Shown: one piece after another, positions 1 through 64,000 of the stretch
Position numbering within the stretch: the first letter of the stretch is position 1
Layout of the letters: every line of letters starts with the position of its first letter
DNA from: Liolophura sinensis
Taxonomy: Eukaryota; Mollusca; Polyplacophora; Chitonida; Chitonidae
DNA length: 64,000 bases
Assembly: GCF_032854445.1 (NCBI RefSeq)
Contig: NC_088300.1
Coordinates: 40,452,458-40,516,457, forward strand
Reading direction: 5' to 3'
Position numbers and translations under genes: made by a program
The notes under the pieces: model-generated
What the model saw: only the letters and a program-made list of their open reading frames with translations
What the model was told of the DNA's origin: nothing
Databases searched by the model: none

Positions 1-1038
1 TCTACAGCTAAAACATTCAACAAAAAATCATTCAAACACGCAAAATCATTTTATTATCAAAATATAAATAGAATATTGCACAGTGAAAGTCGAATATCAT
101 AAATAAAAAGAACACTAAACACACGAAAAACTTCCAAATAGCTGGATTTGATGTATTTGTATATTATATTTGATTGTTGCTTCACACCACTTACTCAAGA
201 TGTTGAAAGCTTCCAGGCTGGATGATATTGTCAAAAGTAAAACTTCGCGTGATGATAAAGCGGTAAGAGGCTTGGTTCACAACCGAGTTCATTACTAAGA
301 CAACAGATGTAACACAAGCCTCCACCAGGCAGATAATTTGCTGATTTCATTGTTCACAGAAGTAAATAGCCATGTGCTGATTCGTTAAGGTGACTGAAAT
401 CTATGGTTTTCAGAAAATATCACCAAAAAAAAGGAGCTTTTACCCTATCATATTCTAAGTGATGCATGGTGATATCTAGGATAAACCACCGCCGCTCACA
501 AAGGACTTCACAAAAAAAAACCTCTTGAGCGATGAGGCATGGCCAAACTGAATTCGATCACGCGACTTCTTTGAAGAAGTCAGTGCTAACGGCTCTCACG
601 TGTTGCCAATTTCACAGTTAACATTCAGAATACACTAATATCATAATATTCATAAAAACTACAAGCAGATGAAAAACTCTGAAATAACCGAGACTGATGT
701 ATTTATATATTTGTTTGATCGTTACTTACCGCCGTAATTACTCAAGATATTATCAATACCGACTTAAGTCGAGTGGCTAGATGTTTTCCTTTATATCCCT
801 AGGGTGGATTCAATTAAATTGTAGGAAAGGTAACTTTCTAGATTCCCCTGTTTCCCTTGTTATCGGGAACTTGATGCCGATAAGAGGTCGAAGTGCTCTG
901 TTATGCATGAAGTCATAGGGTGGAGAGAAATCATAAGGTGAAGAGCACTTCCATTCAACCAATATGATGTACGTCACACATGAGTGAATTTGTCTGGAAT
1001 TTGCTAGAACGCAGTCCCCGGCACTCCGGTTTCCTCCA
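1..1038. other. Left-edge non-coding sequence with decayed SINE remains
   Basis: No gene is recognised here. Two stretches, about 140-210 and 670-750, resemble each other and the 3' part of the SINEs seen elsewhere in the window (a TTTGATTG core followed by ACTCAAGA). A tRNA-like box B piece (GATCGAATTC read on the minus strand) occurs near 550. I read this as one or two very decayed minus-strand SINEs. The missing 3' exon of the globin gene would be expected here or beyond the left edge, but I could not find it. Confidence 0.3.
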
Positions 1039-1044
1039 CTCCTG

Positions 1045-1256
1045 CAACTGACCACCATAATAACTGTATTTCTCCTTCGAGTTTTACGTCATACGTAACA
1101 ATTATCCAGTCATATGACAAGGGGTTATTAGGTGTGTGAACGTATATTGTGTCTTCTTGTGGCAGCAAGTACCAAGTCTTTGGTATAACCCGACTTGAGT
1201 GGATCCCGGGGTATCCCGACTTTAGCCATTGGGCCACCGAAGCGGTCCGTCCAAAT
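1045..1256 (-). repeat. tRNA-headed SINE, second family, diverged copy
   Basis: On the minus strand this begins with a tRNA-like head (GGACCGCTTCGGTGGCC, then sequence close to box A) and ends in a part shared with 2612-2792 and 21035-21300. The shared part runs from a GTGTCTTCTTGTGGCA segment to a CATATGAC segment followed by TTATGACGTA-like sequence. The copy is rearranged or deleted in the middle compared with the 21-kb copy. Confidence 0.5.
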
Positions 1257-1727
1257 ATAAGTGAAACATTCTTTATTATGGCCTTAACCTCCACAATCAA
1301 CGTGCGGAACGATTAGATAATAAACGGTTTAATTACGGTAATTAAACACACTCAAAAATAAGCATTAATAGTTTGGTAATTCAAAATACATTTACATATA
1401 CACTGAGTATCTCTCTCCTCGCACCTAAAGCTGTGTGGAGACAAACTCTGGGGGATATGTGACAAATATATTTTCAGATAACATAAACCTTTACATAAAG
1501 CGTCAAGTTGGACATTCGTTAATGCGTAGACCATGAAGAGGTACCCAGCCGATAATCGTAAGATCTATTTCCATAACGACCTGTCACACAAAGTTCTCAA
1601 AGTAATATGCAATAAGCAATATATACAGGTAACTAGTAAATAAACCTGGTAATTTGTAAGTGGAAAGCAGTCCAACGTTGAAACTCCTGCCGTATTTAGT
1701 ACAAGCCAGCTAAAAACCACCAATGCA

Positions 1728-1860
1728 GTTATTTATCTATTTATTTATTTGACTGGTATTTTACGCCGTACTCAAGAATATTTCACTTATAGGACGGCGG
1801 CCAGCATTATGGTGGGAGGAAACCGGGCAGAGCCCGGGGGAAACCCACGACCATCCGCAT
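1728..1860 (-). repeat. V-type SINE, 3' part (5'-truncated)
   Basis: The plus strand starts with TTTATT repeats, the complement of the SINE's AATAAA-rich 3' tail. It continues through TTTTACGCCGTACTCAAGAA, the GGCGGCCAGCATTATGGTGG block and the AAACCGGGCAGAGCCCGGGG hairpin-like segment, and stops after ACGACCATCCGCA. The tRNA-like head is missing, so this is a 5'-truncated copy in minus orientation. Confidence 0.85.
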
Positions 1861-2144
1861 ATATATTTTGCTGATTAAACAAATGCAGACCCTAGACTGC
1901 CAGCCATTATGACTCACACCCTTACCCATAGTAGTTAATGTCTATTGTTTATCTGACATGTTTCCTCTGTTGTATGTTTCATCTATTGTTCATTTGCTGA
2001 ATCAAAAATGTGCCAATCTTTGTCAATCTGTTGTATGGTTCTTCTATTGGTCTTATGCTGAAATTAAAACCTTAGCCTTCTCTTTAAAGACTAAGGCATT
2101 TGCTAGGAAACGTAGGCCATGTGTTTTAGATCTAAAAGTACATG

Positions 2145-2345
2145 TTAAGGAAGTTCCACTGTGTTCAGTCGCTGATTCCATTCTTCTGGGTTCACTATGC
2201 AGGGCAGGACTTCTTCCTGATATTTCGCAATGATGGCCCTGCATATCTCTCGAATAAGGCTACTGAGTGATGATGTTGCGAGCAATCCGGAAACCCATAG
2301 TGCAGGATCTTGAAGTCCGCTGTTGTCGGGTAACGCCACGTTATG
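2145..2345 (-). pseudogene. HARBI1-like (PIF/Harbinger) transposase fragment
   Basis: A 64-residue minus-strand reading frame contains SSLIREICRAIIAKYQEE, followed by a Pro-Glu-Glu-Trp. In HARBI1-type DDE nucleases a segment like 'ISxIVREVCRAIxxEYxDE...CPTTPEEW' precedes the RWNFPHxxGAxDGKH block. The start of that pattern is visible here, but the downstream catalytic blocks are not. The element is therefore a short dead remnant, and the surrounding sequence shows no terminal inverted repeats I can define. The assignment rests on remembered family patterns; chance similarity is possible. Confidence 0.45.
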
Positions 2346-2611
2346 TGGCTACCCTGAAGCTATCGTATTATTTACTGATAAATCGTAGTGGATCGTAAAA
2401 ATCGTAGTACATCGTAAAAATGTCTTGACAGATCGAAGTGGAGTCCGGTCAATTCGTAGCACATCGTACCACTGTCTTGCCTACTCTTTATGTAATATTC
2501 TTGCCCACATTGAGGGAATTCGTAGTCCAGTCATGGCATGTAGTAAGGGTTCAAGTAAGATAAATTTAAATAAATAAATAATTATCTATATATATGTATG
2601 TATATGGTCTT

Positions 2612-2792
2612 ATGTCGTATTTAACAATTTTTCAGTCAGATGACAAGGAGTCATTAGGTGTGTGTACATATACCGTGTTTTCCTGTGGCAGAGCGAGTCC
2701 ATGTAGTGAAGGTGCTGCCGCCACTAAAGTATCATGCCAAAGACACCAGACATGACACCCCACCCAGTCACATTATACTGACACTAATCCAT
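2612..2792 (-). repeat. tRNA-headed SINE, second family, 3' part
   Basis: Shares with 21035-21300 the blocks GTCAGTATAATGTGACTGGG, GGTGTCATGTCTGGTGTCTT and a GGCGGCAGCAC segment on the minus strand, then the part with CTAATGACTCCTTGTCAT. The tRNA-like 5' head is absent. It lies between the globin central exon and the HARBI1-like scrap. Confidence 0.6.
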
Positions 2793-2960
2793 TCATTACT
2801 TGCTCGAACCCCTCATTGCTGATCGCCGAACAGGCAACAACAAGTACCACTTGTATAATCTTGGGTATGATTTCATCCCGGTTCTCACAAATTCTAGTAT
2901 GTATACAAAGAATAGTGAAATAGATAGACCTTTAAGTAGAAAAGAATCCGGTGGCCATAC

Positions 2961-3198
2961 CTCGAGATACTGGGGCCTGATCCTCATCTGGTAATGTTTC
3001 TCGCCTACACTGAGCAGTATGGCATGAAGGCAGGTAGAGTCTTCTATGCTCTCTACAGCCGCACCCAGCCCCTCCATCACGATCAAGGCGTGGTTCTTCA
3101 GCATCGCCTCATTCACCTCCCATTTCTCTAAATCCTTAGAGTTATTTTGTAAGATTTTAGGGAAATAGCGACGTAGATCCTTTTCGTTGTCGAGAAAC
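2961..3198 (-). CDS. Globin gene, central exon (helices B-end to G-start)
   Basis: This 238-nt exon encodes the haem pocket of a globin. After the acceptor (TTGTCACACAG) the frame reads FLDNEKDLRRYFPKIL, the C/CD region with the CD1-type Phe. KNHALIVMEGLGAAVES then carries the likely distal E7 His, and LLSVGEKHYQMRIRPQYLE carries the proximal F8 His. The donor is CTCGAG|GTATGG. The acceptor leaves codon phase 2 and the donor phase 0. These are the two classical globin intron positions, B12.2 and G7.0, which strongly supports a real gene over a chance frame. It joins in frame to the exon at 19159-19304. The final G-H helix exon was not found between here and position 1. Spacing around the E7 and F8 histidines resembles cytoglobin or globin X more than molluscan haemocyanin-era two-domain haemoglobins. 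The exact subfamily is inference. Confidence 0.86.
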
Positions 3199-5855
3199 CT
3201 GTGTGACAAGGACAAAAATCAGTAGAATAGATAATAATAATAACATAACATAATAATAATCAGTACTTTTCTCCTAAAAACACATTCAGACGGGTTTATG
3301 TCTTAGTAAGGTCCAACAGCTTCCGGGCCTTTGGCGGCTCTTGAATCCTCTATTGATTAGCTGTGATAATGATAAGGTGTCATTCTACACGAATTTTTTC
3401 TACACTTCTGATTTCCATCTCTATGGTATTTTGTGGCAATGCAGCGGGGTACGGTTTTCCGCATTCCGACGTGTTGCTTTCCATGTACATATACTTACAT
3501 GCAGGTGACCCGTATTTTTCTTTTTTTTTTAATCAAAATATTTGTCAGCATTGTTTGATCCATTTTCAAAACTAGCTACACGCTAATTTATAGTGTTTCT
3601 TTCACCCAGGGCGTCATAAACGAACATGCTGTTGTTCTTTGGCAATACGATTTCATTAAACACTATTCTATAATGTTTAGCTGATGTTTTGCAATGTGAC
3701 ATATGAGCTGCCAAAATTGCAGGCCTACTCCCAGCTAGGTAGATCCTTAGGGCGGTCGTACAGGTGGTAAATAAAAAATTCAACAGTCACAACATAATTT
3801 GTAAACTTATTTAAAGACGGTCCATAGCAAAAAAAACAGCAATATTTTTTCGGTCAAATAGGCGAAGTTTTCTATTAATATATGGAAAGTAGCATAATAT
3901 TTGGATGTACACTAAAACTTCTGTTGCCACTGTGTCATATTACAAAAAAAACAGAAAAAAAAACAAGGAACGAAACAATAATTATCAATTACCGGTTGAT
4001 TATTATCAAAAGGATATATACTTTCTCAATATCCGAAACCTTAAATAAAGTAAAGTCCCTGTCATTTAAACTATGACAAACTGAGTTGGACGCTTTGGAG
4101 AAAGGTTGTTTTTAATCGCTCCTTTGACCACGTTGTCGAACAGAGCCTCCATTTTCCCCTTTCTAGAAGAAATCTTATGTTTCCGACTTCGATCAGGACA
4201 TCTCCTAGTAAATACATGCAGCTAGTTAAAAACATTTCAAGGTAAGCGATTCAGATCAGTATAATGTCTGCCAGACTGATTAGACCATCCATCATGTTTT
4301 ACTCGTGTGACCGCAAGAACATTGTTCAAAGACGAATATTATTTCTGATCTTGTAAACGCCGGAATCGTTAATCCAACTCTGAGAACTATGCTTTGTCCA
4401 CAGACAAGTGCTTGTTTAGTCCTTAAAGCTGTGGGGAATTATTTATGTAGGATCCATACATTTTAAACCACAGAACCGTGGCAATAGTCGCTATGAATTA
4501 ACTATTTTTTTGTTATATAACAGCCTGAGTTCCGAAAACACATCTTATTATCTTGGCGCAATTAGTTCGATGAAAATGGAGTCGCTATCCAAACTAATTT
4601 ATGTATGTAATTTTCTGACAACCATGAGGCATCCTTGTCAGGTTATATACATATATAAAGTAATATGTTAGCAGTGTTAACTCTTCAGTAAACAATAAGA
4701 ATTCAGATCTTTATTTATGAAAATGATAATGGCTTAAGCCCGACTATTAGTATCTGACAACATATTCGAAAGGTGACCAGCATATCAAAGGATCAAGCAG
4801 AAACTTTCCGTTTGAGCCAATCCCTACTAGATTTCACTGGAGAATATAACCCCCCACAGGTAATGAACGCTGTTAGCTTTGAAATATTAGACAGTATGTG
4901 TTTTAACTTTGCAGCTCGTAACCACACAGAGCTGTTCAAAATCCGTGACAGATAGCAATGAACACGAAACAAACCACCCGAACTCCATTAACTCACATCA
5001 GTCAGGGCATTAAATTTCTCTGCGAACATCTCCATCATAATCATCAGTCTACTCTTTCATCAAAATTTCCTTGTCTCTCACAAAAACGCTACAAATATAT
5101 CCAGACATTCTGAAATACGCCTGACTGGAATGTTACAGTCTTAATCATCAGACCAGTCCCCTTAAATCAACAGACGGTGGTTATCTCCCCCTGCCCAGGA
5201 TTCGTTTGCCACCACTGACTACACTACTTTCAGCTTCTCCTTTTCCAATCTTCCTCCTCTGACTATGACTGCTTGAAAATATTTTTCTAGTGAAAAAAAT
5301 ATTTTTACCTCCCACATAAACTATTATTAGACAGATGTCCATGTAAACACTAGTTTAACAAAAATATTGGTACAACAAAACCTAGTAGATACACTGCACT
5401 TTTCGCTTAACTTTATAGGCCCTACTACGCCTGTGAAGAGCATTCAGTCTGAATGGGTCTGCGTATTTTGGGAAAAGCATGACGGAAAGTTTCAGGTGAA
5501 ATACAGAAACATCTGAGGTCTTAATTTTTTTGGGACTACCTTTGGTCCATGTCGTTATTGTGGCATGTGGCAAACATGACATACTTTTTGGTCTACGTGG
5601 TGGCCGATCAAAATTCCAGCTCAGTGGCCATACAAACTTTAACAGTTCTATGCACAACGTATTGACATAATGCATGATGTCGATGGAATCGATTGATCAT
5701 AGCTCTTAATCATCTGAAACCCGCAAGGTGAAAACTGGGTGAGCGAGTATTTACGTGTATGCATTGCAGAAATTGGGATTTTTCCAATCAACGATAAAAA
5801 ATTAAAGAAAAATGTCTTAAATGGTTTAAATTATACATTAGCAAAAATGCCAAGG

Positions 5856-5925
5856 GATTCGAATCCACGATCTCCTTGAGAGTTAATATACTCGATTACC
5901 ACTACACTACAGACGCAACACAGGT
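5856..5925 (-). repeat. tRNA-like relic (pseudo-tRNA or SINE head)
   Basis: The minus strand reads TGTAGTGTAGTGGTAATC (a D-arm/box A-like segment), then an anticodon-arm-like ATTAACTCTCAAGGAGAT, then GTGGATTCGAATCCC (T-arm/box B). The T-stem does not pair well and no clean acceptor stem is visible, so I do not call a functional tRNA. It could be the head of a SINE or a decayed tRNA gene. Confidence 0.4.
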
Positions 5926-7035
5926 CGAGGTAGCATTTGTTTATTCAGCATCAGGGTACGACCGAGATCTGGTAAAACAAAAGCCAAAATTATTGTTTTA
6001 AGTACCGGTATGAAGAAAGTCGTGTCCCCACAAGATGTTTCTCCCAAAGTTTCAAAGTTCGGAGATACAAATCCTGGGCCAATCATATTCTAGGGTACAA
6101 CTTGCTTCGTCCATAAATCAGAACTTATCAGGTCGAATAATGAGGCATTTTTGGCTAGTCGTACCATCTATAGCGATACCAAATTGGCACCTAATTACAA
6201 ACACAAATACACTCACATATTTAGGGATTCCAGCAGCTGCCTGGAAACCCTATTGTTATCATTTTTCTGAGAGCCTATACCGCTAGCGCTGTAGCTATTA
6301 ACCTGAATTGTAGTATATGGTTGGTACAAGCATGTGAAAGTTACAAAGGGATACCAAAAAGGAGGAATGTAGGACACGTGGTTTGCAAATTCATACTAAA
6401 ATTTGCTAAAATTTAAAATACAGAGTATATAAGACATGAAATGAACATCAATCCCTATGCCAATGTATGGGGCATAGATTATCTTTAACAGAAATAACCT
6501 CACCCAAACTGAAAGTGATAATAAATCGCAAGCAAATGAGCCTAAGAAACTGAAAATTACATTATCGGACAGTTCAGCAATGACAGGAACCCCGGTATCG
6601 CTATTTCTAGCTGTATCATATATTTTAAACTTGTAAAAATTAAAAAAATGTTGGAAAATTTTATTTTTGGATCGATGTGATCCATTAGCTGTGGGCTAAA
6701 TCCCCGCCTTACCCCCTCATGCCCCCTCCTCCCCCCCACTCTTTTGGGGGGATTTTCTCCTTTGATATGTATGAATTAACTGTCTCGCGGTGCCAGATAA
6801 TTACCGAGTTTATTTGTTTTCCTTGAAATGAGTAAAAATACTTTCTTTGGCCTGTTCCTTTTAAGGCTTCGTAGGAAACTGAAGGTTATGGCTGTATATA
6901 GATTTATATATCTTTCAGGTTCAGATTAATATAGCCTTACTTCTATGCATTGTGTGCTATCCAGTATTATCTGGTATCCACGGATGGCCGGACAAGTCAA
7001 GGTTACGGTGGATTAAGCGATCATCAGAGATGTGT

Positions 7036-7036
<1 letters not shown>

Positions 7037-7106
<70 letters not shown>
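7037..7106. repeat. (TA)n microsatellite
   Basis: About 34 uninterrupted TA dinucleotides inside the globin intron. No associated gene feature is visible. Confidence 0.97.
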
Positions 7107-7110
<4 letters not shown>

Positions 7111-7902
7111 TGACCGATGATTAACGCCAAATGGCTATATTGGAGAAAGGGATGGCGTAAGACTTTGAGCCTGTATGGCCGCTGCGAACTGCGCAAAAAC
7201 AAATGGTGCTCTTTGACGATGGAAATGAACATTAATCTACAAAAGAATCTCGACAGGATAGATTATTATCGGGAAGTAGTCATAGAGTATCAGTACCTCT
7301 GTAGTCTAGTTTAAGCTGAACACAAATGCTGGACTACATAAATAATGATACATGGCTGAACTACCCGAACCACACGTATTTCTGACTTCAAAACAAAATA
7401 AATAGCTGGCGGTGTTATGAGTGGCGTGAATCGATATGAACGGCACGGTGGAGTAGCTTCAAGGCCGGAGTGATATTCCCTGTTTCCTGATCAACGAGCG
7501 CTATAACTTATCAATATATTACACAGCATTACCCCCTGGGATGTGTGAGCCTGCGATGCACCAGTGAAGCGCAAGTCTATACACATGCCCGGGATATCAA
7601 TATGAAGTGTTGCCATCTAGCCAGCTGTAGAAAGGAATCATTGTGTAATTACTCGCTTGAAAGAAATGTCACCATTTATTTGTTTGTCGCATACTTTTTT
7701 GAAAAAAAACGTCTATGACCTGTCCGAACTCCTACGGCTGGGATTCGGCGTTAGGTTCCAACCGAATTATTTAATGTTTTATATATTTATTTATTTATTT
7801 GGTCTGCTTTGTGATTAACTACAGAAAAACTACATGTGTCTATACTTAGTCAGTATTCAGAAATCCACATTGGAACATTATGACTGATATTAAAAGAAAC
7901 GT

Positions 7903-8044
7903 GAAACGTTTGATTTATTTGATTGGTGTTTTACGCCGTACTCAAGAATATTCCACTTATACGACGGCGACCTGTATTATGGTGGGAGGAAACCGGACAG
8001 AGCCCGGGGAAACCCAAGACCATCCTCAGACTGCTGCCAGATCT
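7903..8044 (-). repeat. V-type SINE, 3' part
   Basis: The complement of the A-rich tail (TTTATTTGATTGGTG) leads into TTTTACGCCGTACTCAAGAA, then a mutated GGCGACCTGTATTATGGTGG and AAACCGGACAGAGCCCGGGG. The copy ends shortly after ACCATCCTCAG, so the tRNA head is missing. It lies in the globin intron, in minus orientation. Confidence 0.85.
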
Positions 8045-8375
8045 GAAACATTTGGTTTTTATTTCTTAATATACAGTTTTGGGTGTGTCCTAAAGCACAT
8101 AAAAACATCTCAGCCATCTTCTTGAGACGTAAAATTGGCTTTAAACTACAGTTTTCTTCCAACTTCCTTCACCTACTTTAAAACCATAATCTTCAGCTTG
8201 AGGTCCTTTTCATGTATCCTTTCAGACGATTGAATGCATGATGTCAACTTTAAGGCTCCTTTATATTTCACTGATTGAATATCTCAGCAAAATGTATAAA
8301 TGTAAATGATGTCTACAAGTATGGTATTAGGCTCCACTTAACCCAGTATTTTTTTGAACCAAGATCATACAGAAT

Positions 8376-8529
8376 GCGTAAGTGGAAAGGTCTGCAACAA
8401 CCTGCGGATGGACGTGGATTTCATCAGGGCTATGCCCAGTTTCCTCCCACCATAATGCTGGCCGCCATTGTATAAGTGAAATATTCTTGAGTACGGCGTA
8501 AAACAACAAGCAAACAAATAAAATAAATA
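8376..8529 (+). repeat. V-type SINE, 3' part
   Basis: Plus-strand copy starting within the GTAAGTGGAAAGGTCTG segment. It passes through CCTGCGGATGG, TTTCCTCCCACCATAATGCT and GTGAAATATTCTTGAGTACG and ends in an AACAAATAAAATAAATA tail. A few substitutions in the head-proximal part mark it as older than the 27-kb copy. Confidence 0.85.
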
Positions 8530-8536
8530 TTCATAC

Positions 8537-8560
8537 ATAATATATATATATATATATATT
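8537..8560. repeat. (TA)n microsatellite
   Basis: A short TA run directly following the SINE tail at 8529. Microsatellites commonly grow from SINE tails. Confidence 0.9.
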
Positions 8561-9681
8561 TACTGACTTTTCAACATAAACATTAAGAAATTATTTTAGA
8601 ATCCCCGGTGATCAAATGTATTACCCCGGCAATATCGCCAGTTCTCAAATTGTGCAACTTCTTTTGTGCATTACAAAAAGCACAGAGGCCGTAAAGTCGA
8701 ATATGAAAATGGTCAAATCTGCGAGTACGCGGTCGATATACAGTATGACGAAGACATTGTACCAGGTTCCACGCAAGTATGCCTCACTGAAAATACAACA
8801 CTATACCTAATGTAGATATACATAGAAAAAGCATCCCTTAAAAAAATCTAAATAGCATATACCTTTCATTTTGTGACATGGCAAAGCAAGCAAATTCACA
8901 TATACACTGAGAAAATTGAAAGTGCCGTCATGTATGTTATCAGTTATAACCAATTAGGACTTAATTCTGTAACACGAGGGCGCAGATTTCTCGACCGCCT
9001 TCACGTGAAACCTGGTTTGCTTTTGAGCTATAAATGCGTGGGATACCAGTGACGCGTTTTAATTGATTTATAGATTTACCAAACACATTTAAGTCTTTCT
9101 CCATCCCTCTTTGTTATAGCTACGGTTATATGTTTTCTAATATTTTAATGTGTGACTGACTCAATGTATAAGTGAATCAAAACATAGCGGACAAAAGTAT
9201 GAGCTACTCCATGGAATCAAGATCTGTGCACATGTATGAGTGACTGTATGTGTTGCAGAAGTTAAATCCATAACATGCGAAAGTGGCAGACTCACAGACA
9301 TAGTAAGCGCCAGGAAGTGTGGTCTTAAACAGATCGGAGTGCGATTATGTCGAATAAATCGATTATCTTGATATTCATCTTTTAAAAACTGCACACGTGA
9401 ATATGCGAGTTAGGTTATCACTTGGAACAGTCAGTATTACAAGGTGTGTTATCATAGGGTTACACGCCTCTTAAACATTGTTTTCCTGAGGTGATAGAGT
9501 GGCGACACAATCTGATACTGTGGTTATGTGACTGAAAAATGTCACAAATGGCTGGTCAGAGGAAAAATCAACTCGATTTTATATCAGTTTATTCAATCTA
9601 CTTACATGCATTTGTCAAACGACAGAGAAAGATACGTGCAGGTGTCGCCTCTACGCACTTCCAAAACGGGCCAATGATTCA

Positions 9682-9925
9682 TGTATTGATTTATTTGATT
9701 GGTGTCTTCGCCGTACTCAATAATATTTCGCATATACGATGACGGCCATCAGTATGGTGGGGGAAAACCCACGACCATCGGCAGGTTGCTGTAGACCTAC
9801 TCGCTTACGGCTGGAGAGGATGTCACCGTGCTCCACCATGGACTCGAACTCACAGAGGCCGCACTAGTGAAATGCTCAAGGGCCATGGCGAGGCGCTGGC
9901 AAGCTAACCACCTCAACCCAACCCC
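9682..9925 (-). repeat. V-type SINE, near full length
   Basis: This copy runs from the tail complement (TTGATTTATTTGATTGGTGT) through the core block ending CCACGACCATCGGCAGGTTG to the tRNA-like head. The head reads on the minus strand as a GAGGTGGTTAGCTTGCCAGC segment (box A region), with GAGTTCGAGTCC as a good box B. It is one of the few copies with both tRNA head and tail. The core carries a small deletion. Confidence 0.8.
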
Positions 9926-11265
9926 CGACGGGCCATTGCAAAAGTGATGCAATGAACAACATTTCACACGAATGTAGCTGTTTCCCAGTAAAATAGCAAC
10001 GTTAACACCACCAAACAGTTGCATTTAACTATGTCTGAATAACAAAAGTTACAAAGTGTACAGCTCACCAGGAAGATCTCCAAACGGATTTGTATGTAAA
10101 GGCAAATGACGTGTGGACCTGGGCGTATAGAAAGTGTGAAACGGGTACATACCATCCTGAGAGAAAACCTATACTCGTTTAGAGTAATTATACAATAATT
10201 GCGTCATGGTTCGAGTTAATGCCCCTACAGATAATCGATCAGGCGTCTATAGAGGTAAATCCTACATTTCCAAGGCCCACCCAAATCACCTCTACTTTCA
10301 CGCAAACTAAGTAGATAATGCATCCGGGAGGCATGCTTGTCTGTCCCGCCATGCATTACAATGCTCTCCACGATATATAACTATTGATTTCTTTAAGGTA
10401 GGTCGCTTTCTGTTCTCTGTGCCAATTCGCATATTAACCACAAAATGTTGTCTTTCTCTCTCGCACAGTGCGCAGAGTTTCAAGTGTTCTCATGACGCCA
10501 GTGAGGATAGATAAGAGTTAATCGATATGGCAACTACAGACAAAGTGGGGTAGAACCTACTGGCAAAGCCTGAAATACACAACACTTTGACAGTTTGGCT
10601 TCTGGCATAAGACTAAGTTTTGACCCTCTTGACACTGTATTATGAGACATCTTTTAAGACTATGATTAGAAGTTTCAATCAGGCGGCGAATCCATTAGCA
10701 CAGAAAACCGTAAACAGAAACAAACTGAATATAAAAATTACAGTCAAAATACTGAAACGGCTTAACGAGAAGCCTCACTGTACGGGTTACATGGGACAAT
10801 TCGCCAATTAAGACAGTTGCAGCTGCTCTGGAGTTACCCTCTATTCTGTTGTCTTTTATTCAGGTGGTATTGAGAAGGTGTGCGTGCATTACAGGGGAGC
10901 GTATGTAAGATACTGGCGTCTTTATCGGTAAACAACACCTGGTCAGGAATCTATAGGCCGCGTGCATGCTGTATATATCAGTTTCAGTTTGTCCACTTTC
11001 ACGGCGTGAATGTTTATTATTTTGCAGGTTAGAGAGCACCGAAACCGACTACCTAAGTGTTTTACCTTACAATGCTTATGACCCTTGAGGTGCCTGTTGA
11101 AACTGCTTGTCCTGCCGCTTGCGCAATCTAATGTTCTAAAAAAGACCGTTTGTCTTTGACCAATATGATGTACCCATATGTACGACCCACGAGGGAAGGT
11201 TCGTTAGTAACTTGTCAAAGCCCCTGGTTTTTTCCGTGCATTCATATCTCCTTCGGGCATAAAAC

Positions 11266-11334
11266 TGATCGCCATTGTATAAGTGAAACAGACTAAATGA
11301 ATAAATAAATAAATAGATAAATAAACAAATATTT
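11266..11334 (+). repeat. V-type SINE 3' tail fragment
   Basis: A short fragment: GATCGCCATTGTATAAGTGA matches the segment before the SINE tail. It is followed by an AATAAATAAATAAATAGATA run. The usual TTCTTGAGTACGGCG segment between them is deleted. Confidence 0.6.
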
Positions 11335-13146
11335 TGCAAGGCGTTATGTTTTACACATTTATCTAACGCATTTAAATACGAGCTTGGCATACAGTGTGAC
11401 GTTTGGCGGAGAGCAAAGCTCAGTGTGGCGCCAAGCTGGTAACGAGAAACGGTTAACATGGGCTTTTATATGTGACGTATTGTGTTATGGTTTCAAACCT
11501 GAACTCTGTGAATAACGTTATGATCTTGAACAATAAAAATCACATTTCTGCAAGAAGTGTGAATTAGCCTATTTACATAACTTGCCTAGTGTCAGCAGTT
11601 TTCAGTGTCCATACAAGCTTTATAACTGGCAGGTTGGCAATACACTTTCAAGGTTTGCAGTGTGTCCACTGACTGTCTACACTGCACGTCCACAAGTATA
11701 CTGGATAGGCAAGGTCCAGGACAGATTTTCGTGTCTCTGAACATGAAACATACACTGATAATGTAGGCCTATAGAACACCGCTTATGTCGTAGCCTGTTT
11801 AGCATGTGTTGGGTGATTCATACAAATGCAATAGAACAAAACACAGTTGGGTGTTACAAAGCATCTATTTATAGTCTGCCCGAATCAGGAGTAAATTGCA
11901 GTAGCTGTTCCTGTTTTGACAAACACTGAGCTGTTTATGGCGCTACGTGTAAGGGTCATTCCTCACGGGTAGCCATGTTGGGTAACCCTACATGGTCATC
12001 TATAAAACAGTTTTTTAACCATTGCATCAGAAGTCGTCACGTGTACACATTCTAATACATTCCACAGGGAGATAAATCAGATCCTTTCAGACACTCATCA
12101 ACCATTAAAAGCAATAAATTCACAATGACACGTCGTCAACTTTCATGTTACATCACTCACCGAAAAGTAAGAAAGATTTCTTCTACACTTTATAACATGT
12201 AATATGAAGTCTATTTGCGTGATACAAATGATTGGGTCAAATTCTTGGCTGAACACAACAAGTTGCATACATCCATGAAGTAAAAAACTGGACAGCAACG
12301 AGTAATCTGAAGAAATTTCACATGGTTGTTCCTTCCTACTTCTTGTTTCTCTTTTTATTAATGGGTCCCAAAAGAGAAATTAACCCCTTTGGTTGCAAAG
12401 TTCTACTTCCACTTGTAAATAATCTACCGTTATAATCCCGGACAATCTCCTTTTTTAATTAAACCTCATGCGATGGAAAGGGTGAAACTCTATGAATGGC
12501 TCACGTAACATACTACAAGAAAACTACAGAAAATGATCTATATAATATATCTAGAGATAGTTCATCAATATATATAAACGAATAATAATCTTACCTTAAC
12601 AGACCGGCATTGGTCTGGTTTTACAAAACTTCCTAAGTTCAGTAAATTGCTTAAAAGGTAACTTTTTTGTTTAAGATGGAGTGTTTCTCCATAAAAGTCA
12701 AACACTTCATAACGAATAACGTTGCCTTACGTTAGGAAAACAAAATGAAATTTCGTGAAACCGGGCCCTGTTGATTTCAAATTCCAACACCGTATCCCTC
12801 TTATACTGTATATAATGCGCTACCGGTATGTCAAATTTCAAAATGTATATTTTTAACGCCAAACACTACTATAGCACTCAGTTTCCAATTGATTTATTTT
12901 TCAGTATTTACTGCGGATCTTCTAACACGTGACATTTTCCTCCGCCATGCTTACATTACACAGGAGTGAAAAACTGATGATTAAAACAACTCTATAGTCA
13001 GAATGAGTATAAGGGAAAAGACCACCATGGAGAATCTCGGCGGTTGGTGCGCGCATTAGTCTACCTATACAGCCTAAGAGTATGAATTAATGGATTATTT
13101 TGTTATTAAAAACATTTACTCTGTTCTTTATGATCAATAGTATACT

Positions 13147-13360
13147 AGGGCCTTTGTGGCTCAGTTGGTTAGCCCTCTAGCGGAGCGTAATGACCCGGGA
13201 GTCTCTCACCAATGCGATTGCTGTGAGTTCAAGTCCAGCTCATGCTGGCTTCCTCTCCGGCCCTACGTGGGAAGTATATGATAACTTGTAACTGATATAA
13301 CTGATATCTTGAATACGGCGTAAAACACCAATCAAATAAATAAATAAATAAATAGTATAC
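13147..13360 (+). repeat. V-type SINE, nearly complete with internal deletion
   Basis: The tRNA-like head is clear: box A GTGGCTCAGTTGGTTAG and box B GTGAGTTCAAGTCC. It is followed by GCTGGCTTCCTCTCCGGCCC. After the ACGTGGGAAG segment about 100 bp of the core is missing, and the element ends with TTGAATACGGCGTAAAACAC and an AAATAAATAAATAAATA tail. It lies immediately upstream of the TIR element at 13508. Confidence 0.88.
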
Positions 13361-13507
13361 ATGAGAGAAAAGGGTTTCCCTTCGGTTCTGCCCTCTCCTG
13401 TCTCAATCAGTTTCTTCTAAATCTATTACGTAATTTTTAAAGGCTATTTGTACATATACATGGTTGCCTTGGCAATTAAACAAGTCATCATTATGTTTAA
13501 GGACCTG

Positions 13508-14632
13508 GCACCTGGCTAAAATGTATTTCAGTCGAAAGCAGGATGCCGATGTTTTCTGAAAAGTATCATACATTAGCATTTCAATGAGATTTCCTCGAAT
13601 AACATGTAGAACAACATGACAATACTGCACAAATGGCTGGTGTGAGTCGAGGCAGCCATTTTGAGAATTTTATCCAATCAAACACTTTGCTATCAGCTTG
13701 CGTGGCCTAAGCTGCTACGTAGCCTTTACTCATTCACTCCATAAAGTGACATATGATAACTCAGAACTACTGAATAGGGCCTCAGTTTCCAAGGAGATCG
13801 TTTACAAGGATTTAGTTACGTGTGGCCGAAGAGTTATGTCACGAAGTGTTGTGGAACGAGTCTTTGTCATTCACGGACCACCGCAGACGTCAAATTAATT
13901 GATTTACAAGCTGTGTAAGATTAGACGACGGTATCACTAATTATGTCAGACAGTTGTATACTTTCTCGGCCCAAACCGCATTCATCTCTCCAAATACTTT
14001 TATTGTCGTTCATTTTAGCCTTTAATCAGCAGTTTATAGATAACAAATATCAGAGTTTGTGCAAATTTCATTAGGGATGCAAGAGGTTTATGGGAATGAG
14101 AAGGCGACATTTCATAGGATAACGCTTAAGATTAATTAAATCTTATTATATGTTTTTTTTCTCTGAATTTATAACAACTGAAGAATTAAAATTTAAGCAT
14201 AAAATCCAGAGACAGTCGAATGCCAAGATCAGCCTCAGTGCTGCTCAGGCTTATTTCCATCTGATTCAGAACTGAGCATAAATCTAGCTGTACAACAAAC
14301 CCCTGGTAATTTTGTAAACATTTAAATGGGATCAAAATCTCCAGTATGTTTAATTTCCAAGAAAACTATATGTATCGCTTAAGCCTTCATCGTCGAACTT
14401 CTATCTTCCATGGGCTGCTGTTCACACTATTATACAGAAAATGCTTTTGACGTTAGAGAACTAGAGTAAACATCATGTCGACTTGTTCTCGATAAAGGAA
14501 ATGTGCTGAAACTGTGTCAAGAGTTTCACTAAACTTTTACTGGGTTAAGAAAAATTAACAAAAAAATTTAAATTCCCGTGTAAGACACTTTGAGTGGTAG
14601 TTTTTCAGTGGACATAAACATAAGTCAGGTGC
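13508..14632 (+). mobile_element. Non-autonomous TIR element, copy A
   Basis: This 1.1-kb non-coding block matches 27532-28971 in inverted orientation. Shared landmarks include TGGCTGGTGTGAGT, a GGTATCACTAATTATGTCAGA-like segment, a CCCAAACCGCATTCATCTC-like segment, and an AACTAGAGTAAAC segment near the right end. Its ends form imperfect inverted repeats: the left end starts GCACCTGGCTAAAAT, and the right end read on the minus strand starts GCACCTGACTTATG. No transposase is present, so this would be a MITE-like or deletion-derivative DNA transposon. Similarity stops at these ends in both copies, which supports them as true element boundaries. I could not define a target-site duplication. Confidence 0.65.
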
Positions 14633-15313
14633 TTTCTAGGACGGAATACTTTAAAATCTTATCTCGTTTTGCATTCAATAAATTTCAAGGTTGGCCACAT
14701 AAGACTGCAATATATGTCATAAAACAAATAAAGAGCACTTAGTTTAGATGAGTTATTAAACATTTGCATGATAGTGTTCATGTGACCAGGTCTCTCATCA
14801 AGTAAATATTTAATACAGCTTACTTGTAAAAGATGTAAATTATTTTAATAATAAAGTGTTGTCAGCTATAGTACAATATAGTAAGTGCTCAGATAGACGT
14901 AGCTATGTTTTGACTGTTAAGCTGTGTAGTGAGGAGATTCAATGAACACCTCAGGCATACCTGAGAGGAAAATAGACTCATCAAATAAGGTTCGAGAACA
15001 TACACTGGTTATACTTGAAAACAGCAGTATTCCTTAAGGTTTCCTGTATAGTTACATGCATGCGTCTATATAAAATGATGCTTCAAGAAGCTTAAAGAAA
15101 ATACCCGCAAGACTGGTTTATTTCTACATCAGTAAATTACACATTCATTTTCCATTTTTCCCTTTCCACATAATGGTCGTTATCAGTGCAATGGTCATAG
15201 CCTGAGATTACCAAGCAGCCGATTTAGCCTACACAGACATGAGAAATATCGAATTTTTTTCATTCCTTTTCTCCTCTTCTGATTTTTTAAAATCTTATTG
15301 TTCACAGGAAAAC

Positions 15314-15334
15314 GATATATATATATATATATAT
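15314..15334. repeat. (AT)n microsatellite
   Basis: Short AT dinucleotide run in the globin intron. Confidence 0.85.
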
Positions 15335-17119
15335 TGCTCAAAAATAAAATGAAAAATGATAAAATATCATATATAAAATGATAAATTGCTGCGTAAAACG
15401 TGTTGAAAGCTACACAAAAGAAGCTGTATCTGGAAATGAAGATTCCATAGTATATAAATATTTCACGTTATGCAATAAAAAACAATTCGCGCACGTCTAA
15501 CCTTTCCCACCATTCCGTCAAAACTGTTGTTGCGTAGACAAATGCTTCAGAAAGAAAAGCTGGTCGCGTTATCATCTAGCTTACGTTTATATGTCGGGGA
15601 GATAAAAGATGATGTCCCCAGCTGATGGACCACGAATGTATGAGAGACATTCAGATAAGGACCCAAGCGACATACAGAATTTAACAATTTAACAATTGAC
15701 ATGTAGTCAACAACCAGGGACGGCCCGAAAATCTAATTTGAGTATACCTGAGTGCTAATAATCAATTTTATAAATCTTTTCTGTTGTTCGTTCGCCCGTT
15801 GTGTTATGCTGTTTGTTGATTCGTTTGAAAATTGATTCTGTTGTTTGACGGCCTCTTCACTGAAAAACATATCACATCATACAAAGTCCAGATATAGCTG
15901 TGTCGCTAGTCGTTTTTTTTTATGACGAGGATCCACAGAGAGGTGCTGTCGTTACAGAGAGATTACTTCTCACCTTCCTACACCAATGAACAGAGTGAAG
16001 CTGGAAATGTATATGAGCAATTACGTCCAGAGTGGCTAAAACATTTCAAATAAAAACATACTCCTAGCTAATAAGACGGCAATGAGAGTTACGGTTAGAG
16101 TAAAATGTCAGCAGCGTATATAGTCATACCAGGAAACGACCACATCTGAGACACCCTCAGGAAGTAATGGCACCATCGAGACAGCGAGAAAGCGCTCCTC
16201 CCAGTACAGATTCTTCGGTGAGAAGAACAAAATCGGACAGTAAAAATGACTCAAGTGTAAAACGACGGAACTGTTGAAACTCGCTCAGCGGTATTCGATT
16301 TCTGCGAAAATCTCTAGGAAGACACGAGATTTTGTCAGCAGGGTAACAGATTGCCGGGATGTGCATGTGTTTTTCCGTGGATACAGGCTAGAACTGCCGC
16401 ACACACTGCAAGCTGACAAGCTCCTGGGAATCTTTTAAGGTCTACTCGCAAAGGCACGTGGAAATTTTTTGTTGAAAGTCGAATACAGCTTATTTGAAGC
16501 TTATTTTTGCCGACGGCAAAAAAGTCTGATGCTATTTTAAACGTTATTTCCTGAAGCTAAGGCTTCCGGATGTCTACTGAAATGTGTCTAATTTTGAGTG
16601 GACAATCCAGTGTACAGTTAAATCACGGGATTCCCTTCGACCATTCGCCTACTCAAATGTTGAGTTTTTTCAGTGGGTTACCACCCTTTCTAGGATGTAA
16701 TCTCTTAATTTGCCCTTTTCGAAAAATATAAGCCTCAGGCGTTAAATTAGCATTCCAATGCAACTCATTTGTGTATTTATAATATATCAGTATATCCCTT
16801 TAACGCAGTAATCATAACATATTAAATTTATAGCACTGCCAGCAACGGATCATGATGAACAGATAAAATAGCATCATTTTATTACTATGTGTATGTGACC
16901 CAAAAATCTTATCCGACCTTACTGTTCAACATGCATAAGCCGACTTCTGAGCATTGAATGTGGTTATTTCCCTTCACATGTCAGAAGGATTTAAACGCCT
17001 ACAGCATAAAGAGTAAAACCGGAGCACAATGTCATAGTTGTTAAAAGGTGCCACGTTATCAGTGAAATAAGGCCAAGTTGTCAGTTTACCTGAGTTAAGG
17101 TTTTACCTGCTCATGTAAA

Positions 17120-17275
17120 TCTGTACTTAAAAGAGAAGGTAAAAATGTTATAATGTAATAATACTCAAAATATTCTCTTCTCGGATCCGAGTTCTCCGCA
17201 CCTTCCGCGTTCTCCTCACCTCCCGCGTTCTCTGCACCTTCCGCGTTCTCTGCACCTTCAGCGTTCAATACATGG
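17120..17275. repeat. Minisatellite-bearing block, copy 1
   Basis: An ACTTAAAAGAGAAGGTAAAA flank is followed by AATACTCAAAATATTCTC, the palindrome CTCGGATCCGAG, and four to five 18-bp repeats of the type CACCTTCCGCGTTCTCTG. The same arrangement recurs at 17460-17612. On the minus strand the repeats read as Ala-Glu-Gly/Gly-Glu-Glu-Asn, but I see no gene. Confidence 0.75.
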
Positions 17276-17401
17276 GAGGAAGAGGTTCCGGTCAAAAATG
17301 GACGCTATGATCCCGGCAACATAATTTTCATCACATTTAACATTCCATAACCACTTCAAAACATAGCATATGTTGTAATGTTACTAAACTTCTACCAGTT
17401 G

Positions 17402-17840
17402 ACATTGGTTAGAGTGAGTGAGTGAGTGCTTGGAGTTTAACGTATGGCGACGAAGGAATCTATACTTAAAAGAGAAGGTAAAAACGTTAATTGCAATTCA
17501 TTAGACGTCTAGTATAATAATACTCAAAATATTCTCTTCTCGGATCCGAGTATTTCCGCACCTTCCGCGTTCTCCTCCCCTCTCGCGTTCTCCGCACCTT
17601 CCGCGTTCTATGTAATGCATGTAATGTGCCTCCTTGTTGGAGGATGGATTTCTACTGCTCTTTAATTCAGTGCTGCTTCGCTGAGACGACTTACCGAAGG
17701 CAAGTAAGGTGCCCCGCCCGAGCCATTATACTGATCGGGTTAACCAGTCGTTGCACTATCCCCTTCATGCTGAAGGTCAAGTGAGGAAGTTACAACGACG
17801 CTCCTACCAACTGTACTATTGGGGCCGGTGACATTTGTGA
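17402..17840 (-). repeat. tRNA-derived SINE, third family, interrupted
   Basis: The left end has GTGAGTGAGTGAGTGCTTGG followed by GTTTAACGTATGGCGACGAAG, a typical 3' tail side. The right end, read on the minus strand, has ACCGGCCCCAATAGTACAG then TTGGTAGGAGCG, a tRNA-like head with box A. The middle holds GAGACGACTTACCGAAGGCA and CATTATACTGATCGGGTTAA segments. The element is split at about 17458-17612 by a second copy of the minisatellite-bearing block, so that block appears to have inserted into this SINE. Confidence 0.65.
17460..17612. repeat. Minisatellite-bearing block, copy 2 (inside a SINE)
   Basis: A near-copy of 17120-17275, with the ACTTAAAAGAGAAGGTAAAA flank, the CTCGGATCCGAG palindrome and CCGCACCTTCCGCGTTCT repeats, but with about 20 extra bases (GCAATTCATTAGACGTCTAG) in the spacer. 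It interrupts the SINE at 17402-17840. A small mobile element with a minisatellite core (as in bivalve 'pearl'-type or Helitron-like elements) is one explanation. Local duplication is another. Confidence 0.65.
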
Positions 17841-17872
17841 GATGTATCATAGGTGTAAATATAGTGCTGAAT

Positions 17873-17968
17873 ATTGCTACGAGTACACAGCGTTGCTACG
17901 AGTACACAGCGTTGCTACGAGTACAAAGCGTTGTTACGAGTACAAAGCGTTGCTACGAGTACAAAGCG
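17873..17968. repeat. 19-bp minisatellite (5 copies)
   Basis: Five head-to-tail copies of GTTGCTACGAGTACAAAGC with minor variants (ACAC for ACAA in the first two). It lies directly right of the third-family SINE head. Confidence 0.92.
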
Positions 17969-18517
17969 CACAGTCTGTATATACACACAGTAAAAACTGG
18001 GCGAATTGTGGATGTACAACCTTCCCATTCAAACATATAAGAAAAAAAGAAACTTGCGCCGCGCCGGCACGCTAACCACCTCAGCATTTTGATCGTATGA
18101 ATGTTATTTGGAGATTACTGGATGCAAGTGCTACATGTAACCATGTATGGAAACTTAGTGAATGAAAAGCCACAATCCTGTAGATTCCTTGAAATTAAGA
18201 TGAAACTATGCCTTCACAATAAGGAGTTGAAATGGATAACTTGTTATAGACAGTAACCCTCGTTATCTGTAGTGGCGCTATACTTGTCATCAAATCACAG
18301 TAAGATCTAATTATACTGTGCATCTTTTATGCCTTTCACAACATTTCATATTTTCCCATTTTTAAAAGTTCGAAGGGAAATCAAGTTTGTTGAAGGTTAA
18401 CGATTAAAGAAATGCATTACAATATAAATCTGAAATCTTTTGACAATATTTGACAAAAGCTTTCAGAGAGAACTGTTGTACCGGTCCCATTCCTACAGAA
18501 ATGAACGCGAAGGAGAT

Positions 18518-18735
18518 TAGCACGCCCGTGTGGCGGGATGACCCAGGAGCCTCTCACTAATGCAGTTGCTGGCTTCCTCTCCGGCCGTAAGTGGGAAGGC
18601 CCTCGGCAACTTGCCGATGGTCGTGGGTTTCCACCGGGCTCTGCCAGGTTTCCCCCATCATAATGCTGGCCGCCATCGTATAAGTGAAATATTATTGAGT
18701 ACGACGTAAAACACCAATCAAATAAATAAATAGAA
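18518..18735 (+). repeat. V-type SINE, nearly complete
   Basis: Starts in the tRNA-derived part (GTGTGGCGGGATGACCCAGG), lacks box B, and continues with CTGGCTTCCTCTCCGGCCGT, the core, GTGAAATATTATTGAGTACG and a CAATCAAATAAATAAATAG tail. The deletion of about 25 bp removes the GTGAGTTCAAGTCC box B segment. Confidence 0.88.
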
Positions 18736-18885
18736 AAAAAATTAATGGTAATGTTAAATATATCCAAAAAAACAAAAAAATAATGAAATACAAGCAGATC
18801 TGAACGTTGACCTCAGGTGGATGTCAGGATCAGCAGTGCTCCCACACCCCTATGGGTGCATATAGGTCTATTTGTGTGGATTATT

Positions 18886-19080
18886 TAGTTATTTGACTGC
18901 TGTTTAAGCGCCCTAATTTTCACTTATCAGCGGTCAGTTTCATGGGGTGGAGGAAACCGGGTGCGCGACAGGTATACCACTATTCGTTTACCTGACAAAC
19001 CTGCTGCATCACTGAAAACGCAGAGTTGGATTTGAGTACGCGACCTCACTTGTCAAGAACCTGACACTTGTAGCAAGACA
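18886..19080 (-). repeat. SINE of a related family, diverged
   Basis: The tail side (TTATTTAGTTATTTGACTGC) and the GGTGGAGGAAACCGGGTGCG core recall the V-type SINEs. The head side instead has TACCTGACAAACCTGCTGCA and a tRNA-like GGATTTGAGTACGCGACCTC. The TACCTGACAAA(C/T)CTGCTGA block recurs near 34.9 and 37.3 kb, so this is a second, related family. It lies 80 bp inside globin intron 1, next to exon 1. Confidence 0.6.
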
Positions 19081-19158
19081 GCATTTTTACCGTCTTAGCT
19101 TGCATGAGCGTCGGGAGGTTGTACCGCATTTGTGATGTGGCGTTGCAATTTGTCTTAC

Positions 19159-19304
19159 CTAGAGTAGATACGAAGCCCTGTTTCTTCCATTTCATCTTTA
19201 ACCAGATCCCAACTGTGCTTGACCAGGTCCACTTGTCGGTTTGTGAGAAAGGCGCTTATCTGCACCTCCTCGGAACGCTGGGTGCTATACGCCCCACATC
19301 CCAT
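19159..19304 (-). CDS. Globin gene, first coding exon with Met-Gly-Cys start
   Basis: The 146-nt exon starts at the ATG on the minus strand (plus-strand 19302-19304) and reads MGCGAYSTQRSEEVQ, then LTNRQVDLVKHSWDLVKD, then EMEETGLRIYSR. The second part is a typical globin A-B helix with the invariant Trp. It ends at a good donor (TCTAG|GTAAGAC) in phase 2 and joins exactly to the phase-2 acceptor of the exon at 2961-3198. Met-Gly-Cys is the N-myristoylation/palmitoylation signal known from globin X proteins, which are held at membranes, so a globin X-like membrane globin is the best call. The C-terminal exon is missing from the window, so total length cannot be given. The start is chosen because it is the only in-frame ATG giving this extension. 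The sequence just upstream (19.6-19.7 kb) is GC-rich and may be the promoter. Confidence 0.8.
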
Positions 19305-21030
19305 TTCCCAGCGCGGACAACGGGGCTGAGCCAGGTTAGCAGCACAGTATCAGACGCCTGTCGACTCGCACAGCCAGCAGCACAGCATCATCTACTTCTA
19401 TCGAGTACATATTTGCCTGAACAGGCACGAATGAATAACGGGAATAGTTAACCCCGGTGAGCCTTAACATGGCAGACAAGACAATGAATAGCGCAGGTCG
19501 ATTGTGAACACCAAGCCGAAAGTGTCGATGGTGGCGGCGAGAGTCCTGCCGACTGTATGAGGAATTTGGAACTGGTGGTTGGGGGGGAAGGTACCAAGTC
19601 GCGTGAACTCGCGTGTCAGCTCCACTCTGAACGTCAATTACGGGGCACTTAACGCCACCGCCGCCATCGCCGGCGGCTCCACAATGTCACTTAACTTACT
19701 GTTTAGTAAGTGTAGATAGGTGTAGCTAATAATGGTAATGAAAATTGCATGTTATGATATGCCAGGTCCCTCGTTAATCCACAGAGAAATGTGAAGGTTA
19801 AACAGCAGGTCCAGACAATTGTAATAGTATTTCATGTTCCGAAATTGTTATCATACAGGTATCTGATACATGTACATAAGCTATCTACCATGGATATAAC
19901 AGCCTCTGCTTTCTGAGCCCTTTACCAACCCTTCCCGTCTCCTCATTAGTTCCCTAGCAGTATACTTGAGTTTCAGGCCGTTTCGTTTATTCTCGGCAAA
20001 ATTATGGCCGTTTTTCTTGTATGACAGACTTCGACATACAGGTTCATATGTACTACTATATATGTACTATTCTCACGGCTGAGACATGATTAGCATAAAG
20101 TAATACCATAGCAAAACAATAATACAGAATACTTGGTCTTTATGTACATATATTATTATTCTTAGTATTGATAAGCTGCAGGTAAACCAGTCGTTTGGCC
20201 GACGAGTAGTTTTCCACAGTTATCATAGATTAATACAGGTACAGATAATAGGAGTTCCTGTAATCCACTCCATGGCTTTCTATTAACAAAATATGGGATG
20301 ACACTTTAAAGGATGGCGGTAATAAAAGTATTAAGCTAGAATACAATTTCCAAGTTTAAATGCCACATGAAACATTCGGTTTTTATTTCTTAACATGCCT
20401 TTTATGTTTGAATATGTAGAAACAATTTTGAAAAAGGCTTATCATATTTCTTCTAGGGGGCTATAAAATTGCTTTGGAGTACACATTTTCTCAGGCCGCA
20501 GTCAGCAGTGATAGTTGCCAAAACAAGTTGAAACAACACTGCAGGGAGGGAAGCACGGATAGGGGCCCTAAGCTGGTCCTGTGGTGCCAATGGTAAATGC
20601 ATCGATGACGTCTGTTCTGAACAATGACGGAAAAAATGCACAACGTAGAGGAGTTATTAAGAGATATATCTAAAAATGGAAAAAAAAATTTGGGTACAAC
20701 TTTCTTCTTTTGCCTCAATACCATCCTCTAGTGTTCCTTTAGTGTTCGCTTTAGCGTTCCTTTGCATGTATCCTTTAAATTTCACATAAAAATAAAAAAA
20801 ACTAAAGGATTTGGAATTTAAAACATGTATATCTGTAGTCAGATTTAGTTTCTTTTATTTTACGTTTTCAGCCTGCTGTGCTTGTATGTGTGTTGTAAGT
20901 AGGCTACATGTTCAAGTTTTCTCCAGAAGCTTTACAGTAAGTATGATACAAGATTTTCCAGTCAAGATATTTTTGTGACTTGTAGTCGCCACTCTACAGC
21001 ACATCAGAGTACATATGTATGTATGCAATG
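19305..21030. other. Globin upstream region, no further gene recognised
   Basis: Contains a short GC-rich patch around 19640-19680 (ACCGCCGCCATCGCCGGCGG), about 350 bp upstream of the globin start codon. It would suit a CpG-rich promoter or 5' UTR for the minus-strand globin. The rest is unrecognised AT-rich sequence. Confidence 0.35.
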
Positions 21031-21034
21031 GGTT

Positions 21035-21300
21035 TAATGCAATGTACGTCACAATTTCAGCCATATGACAACGAGTCATTAGGTGTGTTTACATACATTG
21101 TGTCTTCTTGTGGCATGGCAAGTCCTTACTGCCAAAGTGCTGCCGCCACTGACGTATCATACCGAAGACACCAGACATGACACCCCGCCCAGTCACATTA
21201 TACTGACACCAGGTCAGCCAGTCATGTTTCCATTCTCTAACCTCTAAGGCCGACTTCGACGCGGACGCTCTAACCTTTAGGCCACCGGAGCGGTCCACAT
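21035..21300 (-). repeat. tRNA-headed SINE, second family, most complete copy
   Basis: The minus strand opens with GGACCGCTCCGGTGGCCTAA then AGGTTAGAGCGTCCGC (box A region). It passes through GACCTGGTGTCAGTATAATG, TGACTGGGCGGGGTGTCATG, CGGTATGATACGTCAGTGGC and GGCAGCACTTTGGCAG, and ends near CATATGGCTGAAATTGTGAC. It is the reference for the copies at 1045-1256 and 2612-2792. Confidence 0.7.
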
Positions 21301-21971
21301 CAAAGTAAGTTATGTTCATGCAATTTGAGATATGCTGATATACAAATGTTGTTGATTATCATTAAAAGAAAAATCAAAAGATAATATAACCTTAGTAATA
21401 ATTATGTGACTGGGCTTACAACCTGGGATATGAACCAGCAATCCCTGAGTTTCCAGTTAACGCTCCTACCACCTAAGGGAAGTTCTTCAGCGATGAATGT
21501 ATACATTTGGTATAGTGTTTCTTATCTCGATGGAAGAAAGCTGGTAGATTACCATGGCGACATCATTTACACGGCCAGGCAGCGAACCTCGCTTAGAAAA
21601 TTAAGCTAAAGCATACCTTACATGTATCTGTCTATCGAAGAATGTCCGGTACCTCTGAATCTCCAGGAAATGACTAATATGCCTTTAAGGTACAATGCTG
21701 CTATTGTCAATACTCCAATCTGCTTCTTCAGAAGGAGAGAAAAACTGTAAGTGATGCTGCGTTTTCCCCCGGAGTGTTTCATGGGGTTTCCTTCAATTCT
21801 AGGCATAAACGAATGTTTATATGGATCCTTGAATTTAAATACATGATTGACCATTAATTGCTGGTGCCATATTATGTGAGACCGACAGGGTATAGCTCTG
21901 TTTCAGAATGGATTAAAGTGATTAAATACGCCCCCGCCGAATTATTTAAGCCGCATTCATCCATAAAATTG

Positions 21972-22147
21972 TTTTATTTATTTATTTATTTGATTGGTAT
22001 TTTACGCCGTACTCAAAAATATTTCACTTATACGACGGCGGCCAGCATTATAGTGGGTGGAAACCGGGCAGAGCCCGGGAGAAACCCACGGCCATCCGCA
22101 GGTTGCTGAGAGACCTTCCCACGTAGGACCAGAGAGGAAGCCAGCAT
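21972..22147 (-). repeat. V-type SINE, 5'-truncated
   Basis: Tail complement with three TTTATT units, then TTTTACGCCGTACTCAAAAA, the CGGCGGCCAGCATTATAGTG block, AAACCGGGCAGAGCCCGGGA, CCATCCGCAGGTTGCTGAGA and GAGAGGAAGCCAGCATGAA. The sequence stops exactly where the tRNA-like part would begin. Confidence 0.88.
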
Positions 22148-22565
22148 GAAAACTATTTTAGGTGTTGGTTATGATCATTTTATTCACACTTTAGATGGAG
22201 AGAATGAACGTGTATAAAGATCAAGATAAATTTTTGTGTTCTATGACATCACTTAGTTTTTCATCACGGTGACCGCAGTGTCCTCCGTGTTCAAGATTTC
22301 CGTATAAATTTTGCTATCAGTGACATGCACATCAACGAGGAGATGGTTCCCACAGTGAAGTTACGTTTGATCTAGTCTTAAGTGGCTTTTCCACCATACA
22401 GGATCTGATGTTGGTGATAAGGCGATATTGACATAGCGGAAAAACCATTTTCCATGGTTTCATTTCTATGGGTTCCATGTCCAATAAAGTAGAATCAAAA
22501 GACATCCAGTGCAAATCGATCTAGGACTTTTTCGTAAACGACCTTTCCAGCACAAATGCCACTCT

Positions 22566-22790
22566 TATCTGACTTATTAGACAGGCGTTTTACGCCGTAC
22601 TTAAGAAGATTTCACTTACACGACCATAGTCAGCATTTTAATGAGAAGAAATCGGACAGACCGCGAGGTAAAGCCACAACCATCCGCAGGTTGCTGTCAA
22701 AGAGGAAACCAGTATAAGCTGGACTTAAACTCACAACCATCCTAGATCGTTGCTCAAATTGCGTACGGTGCCAATTAACCTTTGACCTTG
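22566..22790 (-). repeat. V-type SINE, old diverged copy
   Basis: The order of blocks is kept: GGCGTTTTACGCCGTACTTA, a degraded core, CCATCCGCAGGTTGCTGTCA, AGAGGAAACCAGTATAAGCT, then GGACTTAAACTCACAACC for the box B region. Each block carries several substitutions. This is an old insertion between the globin and TMEM129 genes. Confidence 0.7.
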
Positions 22791-23400
22791 TCTGAAGTGA
22801 CCTTTTCCGCAACATAATCTTGTTGATGATTCTTATTATATGGGTAATGCTCAACATTTTGCGTCTGGTTTCAGAGGTGTAGTTTGTGTGTCAAAGAAAT
22901 CATTACTTTATAATGATACGCTAATTAGTGTTTGTTTTAAATGGCCTTTCCTTCACAAAATTTCGTCTTATGTTGCAGTTTTGTAATTTGTATGAATTTC
23001 CTTTAAATACAGCACTGATGTCAGTTCATAGACAAATAAATCTGAAGTAAGGGATATAAGAATGAGCCACAGTAGCTCACCCATCACTGGCTGCACAGAA
23101 CACAAAGGTTTCCATAGTCAGCACGACTACATCTACCCTGGGAGATATCATACTACATCCGAGATCTACCACACCAAACAGTTAAAGCATTTGTAGCTCT
23201 CATGTCAAATAAATATTTGCTGGCTTCTGTTGAAAATGAGCTTGTGCACAAACATTTTGTCAAATTTCAACAATATTTGGATCAGTTACAGCCTGGAAAG
23301 CAAAAACTAGTTGGAATAAAGCAAATCATTAAATATGCAAAACATTAGCACAAATCGGGCTGGTTTCAAACAAATTAAACTGCAGGCAAGTTTTTCTCCC
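22791..23400. other. Unrecognised intergenic sequence
   Basis: No coding exon, SINE or tandem repeat is recognised. It leads into the large tandem array at 23404. Confidence 0.4.
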
Positions 23401-23403
23401 AAT

Positions 23404-24463
23404 CAGACAATATGTGGAGCAGTTCATACATGTAGCATAGAAAGGAGCCAAAAAAATTATACCTGCACATGGATGGATCCAGCTGTTTTTTTTTTAACTT
23501 GCTTCTGAGCCACCACAAAATGTACCTTTATCAAAATCTGACAATATGTGGAGCAGTTCATACATGTAGCATGGAAAGCAGCCATCAAAATTATACCTGC
23601 ACATGGATGGATCCAGCTGTTTTTTAACTTGCTTCTGAGCCACCACAAAATGTACCTTTATCAAAATCAGACAATATGTGGAGCAGTTCATACATGTAGC
23701 ATGGAAAGCAGCCATCAAAATCATACCTGCACATGGATGGATCCAGCTGTTTTTTAACTTGCTTCTGAGCCACCACAAAATGTACCATTATCAAAATCTG
23801 ACAATATGTGGAGCAGTCTATACATGTAGCATGGAAAGCAGCCATCAAAATTATACCTGCACAGGGATGGATCCAGCTGTTTTTTTTAACTTGCTTCTGA
23901 GCCACCACAAAATGTACCTCTACAAAATCTGACAATATTAGAGCAGTTCATACATGTAGCATGGAAAGCAGCCATCAAAATTATACCTGCACATGGATGT
24001 ATCCAGCTGTTTTTTTAACTTGTTTCTGAGCCACCACAAAATGTACCATTATCAAAATCAGACAATATGTGGAGCAGTTCATACATGTAGCATGGAAAGC
24101 AGCCATCAAAATTATACCTGCACATGGATTGATCCAGCTGTTTTTTAACTTGCTTCTGAGCCACCACAAAATGTACCTTTATCAAAATCTGACAACATGT
24201 GGAGCAGTTCATACATGTAGCATGGAAAGCAGCCATCAAAATTATACCTGCACAGGGATGGATCCAGCTGTTTTTTTTAACTTGCTTCTGAGCCACCACA
24301 AAATGTACCATTATCAAAATCAGACAATATGTGGAGCAGTTCATACATGTAGCATGGAAAGCAGCCATCAAAATTATACCTGCACATGGATTGATCCAGC
24401 TGTTTTTTTTAACTTGCTTCTGAGCCACCACAAAATGTACCTTTATCAAAATCTGACAATATT
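23404..24463. repeat. Tandem array of about 130-bp monomers (8 copies)
   Basis: Eight head-to-tail copies of a monomer marked by GGAGCAGTTCATACATGTAG, CATGGAAAGCAGCCATCAAA, ATTATACCTGCACATGGATG, a poly-T run and CTTGCTTCTGAGCCACCACA. GCTTCTGAGCCACC recurs at about 23503, 23631, 23761, 23893, 24022, 24152, 24284 and 24416. Spacing is 127-132 bp and varies mostly through the poly-T length. Copies are over 95 percent alike by eye. Long frames in both directions result from the near multiple-of-three period and are not evidence of a gene. The array ends about 215 bp beyond the predicted poly(A) signal of TMEM129. Confidence 0.95.
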
Positions 24464-24676
24464 TCAAATAGATAATGGACAAGAATCAATGACCAATCAG
24501 ATTACAGTTTGCAGCTCTTTTGAAATTAAATCTGAGGTTTCACAGAGCAGATTTTTCAGGTTTACACTCACATACACAATAGACATGCAATCTTCATTTC
24601 ATCATTCTCCTGAGATATGGACAAATTACAATACAACACAATCAAGTCCACAAAATTTTATAAAAAGCAAACAATA

Positions 24677-24682
24677 TTTATT
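24677..24682 (-). other. Probable TMEM129 poly(A) signal
   Basis: AATAAA on the minus strand, 278 nt after the TMEM129 stop codon. It is the first such signal downstream and implies a 3' UTR of about 300 nt. Confidence 0.5.
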
Positions 24683-24959
24683 TTTCCGATGATTGAATCC
24701 CCAATGTAACCATGGTAACCTGTGAGCTTCATGACTGTGCTGCAGGTAGTTTTCAAGACATTAGCAGATCTGATCCACACACCCATGGTACCATAACCAA
24801 GAAACCACAGAAAACCAATCAGTATATAATGAATCCCTTCTTTTCAAGAAGTGGGGGGGGGAGAGGGGCACATAATACATGTGATAGGATCTGACAGGTC
24901 CCAAGTATATTAAAACTGACAGGACAAATAGGTATCGTTGGCCATCGACAGGGCAGGAA

Positions 24960-25202
24960 TTACGCGTTAATAAGGCACACATCCAGCACACAAAACACAG
25001 CTCTGCACGTTGGACATGGAGATTTACCCCCTAACCAAGTCTGGGGGTGCTGCTGATTTTGGCGACTAGCAAACCACTTGCCCATACACTCTAGACACCA
25101 CATAGGTCTGCAGTAACAATTCTGGCATTCTTCTCCATCACACTGCTTCTGTAAGGTCACATCTGCTGGCTTCTGCATACAGCCAATGCACTGCTCTACC
25201 TC
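24960..25202 (-). CDS. TMEM129: TMEM129 exon 4 (RING-C2 domain and stop)
   Basis: Acceptor CTTTCAACAG, then EVEQCIGCMQKPADVTLQ, QCDGEECQNCYCRPMWCLEC, MGKWFASRQNQQHPQTWL and GGKSPCPTCRAVFCVLDVC before TAA. All Cys positions expected for the family's RING-C2 are present, so this exon looks functional. Confidence 0.93.
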   Translation of the reverse strand, partial: EVEQCIGCMQKPADVTLQKQCDGEECQNCYCRPMWCLECMGKWFASRQNQQHPQTWLGGKSPCPTCRAVFCVLDVCLINA

Positions 25203-28200
25203 CTGTTGAAAGAAGACCCAACAGTTACACAGCAGTAATGTACTTAGATACCAGATAAAAATAACAGATAGGCAGATACTGTCATGACAGCTACACGATA
25301 TGGTTGACTCAGCTGACTGATAACCATAACAGACAACCAATATACTTCCAATGCCTTTACAAAACTATTGTGGATTAAGCTGACAGATACAGTAATTAAG
25401 CTAAAATAACGTCATTACAGTTAGATCAATGGTTAAAAAACGGATTTTTAAGTTAAAGATCGGAAGCCAGGACTATAAGGAACGGAATTTCATTTCAACA
25501 TGGAAGAATATCATGTCTGACTGTGCATCATTGACTTAGCAGGCAGATAAGCATAACACATCATTTTAGCAAAGATACTGCCATGTTAGTTACACAACTG
25601 TAGCTGACTTAGTGGGTACATTAGCACAATTAATTAACACATCATTTTAAGCAAAGATACTGCCATGATAGTCACACAACTGTCATTGACTCAGCTGGCA
25701 TATCAGCATATCACACCAATTTAAGCAAATATACTGTCACGATAGTTACACAACTGCCACTGATCCAGTGGGCATATCAGCATATCACACCATTTTGAAG
25801 CAAAGATACTGTCACGATAGTTACACAACTGTCGTGACTCAGCTGGCATATCAGCATATAACACCATTTTGAAGCAAAGATACTGTCATGATAGTTACAC
25901 AACTGTATTTGACTAGGCTGGCATATCAGCAAATCACACCATTTTAAGAAAAGATACTGCACTATAGTTACACAGCTGTTGTTGACTCAGCTGGCATATC
26001 AGCATATCACACCATTTTAAGCAAAGATACTGCCATGATAGTTAGACAACTGTTGTTGACTCAGCCGACATATCTGCAAAACTCACCATTTTAAGCAAAG
26101 ATACTGCCATGATAGTTACACAAAACTGTCGTTGACTCAGCTGGCATATCAGCAAAACTCACCATTTTAAGTAAAGATACTGCCATAATAGTTACACAAC
26201 TGTTGTTGACTCAGCCGGCATATCAGCACATCACACCACTTTAAGCAAAGATACTGCCATGATAGTTAGACAAGCGTAGATGACTTAGCAGGTAGATAAG
26301 CATGACAGATACTACACGGATACTGTGTACTGCCATGATACTACACAGATACGGTGTACTGCCATGATACTACACAGATACGGTGTACTGCCATGATACT
26401 ACACTGATAATGTATACTGCCACGATGCCTTGCAAACATGGGTACAGAGCCCCAGCAGAAGTGTTTAAAAGCGGCCTCTGACCCTGAGACATGCATGTAC
26501 ATGCAAAGGGGGTCACAGTTGTATAATTTGTTATGACACACCACCGTGAAGACAAATTATGGCTGAATTAAGCCATGCTAACACCAAGCCATGCTTACCG
26601 TTTGTAACACCAACATGATAGCTTGTGAAATGCCAGCTGCCAGACCAAAATACAAGACACTACCCTTGAGCAAATCCGTCTGAAGTTTGTAAACTATAAA
26701 TATCAGTCCCATTTAATAGATCACATGCCATGATGCAAGGAAACTGTGGCAGACTGGTTTAAGAAAAGCTGGATGTTCCAGTGATGACCACATCAGATTG
26801 ATGTACTCTGCACATGTATGTATAAGTATTAATTCTACAGACAGGACTAAACATACCACATTTTCGTTTAGTTGTACTGTGCTGTTGGACCTGATCTGGC
26901 TGCGGAACGCATCAAGAAATTTGTCACTGAGTGTCTGTTGTATCACAATATTTTGAGCATTCCTCACAGGTGTTGTGAGCTTCAACCTTAGATCGTTATA
27001 CTCCATGGAATTTAATCTGAAATCAACAGAGAGGAAAGTCCAAATATAAGCGACTTTGTTAAGTGAGATATTTATTTATTTGATTGGTGTTTTACGCCGT
27101 ACTCAAGAATATTTCACTTTTACGATGGCGGCCAGCATTATGGTGGGTGGAAACCGGGCACAGCCTGGGGGAAACCCACGACCATTCGCAGGTTGCTGAC
27201 AGACCTCCCCACGTACGGCCGGAGAGGAAGCCAGCATGAACTGGACTTGAACTCACAGCAACCGCATTGGTGAGAGACTCCTGGGTCATTACACTGCGCT
27301 AGCGTGCTAACCGACTGAGCCACGGAGGCCCCACTTTGTTAAATGAACACAAAGGTATGTGTACATATATAAATTAACACATGTATATATTAACTAGATT
27401 GTTGCTTAACACCTACACATGTAAACATATTTATTGATATTTTTCTACATACTCAACTGATCATTGATTATAACAAATGTTCTCTCCAATCACATCACAA
27501 AACCTGTTTGATAACATTAAAGTGAAAGACAGCACTTGACTAATATTTATGTCCACTGAAAGACTGCCATTCAAAGTATCATAAACCGGCATTAAAGATC
27601 TTTTAAAAGTTTTTCCAACCCAGTAAAAGTTTAGTGAAACTTGATCTTGTCACAGCTTCAGCGCATCTCCATTATCGAGAACAAGGTGACGTCACGTTTA
27701 CTCTAGCTCTCTAACGTCAAAGTAATTTCTGTGTTATAGTCAAAGCAGTTGTCTTTGGCAGATACAAGTTGTGGACTTCGGTGATGAAGGTCCAAGTGAT
27801 ATTTCTTCCCCTGCTTGAACTGTTGATACAGTAAGCCTGCCATATCACATTTACAGTTTAAAGTAGTCTGCAGATGCACAGCCGGGGTGTTCCTGGTTCA
27901 GGTTGTAGCCTCCAGAGGGGTTGTGCTGGTGATTTTGACCACTATTAAATATTTACAAAATTACAATTGTTACAAAAGGATTGTTGTTCAATTAGATTCA
28001 TGCTTAGTTCTGAAACAAATGGAAATAAACCTTGGCAACACTGAGGCTGATCAAGGAATTCAACAGTCGCTGAATTTTATGCTTTAATTTTGTGGTGTTG
28101 GCTTTTTAGACCAGAGAAGCGCTGACCCAATTATTGCCAACGTCAAAAAACATCTTGAACATGGCGTTTCAATAATTTTACTGTATTTTATCCAAGAAAT

Positions 28201-31044
28201 TAGAAAAAAAAAAACCATCCCTTGTATGCTAGGAAGATGAAGGAGGGAAATTTTAGTTCTTCATTTGTAATAAATTCAGAGGGAAAAATATATGATAAGA
28301 TTTAATTCATTTTAAGCGTTATCCTGTGAGATGCCATCTTCTCATTCCTATCAACCTTCGACATCCCTAATGAAGTTTTCACTGACTCTGATATTTGTTA
28401 TTTAGAAATTGCTGACTAAATGGTAAATAAACGACAAAAAATTTATTTGTATAATTTGAACAGCGAGTCTAAGAAGAAGGTCTAAGGTCTACTGGGGAGA
28501 TGAATGCGGTTTTGGCCGAGACAGTATGCTACTGTCTAACATAATTTGTGATACCATCGTTGAATATTTCACTGCTTGAAAATCAACTAATTTTACATCT
28601 GTGGTGGTCCATAAATCATACTGATCTGTCGCACAACGCTGTTTGAAATAGCCCCTTTGGCTATACGTAAATTAATCGTTGTAAACGAGTTCAAAAAGAT
28701 GTCTTATGCAGCAGTTTTGAGTTATCATGTCACTTGATGGAGTGAATGAGTAAAGGCTACGTCACAGCTTAGGCCAGGCAATCAAATAACCAAGTGTTTG
28801 ATTGGACAAAATTCTCAAGATGTCTGCCTCAATTCACACCAGCCATTTGTGCAGTATTGTCATTTTGATCTACATCTTATTCGGTTAAATTGCATTAAAA
28901 TAATAAAGTATGACACTTTTTAGAAAGCCTGAGTGTCCTGCTTCTGATTGAAATATGTTTTAGCCAGGTGCTGTTTTGTGCTTTAACGGATAGGTGGGCA
29001 ATTTGTCTCAACAACAGAAGCTTCCGAGTTTTTCCTGAAGATTTACATGTTGGGCAATCCTTACATAATAAACACTGATAAATTTATGACCACTAAACTG
29101 AGTAGATCTTTGATAAATTATATACCACAGGCTCAACTTGTCTTAAAATCCATTAGTGGTGATGTGGCTAACGTTGATTGGCTTACATGACTTTCCATTT
29201 GCACACAGTTATGCATTTTGATTAGTCGAACAGTTTGGGTGGTACTGAACTGACGTGAAGACCTAGTGAATTCAGATATTTGTCATCGTACAGTTTACCT
29301 AACAGCTCCTGCATTGTGTGTGAATGTTTTGATAATGTGACTGCAGAGAAGTGAAATAAGAGGAATACATAAAAATATTATAAATGTATGAAAAGAACAG
29401 TTGGCATGTCTCAGACTATGTACCTAATAGCATTAGATCTCTAAGATCAACCACACGCAGTGCAGCCACTATTCATGCATGTAATTATAATTTATTTGAT
29501 TATTGTTTAACACTTTTCTCAATAATTTTTCACATGTACTATGACAGTGGGTCTTATGGTTGGAGGAAACCGGAGTGCTTGAGATAAACCAGAGGCCATT
29601 GGCAAGTTGCTGACCAACTTTCCCCTACGTGACATGAAGATATATATATACACACCATATTGGCTGAAGACAAGCGGTCACCAGTGATCGCATGACATGA
29701 TCACCTTAACTAGCTTCGTGGACCACCTATTGTCACTAGGCTCCACAATCAGTGTGAGAATGTACAAATTCTCCTACCAGGACCAGTTTTGAATAAGCAC
29801 CTTGCGTGTCCCACTGACTGAAAGACAAGCACTTATAACCATCAACCACTAGCACAACTAGTACCAGTATACTATGGCCTGCATGTATTTGTTTTATTTA
29901 TTTATTTGATTGGTGCTTTAGACCATACTCAAGAATATTTCACTTATACGTCAACGGCCAGCATTATGGTGAGAGGAAACCGGGCACAGCCCGGAGAAAC
30001 CTACGACCATCCGTAAGTTGCTGGAAGACCTTCCCACGTATGGCCTGAGAGGAAGCCAGCATGAGCTGAACTTAAACTCACAGCAACGACATTGGTGTAT
30101 TTGTTTTATGTATCATTTGTAATATATGAGCTACTATTTTAACATTACTAAGTTGCACTTCACAAAGTAATTCCCAACTCCTAACTGAAATGTACAACAC
30201 ATTTGGTTACCTTATGCTAAATGGTTTCACATGTTCATTGATGGATGCCACAGTAATGTTTAAATACTGGATGTTCATTCCCCCATCATAACTGATATCA
30301 TGTTCCTCACTACCTGCCAGAGTCAAATGAATATCATTCTGATGGGCAACATAAACAGTGTACGTGGAGGTCTTGAGGACCCAGGAGTCAGTCACATATA
30401 CTCTCCTACTCGCTACACCGGACATGAATTGTCAAAACGACGGAACTCCACATTAATTGATGAGGCTACAGCACGCCAGGAATTATCATTGCTGAGATGC
30501 GCAAGCTGCCTGGCTATGGGATGGTTCGACCATTTGTCCCTGGACCAATAATAGCACAACACCACCACACACAAAGGGATGAGCGCAGCCTGTAACAGGT
30601 ACAGTTTCCAGTACAGGTGCACTTGCCATGGAAAATACAGCTTCAGGTGAGGCGAAAATGACATCATAGCCAGGTAATATCCTGAAAAAGGAAAAAAAAT
30701 ATAAATAAATACTGGTACCGGTACTATGAATAAAGTGAGTTTTATGAAATCTTCAATTTGTGTTTTTTGAATTGTGTGTTTTAAGTCTTTATGGGATACA
30801 GACATACCTATGTGACTAACATCTATTAACTGTTGGGTATTGAGGGTTCATGCCATTTATTTATTTATTTATTGTTTGGCAAAGCAATAAACATAATACT
30901 TATAAGGCTTGATCTATCATTATGGGATGCATAACCATCTGTTCCTTTAACTTAACCTACAGCTATTCTTTCAGTGACATGATGGTGATATCACAAGAGA
31001 AAAACTTGGGGTACCGGTTTGTACATTAGATACATTTTGTGAGC

Positions 31045-31094
<50 letters not shown>

Positions 31095-31937
31095 AACTGA
31101 GCCTTTCTACATCTCTGTATTCCGACTGCAGCTTCGAACGTCTTGTTCTTATAAAGGAACGGAGTATAACAGTTCGTCAGGCTATGTAAAGGTGAGAAAG
31201 GCTCAAGCTTTTGTTTGTTTGTTTTTGTTTTTTTTCATTCTATCGTCCAGCCACATCAGAAAAATGATGTCGGTTGCGGCAGATGTGTTGATGTTGTGAG
31301 GAGAATGAATATACTCCATACTACGCAAGCAAACGGAACAAAATATCTGAAAAAATGCAAACTCGTCATTGAGAGTTATCTTTCCCTACATGTTGTGGCG
31401 AGTAAGCAGCAACACATTATAGGAAGTAAATAGGCTATCGATGTAATTTGTATAATTATAAATTATTTCGCAAAGTTTCCATGATTTAGGACCATTCTTG
31501 GTGTAGTCTGGGGTATTGTATAATGTTTTGCCTTTTGGGGTAATTTGTTGAACGCTTACACTACATTGCCACCACGTGTCACAACGACAGCATTCAGTGC
31601 ATTGAGCTGAATGCCTGAATCTATAGTCTACCTCAGTACTATGTCCTGTCTTTTAATCTTACATGTAAATATATATATGCATATACACAGCTTATACATT
31701 ACCTAGGGGCAAAAGGGAATGGATCATCAGTGTGGCAGTTGAACGTCTGATATGGTAATAAATAAAGTGCATATCCTCACTCCCCAGCCACTGAGACAGA
31801 AGATTCTGTACAGTGAGTCCAGCGGACGCGATCTCAGTTGGGGGAACGACAACACACGCGCAAAAACATAAGTAGCCTATCGTAAACAGGGAGTCGAAAC
31901 CGATTTCAGACAGCTGAGATGCTGCCATTGTCATCAA
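24960..31937 (-). CDS. TMEM129: TMEM129, ER membrane RING-type E3 ubiquitin ligase (4 exons)
   Basis: The coding exons are 31703-31937, 30211-30681, 26857-27016 and 24960-25202. Together they would give about 369 residues, against about 362 in human TMEM129. All exon junctions have GT-AG borders and compatible phases (1, 2, 0). The order matches the family: N-terminal membrane segments with AGLTVQNLLSQWLGSED between them, a third hydrophobic segment (LIPLCVVVLCYYWSRD), a conserved lumenal/cytosolic middle part (AVASSINVEFRR, YVTDSWVLKTSTY), and a C-terminal RING-C2 rich in Cys (CIGC, CQNCYCRPMWCLECMGKW, CPTCR). In vertebrates this ligase works in ER-associated degradation with Derlin-1 and p97. 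Oddity: exon 2 needs a 1-nt frame change near 30426. The gene is downstream of, and in the same direction as, the CDC25 array. Confidence 0.92.
25560..26290. repeat. Tandem array of about 75-bp monomers (about 10 copies)
   Basis: Copies are marked by CATTTTAAGCAAAGATACTG, CCATGATAGTTACACAACTG and TTGACTCAGCTGGCATATCAG-like segments. AAAGATACTG or close variants recur roughly every 73-82 bp. Copies differ at many positions, so the array is older than the satellite at 23.4-24.46 kb. It sits wholly within TMEM129 intron 3. Confidence 0.92.
26300..26420. repeat. 30-bp tandem repeat (about 4 copies)
   Basis: Repeats of ATACTACACAGATACGGTGT followed by ACTGCCATG. It directly follows the 75-bp array and shares the TACTGCCATGATA motif with it, so it probably arose from it. 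Confidence 0.9.
26857..27016 (-). CDS. TMEM129: TMEM129 exon 3
   Basis: 160 nt between acceptor GTTGATTTCAG and donor AATGTG|GTATGT. The first base completes an Arg codon split with exon 2, after which the frame reads LNSMEYNDLRLKLTTPVRNA and QNIVIQQTLSDKFLDAFRSQ. This matches the conserved segment before the RING domain in TMEM129. Confidence 0.9.
27066..27331 (-). repeat. V-type SINE, full length, with target-site duplication
   Basis: This is the best reference copy in the window. On the minus strand it starts GGGGCCTCCGTGGCTCAGTC, with box A TGGCTCAGTCGGTTAGC, then box B GAGTTCAAGTCC, the GCTGGCTTCCTCTCCGGCCG core, GTGGAAACCGGG/TTTCCACCCACCATAATG block, GTGAAATATTCTTGAGTACG and a CAATCAAATAAATAAATA tail. 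Flanking direct repeats ACTTTGTTAAGTGA (27052-27065) and ACTTTGTTAAATGA (27332-27345) are a target-site duplication with one mismatch. A tRNA-headed, V-domain-like SINE fits the molluscan RUDI description. That name is inference from memory. Confidence 0.93.
27532..28971 (-). mobile_element. Non-autonomous TIR element, copy B
   Basis: Inverted relative of 13508-14632, about 1.44 kb against 1.13 kb. The left end reads GCACTTGACTAATAT; the right end read on the minus strand is GCACCTGGCTAAAAC. In this copy the inverted repeats extend outward to ACAGCAC on both sides. No coding frame of note. The length difference reflects indels in the middle, for example the region near 28040-28330 that is only partly matched in copy A. 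Confidence 0.65.
29487..29630 (-). repeat. Diverged SINE-like fragment
   Basis: Keeps TTTGATTATTGTTTAACACT, a CTCAATAATTTTTCAC segment, GGTTGGAGGAAACCGGAGTG and GGCAAGTTGCTGACC in the order of the SINE core but with many changes. GAGTGCTTGAGATAAACCAG suggests the related family of 18886 and 37203 rather than the main one. Confidence 0.5.
29891..30096 (-). repeat. V-type SINE with target-site duplication, 5'-truncated
   Basis: Runs from the TTTATT tail complement through CCATACTCAAGAATATTTCA, GGCCAGCATTATGGTGAGAG and CCATCCGTAAGTTGCTGGAA to GAACTTAAACTCACAGCAAC (box B region). Both ends carry TGTATTTGTTTTAT as an apparent target-site duplication, so the truncation occurred at insertion. Confidence 0.87.
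30211..30681 (-). CDS. TMEM129: TMEM129 exon 2 with apparent 1-nt frameshift
   Basis: 471 nt between acceptor CTTTTTTCAG and donor ATAAG|GTAACC. The first part reads YYLAMMSFSPHLKLYFPW and LLQAALIPLCVVVLCYYWSR, on to AVASSINVEFRRFDNS. It then hits an in-frame stop at 30413-30415. The conserved continuation (VASRRVYVTDSWVLKTSTY) lies in another frame, reached by one missing base at about 30426. Spacing between the two conserved blocks equals that of the family if one base is restored. This may be an assembly or read error, or a real disabling mutation. Confidence 0.88.
30682..31702 (-). other. TMEM129 intron 1
   Basis: Holds an AT microsatellite (31047-31091) and unrecognised sequence. GTTTGTTTGTTTTTG near 31211 is a simple repeat. 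Confidence 0.75.
31047..31091. repeat. (TA)n microsatellite
   Basis: About 22 TA dinucleotides inside TMEM129 intron 1. Confidence 0.95.
31703..31937 (-). CDS. TMEM129: TMEM129 exon 1
   Basis: Starts at the ATG at 31935-31937 (MMTMAASQLSEIGFDSLF; a second ATG follows directly and a third is at codon 4, so the exact start is open). It continues with the first hydrophobic segment (IGYLCFCACVVVPPTEI), then AGLTVQNLLSQWLGSED and ATLMIHSLLPLG. It ends at CCCCTAG|GTAATG in phase 1, matching exon 2. Confidence 0.9.
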
Positions 31938-33585
31938 TTACAGTCTAATGTCAGAAAACCAAATAAATATATGCCTGCCTAGCCGGCCCAGCTCTTGGTG
32001 TGATCATGGAGCCGGTACTAGACGACAACGTTTTGTCTGCAGACAGTAGGCGTGGGTCCCTACACAGCAGAAAGACCGTCCGCTAGCTGGCTTGTGAAAC
32101 GTATCTACGCCTATGTAGACAATCGAATGTGAACGTGTGTACATACTATAGTAAGCTCATTATTGATTGCGAGTTTGCATAAATCAGAGTCAAGCCAAAC
32201 CGAGCCAAGCCACCGCATGTCTATTTACGCACAGTTTTACGTGTGCCCATGCACGTACGTCATGTAGGCCCTAGCTCATGACATGTAAGCACGTAGACTT
32301 GTTTTGGCTTAGCCACGTCACTTGTGTCCTCACGCGGAACTATATAATCAACATTCATCAATAAAATTATTTTTGGTCATGGTTAGAATCATGTTGTACA
32401 TACTCTAGATGAAGAGAATACATGTGTATAAAGTATTAGTTAGTATAAAGTATTATTAGAGACAAATGTTGACACTTCCTGCATTATCACCGTGACCCCA
32501 GTGACTACGGTGTTGTTCAAGATTTGTGTACAAAATTTGCTATTGTTGACAATGATCTAAAGCCAAAGATACTAAGCGACGCATGCGCTGTAAGGAGCAT
32601 GGGTATTTTAAGGTCTATTGGGTATTTTTGAGCGTGCGCACATGCCATATTTGGTCACCTTTCATGGGGCTTAAAATCAAACTGTGACGTAATGTCAAAG
32701 AGAGAATTAATCTACCGTATTTGATAAAAAGATAAAAAGGTTTAAAAAGCTTTTGTGCTGCATGTCATGTTATTAATTTTTTCCTTAGACTGATTTCTCC
32801 TTTTTTGGATGAAAGTTGGACATATATCCCAAAACACCAGTATTTGGGATCATCTATACGCGTGTAGCAGGATTGGTGGCTGGGGTATTCTGTGAAACGA
32901 GGCCTTCGATTCGTGTGCTAGAAGTTCAACAATAATGTTCAAAAAAAAACCTACAGTAGTGTATCATTTTTATGTATCAGAACGTCTATTTTCAGTTTTT
33001 CCTTGAATGTCCTAATTCGTTTTGTTTGCGTTAAATGGTCGTGAAAGGAAATCATGTACCCAGAACAGGAAGTTATAACTTCCACTCCTATCTTTAGGCC
33101 ATATCAAGGTCAGTCATTGGATATCTTTTTCCGGCACTTGGATATCTTTTTCCAATTATTAGATATCCTTTTCCAATAATTGGACATCTTTTTCAAGCAG
33201 TATTACCAGTACGAATAGAGATAAATGGATATAGAATACGGTAGCCAGTAATCACCGTTACATGTATCTCAGTAACGACCAGATTAAAACACAGGTTATG
33301 TTTCAGAAATATTTTCCGCCAGTTTCAAGATATATGTTTCTACCACATTCCCTAAATAACTGCTCAATGAATGCAAATTAAGTATGTTATATGACCTACA
33401 CATGGTGTGATTAAAAATTAACTTGAACACGTTGACCAAAGGAGTAAACACGGCTGTGATAGGTTAGACAGTGGTTACATGTAAAGCAAAGATGTCCCCC
33501 TTTGCAAGGGGGGGATGTTCCCCCTTTGTGATGTCCCACACACACCAAGTACTGAATAAGCCAACGTATACATGTATTTATCACC
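31938..33585. other. Intergenic, TMEM129 upstream side
   Basis: Presumed to include the TMEM129 promoter just right of 31937. No TATA box is obvious. A segment at about 32405-32570 resembles 22195-22345 (shared GTGTATAAAGAT/GTAT, CACGGTGACCGCAGTG-like and AAGATTTCCGTATAAATTTT-like pieces), so it is a dispersed repeat. At 33120-33200 there are four imperfect copies of GGATATCTTTTTCCAATTAT. Confidence 0.5.
33120..33200. repeat. 20-bp tandem repeat (4 copies)
   Basis: Imperfect copies of GGATATCTTTTTCCAATTAT. Each carries GATATC or its one-base variant. Confidence 0.85.
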
Positions 33586-33587
33586 AC

Positions 33588-33648
33588 CCGGTTTCCGTCG
33601 TAAAAGTGAAATAATCTTCAGTACGGTGTAAAACACCAATTAAATAAA
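33588..33648 (+). repeat. V-type SINE 3' tail fragment
   Basis: Only the last part is present: CCGGTTTCCGTCGTAAAAGT, GAAATAATCTTCAGTACGGT and a CAATTAAATAAATATTTAT tail, with the CACCATAATGCTGG block deleted. Confidence 0.75.
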
Positions 33649-34264
33649 TATTTATCACCAAAATGGGCATAGTACTGTAAACAGTTGCTCGAATGTCCTG
33701 GGTACTGGACCCGCTGATTGAAATTGTTTATCCCCTGTCCCCTGAGAGTTATCTCGTGAGTGTGAACGGATATTAATATTGAGCAGGCTTGCAGCTACAG
33801 TGTGCCGAGTAGTATACCGACAAACGTTCTGTATATATTCACTCCACCACAGGCACCCATCCACTGTGGATCTAAAATCATATTCCAGCCATAGTCATCC
33901 TGACGTATCTGCTTCGACCATTTGAGGAGGCTATACGTAACATAATTTGCAGTGAAATCTTCTCTCGAAATCATTTGTCCAAGTTATCTTGTCCGTCTGG
34001 ACGTATGGTGAGCAGGTTTGCAGCCACAGTGCTCAAGGAAGTTGTGCAACCGTATTCCAGCAATAGTCATTCTAACGTATGGCTGCATCGACCATTTTAA
34101 TCATAATGACTTTTGTTAAATGTCTTCGTGGCAGAAGTATTTCTTTAATGTATTTATACATTAAAGCAAGTATTTATGCAATTGGTAACAGCAATCCAGT
34201 GTGTACATCGGCTGACATACTCCTTGTAACACATGGCATGTATGTCTATACATTTGCTCAACTC

Positions 34265-34503
34265 GGTGTGGCGTAATGACCCAGGAGCCTCTCACCAATG
34301 TGGTCGCTGCGAGTTCAAGACCAGCTTATGCTGGCTTCCTCTCCGGCCGTAAGTGGGAAGGTCTGTCAGCAACCTGCGGATGGTGGTGGGTTTCGCCCCG
34401 GGCTCTGCCCGGTTTCCAGCCACTATAATGTTGGCCGCCGTCGTTTAAGTGAAATATTCTTGAGAAAGGCGTAAAACACCAATCAAAAAAATAAATAAAT
34501 AAA
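34265..34503 (+). repeat. V-type SINE, near full length, with target-site duplication
   Basis: Begins within the tRNA-derived head (GTGGCGTAATGACCCAGGAG) and keeps box B (GCGAGTTCAAGACC). It shows the full core (CCTGCGGATGGTGGTGGGTT) and GTGAAATATTCTTGAGAAAG, ending in an AATAAATAAATAAA tail. Flanks CAACTCGGTGTG and CAACTTGGTGTG look like a 12-bp target-site duplication with one mismatch. Confidence 0.88.
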
Positions 34504-37200
34504 CAACTTGGTGTGTCGAAGAAGGGGAGGGGACTGGGGAAATTGTGTTGTGAAGTGTTATTACTGTTTACGGGTAATTCAATTCGGAATTCTCTGGAAT
34601 CACTTTTTAGGGGTGAGATTTCAATCCGGCCAAACTGTAAAACTGTTTTGCATGGATCCAGATACTTACTTTTGGTGGATTTTGAGTCATCGTATCACCC
34701 TTGGCATTGCCAACATTTACTCTCTCCTCGAGCCATCAGCCCTGGCCCATCCGAAAGTCTATTTTCAAGACATTCCCAAGCCGTGGTAGGTGAATTCTCT
34801 TTTATTTGCGTTTTACATCATATCATTGAAGCTTTTTTTTTTTCCAGTTCTGTGATCGTGAGTATGGTTAACATCAGAAGAAACAAAGTTCAGCCCGGAG
34901 GTAACATCGAACCTTGTTATCTACCTGACAAACATGCTGACGTTGATCTTAGCTAAATAAGCAAGGCCTGACTTCATACACTTGACTTCGTCTCTGCAGG
35001 GTTCACTGTGCTAGTCAAACTGTTTATATTCAAGCCATAAAGGAATACGTGCCTTTCGGTGTTCAGTGCTTTGTTGATGGCCTCCAATATCACGACGATG
35101 AATGCACGACTACCCAGTGCTTTGTTGATGACCTCCAACATGACGACGATGAATGCACGACTACCTTAATGTGTATGTTTTCGTCACTCTCTACAACTCA
35201 GCCTGTGTGTCTTGCCACTGAATCCCTAGAAACTGACGGCACTTATTCATGACACATTTCAATCTGATTCACAGAAGTACCATACAGTTTGATTTCAAAA
35301 ATGTTCTGTCATTTCTTTTCGGACAAGCTGAAATATAGCTGATGTTATGATCAGTAGGCATGTCGTTCCTAGAGGAGACCACTCAGAAATGTGGCCTCTT
35401 TTTGTTAACATACACGGCTAAGCTGATAGGAATAGTTTTACATAGTGAGAAAAAAAGAGTACATTATCGTACAATTACATTGAGAAAGGGGGCACCTGTT
35501 TATCAGTTTAGCTTTCTAATGAATGTCTATTAAAGACACTGTAATATATTCACAATGGATCATATACCAACATTACATGGAAAAGTATAGTATCCTTTGC
35601 ATTGCTGATAGCAAAACGAATATTTTAACTTGGCTACACCGAATACCGCGGACGCCCTTGCGTCATTTCACAGACGATCTGTCACTGTGAGCAGGTTGGC
35701 AATCAAGCTAAGCGACAGGGGGATGATATCCAATCTAGTTCCAAGGGGCCCTTTGATTCACATGATGTAAGAGAAAATATTAAATGATGTTAAAGGGGAC
35801 ATCTGATGAGGAGTTGTCTACCCTGGACCATACTCTCCAGTCATGTGTGGCACGCCGATATTCCGTTTCTAGATGCATACTAAGGTTCACAGTGTCCCAA
35901 ATATCATTTTGTTCTTTGCCGTAGGCTTACACTGGAAGTCGATCAGCCTGGTTAGGAAAAGCTAATTGTGCATCTCATGGGAGGTAATTTGCGCAAAGGT
36001 CCTCGGTTATAACAGAACCACGGTTTTCTTTGTTACTGAAATTATGGGCCTATGTGTAACCAGTGATTGGGCGTGCCATACTAGTTCATGCCATACTAGT
36101 TCATGCATTACATTGTTAGGAGATTTGTACACCACGGTACTGCCATGACTTCACATATGTAATATACAAGACACGTTCTAATAGTTACTGGGCCATTTCG
36201 TGCTTTGGCATAGAGCTCTGCTTTTACTCTACATAACGACGCAGATTTTAATGAGTTTAGGCCTGTTCCGCATGCGCCTATCTTAATCCCAGCTTCCGGC
36301 AAGAGGGTTATGTTTTCCTCTTTCTTTGTATGTTTGTTTGTCAGAATGTTTTTGGTGGAATTATTTGTCTTTCTTTGTATGTTTGTTTGTCAGATTTTTC
36401 AGCGGAAAGAATCATGGACGGTTTTGAAAACAGGAATTGTGCACAACCTGACAATGGCACATGCACCACTAAATTTTGGCTGTGCATCAAATGATGTACA
36501 TCTGGATCTGAATCCAGGAATTGCGGAATCCGGATTCTTCATCATTGTGAGATAGGAGGCAAATACAGAGTATTGTCCCTTTGTCTGTAGGAGATGATTT
36601 GTAAATTTGCCGTGGCGGCGGTTTGTGCGTTCAGAGTGCATTCTAGATATTTCTTTATTTGATTGCTGTTACACTTGACAGAAAATTTATGTTGGATCTC
36701 ATAGCCCATCAAGATAAGCTTAAAGTGAGGCGAGGTGTTTGATTATATCCTGTTATCATTCTACCGATACTATATGATTATTCATGCATACGTGTAAACG
36801 TTGCAGCGCAGATTACTATACATAATACTGGGTATGTATTTATGGTGAGCTGTGATAAATAAAAAAAATTTAAAAAAATAAAAAAAAAAAAATGGCGGCG
36901 CTGGCATTATCGCATGTCAGATCATAATTGTATATCTCCCCAGTGGTATAAACGAATAAGTATACAGGCTGTACCCTCAGTATTTTTTAGCGAGACAGTC
37001 TAGTTTGTAGTCTGCGGAGTATATTCTCTCTAGACTTACCTGATTGTCAGTATAGATATTTCCCTTAAGGATTCAGCCACCTTTCTTACGTCAGATATCA
37101 ATCGCAACAGGGAGTTCATTTCCGAAAACATCAGTTTCCAGACAAACAGAACAGAAAACAAGGCATTTGCTTACATGCGGTTTTATAATGACATATTTTT
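34504..37200. other. Intergenic region before the CDC25 array
   Basis: No gene recognised. Overlapping frames at 34508-34956 have no family resemblance I can name. At 35065-35166 a 51-bp segment (CAGTGCTTTGTTGATG...GAATGCACGACTACC) is repeated in tandem. At about 34880-34955 there is a piece of the related SINE family (TACCTGACAAACATGCTGA). At 36325-36400 a TCTTTGTATGTTTGTTTGTC segment occurs twice. Confidence 0.4.
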
Positions 37201-37202
37201 GG

Positions 37203-37342
37203 ATTTATTTGATTGGTGTTTAACGCCATGCGCCGTAGCAAAGGAATTCACTTATAAGACAGCGTTCTAGTTGAAATTGGAGTGCCAGGCACAAACCACC
37301 CTTCGCCAGGTACCTGACAAATCTGCTGACTTAAAGCTGCAG
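37203..37342 (-). repeat. Related-family SINE fragment abutting CDC25 relic
   Basis: The tail side (GGATTTATTTGATTGGTGTT, then TAACGCCATGCGCCGTAGC) and TACCTGACAAATCTGCTGAC match the second SINE family seen at 18886. The element ends exactly where the degraded CDC25 exon 1 begins, so its insertion or a linked deletion removed the rest of that gene copy. Confidence 0.65.
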
Positions 37343-37595
37343 CCGAAACTGTACAAAAGGTCTGCTAAGAAGGGAAAGCGGACAGTCATCGTTGCTAAAA
37401 CTGTCATCGAGGCCTGTTCCACTATCTCTGGAATCTTCGTCTTCTGCCAGAAAGGACGATTTTCCCTTGGTTTAAAAAATAATCGATCAATGGGGAAAAG
37501 CTATTGTCTTCCTCTGCATCATCACATTGCTTAAGTGGACTGCGGAAATTGAAAGAGTCGTCATCAAAGGGTTTCTTGGCCAGTAAAGATGCCAT
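37343..37595 (-). pseudogene. CDC25: CDC25 relic 0: degraded exon 1
   Basis: From the ATG at 37593-37595 the frame reads MASLLAKKPFDDDSFNFR, then SPLKQCDDAEEDNS and IDYFLNQGK. This parallels the exon 1 of the intact copies (MAYSLPKKLFEDE, SPVKQSDDAAEG, MDYFLSKG). One extra base after the GGGAA then breaks the frame. The remainder in the shifted frame keeps EDEDSRDSGTGLDDSF, the DSG motif. The splice donor is gone and the following exons are missing, replaced by a SINE. It is the most diverged copy of the cluster and may be the oldest. Confidence 0.8.
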
Positions 37596-37639
37596 GATAG
37601 ATATGTTTGTTGAACTGTTGGCTTCAGTAAATACTGGGA

Positions 37640-38503
37640 CTTAAGTTGAGTTTTTTTTTTTTTATTTACTGGTTTAAGGGCCACTTTCCTGGCGGATATC
37701 GTGGCCCATCAAATCAGTGTTTTATTTATTTATTTTTTTTAACACATGAATATTTTGGTTACATAACAGCAGTGCGTTGGTATACTATTTACATATGTAC
37801 ATGAGTCAATTAGTGGGATTAAGCTCTTTGTGGTAGCATGTTATAGCTTATTGTATAGGTTCAAATGCTGCCATGGTCATTTAACAGAAAGGGGATAAAT
37901 AGTAAGCTATTTACAGAGATTAACGTTATCTTTACATTAGAAATACATAGATCTGCATTATAGAATTACAATGAGTTGCCTATACAGAAATTTACACAGA
38001 GAGAAAACAACAGTAGTGCTTTTATTTATTGGTTAACAGTTTGTTCTCTTGCTTCCTCCTTTGTGGCGTGGAGTTAAGGAGCTCCCGCCACTTATACCGG
38101 ACGCCGTCCAGGAAAAACCAGCGTACTGGAAACCTGTGCCTGTAACAGGTGCGACAAGTATAAATGAGGAGCAAGGATGTCAGGCCTCATCCACTTAGTT
38201 GAAGCAAGAGATAGTCCTATTGTCATGATGTCTTTCATGTTTCTGGTCTTCGTTTCCTGGTTGTTAAGTTTCTTTGGTCCCATGGGTCTTCTTATTGTTT
38301 TCCCTGTCTTCTTCTTTAATTGATTTCCTTCTCTATTTCCAATTTTTATTTGTGGCCTCCCATGGCGGCGCAGACAGCACGTTTCATAGACCGGTAGAAC
38401 AGTTCCTGGCCTAGAGTGTTTAGGTGCACTCCGTCGTTGGTTAGAATTTGCTTTTGTGGTCGGATCAGTCCCCGGTGTCTCCAGAAGGTGGCCTTAAGTT
38501 GAG
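37640..38503 (-). mobile_element. Retroposed insertion carrying an SGNH-hydrolase C-terminus
   Basis: The block 37651-38492 interrupts sequence that is continuous in the other CDC25 units. It is flanked by identical 11-bp repeats CTTAAGTTGAG (37640-37650 and 38493-38503). On the minus strand it ends in a 13-A tail, so it is a 5'-truncated, poly(A)-tailed retroposon of 842 bp. Its first 48 codons read FWRHRGLIRPQKQILTNDGV, HLNTLGQELFYRS and end in a stop. DGVHLNxxG is the conserved Asp-His block of SGNH/GDSL hydrolases. Such domains occur in ORFs of some LINE and tyrosine-recombinase retroelements. Whether this is such an element or a retroposed host mRNA is not decidable here. Confidence 0.75.
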
Positions 38504-40302
38504 TGGACTAAATTCTGGTATATATCTTGTTGGTGAAAAGTTCCCCGTCGTTAAACCTAGCTGGAGTTGTATTTCAATGGCCAACAGAAATCTCCAGATT
38601 GTTTGAAAGAGACGGTCTGCAGAAATATGAGTTAATCTATGAGCTCTAATCACTTTCGGATAATCCAGTTTAGCAATATAGGATTAGCCCTGATGTTCTT
38701 TACTCAGCTCTCAGTTTCACTCCATGCCGCTGGTGTTGTTATCTATAGGTCGTGTGGAAGATACCACGTAAACAAAAGGTCGCCGGAGGTGAGAAGGAAT
38801 CATAGTCAGCTTCTTTAAAGACGGCAGAATGAACTATGCTCTATTTGGGCATGGAAATGTACAAGGCACTCAATGTCAGTACAAGACGCCGCTGTCAGAA
38901 AGATAACATTGTTCACGTTGTACGAATTAAATATTTTTACCCCGGAAAGTCTATTTTCTCCTAATTGTACATCTACACGCGTCATTTGTTTAAGTAGAAC
39001 GCGTTGAAATTTGCATTTCACACAACATAGTTTGTCACTGCCATTTCTTTCCAGTGCGAAGTCTGTCATATACATATACATACACCAAAACAGTGGGAGA
39101 CTATTCAGTTTGGCAGCAAGAAGCGAGTTTAAGAGAGGTTGGTTGCACGCACCATTTTTCGATGAAAGAAACCCTGTCAGACAATTTTCACCACTTTCAT
39201 GGTACACTTCTTCCATAATACATATGTGTACGTTGTGTTTACCTTAGCGACCAATTACACTTCTCATTGGTTTCGTGTATGGTGACAGTGCAGCACATAG
39301 TACGTTTGTATTATATCTCGCCTTCCCATTGGTGCTTTTTTTACAAGAAGTAAATTGTTCACACAGGATACAGCATTTTGGAAATATGTCGTTTACAAAG
39401 GAGATCAGTTCATATCTGTAATTTGCTTACTACATGCATGGATGTGTTTGAATTTCAATCTTGTTTCAAATATTTCGTCATGAGTGTCTACGTTCGGCTT
39501 AAACTCGTCTTCCATATTAAGGGTGACCAACGTTTGACAGAAGGAACTTCTGCACCCATGGTTTTTTGATAGGCTCTCGGAAACGTCAGCATATACAAAT
39601 TCTTGGTGTACTTGAAATCCAGTTTTGGGCGGGATTTTCTCTCTATCATTCTAAATTCAGGTGTGGACACAGATCAAGCGCTAGCTTTTGTTCAAAACGG
39701 AAGCGAACCTGCTACAAGTTGTGCGAGGCGAAAATGTGTGGAAACTGTACCACCTACTGTGCATAATCATTGGTACTCGACTGCGTGAGAATCTTATGTT
39801 GTTTTATCAAGCAAAAATTTTCATTACAAGTGTCAAGCGTTACTCGTACCTTTCACGCACTATGTACAACTGCCACTTAAAGTAAGTTCGGGGTTGGGCT
39901 CTGGGCATGGCAGTCCTGTTTGTCCACTAAGGGTGTAAGTCAACGGCACTAGATATCAATTTCAAATGTTTCCTTTGTGTAATGTTACCTTTCATACGCA
40001 ACTTTTCAGTGTTTATGTTTATGATATTCTTAACAGCCATGATATTTTGTACATTGCGCACGGCATACATGACAGAAACTAGGAAGAAAACTGAGATAAT
40101 ATTCTACCTGGATCATTTATTGGCGCACATATATTTGAGACATACACAAACGACAGCACTGGTATAATATGTAAATAAAGAAAACAAAGATGACAGGATT
40201 TCAAGAAAGATTATATGTACACGAATTAGTACAAATTCCAAATTTCATGGCCTTGCTGGTTACCAAACGTCTAAATGATAAATTCCTTATAATTATGCTT
40301 AC
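38504..40302 (-). pseudogene. CDC25 relic 0 upstream region and relic 1 downstream region
   Basis: From 38504 to about 38930 the sequence follows the upstream region of the other units (AATCACTTTCGGATAATCCAG, TGCCGCTGGTGTTGTTATCT, GTCAGAAAGATAACATTGTT). From about 39240 to 40160 it follows their downstream region (TTATATCTCG, CACAGGATACAG, AAACGTTTG-like, CAGGTGTGGACACAGA). About 300 bp that would carry the last exon is deleted near 40220. The duplicated exon-4-like segment of other units is not recognisable here. Confidence 0.65.
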
Positions 40303-41095
40303 CTTTTCTTTCTCAAAGAAGTTTTTGTATCCGCCGTGAAGTATGTAGATCTCGGGATAACACAGCTGCGGATATCGATCCTTGTTCATCTGCCTGTCTT
40401 GGCGCCTTAAAAATCGAGACATTTTTGGACCTCTTTTAGATGAAAACTCACAGTGAAATATTAGAATGCTTCTTTTCGTTCCTCTACTCCTGGTAATGAC
40501 TGGAACAATCAACTACTGATCAAAAACTCTTTTGCAATGAAAACGACAAAGTGTTTCGTGTACTTGGAAATAAGGTTTTCCACAATACTGTCCTTGGTGT
40601 AATAGTTGACAGCTCCTTTGATGTGGCCGCCTTGAAACTCATAGGGATATCTGCAATCCACAATGAGGAATTCTTCTACTACGTCATCAAACTCTTGGTT
40701 TTGAAGCCGCGCCAAAGTTTCCGGCGTGATGGACATGAGATCTTGAAGCTTGCCTGGAACAGTTGGCAAACAGTAGACACCGATTAGGTCTGGATTTTTC
40801 GACACTGCCGAGGAGAAATAAACATTTAAATACTCTACAGTGTTAATATTTTTAGTATGTGGGTAAAATGCATCTTGCAATAATATTGTAAACAGTTTTG
40901 AGAAGATTCATCATTATTATAATTACCTCTGTCTAGGGCAGTTTTAATTTGATCTTCTGACTGGAAATTGGACGGTCTGAGTAAACACTTGCTTGTCTCC
41001 ATTATGTCGTCAGATCTCTTTCTCTTCTGAACAGGTGACTAATCCTTGTCGCTTTACGAACGCCTTCGCTTTTGGCTATATGGGCAATGTTTTTT
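40303..41095 (-). pseudogene. CDC25: CDC25 relic 1: exons 3 and 2 only, disrupted
   Basis: Exon 3 (40303-40804) still encodes LIVDCRYPYEFQGGHIKGAV and [20 protein letters not shown] with the catalytic Cys. It is split by an insertion of about 59 bp after KDSIVENLISK that brings a stop. The inserted bases match the start of the fused relic at 41459. Exon 2 (40927-41095) has two in-frame stops between the two basic NLS clusters. Exon 1 is absent: exon 2 runs straight into sequence that in intact units lies upstream of the gene. Exon 4 is also deleted. Clearly non-functional. Confidence 0.88.
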
Positions 41096-41458
41096 CCTAC
41101 ACCTTACAACGATATTAACTCGTATTTAATTCCAATGCCAAGTTTCCCATTCATACCCCATAAAACAGTCGCCATCCACTCGCTTTATCACGAAGAAGCT
41201 CCACTTTTCACTTAGTAAAACCTTCTCGGGCACCACTTGATACACATTTTTATGAATGTTGTTTTGTGTTCCGACCACTTATCACTTTTGATTGGTAGCG
41301 TGTAGGTAATCTATGCAAACTTAAACACAATGACGGCACCAGAGACGCTGAGTGCACATAGAGAAATTACAGGCTATACTTGCATGCAACTTGCGCAAGG
41401 GACTCTGCCTTTTACCTATAGTTCATTTATTACCTGTTTTATACTTTCGAAATTCCGA

Positions 41459-41848
41459 ACAATCAACTACTGATCAAAAACTCTTTTGCAATGAAAACGA
41501 CAAAGTGTTTCGTGTACTTGGAAATAAGGTTTTCCACAATACTGTCCTTGGTGTAATAGTTGACAGCTCCTTTGATGTGGCCGCCTTGAAACTCATAGGG
41601 ATATCTGCAAATCACAATGAGGAATTCTTCTACTACGTCATCAAACTCTTGGTTTTGAAGCTTCCACTATTCCACTATCTCTAGAATCTTCGTCTTCTAG
41701 TAGAAAAGTTTCCTTTGCTCAAAAAGTAATCGATCATCGGGGAAAAGATATTGCCTTCCGCTGCATCATCAGACAGCTTAACTGGACTGCGTAATTCCAA
41801 GGAGCAGTCGTCCTCAAACAACTTCTTAGGTAATGAATATGCCATCAT
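41459..41848 (-). pseudogene. CDC25: CDC25 relic 2: exon 3 fragment fused to exon 1
   Basis: The left half (to about 41665) is antisense to the middle of exon 3. It is nearly identical to 40500-40705, including the 59-bp junction segment. It then jumps, after AAACTCTTGGTTTTGAAG, into exon 1 sequence (ATTCCACTATCTCTAGAATC) and continues to the ATG at 41846-41848. Exon 2 and the catalytic loop are deleted. The shared junction with relic 1 points to local gene conversion or duplication after the fusion. Confidence 0.85.
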
Positions 41849-44060
41849 AGATAATTTGTTTCGTTGACAGTTGGTTTCAGTAAATACTCGGACTGAAGTT
41901 CAGTTTATTAAATTCTGATTTATATATCTTGTTGATAATAAAAACTCCCCGCAGTTCAAGCTAGCCGGAGTTCTATTTCAATGGCCAATGAAAATTCATG
42001 CCATCTTCACATGGCTTGAAAGAAACAGTCAGTAGAAAAACAAGTTAATCACTTTCCGATAATCCGGTTCAGCAGTACAGGATTAGCGCTGATGTTCATT
42101 ACTCACTTCCCAGATTCACTTTATGCCGCAGGTGTTGTTATCTTAAAAACACGAGGAAGATGCTACACAAAGAAAGGGCCACCCGAGGTGAGAAGGAATC
42201 ATAGTTAGCTTCTTCACAGACGGCAAAATGAACAAGGCTCGATATTATGACCATGGACATGCAAGGGAGTGTATAAAAGACATTCATTGCCATTACAAGA
42301 GGCAACTGTTAGAAAGATAACATTGTTCACGGTTCAAAAATCATTGTTCATTTAGTTCCAATGCCAAGTTCCCCATATATACCCCATAAAACACTAATTT
42401 TCGACTCGCTTTATCAAGAAGAAGCACGCTTGGAACAACTACAATGCAAGCACCAATTTTTGCTAAGTAAAACCTTCTCAGACATATTTTTACACCACTT
42501 GATACACTTTTCTCATGAATATTGTTTCCTGTAGTGATCACTCAACAAGTTTGATTGTTAGCGTGTAGGTAATCTATGCAAACTTAAAATCACTGACGGC
42601 ACCAGAGACGCTGAGTGCACGTAGAGAAAGTACAGGCTTTACTTGCAGGTAACTTGCGTAAGGCACTCGTCTGCCTTTCAGCTACAGTGCATTTATTACC
42701 TGCCATACTTCTAAACTCCGAACAATTAACTCCTTAACAAAAACTCTTTTGAAATAAAAACAAGAAAGTGTTTTGTGTACTTGTGTCAGCATCTGCCTCA
42801 TGTCACGGCTTGTAGGAAACTTATTTTTCGACTGCATGTGTTTTGTATTAATACATTATTGCATGTGCTCAGTAAAACTGTTGCTTGCCTTGTGTTTCAT
42901 AATCCACAAAATACCGTTATATTATATCTCGTTACGGGCCACATGGTGCTTTCGCGACAGGTAAACTATGCACACGGGATACAGTATAATTAGAACTTGA
43001 CTTCTACCACACGAATTGCTTCATATCTCTAATTTTTTGCTACATCTTTGACGGCATAGATGAACGGCTCTTCTTTTCCCCAGCCCAGGCCTTAGACTGG
43101 CGACGGAATGTTCGCATGTGCTCCCTGAAATCTTCATCTTGCATCGGCAAATAGATCTGTGGCGTGCAATATATGATTGCGCTTGATTTCGTCATCCATA
43201 TTATATAAGGGAAAACAAACGTTTGGTAAAGGTAATGTCGGCTCATGTTTTTGGTAGTCCTTCAGAAACGTAAGTGTTACACAAATTCACCTTCACATAA
43301 AGTTTGGAAAGAGTTTCTCAATGACAGTCTAAAGTCAGGTGTAGACACAGAACAGCCGCTAAAATTTGTTCGAGAAGCAAGTGGGCATGGTGCAGAAAAT
43401 GTGTCTCATAGTGTGCATAATCATCGACACGGTTACTACAGTGTGTGCGAATCTCTTATTCTGTCATCAGGCTAGGACTTACAGTCTAGGTGTCAAACAT
43501 TAATTGTAAATTTTACACACTATATGCATCTCTCACTTTAAGTAAGCTTGAGAGGTCGCCCAACGATTTTCACTTTGGGTGTCAAACAATAATCGTACAT
43601 TTCACACACTATATGTAAATGTGACTTTAAGTGAGCTTGGGGGTCGCCTCCGGGCATGGAAGAACAGTATGTCTTTTAAGGTTTTTAGTCAAACACTACT
43701 GAATATGAATTTAGAATCCCGTCTGTCTATAATATTACAATTTTTATTCAAAGGTTAAATGTTTATATTTACGATTTTCTATTCATACATGTTATCCTGC
43801 ACATTTTGCAAACATACCTCGTAGAAAATAAGAAAAAAAACTTAGATAACATTCAAAATCCATTTTTTATTTCCGCATATATAGGTCATACACAATCGAA
43901 AGCACTGGGATAATATCAACAAACAAACAAACATAGGTGTCAAGATTTAAAGAAGAACAGACTATATGTCCACAAACAAGTATAGACTTGATGCGTACAA
44001 AATAACAAATGTATGTTTGGTCAACATCCACCATGAAAAATAAGAATTGATTGACTTTCA
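41849..44060 (-). other. Relic 2 upstream and C1 downstream region
   Basis: From 41849 to about 42600 this is the unit's upstream (promoter-side) sequence with CGAGGAAGATGCTACAC at about 42152, lacking the CACGTG box. From 42700 to 44060 it is the downstream part of unit C1. That part holds a poly(A) signal AATAAA (plus-strand 43866-43871, about 195 nt past the C1 stop) and the exon-4-like duplicate at 43061-43168. Short frames here are conserved between units only because the DNA is. Confidence 0.7.
43061..43168 (-). pseudogene. Exon-4-like duplicate (4b), C1 unit
   Basis: Minus-strand reading TPQIYLPMQDEDFREHMRTF then RRQSKAWAGEKKSRSS closely follows the true last exon (MHHEDFREHMRTFRRQSKTW), 1 kb further downstream. 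In this unit no AG acceptor directly precedes it, and the expected phase-0 junction is missing, so it looks like a non-functional exon duplicate. It is present in every unit from C1 to C6. Confidence 0.7.
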
Positions 44061-44064
44061 AGCC

Positions 44065-45497
44065 TTAAAAGACTAATCTTATTGCTGAACCACTCTTCTT
44101 TTGCCCAGCCCAGGTTTTAGACTGGCGACGGAATGTTCGCATGTGCTCCCTGAAATCTTCATGGTGCATCGGCAGAGCGGTCTGTGGCGTGCAGAGTTCC
44201 TACAAAGATAAGAATAAACAACATTACTGAAATGTGCCTGAGCATAATATCAAGTACATGGACTTAAACTTTCTGGTTGTTACTTTTGCATATAGTCTTG
44301 CTGGATACCAAAAGCCTAAATAAACAAAATGCTTATGTGCCAACCTTTTCTTTCTCAAAGAAGTTTTTGTATCCGCCGTGAAGTAAGTAAATCTCAGGAT
44401 AACACAGCTGCGGATATCGATCCTTGTTCATCTGCCTGTCTTGGCTCCTTAAAAATCGACACATTTTTGGACCTCTTTGAGATGAAAATTCACAGTGAAA
44501 TATTTGAATGCTTCTTTTCGTTCCACTACTCCTGGTAATGACTGGTTTGGAAATAAGGTTTTCCACAATACTGTCCTTGGTGTAATAGTTGACAGCTCCT
44601 TTGATGTGGCCGCCTTGAAACTCATAGGGATATCTGCAATCCACAATGAGGAATTCTTCTACTACATCATCAAACTCGTGGTTTTGAAGCCGCGCCAAAG
44701 TTTCCGGCGTGATGGACTTGAGATCTTGATGCTTGCCTGGAACAGTTGGCAGACAGTAGGCCACGCTGCCGTCACTGATCAGGTCTGGATTTTCCGACAC
44801 TGCCAAGGATAAATAAACATTTAAATACTCTGCAGTGTTAATATTTTTAGTATGTGGGTAAAATGCAACTTGCAATAATATTGTAAGCAGTTTTGAAAAG
44901 ATTCACCATTATTATGATTACCTCTGTCTAGGGCAGTTTTAATTTGATCTTCTGACTGGAAATTGGACGGTCTGAGTAAACACTTGCTTGTCTCCATCAT
45001 GTCGTCAGATCTCTTTCTCTTCTGAACAGGTGACTCATCTTCGTCGCTTTCCGAACGCCTTCGCTTTTGGCTATATGGGCAATGATTTTTCCTAGGCTCG
45101 GGCACCTATAGGGTAAAACATCTTTCATTAATTGTTATATTGTTCTGGCAATTCATGCCATGAATTCTATTCTCCAAAATAATACCACACAGAATGCTGG
45201 TAGTGATTACGTAAAACGACATAAACGTGATTTTACCTTACTAAGCTGTATAAAAGGCCTGCTAAAAATCGAAAGTGGACACTCATCATTGGTGAAACTG
45301 TCGTCAAGGCCTATTCCACTATCTCTGGAATCTTCGTCTGCTAGTAGAAAGGACGAGTTCCCTTTACTTAGAAAGTAATCCATCATCGGGGAAAAGATAT
45401 TGCCTTCCGCTGCATCATCAGACTGCTTAACTGGACTGTGTAATTCCAAGGAGCATTCGTCCTCAAACAACTTCTTAGGTAATGAATATGCCATCAT
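44065..45497 (-). CDS. CDC25: CDC25 copy C1, M-phase inducer phosphatase (344 aa)
   Basis: Exons are 45237-45497, 44922-45105, 44345-44799 and 44065-44199; junction phases are 0, 1 and 0. CDC25 removes inhibitory phosphates from cyclin-dependent kinases to drive mitotic entry. Residues 59-67 hold DSGIGLDDS, like the beta-TrCP phosphodegron region of CDC25A. Ser-Pro sites are at 21, 36 and 112. KRRR (101-104) and KRKR (116-119) form a bipartite NLS. The catalytic domain has LIVDCRYPYEFQGGHIKGAV (Cys203, backdoor Cys) and the loop HCEFSSQRGPKMCR with Cys251 and Arg257. It ends with LHGGYKNFF and MHHEDFREHMRTFRRQSKTW. At 344 aa it is short against vertebrate CDC25 (about 470-580), mainly in the N-terminal part. 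The first ATG of MMAYSL is chosen because frames further upstream are broken by a stop in C4-C6. The exon 3 donor is weak (GAAAAG|GTTGGC). Confidence 0.92.
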
Positions 45498-45799
45498 AGA
45501 TAATTTGTTTCTTTGACAGTTAGTTTCAGTAAATACTCGGACTAAAGTTGAGTTTATTAAATTCTGATTTATATATCTTGTTGATAAAAAAAACTCCCCG
45601 CAGTTCAAGCTAGCCGGAGTTCTGTTTCAATGGCCAATGAAAATTCATGCCATCTCCACATTGCTTGAAAGAAACAGTTTGTAGAAAAAACAAGTTAATC
45701 ACTTTCCGATAATCCAGTTCAGCAATACAGGATTAGCGCTGATGTTCTTTACTCACCACCCAGATTCACTCTTTACCGCAGGTGTTGTTATCTATATAA

Positions 45800-45805
45800 C
45801 ACGTG
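45800..45805. promoter_or_regulatory. CACGTG E-box upstream of C1
   Basis: Palindromic CACGTG 303 bp upstream of the C1 start codon, next to TCTATATAA. It is shared with C2, C3 and C6 but changed to CACGAG in C4, C5 and relic 2. Myc-family and USF factors bind CACGTG, and CDC25A is a known Myc target in mammals. Function here is inference. Confidence 0.35.
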
Positions 45806-46716
45806 GGATATGCTACATAAAGAAATGGCCACAGGAGGTGAGAAGGGATCATATTTAGCGTCTTCACAGACGGCAAAATGAACAAGGCTCAATATTTTGA
45901 CCATGGCCATGCAAGGGAGTGTATGAAAGGCATTCAGTGTCATTACAAGAGGCAAGTGTCAGAAAGATAACATTGTTTACGGCTCAAAAATCATTGTTCA
46001 CAGTTCAAAATCGTATTTATTTCCAATGCCAAGTTCCCCATATGTACCCCATAAAACATTAATTTTCGACTCGGTTTAATACGAAGAAGGGCGCTTGGAA
46101 CAACTAGAATGCACTCACCATTTTGTGCTAAGTAAAACCTTCTCAGACATATTTTTACACCACTTGATACACTTTTTTCATGAATGTTGTTTCCTGTAGT
46201 GACCACTTAACACTTTTGATTGGTAGCGTGTAGGTAATCTATGCAAACTTAAAATCACTGACGGCACCAGAGACGCTGAGTGCACGTAGAGAAAGTACAG
46301 GCTTTACTTGCAGGTAACTTGCGTAAGGCACTCGTCTGCCTTTCAGCTACAGTGCATTTATTACCTGCCATACTTCTAAACTCCGAACAATTAACTCCTT
46401 AACAAAAACTCTTTTGAAATAAAAACAAGAAAATGTTTTGTGTACTTGTGTCAGCATCTGCCTCATGTCACGGCTTGCAGGAAACTTATTTTTCGACGGC
46501 ATGTGTGTTGTATTAATACATTCATGCATGTGCTCAGTAAAATTGTTGCTTGCCTTGTGTTTCATAATCCACGAAATACCGTTATATTATATCTCGTAAC
46601 GGGCCACATGGTGCTTTTGCGACAGGTAAACTATGCACGCGGGATACAGTATAATTAGAACATGACTTTTACCACACGAATTGCTTCATATCTCTAATTT
46701 TTTGCTACAGCATAGA

Positions 46717-46827
46717 TGAACGGCTCTTCTTTTCCCCCAGCCCAGGTCTTAGACTGGCGACGGCATGTTCGCATGTGCTCCCTGAAATCTTCATCTTGCA
46801 TCGGCAGGTAGATCTGTGGCGTGCAAT
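46717..46827 (-). pseudogene. Exon-4-like duplicate (4b), C2 unit
   Basis: Reads LPMQDEDFREHMRTCRRQSK then TWAGGKEEPF. An extra C changes the C-terminal frame compared with the C1 unit. An AG (ATCATAG) lies just upstream but gives the wrong phase for exon 3. Confidence 0.65.
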
Positions 46828-47691
46828 CTATGATTGCGCTTGATTTCGTCATCCATATTATATAAGGGAAAACAAACGCTTGGTAAAGGTAATTTCTGCT
46901 CATGTTTTTTGGTAGTCCTTCAGAAACGTAAATATTACACAAATTCACTTTCACACAAAGTTTGAAAAGAGTTTCTCAATGACAGTCTAAAGTCTGGTGT
47001 GTACACAGAACAGCCGCTAAAATTTGTTCAAGAAGCAAGGGGGCATGGTGCTGAAAATGTGTCTCATAGTGTGCATAATCATCGATACGGGTACTACAGT
47101 GTGTGCGAATCTCTTATTCTGTCATCAAGCAAGGACTTACAGTCCAGGTGTCAAACATTAATCGTAAATTTTACACCCTATATGCATCTGTCACTTTAAG
47201 TAAGCTTGAGAGGTCGCTCAACGATTTTCACTATATGTGAATGTCACTTTAGGTGAGCTTGGGGTCGCCTCGGGGCATGGAAGAACAGTTTGTTTTCTAA
47301 TGTTTTTAGCCAAACACTACTGAATATGAATTTAGAATCCCGTCAGTCTATAATATTACCCTTCCTTTTTAAAATTTAAATGTTTATATTTTCGATTTTT
47401 TATTCATACATTTTATTCATATTCTACATATTTTGCTAAGCAGATATCGTAGAAAATAAGAAGAAAACTTAGATAACATTCAAAATGCATCTTTTATTTC
47501 CGCATATATAGGTCACACACAAACGATAGCACTGGGATAATATCAACAAACAAACAAACAGAGGTGTCAAGATTTAAAGAAAAACAGACTATATGTCCAC
47601 GAACTATTACAGTCTTGATGCGTACAAAACAACAAATGTATGTTTGGTCAACACCCACCATGAAATAAAAAAATTAATTGACTTTCACGCC

Positions 47692-49124
47692 TTAAAAGAC
47701 TAATCTCAACGCTGAACCACTCTTCTTTTGCCCAGCCCAGGTTTTAGACTGGCGACGGAATGTTCGCATGTGCTCCCTGAAATCTTCATGGTGCATCGGC
47801 AGAGCGGTCTGTGGCGTGCAGAGTTCCTACAAAGATAAGAATAAACAACATTACTGAAATGTGCCTGAGCATAATATCAAGTACATGGACTTAAACTTTC
47901 TGGTTGTTACTTTTGCATATAGTCTTGCTGGATACCAAAAGCCTAAATAAACAAAATGCTTATGTGCCAACCTTTTCTTTCTCAAAGAAGTTTTTGTATC
48001 CGCCGTGAAGTAAGTAAATCTCAGGATAACACAGCTGCGGATATCGATCCTTGTTCATCTGCCTGTCTTGGCTCCTTAAAAATCGACACATTTTTGGACC
48101 TCTTTGAGATGAAAATTCACAGTGAAATATTTGAATGCTTCTTTTCGTTCCACTACTCCTGGTAATGACTGGTTTGGAAATAAGGTTTTCCACAATACTG
48201 TCCTTGGTGTAATAGTTGACAGCTCCTTTGATGTGGCCGCCTTGAAACTCATAGGGATATCTGCAATCCACAATGAGGAATTCTTCTACTACATCATCAA
48301 ACTCGTGGTTTTGAAGCCGCGCCAAAGTTTCCGGCGTGATGGACTTGAGATCTTGATGCTTGCCTGGAACAGTTGGCAGACAGTAGGCCACGCTGCCGTC
48401 ACTGATCAGGTCTGGATTTTCCGACACTGCCAAGGATAAATAAACATTTAAATACTCTGCAGTGTTAATATTTTTAGTATGTGGGTAAAATGCAACTTGC
48501 AATAATATTGTAAGCAGTTTTGAAAAGATTCACCATTATTATGATTACCTCTGTCTAGGGCAGTTTTAATTTGATCTTCTGACTGGAAATTGGACGGTCT
48601 GAGTAAACACTTGCTTGTCTCCATCATGTCGTCAGATCTCTTTCTCTTCTGAACAGGTGACTCATCTTCGTCGCTTTCCGAACGCCTTCGCTTTTGGCTA
48701 TATGGGCAATGATTTTTCCTAGGCTCGGGCACCTATAGGGTAAAACATCTTTCATTAATTGTTATATTGTTCTGGCAATTCATGCCATGAATTCTATTCT
48801 CCAAAATAATACCACACAGAATGCTGGTAGTGATTACGTAAAACGACATAAACGTGATTTTACCTTACTAAGCTGTATAAAAGGCCTGCTAAAAATCGAA
48901 AGTGGACACTCATCATTGGTGAAACTGTCGTCAAGGCCTATTCCACTATCTCTGGAATCTTCGTCTGCTAGTAGAAAGGACGAGTTCCCTTTACTTAGAA
49001 AGTAATCCATCATCGGGGAAAAGATATTGCCTTCCGCTGCATCATCAGACTGCTTAACTGGACTGTGTAATTCCAAGGAGCATTCGTCCTCAAACAACTT
49101 CTTAGGTAATGAATATGCCATCAT
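47692..49124 (-). CDS. CDC25: CDC25 copy C2 (identical to C1 except near the C-terminus)
   Basis: Exons 48864-49124, 48549-48732, 47972-48426 and 47692-47826. The predicted protein equals C1 except for Ile40 to Leu in the last exon (GSALRLVF in place of GSAIRLVF). Catalytic Cys codon at 48119-48121. Same weak exon 3 donor (GTTGGC). Poly(A) signal AATAAA at plus-strand 47493-47498. Upstream CACGTG at 49427-49432. Confidence 0.92.
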
Positions 49125-49426
49125 AGATAATTTGTTTCTTTGACAGTTAGTTTCAGTAAATACTCGGACTAAAGTTGAGTTTATTAAATTCTGATTTATA
49201 TATCTTGTTGATAAAAAAAACTCCCCGCAGTTCAAGCTAGCCGGAGTTCTGTTTCAATGGCCAATGAAAATTCATGCCATCTCCACATTGCTTGAAAGAA
49301 ACAGTTTGTAGAAAAAACAAGTTAATCACTTTCCGATAATCCAGTTCAGCAATACAGGATTAGCGCTGATGTTCTTTACTCACCACCCAGATTCACTCTT
49401 TACCGCAGGTGTTGTTATCTATATAA

Positions 49427-49432
49427 CACGTG
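49427..49432. promoter_or_regulatory. CACGTG E-box upstream of C2
   Basis: Same position (303 bp upstream of ATG) and same context (TCTATATAACACGTGGGATA) as in C1. Confidence 0.35.
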
Positions 49433-50343
49433 GGATATGCTACATAAAGAAATGGCCACAGGAGGTGAGAAGGGATCATATTTAGCGTCTTCACAGACGG
49501 CAAAATGAACAAGGCTCAATATTTTGACCATGGCCATGCAAGGGAGTGTATGAAAGGCATTCAGTGTCATTACAAGAGGCAAGTGTCAGAAAGATAACAT
49601 TGTTTACGGCTCAAAAATCATTGTTCACAGTTCAAAATCGTATTTATTTCCAATGCCAAGTTCCCCATATGTACCCCATAAAACATTAATTTTCGACTCG
49701 GTTTAATACGAAGAAGGGCGCTTGGAACAACTAGAATGCACTCACCATTTTGTGCTAAGTAAAACCTTCTCAGACATATTTTTACACCACTTGATACACT
49801 TTTTTCATGAATGTTGTTTCCTGTAGTGACCACTTAACACTTTTGATTGGTAGCGTGTAGGTAATCTATGCAAACTTAAAATCACTGACGGCACCAGAGA
49901 CGCTGAGTGCACGTAGAGAAAGTACAGGCTTTACTTGCAGGTAACTTGCGTAAGGCACTCGTCTGCCTTTCAGCTACAGTGCATTTATTACCTGCCATAC
50001 TTCTAAACTCCGAACAATTAACTCCTTAACAAAAACTCTTTTGAAATAAAAACAAGAAAATGTTTTGTGTACTTGTGTCAGCATCTGCCTCATGTCACGG
50101 CTTGCAGGAAACTTATTTTTCGACGGCATGTGTGTTGTATTAATACATTCATGCATGTGCTCAGTAAAATTGTTGCTTGCCTTGTGTTTCATAATCCACG
50201 AAATACCGTTATATTATATCTCGTAACGGGCCACATGGTGCTTTTGCGACAGGTAAACTATGCACGCGGGATACAGTATAATTAGAACATGACTTTTACC
50301 ACACGAATTGCTTCATATCTCTAATTTTTTGCTACAGCATAGA

Positions 50344-50454
50344 TGAACGGCTCTTCTTTTCCCCCAGCCCAGGTCTTAGACTGGCGACGGCATGTTCGCA
50401 TGTGCTCCCTGAAATCTTCATCTTGCATCGGCAGGTAGATCTGTGGCGTGCAAT
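50344..50454 (-). pseudogene. Exon-4-like duplicate (4b), C3 unit
   Basis: Identical to the C2-unit duplicate (46717-46827), as expected from the 3627-bp repeat. Confidence 0.65.
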
Positions 50455-51318
50455 CTATGATTGCGCTTGATTTCGTCATCCATATTATATAAGGGAAAAC
50501 AAACGCTTGGTAAAGGTAATTTCTGCTCATGTTTTTTGGTAGTCCTTCAGAAACGTAAATATTACACAAATTCACTTTCACACAAAGTTTGAAAAGAGTT
50601 TCTCAATGACAGTCTAAAGTCTGGTGTGTACACAGAACAGCCGCTAAAATTTGTTCAAGAAGCAAGGGGGCATGGTGCTGAAAATGTGTCTCATAGTGTG
50701 CATAATCATCGATACGGGTACTACAGTGTGTGCGAATCTCTTATTCTGTCATCAAGCAAGGACTTACAGTCCAGGTGTCAAACATTAATCGTAAATTTTA
50801 CACCCTATATGCATCTGTCACTTTAAGTAAGCTTGAGAGGTCGCTCAACGATTTTCACTATATGTGAATGTCACTTTAGGTGAGCTTGGGGTCGCCTCGG
50901 GGCATGGAAGAACAGTTTGTTTTCTAATGTTTTTAGCCAAACACTACTGAATATGAATTTAGAATCCCGTCAGTCTATAATATTACCCTTCCTTTTTAAA
51001 ATTTAAATGTTTATATTTTCGATTTTTTATTCATACATTTTATTCATATTCTACATATTTTGCTAAGCAGATATCGTAGAAAATAAGAAGAAAACTTAGA
51101 TAACATTCAAAATGCATCTTTTATTTCCGCATATATAGGTCACACACAAACGATAGCACTGGGATAATATCAACAAACAAACAAACAGAGGTGTCAAGAT
51201 TTAAAGAAAAACAGACTATATGTCCACGAACTATTACAGTCTTGATGCGTACAAAACAACAAATGTATGTTTGGTCAACACCCACCATGAAATAAAAAAA
51301 TTAATTGACTTTCACGCC

Positions 51319-52751
51319 TTAAAAGACTAATCTCAACGCTGAACGACTCTTCTTTTCCCCAGCCCACGTCTTAGACTGGCGATGAAAAGTTCGCATGTGC
51401 TCCCTGAAATCTTCATGGTGCATCGGCAGATAGTTCTGTGGCGTGCAGAGTTCCTACAAAGATAAGAATAAACTACATTACTGAAATGTGCCTGAGCATA
51501 ATATCAAGTACATGGACTTAAACTTTCTGGTGATTACTTTTGCATATAGTCTTGCTGGATACCAAAAGCCTAAATAAACAAAATTCTTATGTGCCTACCT
51601 TTTCTTTCTCAAAGAAGTTTTTGTATCCGCCGTGAAGTAAGTACATCTCAGGATAACACAGCTGTGGATATCGATCCTTGTTCATCTGCCTGTCTTGGCT
51701 CCTTAAAAATCGACACATTTTTGGACCTCTTTGGGATGAAAATTCACAGTGAAATATTAGAATGCTTCTTTTCGTTCCTCTACTCCTGGTAATGACTGGT
51801 TTGGAAATAAAGTTTTCCACAATACTGTCCTTGGTGTAATAGTTGACAGCTCCTTTGATGTGGCCGCCTTGAAACTCATAGGGATATCTGCAATCCACAA
51901 TGAGGAATTCTTCTACTACATCATCAAACTCGTGGTTTTGAAGCCGCGCCAAAGTTTCCGGCGTGATGGACTTGAGATCTTGATGCTTGCCTGGAACAGT
52001 TGGCAGACAGTAGGCCACGCTGCCGTCACTGATCAGGTCTGGATTTTCCGACACTGCCAAGGATAAATAAACATTTAAATACTCTGCAGTGTTAATATTT
52101 TTAGTATGTGGGTAAAATGCAACTTGCAATAATATTGTAAGCAGTTTTGAAAAGATTCACCATTATTATGATTACCTCTGTCTAGGGCAGTTTTAATTTG
52201 ATCTTCTGACTGGAAATTGGACGGTCTGAGTAAACACTTGCTTGTCTCCATCATGTCGTCAGATCTCTTTCTCTTCTGAACAGGTGACTCATCTTCGTCG
52301 CTTTCCGAACGCCTTCGCTTTTGGCTATATGGGCAATGTTTTTTCCTAGGCTCGGGCACCTATAGGGTAAAACATCTTTCATTAATTGTTATATTGTTCT
52401 GGCAATTCATGCCATGAATTCTATTCTCCAAAATAATACCACACAGAATGCTGGTAGTGATTACGTAAAACGACATAAACGTGATTTTACTTTACTAAGC
52501 TGTATAAAAGGCCTGCTAAAAATCGAAAGTGGACACTCATCATTGGTGAAACTGTCGTCAAGGCCTATTCCACTATCTCTGGAATCTTCGTCTGCTAGTA
52601 GAAAGGACGAGTTCCCTTTACTTAGAAAGTAATCCATCATCGGGGAAAAGATATTGCCTTCCGCTGCATCATCAGACTGCTTAACTGGACTGTGTAATTC
52701 CAAGGAGCATTCGTCCTCAAACAACTTCTTAGGTAATGAATATGCCATCAT
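51319..52751 (-). CDS. CDC25: CDC25 copy C3, catalytic loop intact
   Basis: Exons 52491-52751, 52176-52359, 51599-52053 and 51319-51453. Cys251 codon at 51746-51748, loop HCEFSSQRGPKMCR kept. Differences from C1/C2: Lys for Asn at residue 94 (PRKKHC), Phe for Leu at 230, [13 protein letters not shown] for TRSSGTKRSIQIF, Met for Ile in LCYPEMYLL, and exon 4 with TPQNYLPMHHEDF, TFHRQSK and WAGEKKSRS. The exon 3 donor is better (GTAGGC). The last base of exon 1 is A, not G (AAA|GTAAAA), a mild donor weakening that is silent for the Lys codon. Upstream CACGTG at 53054-53059. Confidence 0.91.
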
Positions 52752-53053
52752 AGATAATTTGTTTCTTTGACAGTTAGTTTCAGTAAATACTCGGACTAAA
52801 GTTGAGTTTATTAAATTCTGATTTATATATCTTGTTGATAAAAAAAACTCCCCGCAGTTCAAGCTAGCCGGAGTTCTGTTTCAATGGCCAATGAAAATTC
52901 ATGCCATCTCCACATTGCTTGAAAGAAACAGTTTGTAGAAAAAACAAGTTAATCACTTTCCGATAATCCAGTTCAGCAATACAGGATTAGCGCTGATGTT
53001 CTTTACTCACCACCCAGATTCACTCTTTACCGCAGGTGTTGTTATCTATATAA

Positions 53054-53059
53054 CACGTG
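53054..53059. promoter_or_regulatory. CACGTG E-box upstream of C3
   Basis: Kept at 303 bp upstream of the C3 ATG with the same TATATAA neighbour. Confidence 0.35.
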
Positions 53060-53979
53060 GGATATGCTACATAAAGAAATGGCCACAGGAGGTGAGAAGG
53101 GATCATATTTAGCGTCTTCACAGACGGCAAAATGAACAAGGCTCAATATTTTGACCATGGCCATGCAAGGGAGTGTTTGAAAGGCATTCAGTGTCATTAC
53201 AAGAGGCAAGTGTCAGAAAGATAACATTGTTTACGGCTCAAAAATCATTGTTCACAGTTCAAAATCGTATTTATTTCCAATGCCAAGTTCCCCATATGTA
53301 CCCCATAAAACATTAATTTTCGACTCGATTTAATACGAAGAAGGGCGCTTGGAACAACTAGAATGCACTCACCATTTTGTGCTAAGTAAAACCTTCTCAG
53401 ACATATTTTTACACCACTTGATACACTTTTTTCATGAATGTTGTTTCCTGTAGTGACCACTTAACACTTTTGATTGGTAGCGTGTAGGTAATCTATGCAA
53501 ACTTAAAATCACTGACGGCACCAGAGACGCTGAGTGCACGTGGAGAAAGTACAGGCTTTACTTGCAGATAACTTGCGTAAGGCACTCGTCTGCCTTTCAG
53601 CTACAGTTCATTTAAAACCTGTCATAATTCTAAACTCCGAACAATTATCTCCTTAACAAAAACTCTTTTGAAATAAAAACAAGAAAGTGTTTTGTGTACT
53701 TGTGTTAGCATCTGCCTCTTGTCACGGCTTGTAGGAAACTGATTTTCCGACTGCATGTGTTTTGTATGAATACATTCATCCATGTGCTCAGTAAAATTGT
53801 TGCTTGCCTTGTGTTTCATAATCTACAAAATACCGTTATATTATATCTCGTTACGGGCCACATGGTGCTTTCGCGACAGGTAAACTATGCACACGGGATA
53901 CAGTATAATTAGGACATGACTTTTACCACACTAATTGCTTCATATTTCAAATTTTTTGCAACATCTATGACGGCATAGA

Positions 53980-54089
53980 TGAACGGCTCTTCTTTTGCCC
54001 AGCCCAGGTCTTAGACTGGCGACGGAATGTTCGCATGTGGTCCCTTAAATCTTCATGGTGCATCGGCGGGTAGATCTGTAGCGTGCAAT
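53980..54089 (-). pseudogene. Exon-4-like duplicate (4b), C4 unit
   Basis: Reads YPPMHHEDLRDHMRTFRRQS then KTWAGQKKSRSSMPS, closer to the true last exon (MHHED) than the 4b copies of other units (MQDED). This suggests conversion with exon 4 of a neighbouring gene. Confidence 0.65.
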
Positions 54090-54985
54090 CTGTGATTGGG
54101 CTTGATTTCGTCATCCATATTATATAAGGGAAAACAAACGCTTGGTAAAGGTAATTTCTGCTCATGTTTCTTTGATAGGCCTTCAGAAACGTAATGTATT
54201 ACACAAATTCACCTTAAAACAAATTTTGGAAAGATTTTCTCAATGACAGTCTAAAGTCTGGTGTGTACACAGAACAGCCGCAAAAATTTGTTCGAGAAGC
54301 AAGTGGGCATGGTGCAGAAAATGTGTCTCATAGTGTGCATAATCATCGATAGGGGTACTACAGTGTGAGCGAATCTCTTATTCTGTCATCAAGCTAGGAC
54401 TTACAGTCTAGGTGTCAAACATTAATCGTAAATTTTACACACTATATGCATCTGTCACTTTAAGTAAGCTTGAGAGGTCGCCCAACGATTTTCACTTTGG
54501 GTGTCAAACAATAATCGTACCTTTCACACACTATATGTGAATGTCACTTTAAGTGAGCTTGGGGGTCGCCTCGGGGCATGGAAGAACAGTATGTCTTTTA
54601 AGGTTTTTAGTCAAACACTACTGAATATGAATTTAGAATCCCGTCTGTCTATAATATTACAATTTTTATTCAAAGGTTAAATGTTTATATTTACGATTTT
54701 CTATTCATACATGTTATCCTGCACATTTTGCAAACATACCTCGTAGAAAATAAGAAAAAAACTTAGATAACATTCAAAATCCGTTTTTTATTTCCGCATA
54801 TATAGGTCATACACTATCGAAAGCACTGGGATAATATCAACAAAAAAACAAACATAGGTGTCAAGATTTAAACAAGAACAGACTATATGTCCACAAACAA
54901 GTATAGACTTGATGCGTACAAAACAACAAATGTATGTTTGGTCAACACCCACCATAAAAAATAAGAATTGATTGACTGCCAAGCC

Positions 54986-56418
54986 TTAAAAGAATAATCT
55001 TATTGCTGAACCACTCTTCTTTTGCCCAGCCCACGTTTTAGACTGGCGACAGAATGTTCGCATGTGCTCCCTGAAATCTTCATGGTGCATTGGTAGATAG
55101 GCTTGTGGCGTGCAGAGTTCCAACAAAGATAAGAATAAACAACATTACTCAATTGTGCCTGAGCATAATATCAAGTACATGGACTTAAACTTTCTGGTGA
55201 TTACTTTTGCACATAGTCATGCCTGTTACCAAAAGCCTAAATCAACAATATGCTTATGTACCTACCTTTTCTTTCTCAAAGAAGTTTTTGTATCCGCCGT
55301 GAAGTAAGTAAATCTCAGGATAACACAGCTGCGGATATCGATTCTTGTTCATCTGCCTGTCTTGGCTCCTTAAAAATCGAGACATTTGTGGACCTCTTTG
55401 AGATGAAAATTCAGAGTGAATTATTAGAATGCTTCTTTTCGTTCCACTACTCCTGGTAATGACTGGTTTGGAAATAAGGTTTTCCACAATACCGTCCTTG
55501 GTGTAATAGTTGACAGCTCCTTTGATGTGGCCGCCTTGAAACTCATAGGGATATCTGCAATCCACAATGAGGAATTCTTCTACTACGTCATCAAACTCGT
55601 GGTTTTGAAGACGCGCCAAAGTTTCCGGCGTGATGGACTTGAGATCTTGATGCTTGCCTGGAACAGTTGGCAGACAGTAGGCCACGCTGCCGTCACTGAT
55701 CAGGTCTGGATTTTCCGACACTGCCAAGGAGAAATAAACATTTAAATACTCTGCAGTGGTAATATTTTTAGTATGTAGGTAAAATGCATCTTGCAGTAAT
55801 ATTGTAAGCAGTTTTGAGAAGATTCACCATTATTATGATTACCTCTGTCTAGGGCAGTTTTAATTTGATCTTCTGACTGGAAATTGGACGGTCTGAGTAA
55901 ACACTTGCTTGTCTCCATCATGTCGTCAGATCTCTTTCTCTTCTGAACAGGTGACTCATCTTCGTCGCTTTCCGAACGCCTTCGCTTTTGGCTATATGGG
56001 CAATGTTTTTTCCTAGGCTCAGGCACCTATAGGGTAACACATCTTTCAATAATTGTTATATTGTTCTGGCAAATCATGCCATGAATTCTATTCTCCAAAA
56101 TAATACCACACAGAATGCTGGTAATGATTACGTAAAACGACACAAACGTGATTTTACCTTACTAAGCTGTATAAAAGGCCTGCTAAAAATCGAAAGTGGA
56201 CACTCATCATTGGTGAAACTGTCGTCAAAGCCTATTCCACTATCTCTGGAATCTTCGTCTTCTAATAGAAAGGACGAGTTCCCTTTTCTTAGAAAGTAAT
56301 CCATCATCGGGGAAAAGATATTGCCTTCCGCTGCATCATCAGACTGCTTAACTGGACTACGTAATTCCAAGGAGCATTCGTCCTCAAACAACTTCTTAGG
56401 TAATGAATATGCCATCAT
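54986..56418 (-). pseudogene. CDC25: CDC25 copy C4: Cys251Ser and lost exon 4 acceptor
   Basis: Exons 56158-56418, 55843-56026, 55266-55720 and 54986-55120. The catalytic codon (55413-55415) is TCT, not TGT, giving HSEFSSQRGPQMSR, so no phosphocysteine intermediate can form and the protein should be inactive. Cys203 and Arg257 are kept. Before exon 4 the acceptor reads CTTTGTTG|GAACTC where all other copies have CTTTGTAG|GAACTC, so normal splicing of the last exon should fail. Exon 4 otherwise remains open, with Arg-to-Cys in TFCRQSK. Exons 1-3 keep clean frames (exon 1 LLEDEDSRDSGIGFDDS). The upstream box is CACGAG. It could be a dead pseudogene or a truncated, substrate-binding variant reading through intron 3. 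Confidence 0.85.
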
Positions 56419-57648
56419 AGATAATTTGTTTCTTTGACAGTTGGTTTCAGTAAATACTCGGACTGAAGTTCAGTTTATTAAATTCTGATTTATATATCTT
56501 GTTGATAAAAAAAACTCCCCGCAGTTCAAGCTAGCCGGAGTTCTGTTTCAATGGCCAATGAAAATTCATGCCATCTCCACATGGCTTGAAAGAAACAGTC
56601 TGTAGAAAAAACAAGTTAATCACTTTCCGATAATCCAGTTCAGCAATACAGGATTAGCGCTGATGTTCTTTACTCACCACCCAGATTCACTCCATGCCGC
56701 AGGTGTTGTTATCTTTAAAACACGAGGAAGATGCTACACAAAGAAAGGGCCACCCGAGGTGAGAAGGCATCATATTTAGCGTCTTCACAGACGGCAAAAT
56801 GAACAAGGCTCAATATTTTCACCAAGGCCATGCAAGGGAGTGTATGAAAGGCATTCAGTGTCATTACAAGAGGAAACTGTCAGAAAGATAACATTGTTCA
56901 CGGCTCAAAAATCATTGTTCACAGTTCAAAATCGTATTTATTTCCAATGCCAAGTTCCCAATATATACCCCACAGAACAGTAATCATCGACTCGCTTTAT
57001 CACGAAGAAGGGCGTTTGGGACAACTAGAATGCACGCACCAATTTTTGCTAAGTAAAACGTTCTCAGACATATTTTTACACCACTTGATACACTTTTTTC
57101 ATGAATGTTGTTTCCTGTAGTGACCACTTAACAAGTTTGATTGTTAGCGTGCAGGTAATCTATACAAACTTGAATACACTGACGGCACCAGAGACGCTGA
57201 GTGCACGTAGAGAAAGTACAGGCTATACTTGCAGGTAACTTGCGCAAGGGACACGTCTGCCTTTTAGCTATAGTTCATTTAAAACCTGTTTTATACTTCT
57301 AAACTCCGAACAATTAACTCCTTAACAAAAACCCTTTTGAAATAAAAACAAGAAAATATTTTGTGTACTTTTGTCAGCATCTGCCTCTTGTCACGGCTTG
57401 CAGGAAACTTATTTTTCGACTGCATGTGTGTTGTATTAATACATTCATGCATGTGCTCAGTAAAATTGTTGCTTGCCTTGTGTTTCATAATCCACAAAAT
57501 ACCGTTATATTATATCTCGTAACGGGCCACATGGTGCTTTCGCGACAGGTAAACTATGCACACGGGATACAGTATAATTAGAACATGACTTTTACCACAC
57601 GAATTGCTTCATATCTCTAATTTTTTGCTACATCTATGACGGCATAGA

Positions 57649-57759
57649 TGAACGGCTCTTCTTTTCCCCCAGCCCAGGTCTTAAACTGGCGACGGAATGT
57701 TCCCATGTGCTCCCTGAAATCTTCATCTTGCATGGGCAGGTAGATCTGCGGCGAGCAAT
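57649..57759 (-). pseudogene. Exon-4-like duplicate (4b), C5 unit
   Basis: Reads LPMQDEDFREHMGTFRRQFK then TWAGGKEEPF. Identical to the C6-unit duplicate. Confidence 0.65.
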
Positions 57760-58587
57760 CTATGATTGCGCTTGATTTCGTCATCCATATTATATAAGGG
57801 AAAACAAACGTTTGGTAAAGGTAATTTCTGCTCATGTTTTTGGTAGTCACTAAGAAACGTAAATATTACACAAATTCACTTTTACACAAAGTTTGAAAAG
57901 AGTTTCTCAATGACAGTCTAAAGTCTGGTGTGTACACAGAACAGCCGCTAAAATTTGTTCGAGAAGCAAGTAATAATAGTGTGCATAATCATCGATACAA
58001 GTACTACAGTGTGTGCGAATCTCTTATTCTGTCATCAAGCAAGGACTTACAGTCCAGGTGTCAAACATTAATCGTATATTTTACACACTATATGCATCTA
58101 TCACTTTAAGTAAGCTTGATTGGTCGCCCAACGATTTTCACTATATGTGAATGTCACTTTAGGTGAGCTTGGGGTCGCCTCGGGGCATGGAAGAACAGTT
58201 TGTTTTCTAATGTTTTTAGTCAAACACTACTGAATATGAATTTAGAATCAAGTCAGTCTATAATATTACAATTCCTATTTAAAATTTAAATGTTTATATT
58301 TACGATTTTTTATTCATATCCTACATATTTTGCTAAGCAAATATCGTAGAAAATAAGAAGAAAACTTAGATAACATTCAAAATCCATCTTTTATTTCCGC
58401 ATATATAGGTCATACACAAAAGATAGCACTTGGATAATATCAACAAACAAACAAACATAGGTGTCAAGATTTAAAGAAAAACACACTATATGTCCACGAA
58501 CTAATACAGTCTTGATGCGTACAAAACAACAAATGTATGTTTGGTCAAAACCCACCATGAAATAAAAAATTAATTGACTTTCACGCC

Positions 58588-60025
58588 TTAAAAGACTAAT
58601 CTCAACGCTGAACCACTCTTCTTTTGCCCAGCCCACGTTTTAGACTGGCGACGGAATGTTCGCATGTGCTCCCTGAAATCTTCATGGTGCATCGGCAGAT
58701 AGTTCTGTGGCGTGCAGAGTTCCTACAAAGATAAGAATAAACAACATTACTCAATTGTGCCTGAGCATAATATCAAGTACATGGACTTAAACTTTCTGGT
58801 GGTTACTATTGCATATAGTCTCGCTGGATACCAAAAGCCTATATAAACAAAATTCTTATGTACTTACCTTTTCTTTCTCAAAGAAGTTTTTGTATCCGCC
58901 GTGAAGCAAGTAAATCTCAGGATAACACAGCTGCGGATATCGATCCTTGTTCATCTGCCTGTTTTGGCTCCTTAAAAATCGAGACATTTGTGGACCTCTT
59001 TGGGATGAAAATTCAGAGTGAAATATTAGAATGCTTCTTTTCGTTCCACTACTCCTGGTAATGACTGGTTTGGAAATAAGGTTTTCCACAATACTGTCCT
59101 TGGTGTAATAGTTGACAGCTCCTTTGATGTGGCCGCCTTGAAACTCATAGGGATATCTGCAATCCACAATGAGGAATTCTTCTACTAGGTCATCAAACTC
59201 GTGGTTTTGAAGCCGCGCCAAAGTTTCCGGCGTGATGGACATGAGATCTTGATGCTTGCCTGGAACAGTTGGCAGACAGTAGGCCACGCTGCCGTCACTG
59301 ATTAAATCTGGATTTTCCGACACTGCCAAGGAGAAATAAACATTTAAATACTCTGCAGTGGTAATATGTATGTAATAGTATGTAGGTAAAATGCAACTTG
59401 CAATAATACTGTAAGCAGTTTTGAGAAGATTCACCATTATTATGATTACCTCTGTCTAGGGCAGTTTTAATTTGATCTTCTGACTGGAAATTGGACGGTC
59501 TGAGTAAACACTTGCTTGTCGCCATCATGTCGTCAGATCTCTTTCTCTTCTGGACAGGTGACTCATCTTCGTCGCTTTCCGAATGCCTTCGCTTTTGGCT
59601 ATATTGGCAATGTTTTTTCCTAGGCTCGGGCACCTATAGGGTAAAACATTTTTCATTAATTATTATATTGTTCTGGCAAATCATGCCATGAATTCTATTC
59701 TCCAAAATAATACCGCACAGAATGCTGGTAGTGATTACCTAAAACGACACAAAAGTGATTTTACCTTACTAAGCTGTATAAAAGGCCTGCTAAAAAGCGA
59801 AAGTGGACACTCATCATTGGTGAAACTGTCGTCAAAGCCTATTCCACTATCTCTGGAATCTTCGTCTGCTAGTAGAAAGGACGAGTTCCCTTTTCTTAGA
59901 AAGTAATCCATCATCGGGGAAAAGATATTGCCTTCCGCTGCATCATCAGACTGCTTAACTGGACTGTGTAATTCCAAGGAGCATTCGTCCTCAAACAACT
60001 TCTTAGGTAATGAATATGCCATCAT
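58588..60025 (-). CDS. CDC25: CDC25 copy C5: full frame, catalytic Cys replaced by Ser
   Basis: Exons 59765-60025, 59450-59633, 58868-59322 and 58588-58722. All frames are open and all splice sites good (exon 3 donor GTAAGTAC is the best in the array; exon 4 acceptor CTTTGTAG). Only the active site is lost: codon 59015-59017 is TCT, giving HSEFSSQRGPQMSRFLRSQN. Other changes: Leu for Val at residue 194 (EFDDLVEEF) and Asn for Asp after the loop. Cys-to-Ser at this position is the classic substrate-trapping change in CDC25 and other Cys-dependent phosphatases, so an intact C5 protein might bind CDK without dephosphorylating it. The upstream box is CACGAG. Poly(A) signal at 58390-58395. Confidence 0.9.
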
Positions 60026-61256
60026 AGATAATTTGTTTCTTTGACAGTTGGTTTCAGTAAATACTCGGACTGAAGTTCAGTTTATTAAATTCTGATTTAT
60101 ATATCTTGTTGATTAAAAAAAACTCCCCGCAGTTCAAGCTAGCCGGAGTTCTGTTTCAATGGCCAATGAAAATTCATGCCATCTGCACATGGCTTGAAAG
60201 AAACAGTCTGTAGAAAAAACAAGTTAATCACTTTCCGATAATCCAGTTCAGCAATACAGGATTAGCGCTGATGTTCTTTACTCACCACCCAGATTCACTC
60301 CATGCCGCAGGTGTTGTTATCTTTAAAACACGAGGAAGATGCTACACAAAGAAAGGGCCACCCGAGGTGAGAAGGCATCATATTTAGCGTCTTCACAGAC
60401 GGCAAAATGAACAAGGCTCAATATTTTCACCAAGGCCATGCAAGGGAGTGTATGAAAGGCATTCAGTGTCATTACAAGAGGAAACTGTCAGAAAGATAAC
60501 ATTGTTCACGGCTCAAAAATCATTGTTCACAGTTCAAAATCGTATTTATTTCCAATGCCAAGTTCCCAATATATACCCCACAGAACAGTAATCATCGACT
60601 CGCTTTATCACGAAGAAGGGCGTTTGGGACAACTAGAATGCACGCACCAATTTTTGCTAAGTAAAACGTTCTCAGACATATTTTTACACCACTTGATACA
60701 CTTTTTTCATGAATGTTGTTTCCTGTAGTGACCACTTAACAAGTTTGATTGTTAGCGTGCAGGTAATCTATACAAACTTGAATACACTGACGGCACCAGA
60801 GACGCTGAGTGCACGTAGAGAAAGTACAGGCTATACTTGCAGGTAACTTGCGCAAGGGACACGTCTGCCTTTTAGCTATAGTTCATTTAAAACCTGTTTT
60901 ATACTTCTAAACTCCGAACAATTAACTCCTTAACAAAAACCCTTTTGAAATAAAAACAAGAAAATATTTTGTGTACTTTTGTCAGCATCTGCCTCTTGTC
61001 ACGGCTTGCAGGAAACTTATTTTTCGACTGCATGTGTGTTGTATTAATACATTCATGCATGTGCTCAGTAAAATTGTTGCTTGCCTTGTGTTTCATAATC
61101 CACAAAATACCGTTATATTATATCTCGTAACGGGCCACATGGTGCTTTCGCGACAGGTAAACTATGCACACGGGATACAGTATAATTAGAACATGACTTT
61201 TACCACACGAATTGCTTCATATCTCTAATTTTTTGCTACATCTATGACGGCATAGA

Positions 61257-61367
61257 TGAACGGCTCTTCTTTTCCCCCAGCCCAGGTCTTAAACTGGCGA
61301 CGGAATGTTCCCATGTGCTCCCTGAAATCTTCATCTTGCATGGGCAGGTAGATCTGCGGCGAGCAAT
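61257..61367 (-). pseudogene. Exon-4-like duplicate (4b), C6 unit
   Basis: Same sequence as at 57649-57759. The two units share nearly all of this region. Confidence 0.65.
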
Positions 61368-62195
61368 CTATGATTGCGCTTGATTTCGTCATCCATATTA
61401 TATAAGGGAAAACAAACGTTTGGTAAAGGTAATTTCTGCTCATGTTTTTGGTAGTCCTTAAGAAACGTAAATATTACACAAATTCACTTTTACACAAAGT
61501 TTGAAAAGAGTTTCTCAATGACAGTCTAAAGTCTGGTGTGTACACAGAACAGCCGCTAAAATTTGTTCGAGAAGCAAGTAATAATAGTGTGCATAATCAT
61601 CGATACAAGTACTACAGTGTGTGCGAATCTCTTATTCTGTCATCAAGCAAGGACTTACAGTCCAGGTGTCAAACATTAATCGTATATTTTACACACTATA
61701 TGCATCTATCACTTTAAGTAAGCTTGATTGGTCGCCCAACGATTTTCACTATATGTGAATGTCACTTTAAGTGAGCTTGGGGTCGCCTCGGGGCATGGAA
61801 GAACAGTTTGTTTTCTAATGTTTTTAGCCAAACACTACTGAATATGAATTTAGAATCAAGTCAGTCTATAATATTACAATTCCTATTTAAAATTTAAATG
61901 TTTATATTTACGATTTTTTATTTATATCCTACATATTTTGCTAAGCAAATATCGTAGAAAATAAGAAGAAAACTTAGATAACATTCAAAATCCATCTTTT
62001 ATTTCCGCATATATAGGTCATACACAAAAGATAGCACTTGGATAATATCAACAAACAAACAAACATAGGTGTCAAGATTTAAAGAAAAACACACTATATG
62101 TCCACGAACTATTACAGTCTTGATGCGTACAAAACAACAAATGTATGTTTGGTCAAAACCCACCATGAAATAAAAAATTAATTGACTTTCACGCC

Positions 62196-63633
62196 TTAAA
62201 AGACTAATCTCAACGCTGAACCACTCTTCTTTTGCCCAGCCCACTTTTTAGACTGGCGACGGAATGTTCGCATGTGCTCCCTGAAATCTTCATGGTGCAT
62301 CGGCAGATAGTTCTGTGGCGTGCAGAGTTCCTACAAAGATAAGAATAAACAACATTACTCAATTGTGCCTGAGCATAATATCAAGTACATGGACTTAAAC
62401 TTTCTGGTGGTTACTATTGCATATAGTCTCGCTGGATACCAAAAGCCTATATAAACAAAATTCTTATGTACCTACCTTTTCTTTCTCAAAGAAGTTTTTG
62501 TATCCGCCGTGAAGCAAGTAAATCTCAGGATAACACAGCTGCGGATATCGATCCTTGTTCATCTGCCTGTCTTGGCTCCTTAAAAATCGAGACATTTTTG
62601 GACCTCTTTGAGATGAAAATTCACAGTGAAATATTAGAATGCTTCTTTTCGTTCCACTACTCCTGGTAATGACTGGTTTGGAAATAAGGTTTTCCACAAT
62701 ACTGTCCTTGGTGTAATAGTTGACAGCTCCTTTGATGTGGCCGCCTTGAAACTCATAGGGATATCTGCAATCCACAATGAGGAATTCTTCTACTACGTCA
62801 TCAAACTCGTGGTTTTGAAGCCGCGCCAAAGTTTCCGGCGTGATGGACATGAGATCTTGATGCTTGCCTGGAACAGTTGGCAGACAGTAGGCCACGCTGC
62901 CGTCACTGATTAAATCTGGATTTTCCGACACTGCCAAGGAGAAATAAACATTTAAATACTCTGCAGTGGTAATATGTATGTAATAGTATGTAGGTAAAAT
63001 GCAACTTGCAATAATACTGTAAGCAGTTTTGAGAAGATTCACCATTATTATGATTACCTCTGTCTAGGGCAGTTTTAATTTGATCTTCTGACTGGAAATT
63101 GGACGGTCTGAGTAAACACTTGCTTGTCGCCATCATGTCGTCAGATCTCTTTCTCTTCTGGACAGGTGACTCATCTTCGTCGCTTTCCGAACGCCTTCGC
63201 TTTTGGCTATATTGGCAATGTTTTTTCCTAGGCTCGGGCACCTATAGGGTAAAACATTTTTCATTAATTATTATATTGTTCTGGCAAATCATGCCATGAA
63301 TTCTATTCTCCAAAATAATACCGCACAGAATGCTGGTAGTGATTACCTAAAACGACACAAAAGTGATTTTACCTTACTAAGCTGTATAAAAGGCCTGCTA
63401 AAAATCGAAAGTGGACACTCATCATTGGTGAAACTGTCGTCAAAGCCTATTCCACTATCTCTGGAATCTTCGTCTTCTAATAGAAAGGACGAGTTCCCTT
63501 TTCTTAGAAAGTAATCCATCATCGGGGAAAAGATATTGCCTTCCGCTGCATCATCAGACTGCTTAACTGGACTGTGTAATTCCAAGGAGCATTCGTCCTC
63601 AAACAACTTCTTAGGTAATGAATATGCCATCAT
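62196..63633 (-). CDS. CDC25: CDC25 copy C6, catalytic loop intact
   Basis: Exons 63373-63633, 63058-63241, 62476-62930 and 62196-62330. Cys codon TGT at 62623-62625 ([20 protein letters not shown]). Exon 1 has LLEDEDSRDSGIGFDDS as in C4, whereas introns and exon 2 (HCQYSQKRRRSESDE, DDMMATSKCLL) match C5, so the copy is a mosaic. Exon 4 has SKKWAGQKKSG. Exon 3 donor is GTAGGTAC. Poly(A) signal at 61998-62003. Upstream CACGTG at 63937-63942. Confidence 0.91.
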
Positions 63634-63936
63634 AGATAATTTGTTTCTTTGACAGTTGGTTTCAGTAAATACTCGGACTGAAGTTCAGTTTATTAAATTC
63701 TGATTTATATATCTTGTTGATTAAAAAAAACTCCCCGCAGTTCAAGCTAACCGGAGTTCTGTTTCAATGGCCAATGAAAATTCATGCCATCTGCACATGG
63801 CTTGAAAGAAACAGTCTGTAGAAAAAACAAGTTAATCACTTTCCGATAATCCAGTTCAGCTATACAGGATTAGCGCTGATGTTCTTTACTCACCACCCAG
63901 ATTCACTCCATGCCGCAGGTGTTGTTATCTATGTAA

Positions 63937-63942
63937 CACGTG
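63937..63942. promoter_or_regulatory. CACGTG E-box upstream of C6
   Basis: CACGTG 304 bp upstream of the C6 ATG. The neighbour is TCTATGTAACACGTGGGAGA, so the TATATAA of C1-C3 is changed by one base while the E-box is kept. Confidence 0.35.
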
Positions 63943-64000
63943 GGAGATGCTACATAAAGAAAGGGCCACCCGAGGTGAGAAGGCATCGTAGTTAGCGTCT

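Follow-up and report, generated by a model that had tools for sequence, protein, structure and literature searches.

A full-length CDC25 copy with serine at the nucleophile position in a Liolophura sinensis gene array is probably a near-neutral copy, not an evolved inhibitor

The analyzed window is a stretch of 64,000 nucleotides from Liolophura sinensis (G000:C6:40452458-40516457; genome, 609 Mb) and contains a tandem array of CDC25 genes that extends beyond its right edge. This array (array 1) comprised 11 four-exon units of ~3.6 kb and one broken unit, a copy number that is a lower bound, with a 200-N gap (G000:C6:40534216-40534415) inside the array at its far end. A second array (array 2), oppositely oriented on the same contig and separated from the first by 29 Mb, comprised 22 units, mostly 3354 bases long. 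In addition, seven dispersed CDC25 genes (L011-L017) were identified, and the catalytic Cys was present in all seven. Their catalytic region is interrupted by introns at two points, following GHIK and following PKM; both introns are absent in the arrays, where this region is one exon. An extra exon-4-like piece was observed at 57649-57757, with equivalents (86-92% identical) in each array-1 spacer, ~830-1030 bases 3' of each gene. Its use in frame was rejected by eye, as no in-frame acceptor was found. The features of the array are listed in Table 1.

Table 1. Features of the CDC25 array around copy C5 (window coordinates)
Feature	Position	Strand	Details
CDC25 copy C5, ATG to stop	58588..60025	-	344 aa; gene model; PDB and Pfam matches
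C5 exons	E1 60025-59765, E2 59633-59450, E3 59322-58868, E4 58722-58588	-	GT-AG introns, TAA stop
TCT (Ser) replacing TGT (Cys) nucleophile codon, C5	59015..59017	-	sequence read; exon 3
Shared-variant block in C5	58990..59016	-	59016 Ser, 59003 silent C, 58990 Lys to Gln
TATA-like box TATATAA	60097..60103	-	78 bases 5' of C5 ATG; conserved in array
AATAAA, poly(A)-signal-like hexamer	58390..58395	-	~190 bases 3' of C5 stop; conserved in array
Copy C4	54986..56418	-	Ser codon 55415-55413; private changes S225G, F249I, D275N
Copy C6	62196..63633	-	Cys-bearing; nearest relative of C5 (99.5% identity over the whole unit)
Copies C1-C3	44065-45497, 47692-49124, 51319-52751	-	Cys-bearing; open frames
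Broken first array copy	40303..41848	-	exon 1-3 pieces, parts rearranged/duplicated; HCEFSSKR

The C5 gene model was open from start to stop, with the remaining frame and all splice sites intact, as the earlier note had described. When the C5 protein was compared with the PDB, CDC25A, CDC25B, and CDC25C were the sole matches (human CDC25A at E 6.7e-62; top match, chain C of 8ROZ), and the Pfam Rhodanese family was matched at 4.3e-11, above the cut-off. By sequence, C5 has a CDC25-type rhodanese-fold catalytic domain and belongs to the CDC25 family by descent. The loop motif occurred at 7 sites in the window versus 0.83 expected by chance, which, together with the CDC25A match, indicates that it is no chance match. 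An AlphaFold2 model of the exon-3 domain, made from an alignment of eight array rows, had a mean pLDDT of 34 and was uninformative.

On the minus strand, window positions 59020-59007 read CACTCTGAATTTTC, in which CAC (His, 59020-59018) directly precedes the Ser codon (59017-59015), giving HSEFSSQR. The claim that C5 reads HSEFSSQR instead of HCEFSSQR was thus confirmed, and the Cys-to-Ser change is real in the assembly. The form HCEFSSQR, which the earlier note took as its reference, is the arrays' own version, whereas the dispersed genes read HCEFSSER or HCEFSTER; the P-loop Glu of the dispersed genes and human CDC25 is Gln in the array copies (Lys in two). The adjacent copy C4, which that note did not mention, carries the identical TCT (motif site 55405-55418). 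No Ser form of the loop beyond C4 and C5 was found in a genome-wide pattern search that included the array copies and the seven dispersed genes. Accordingly, neither C4 nor C5 has the HCX5R loop with a Cys nucleophile that marks an active enzyme; open copies with Cys number ~8 in array 1 and ~16 in array 2. Elsewhere, the P-loop reads HCEFLSKR in array-1 copy 67275 (G000:C6:40518295-40519732) and YCEFSSQR in the array-2 copy starting at G000:C6:69855885. Damage was observed in several array copies: the exon-4 acceptor of C4 is destroyed by a change of AG to TG at 55122-55121 (GTTG for GTAG), and further copies are broken by a frameshift at 70883, a 5-base deletion, 29-base insertions (two), and an in-frame TAG.

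C5 and C6 differed at 7 of 2069 spacer positions and at 11 of 1438 gene positions, and they grouped as sisters in every segment tree (exons 1-2; exon 3; the stretch from intron 3 through exon 4; the spacer), with support of 0.98 to 1.0. On these comparisons, C5 is a very recent duplicate with C6. In the coding sequence, the two copies showed eight nonsynonymous and two synonymous differences (dN 0.0098, dS 0.0097), and this similarity of dN and dS fits neutrality, with 8:2 being too few to test selection. The 8:2 ratio was not significantly different from the array-wide ratio (estimated binomial P ~0.2), and faster evolution of C5 than of the array was rejected. In array 1, the mean pN/pS was 0.42, and the distinct private changes were 39 nonsynonymous and 22 synonymous; by this measure, the array genes are constrained as a group and functional in general. 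At the age of C5, approximately two substitutions would be expected on its coding sequence, and since so few changes are expected, the absence of stops and frameshifts is no evidence of function.

The Cys of the HCX5R motif is the catalytic nucleophile. In CDC25A and CDC25B, the mutants C431S and C473S, respectively, are in standard use as inactive or substrate-trapping forms (PMC11316097, PMC13033960), and C5 carries the same change, which is predicted to abolish catalysis. The C5 protein is therefore probably catalytically inactive, and this part of the earlier note's overall reading was a sound inference. The complex 8ROZ contains engineered C431S CDC25A, in which pTyr15 is touched by Ser431, Glu432, Ser435, Glu436, and Arg437; the contacts of CDC25A with CDK2-cyclin A listed in Table 1 of the same paper are K353, Q355, S435, R446, E447, R450, Y455, R506, S513, and K514 (PMC11316097). 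In the alignment, 6/10 of these contacts were kept in C5 (K353, Q355, S435, R446, R450, and Y455), and the other positions were changed (E447S, R506K, S513K, and K514S, in CDC25A numbering). The equivalents of E432 and R437 were kept, E436 was changed to Gln, R520 was lost, and the end of the C-terminal helix was replaced. Most of these contact changes are common to the Cys copies and are features of the arrays rather than of C5, whereas the docking-helix change D269N occurs in C5 alone. Binding of C5 to CDK is plausible from this alignment, perhaps in a weakened form.

The remaining part of the earlier note's reading, in which C5 is maintained as a dominant-negative or buffer, was not supported. 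Under such a model, C5 would be a selected pseudophosphatase that buffers CDC25 activity by binding CDK-cyclin in competition with the active copies. The nucleophile is the sole loss from the active site, with the P-loop Arg and the Glu432 and Ser435 equivalents kept; the docking residues K353, Q355, R446, R450, and Y455 are retained; and HTRF gave a value of 0.11 uM for the binding of human C431S CDC25A to pT160CDK2-cyclin A. Moreover, C5 has an intact TATA-like box, intact splice sites, and an intact poly(A)-like signal, and two copies carry Ser. However, the C5-C6 split is too recent for conservation to be informative, dN is close to dS, and the other Ser copy is decaying without its exon-4 acceptor. 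The basic C-terminal helix, which human CDC25A needs for CDK2-cyclin binding and in which charge reversal abolishes that binding, has diverged, D269N lies in the docking helix of C5 alone, several array copies are broken, and the two Ser copies stand against the far more numerous open Cys copies of both arrays. A selected role is thus unlikely, and a natural substrate-trap CDC25 copy that was spread by gene conversion and rivals its active sisters in binding CDK-cyclin is improbable.

The exon-3 changes suggested a route by which Ser entered C5. All of the exon-3 change fell on the C5 branch (0.0114 versus ~0 for C6), with five changes versus one expected from the spacer branch of ~0.0022, an excess at P ~0.004 (Poisson estimate). 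Three of these five changes, which form the block in Table 1, are common to other copies, indicating imported sequence. The Ser also occurs in C4, the silent C at 59003 in the copy at 52 kb and in two copies outside the window, and the Lys-to-Gln change at 58990 in C4 and in one copy outside the window. In contrast, positions 59584, 59188, and 58963 (plus-strand coordinates of the window) are private to C5, and 59016 distinguishes it from every copy except C4. The three shared variants occur together in no other single copy of the assembly, so that their import would take two events, or else a donor that was not sampled. These patterns suggest that Ser probably spread into C5 by gene conversion, with 58990..59016 as the putative conversion patch. 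A simple conversion from C4 to C5 was rejected as the whole story, as the silent site 59003 differs between them. In the units labelled 49124 and 52751 (47692-52751), the spacers were identical (0/2094 different) and the genes differed at 23 of 1433 positions. Almost all of these differences lie between the middle of exon 3 and exon 4, and most are common to other copies, a pattern of a conversion patch.

The difference at the silent site between Ser and Gln, which a simple transfer fails to explain, also speaks for a variant of the near-neutral reading, distinct in the route alone, in which Ser arose in C5 by its own TGT-to-TCT change, separately from that in C4. Such a double origin is quite improbable, as it needs one base to have undergone the same transversion twice, in two neighboring copies, and leaves aside the second shared variant 26 bases off and the clear conversion patches elsewhere in the array. 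An assembly or haplotype artefact, whether a consensus error or two alleles of a single unit assembled side by side, is very unlikely: near-identical repeats are prone to error, the same array contains a 200-N gap, and the C5-C6 difference is about what two alleles might show, but random error would hardly give an identical TCT in two copies ~6% different, and the units have distinct private variants.

Exchange between copies also appeared to reach beyond array 1. The two arrays were ~77% identical along the unit, whereas exon 3 (58868-59322; array-2 equivalents, G000:C6:69.788-69.860 Mb) was 92-100% identical between them, and the silent divergence (pS) between the arrays was 0.05 in exon 3 versus 0.376 in exons 1-2. 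Exon 3 alone thus looks homogenized between arrays 29 Mb apart, in a manner resembling conversion confined to the catalytic exon. This homogenization is more surprising than C5 itself.

Taken together, with a probability of about 0.72, C5 is a dead, near-neutral copy of a birth-and-death CDC25 array, in which Ser most likely arrived via a conversion patch, and is not an evolved inhibitor. A recent unit duplication yielded C5 together with C6, and the Cys-to-Ser change then entered C5, most likely by a short conversion patch rather than by its own mutation, from a Ser-bearing array copy, either C4 or an unsampled one. The C5 product, if transcribed, would be a CDC25 domain that holds phospho-CDK without hydrolyzing it, and the gene itself would be near-neutral, awaiting loss or reconversion. 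Recent tandem duplication, exchange between copies, and broken copies, the marks of such an array, were all found. On the other side, the array is under purifying selection, C5 has otherwise retained all features of an expressed gene, its 8:2 ratio is not significantly different from that of the array, and a donor with the C5 block is absent from the assembly.

If expressed, C5 would be a natural counterpart of the mutant used to freeze CDC25 on CDK and an example of how gene amplification can give rise to an inhibitor of its own product. If C5 is instead dead, a full-length copy with the active site alone changed would be a chance leftover in a young array copy, which calls for caution. The two arrays further raise the question of why one animal has dozens of CDC25 genes. 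No literature on mollusc CDC25 amplification or on a natural CDC25 Cys-to-Ser copy was found, a weak absence given the incomplete coverage of the search.

Compared with human CDC25A/B/C, the catalytic domain of C5 aligns over nearly its full length to CDC25A and has the P-loop EFSS-x-RGP and the GKHQDL loop; it differs in its Ser nucleophile, in the Gln at E436 shared with most array copies, in its short N-terminal half (~148 residues), and in its divergent C-terminal helix. The engineered traps CDC25A C431S (PDB 8ROZ) and CDC25B C473S have the same Cys-to-Ser change at the same position, whereas C5 is natural, lies in a tandem array, has changed C-terminal contacts, and is a putative trap. 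Similar to pseudophosphatases such as EGG-4/EGG-5, C5 has a phosphatase domain without the catalytic Cys; the functions of those proteins have been demonstrated (PMC8622459), whereas C5 is a very young copy and a candidate.
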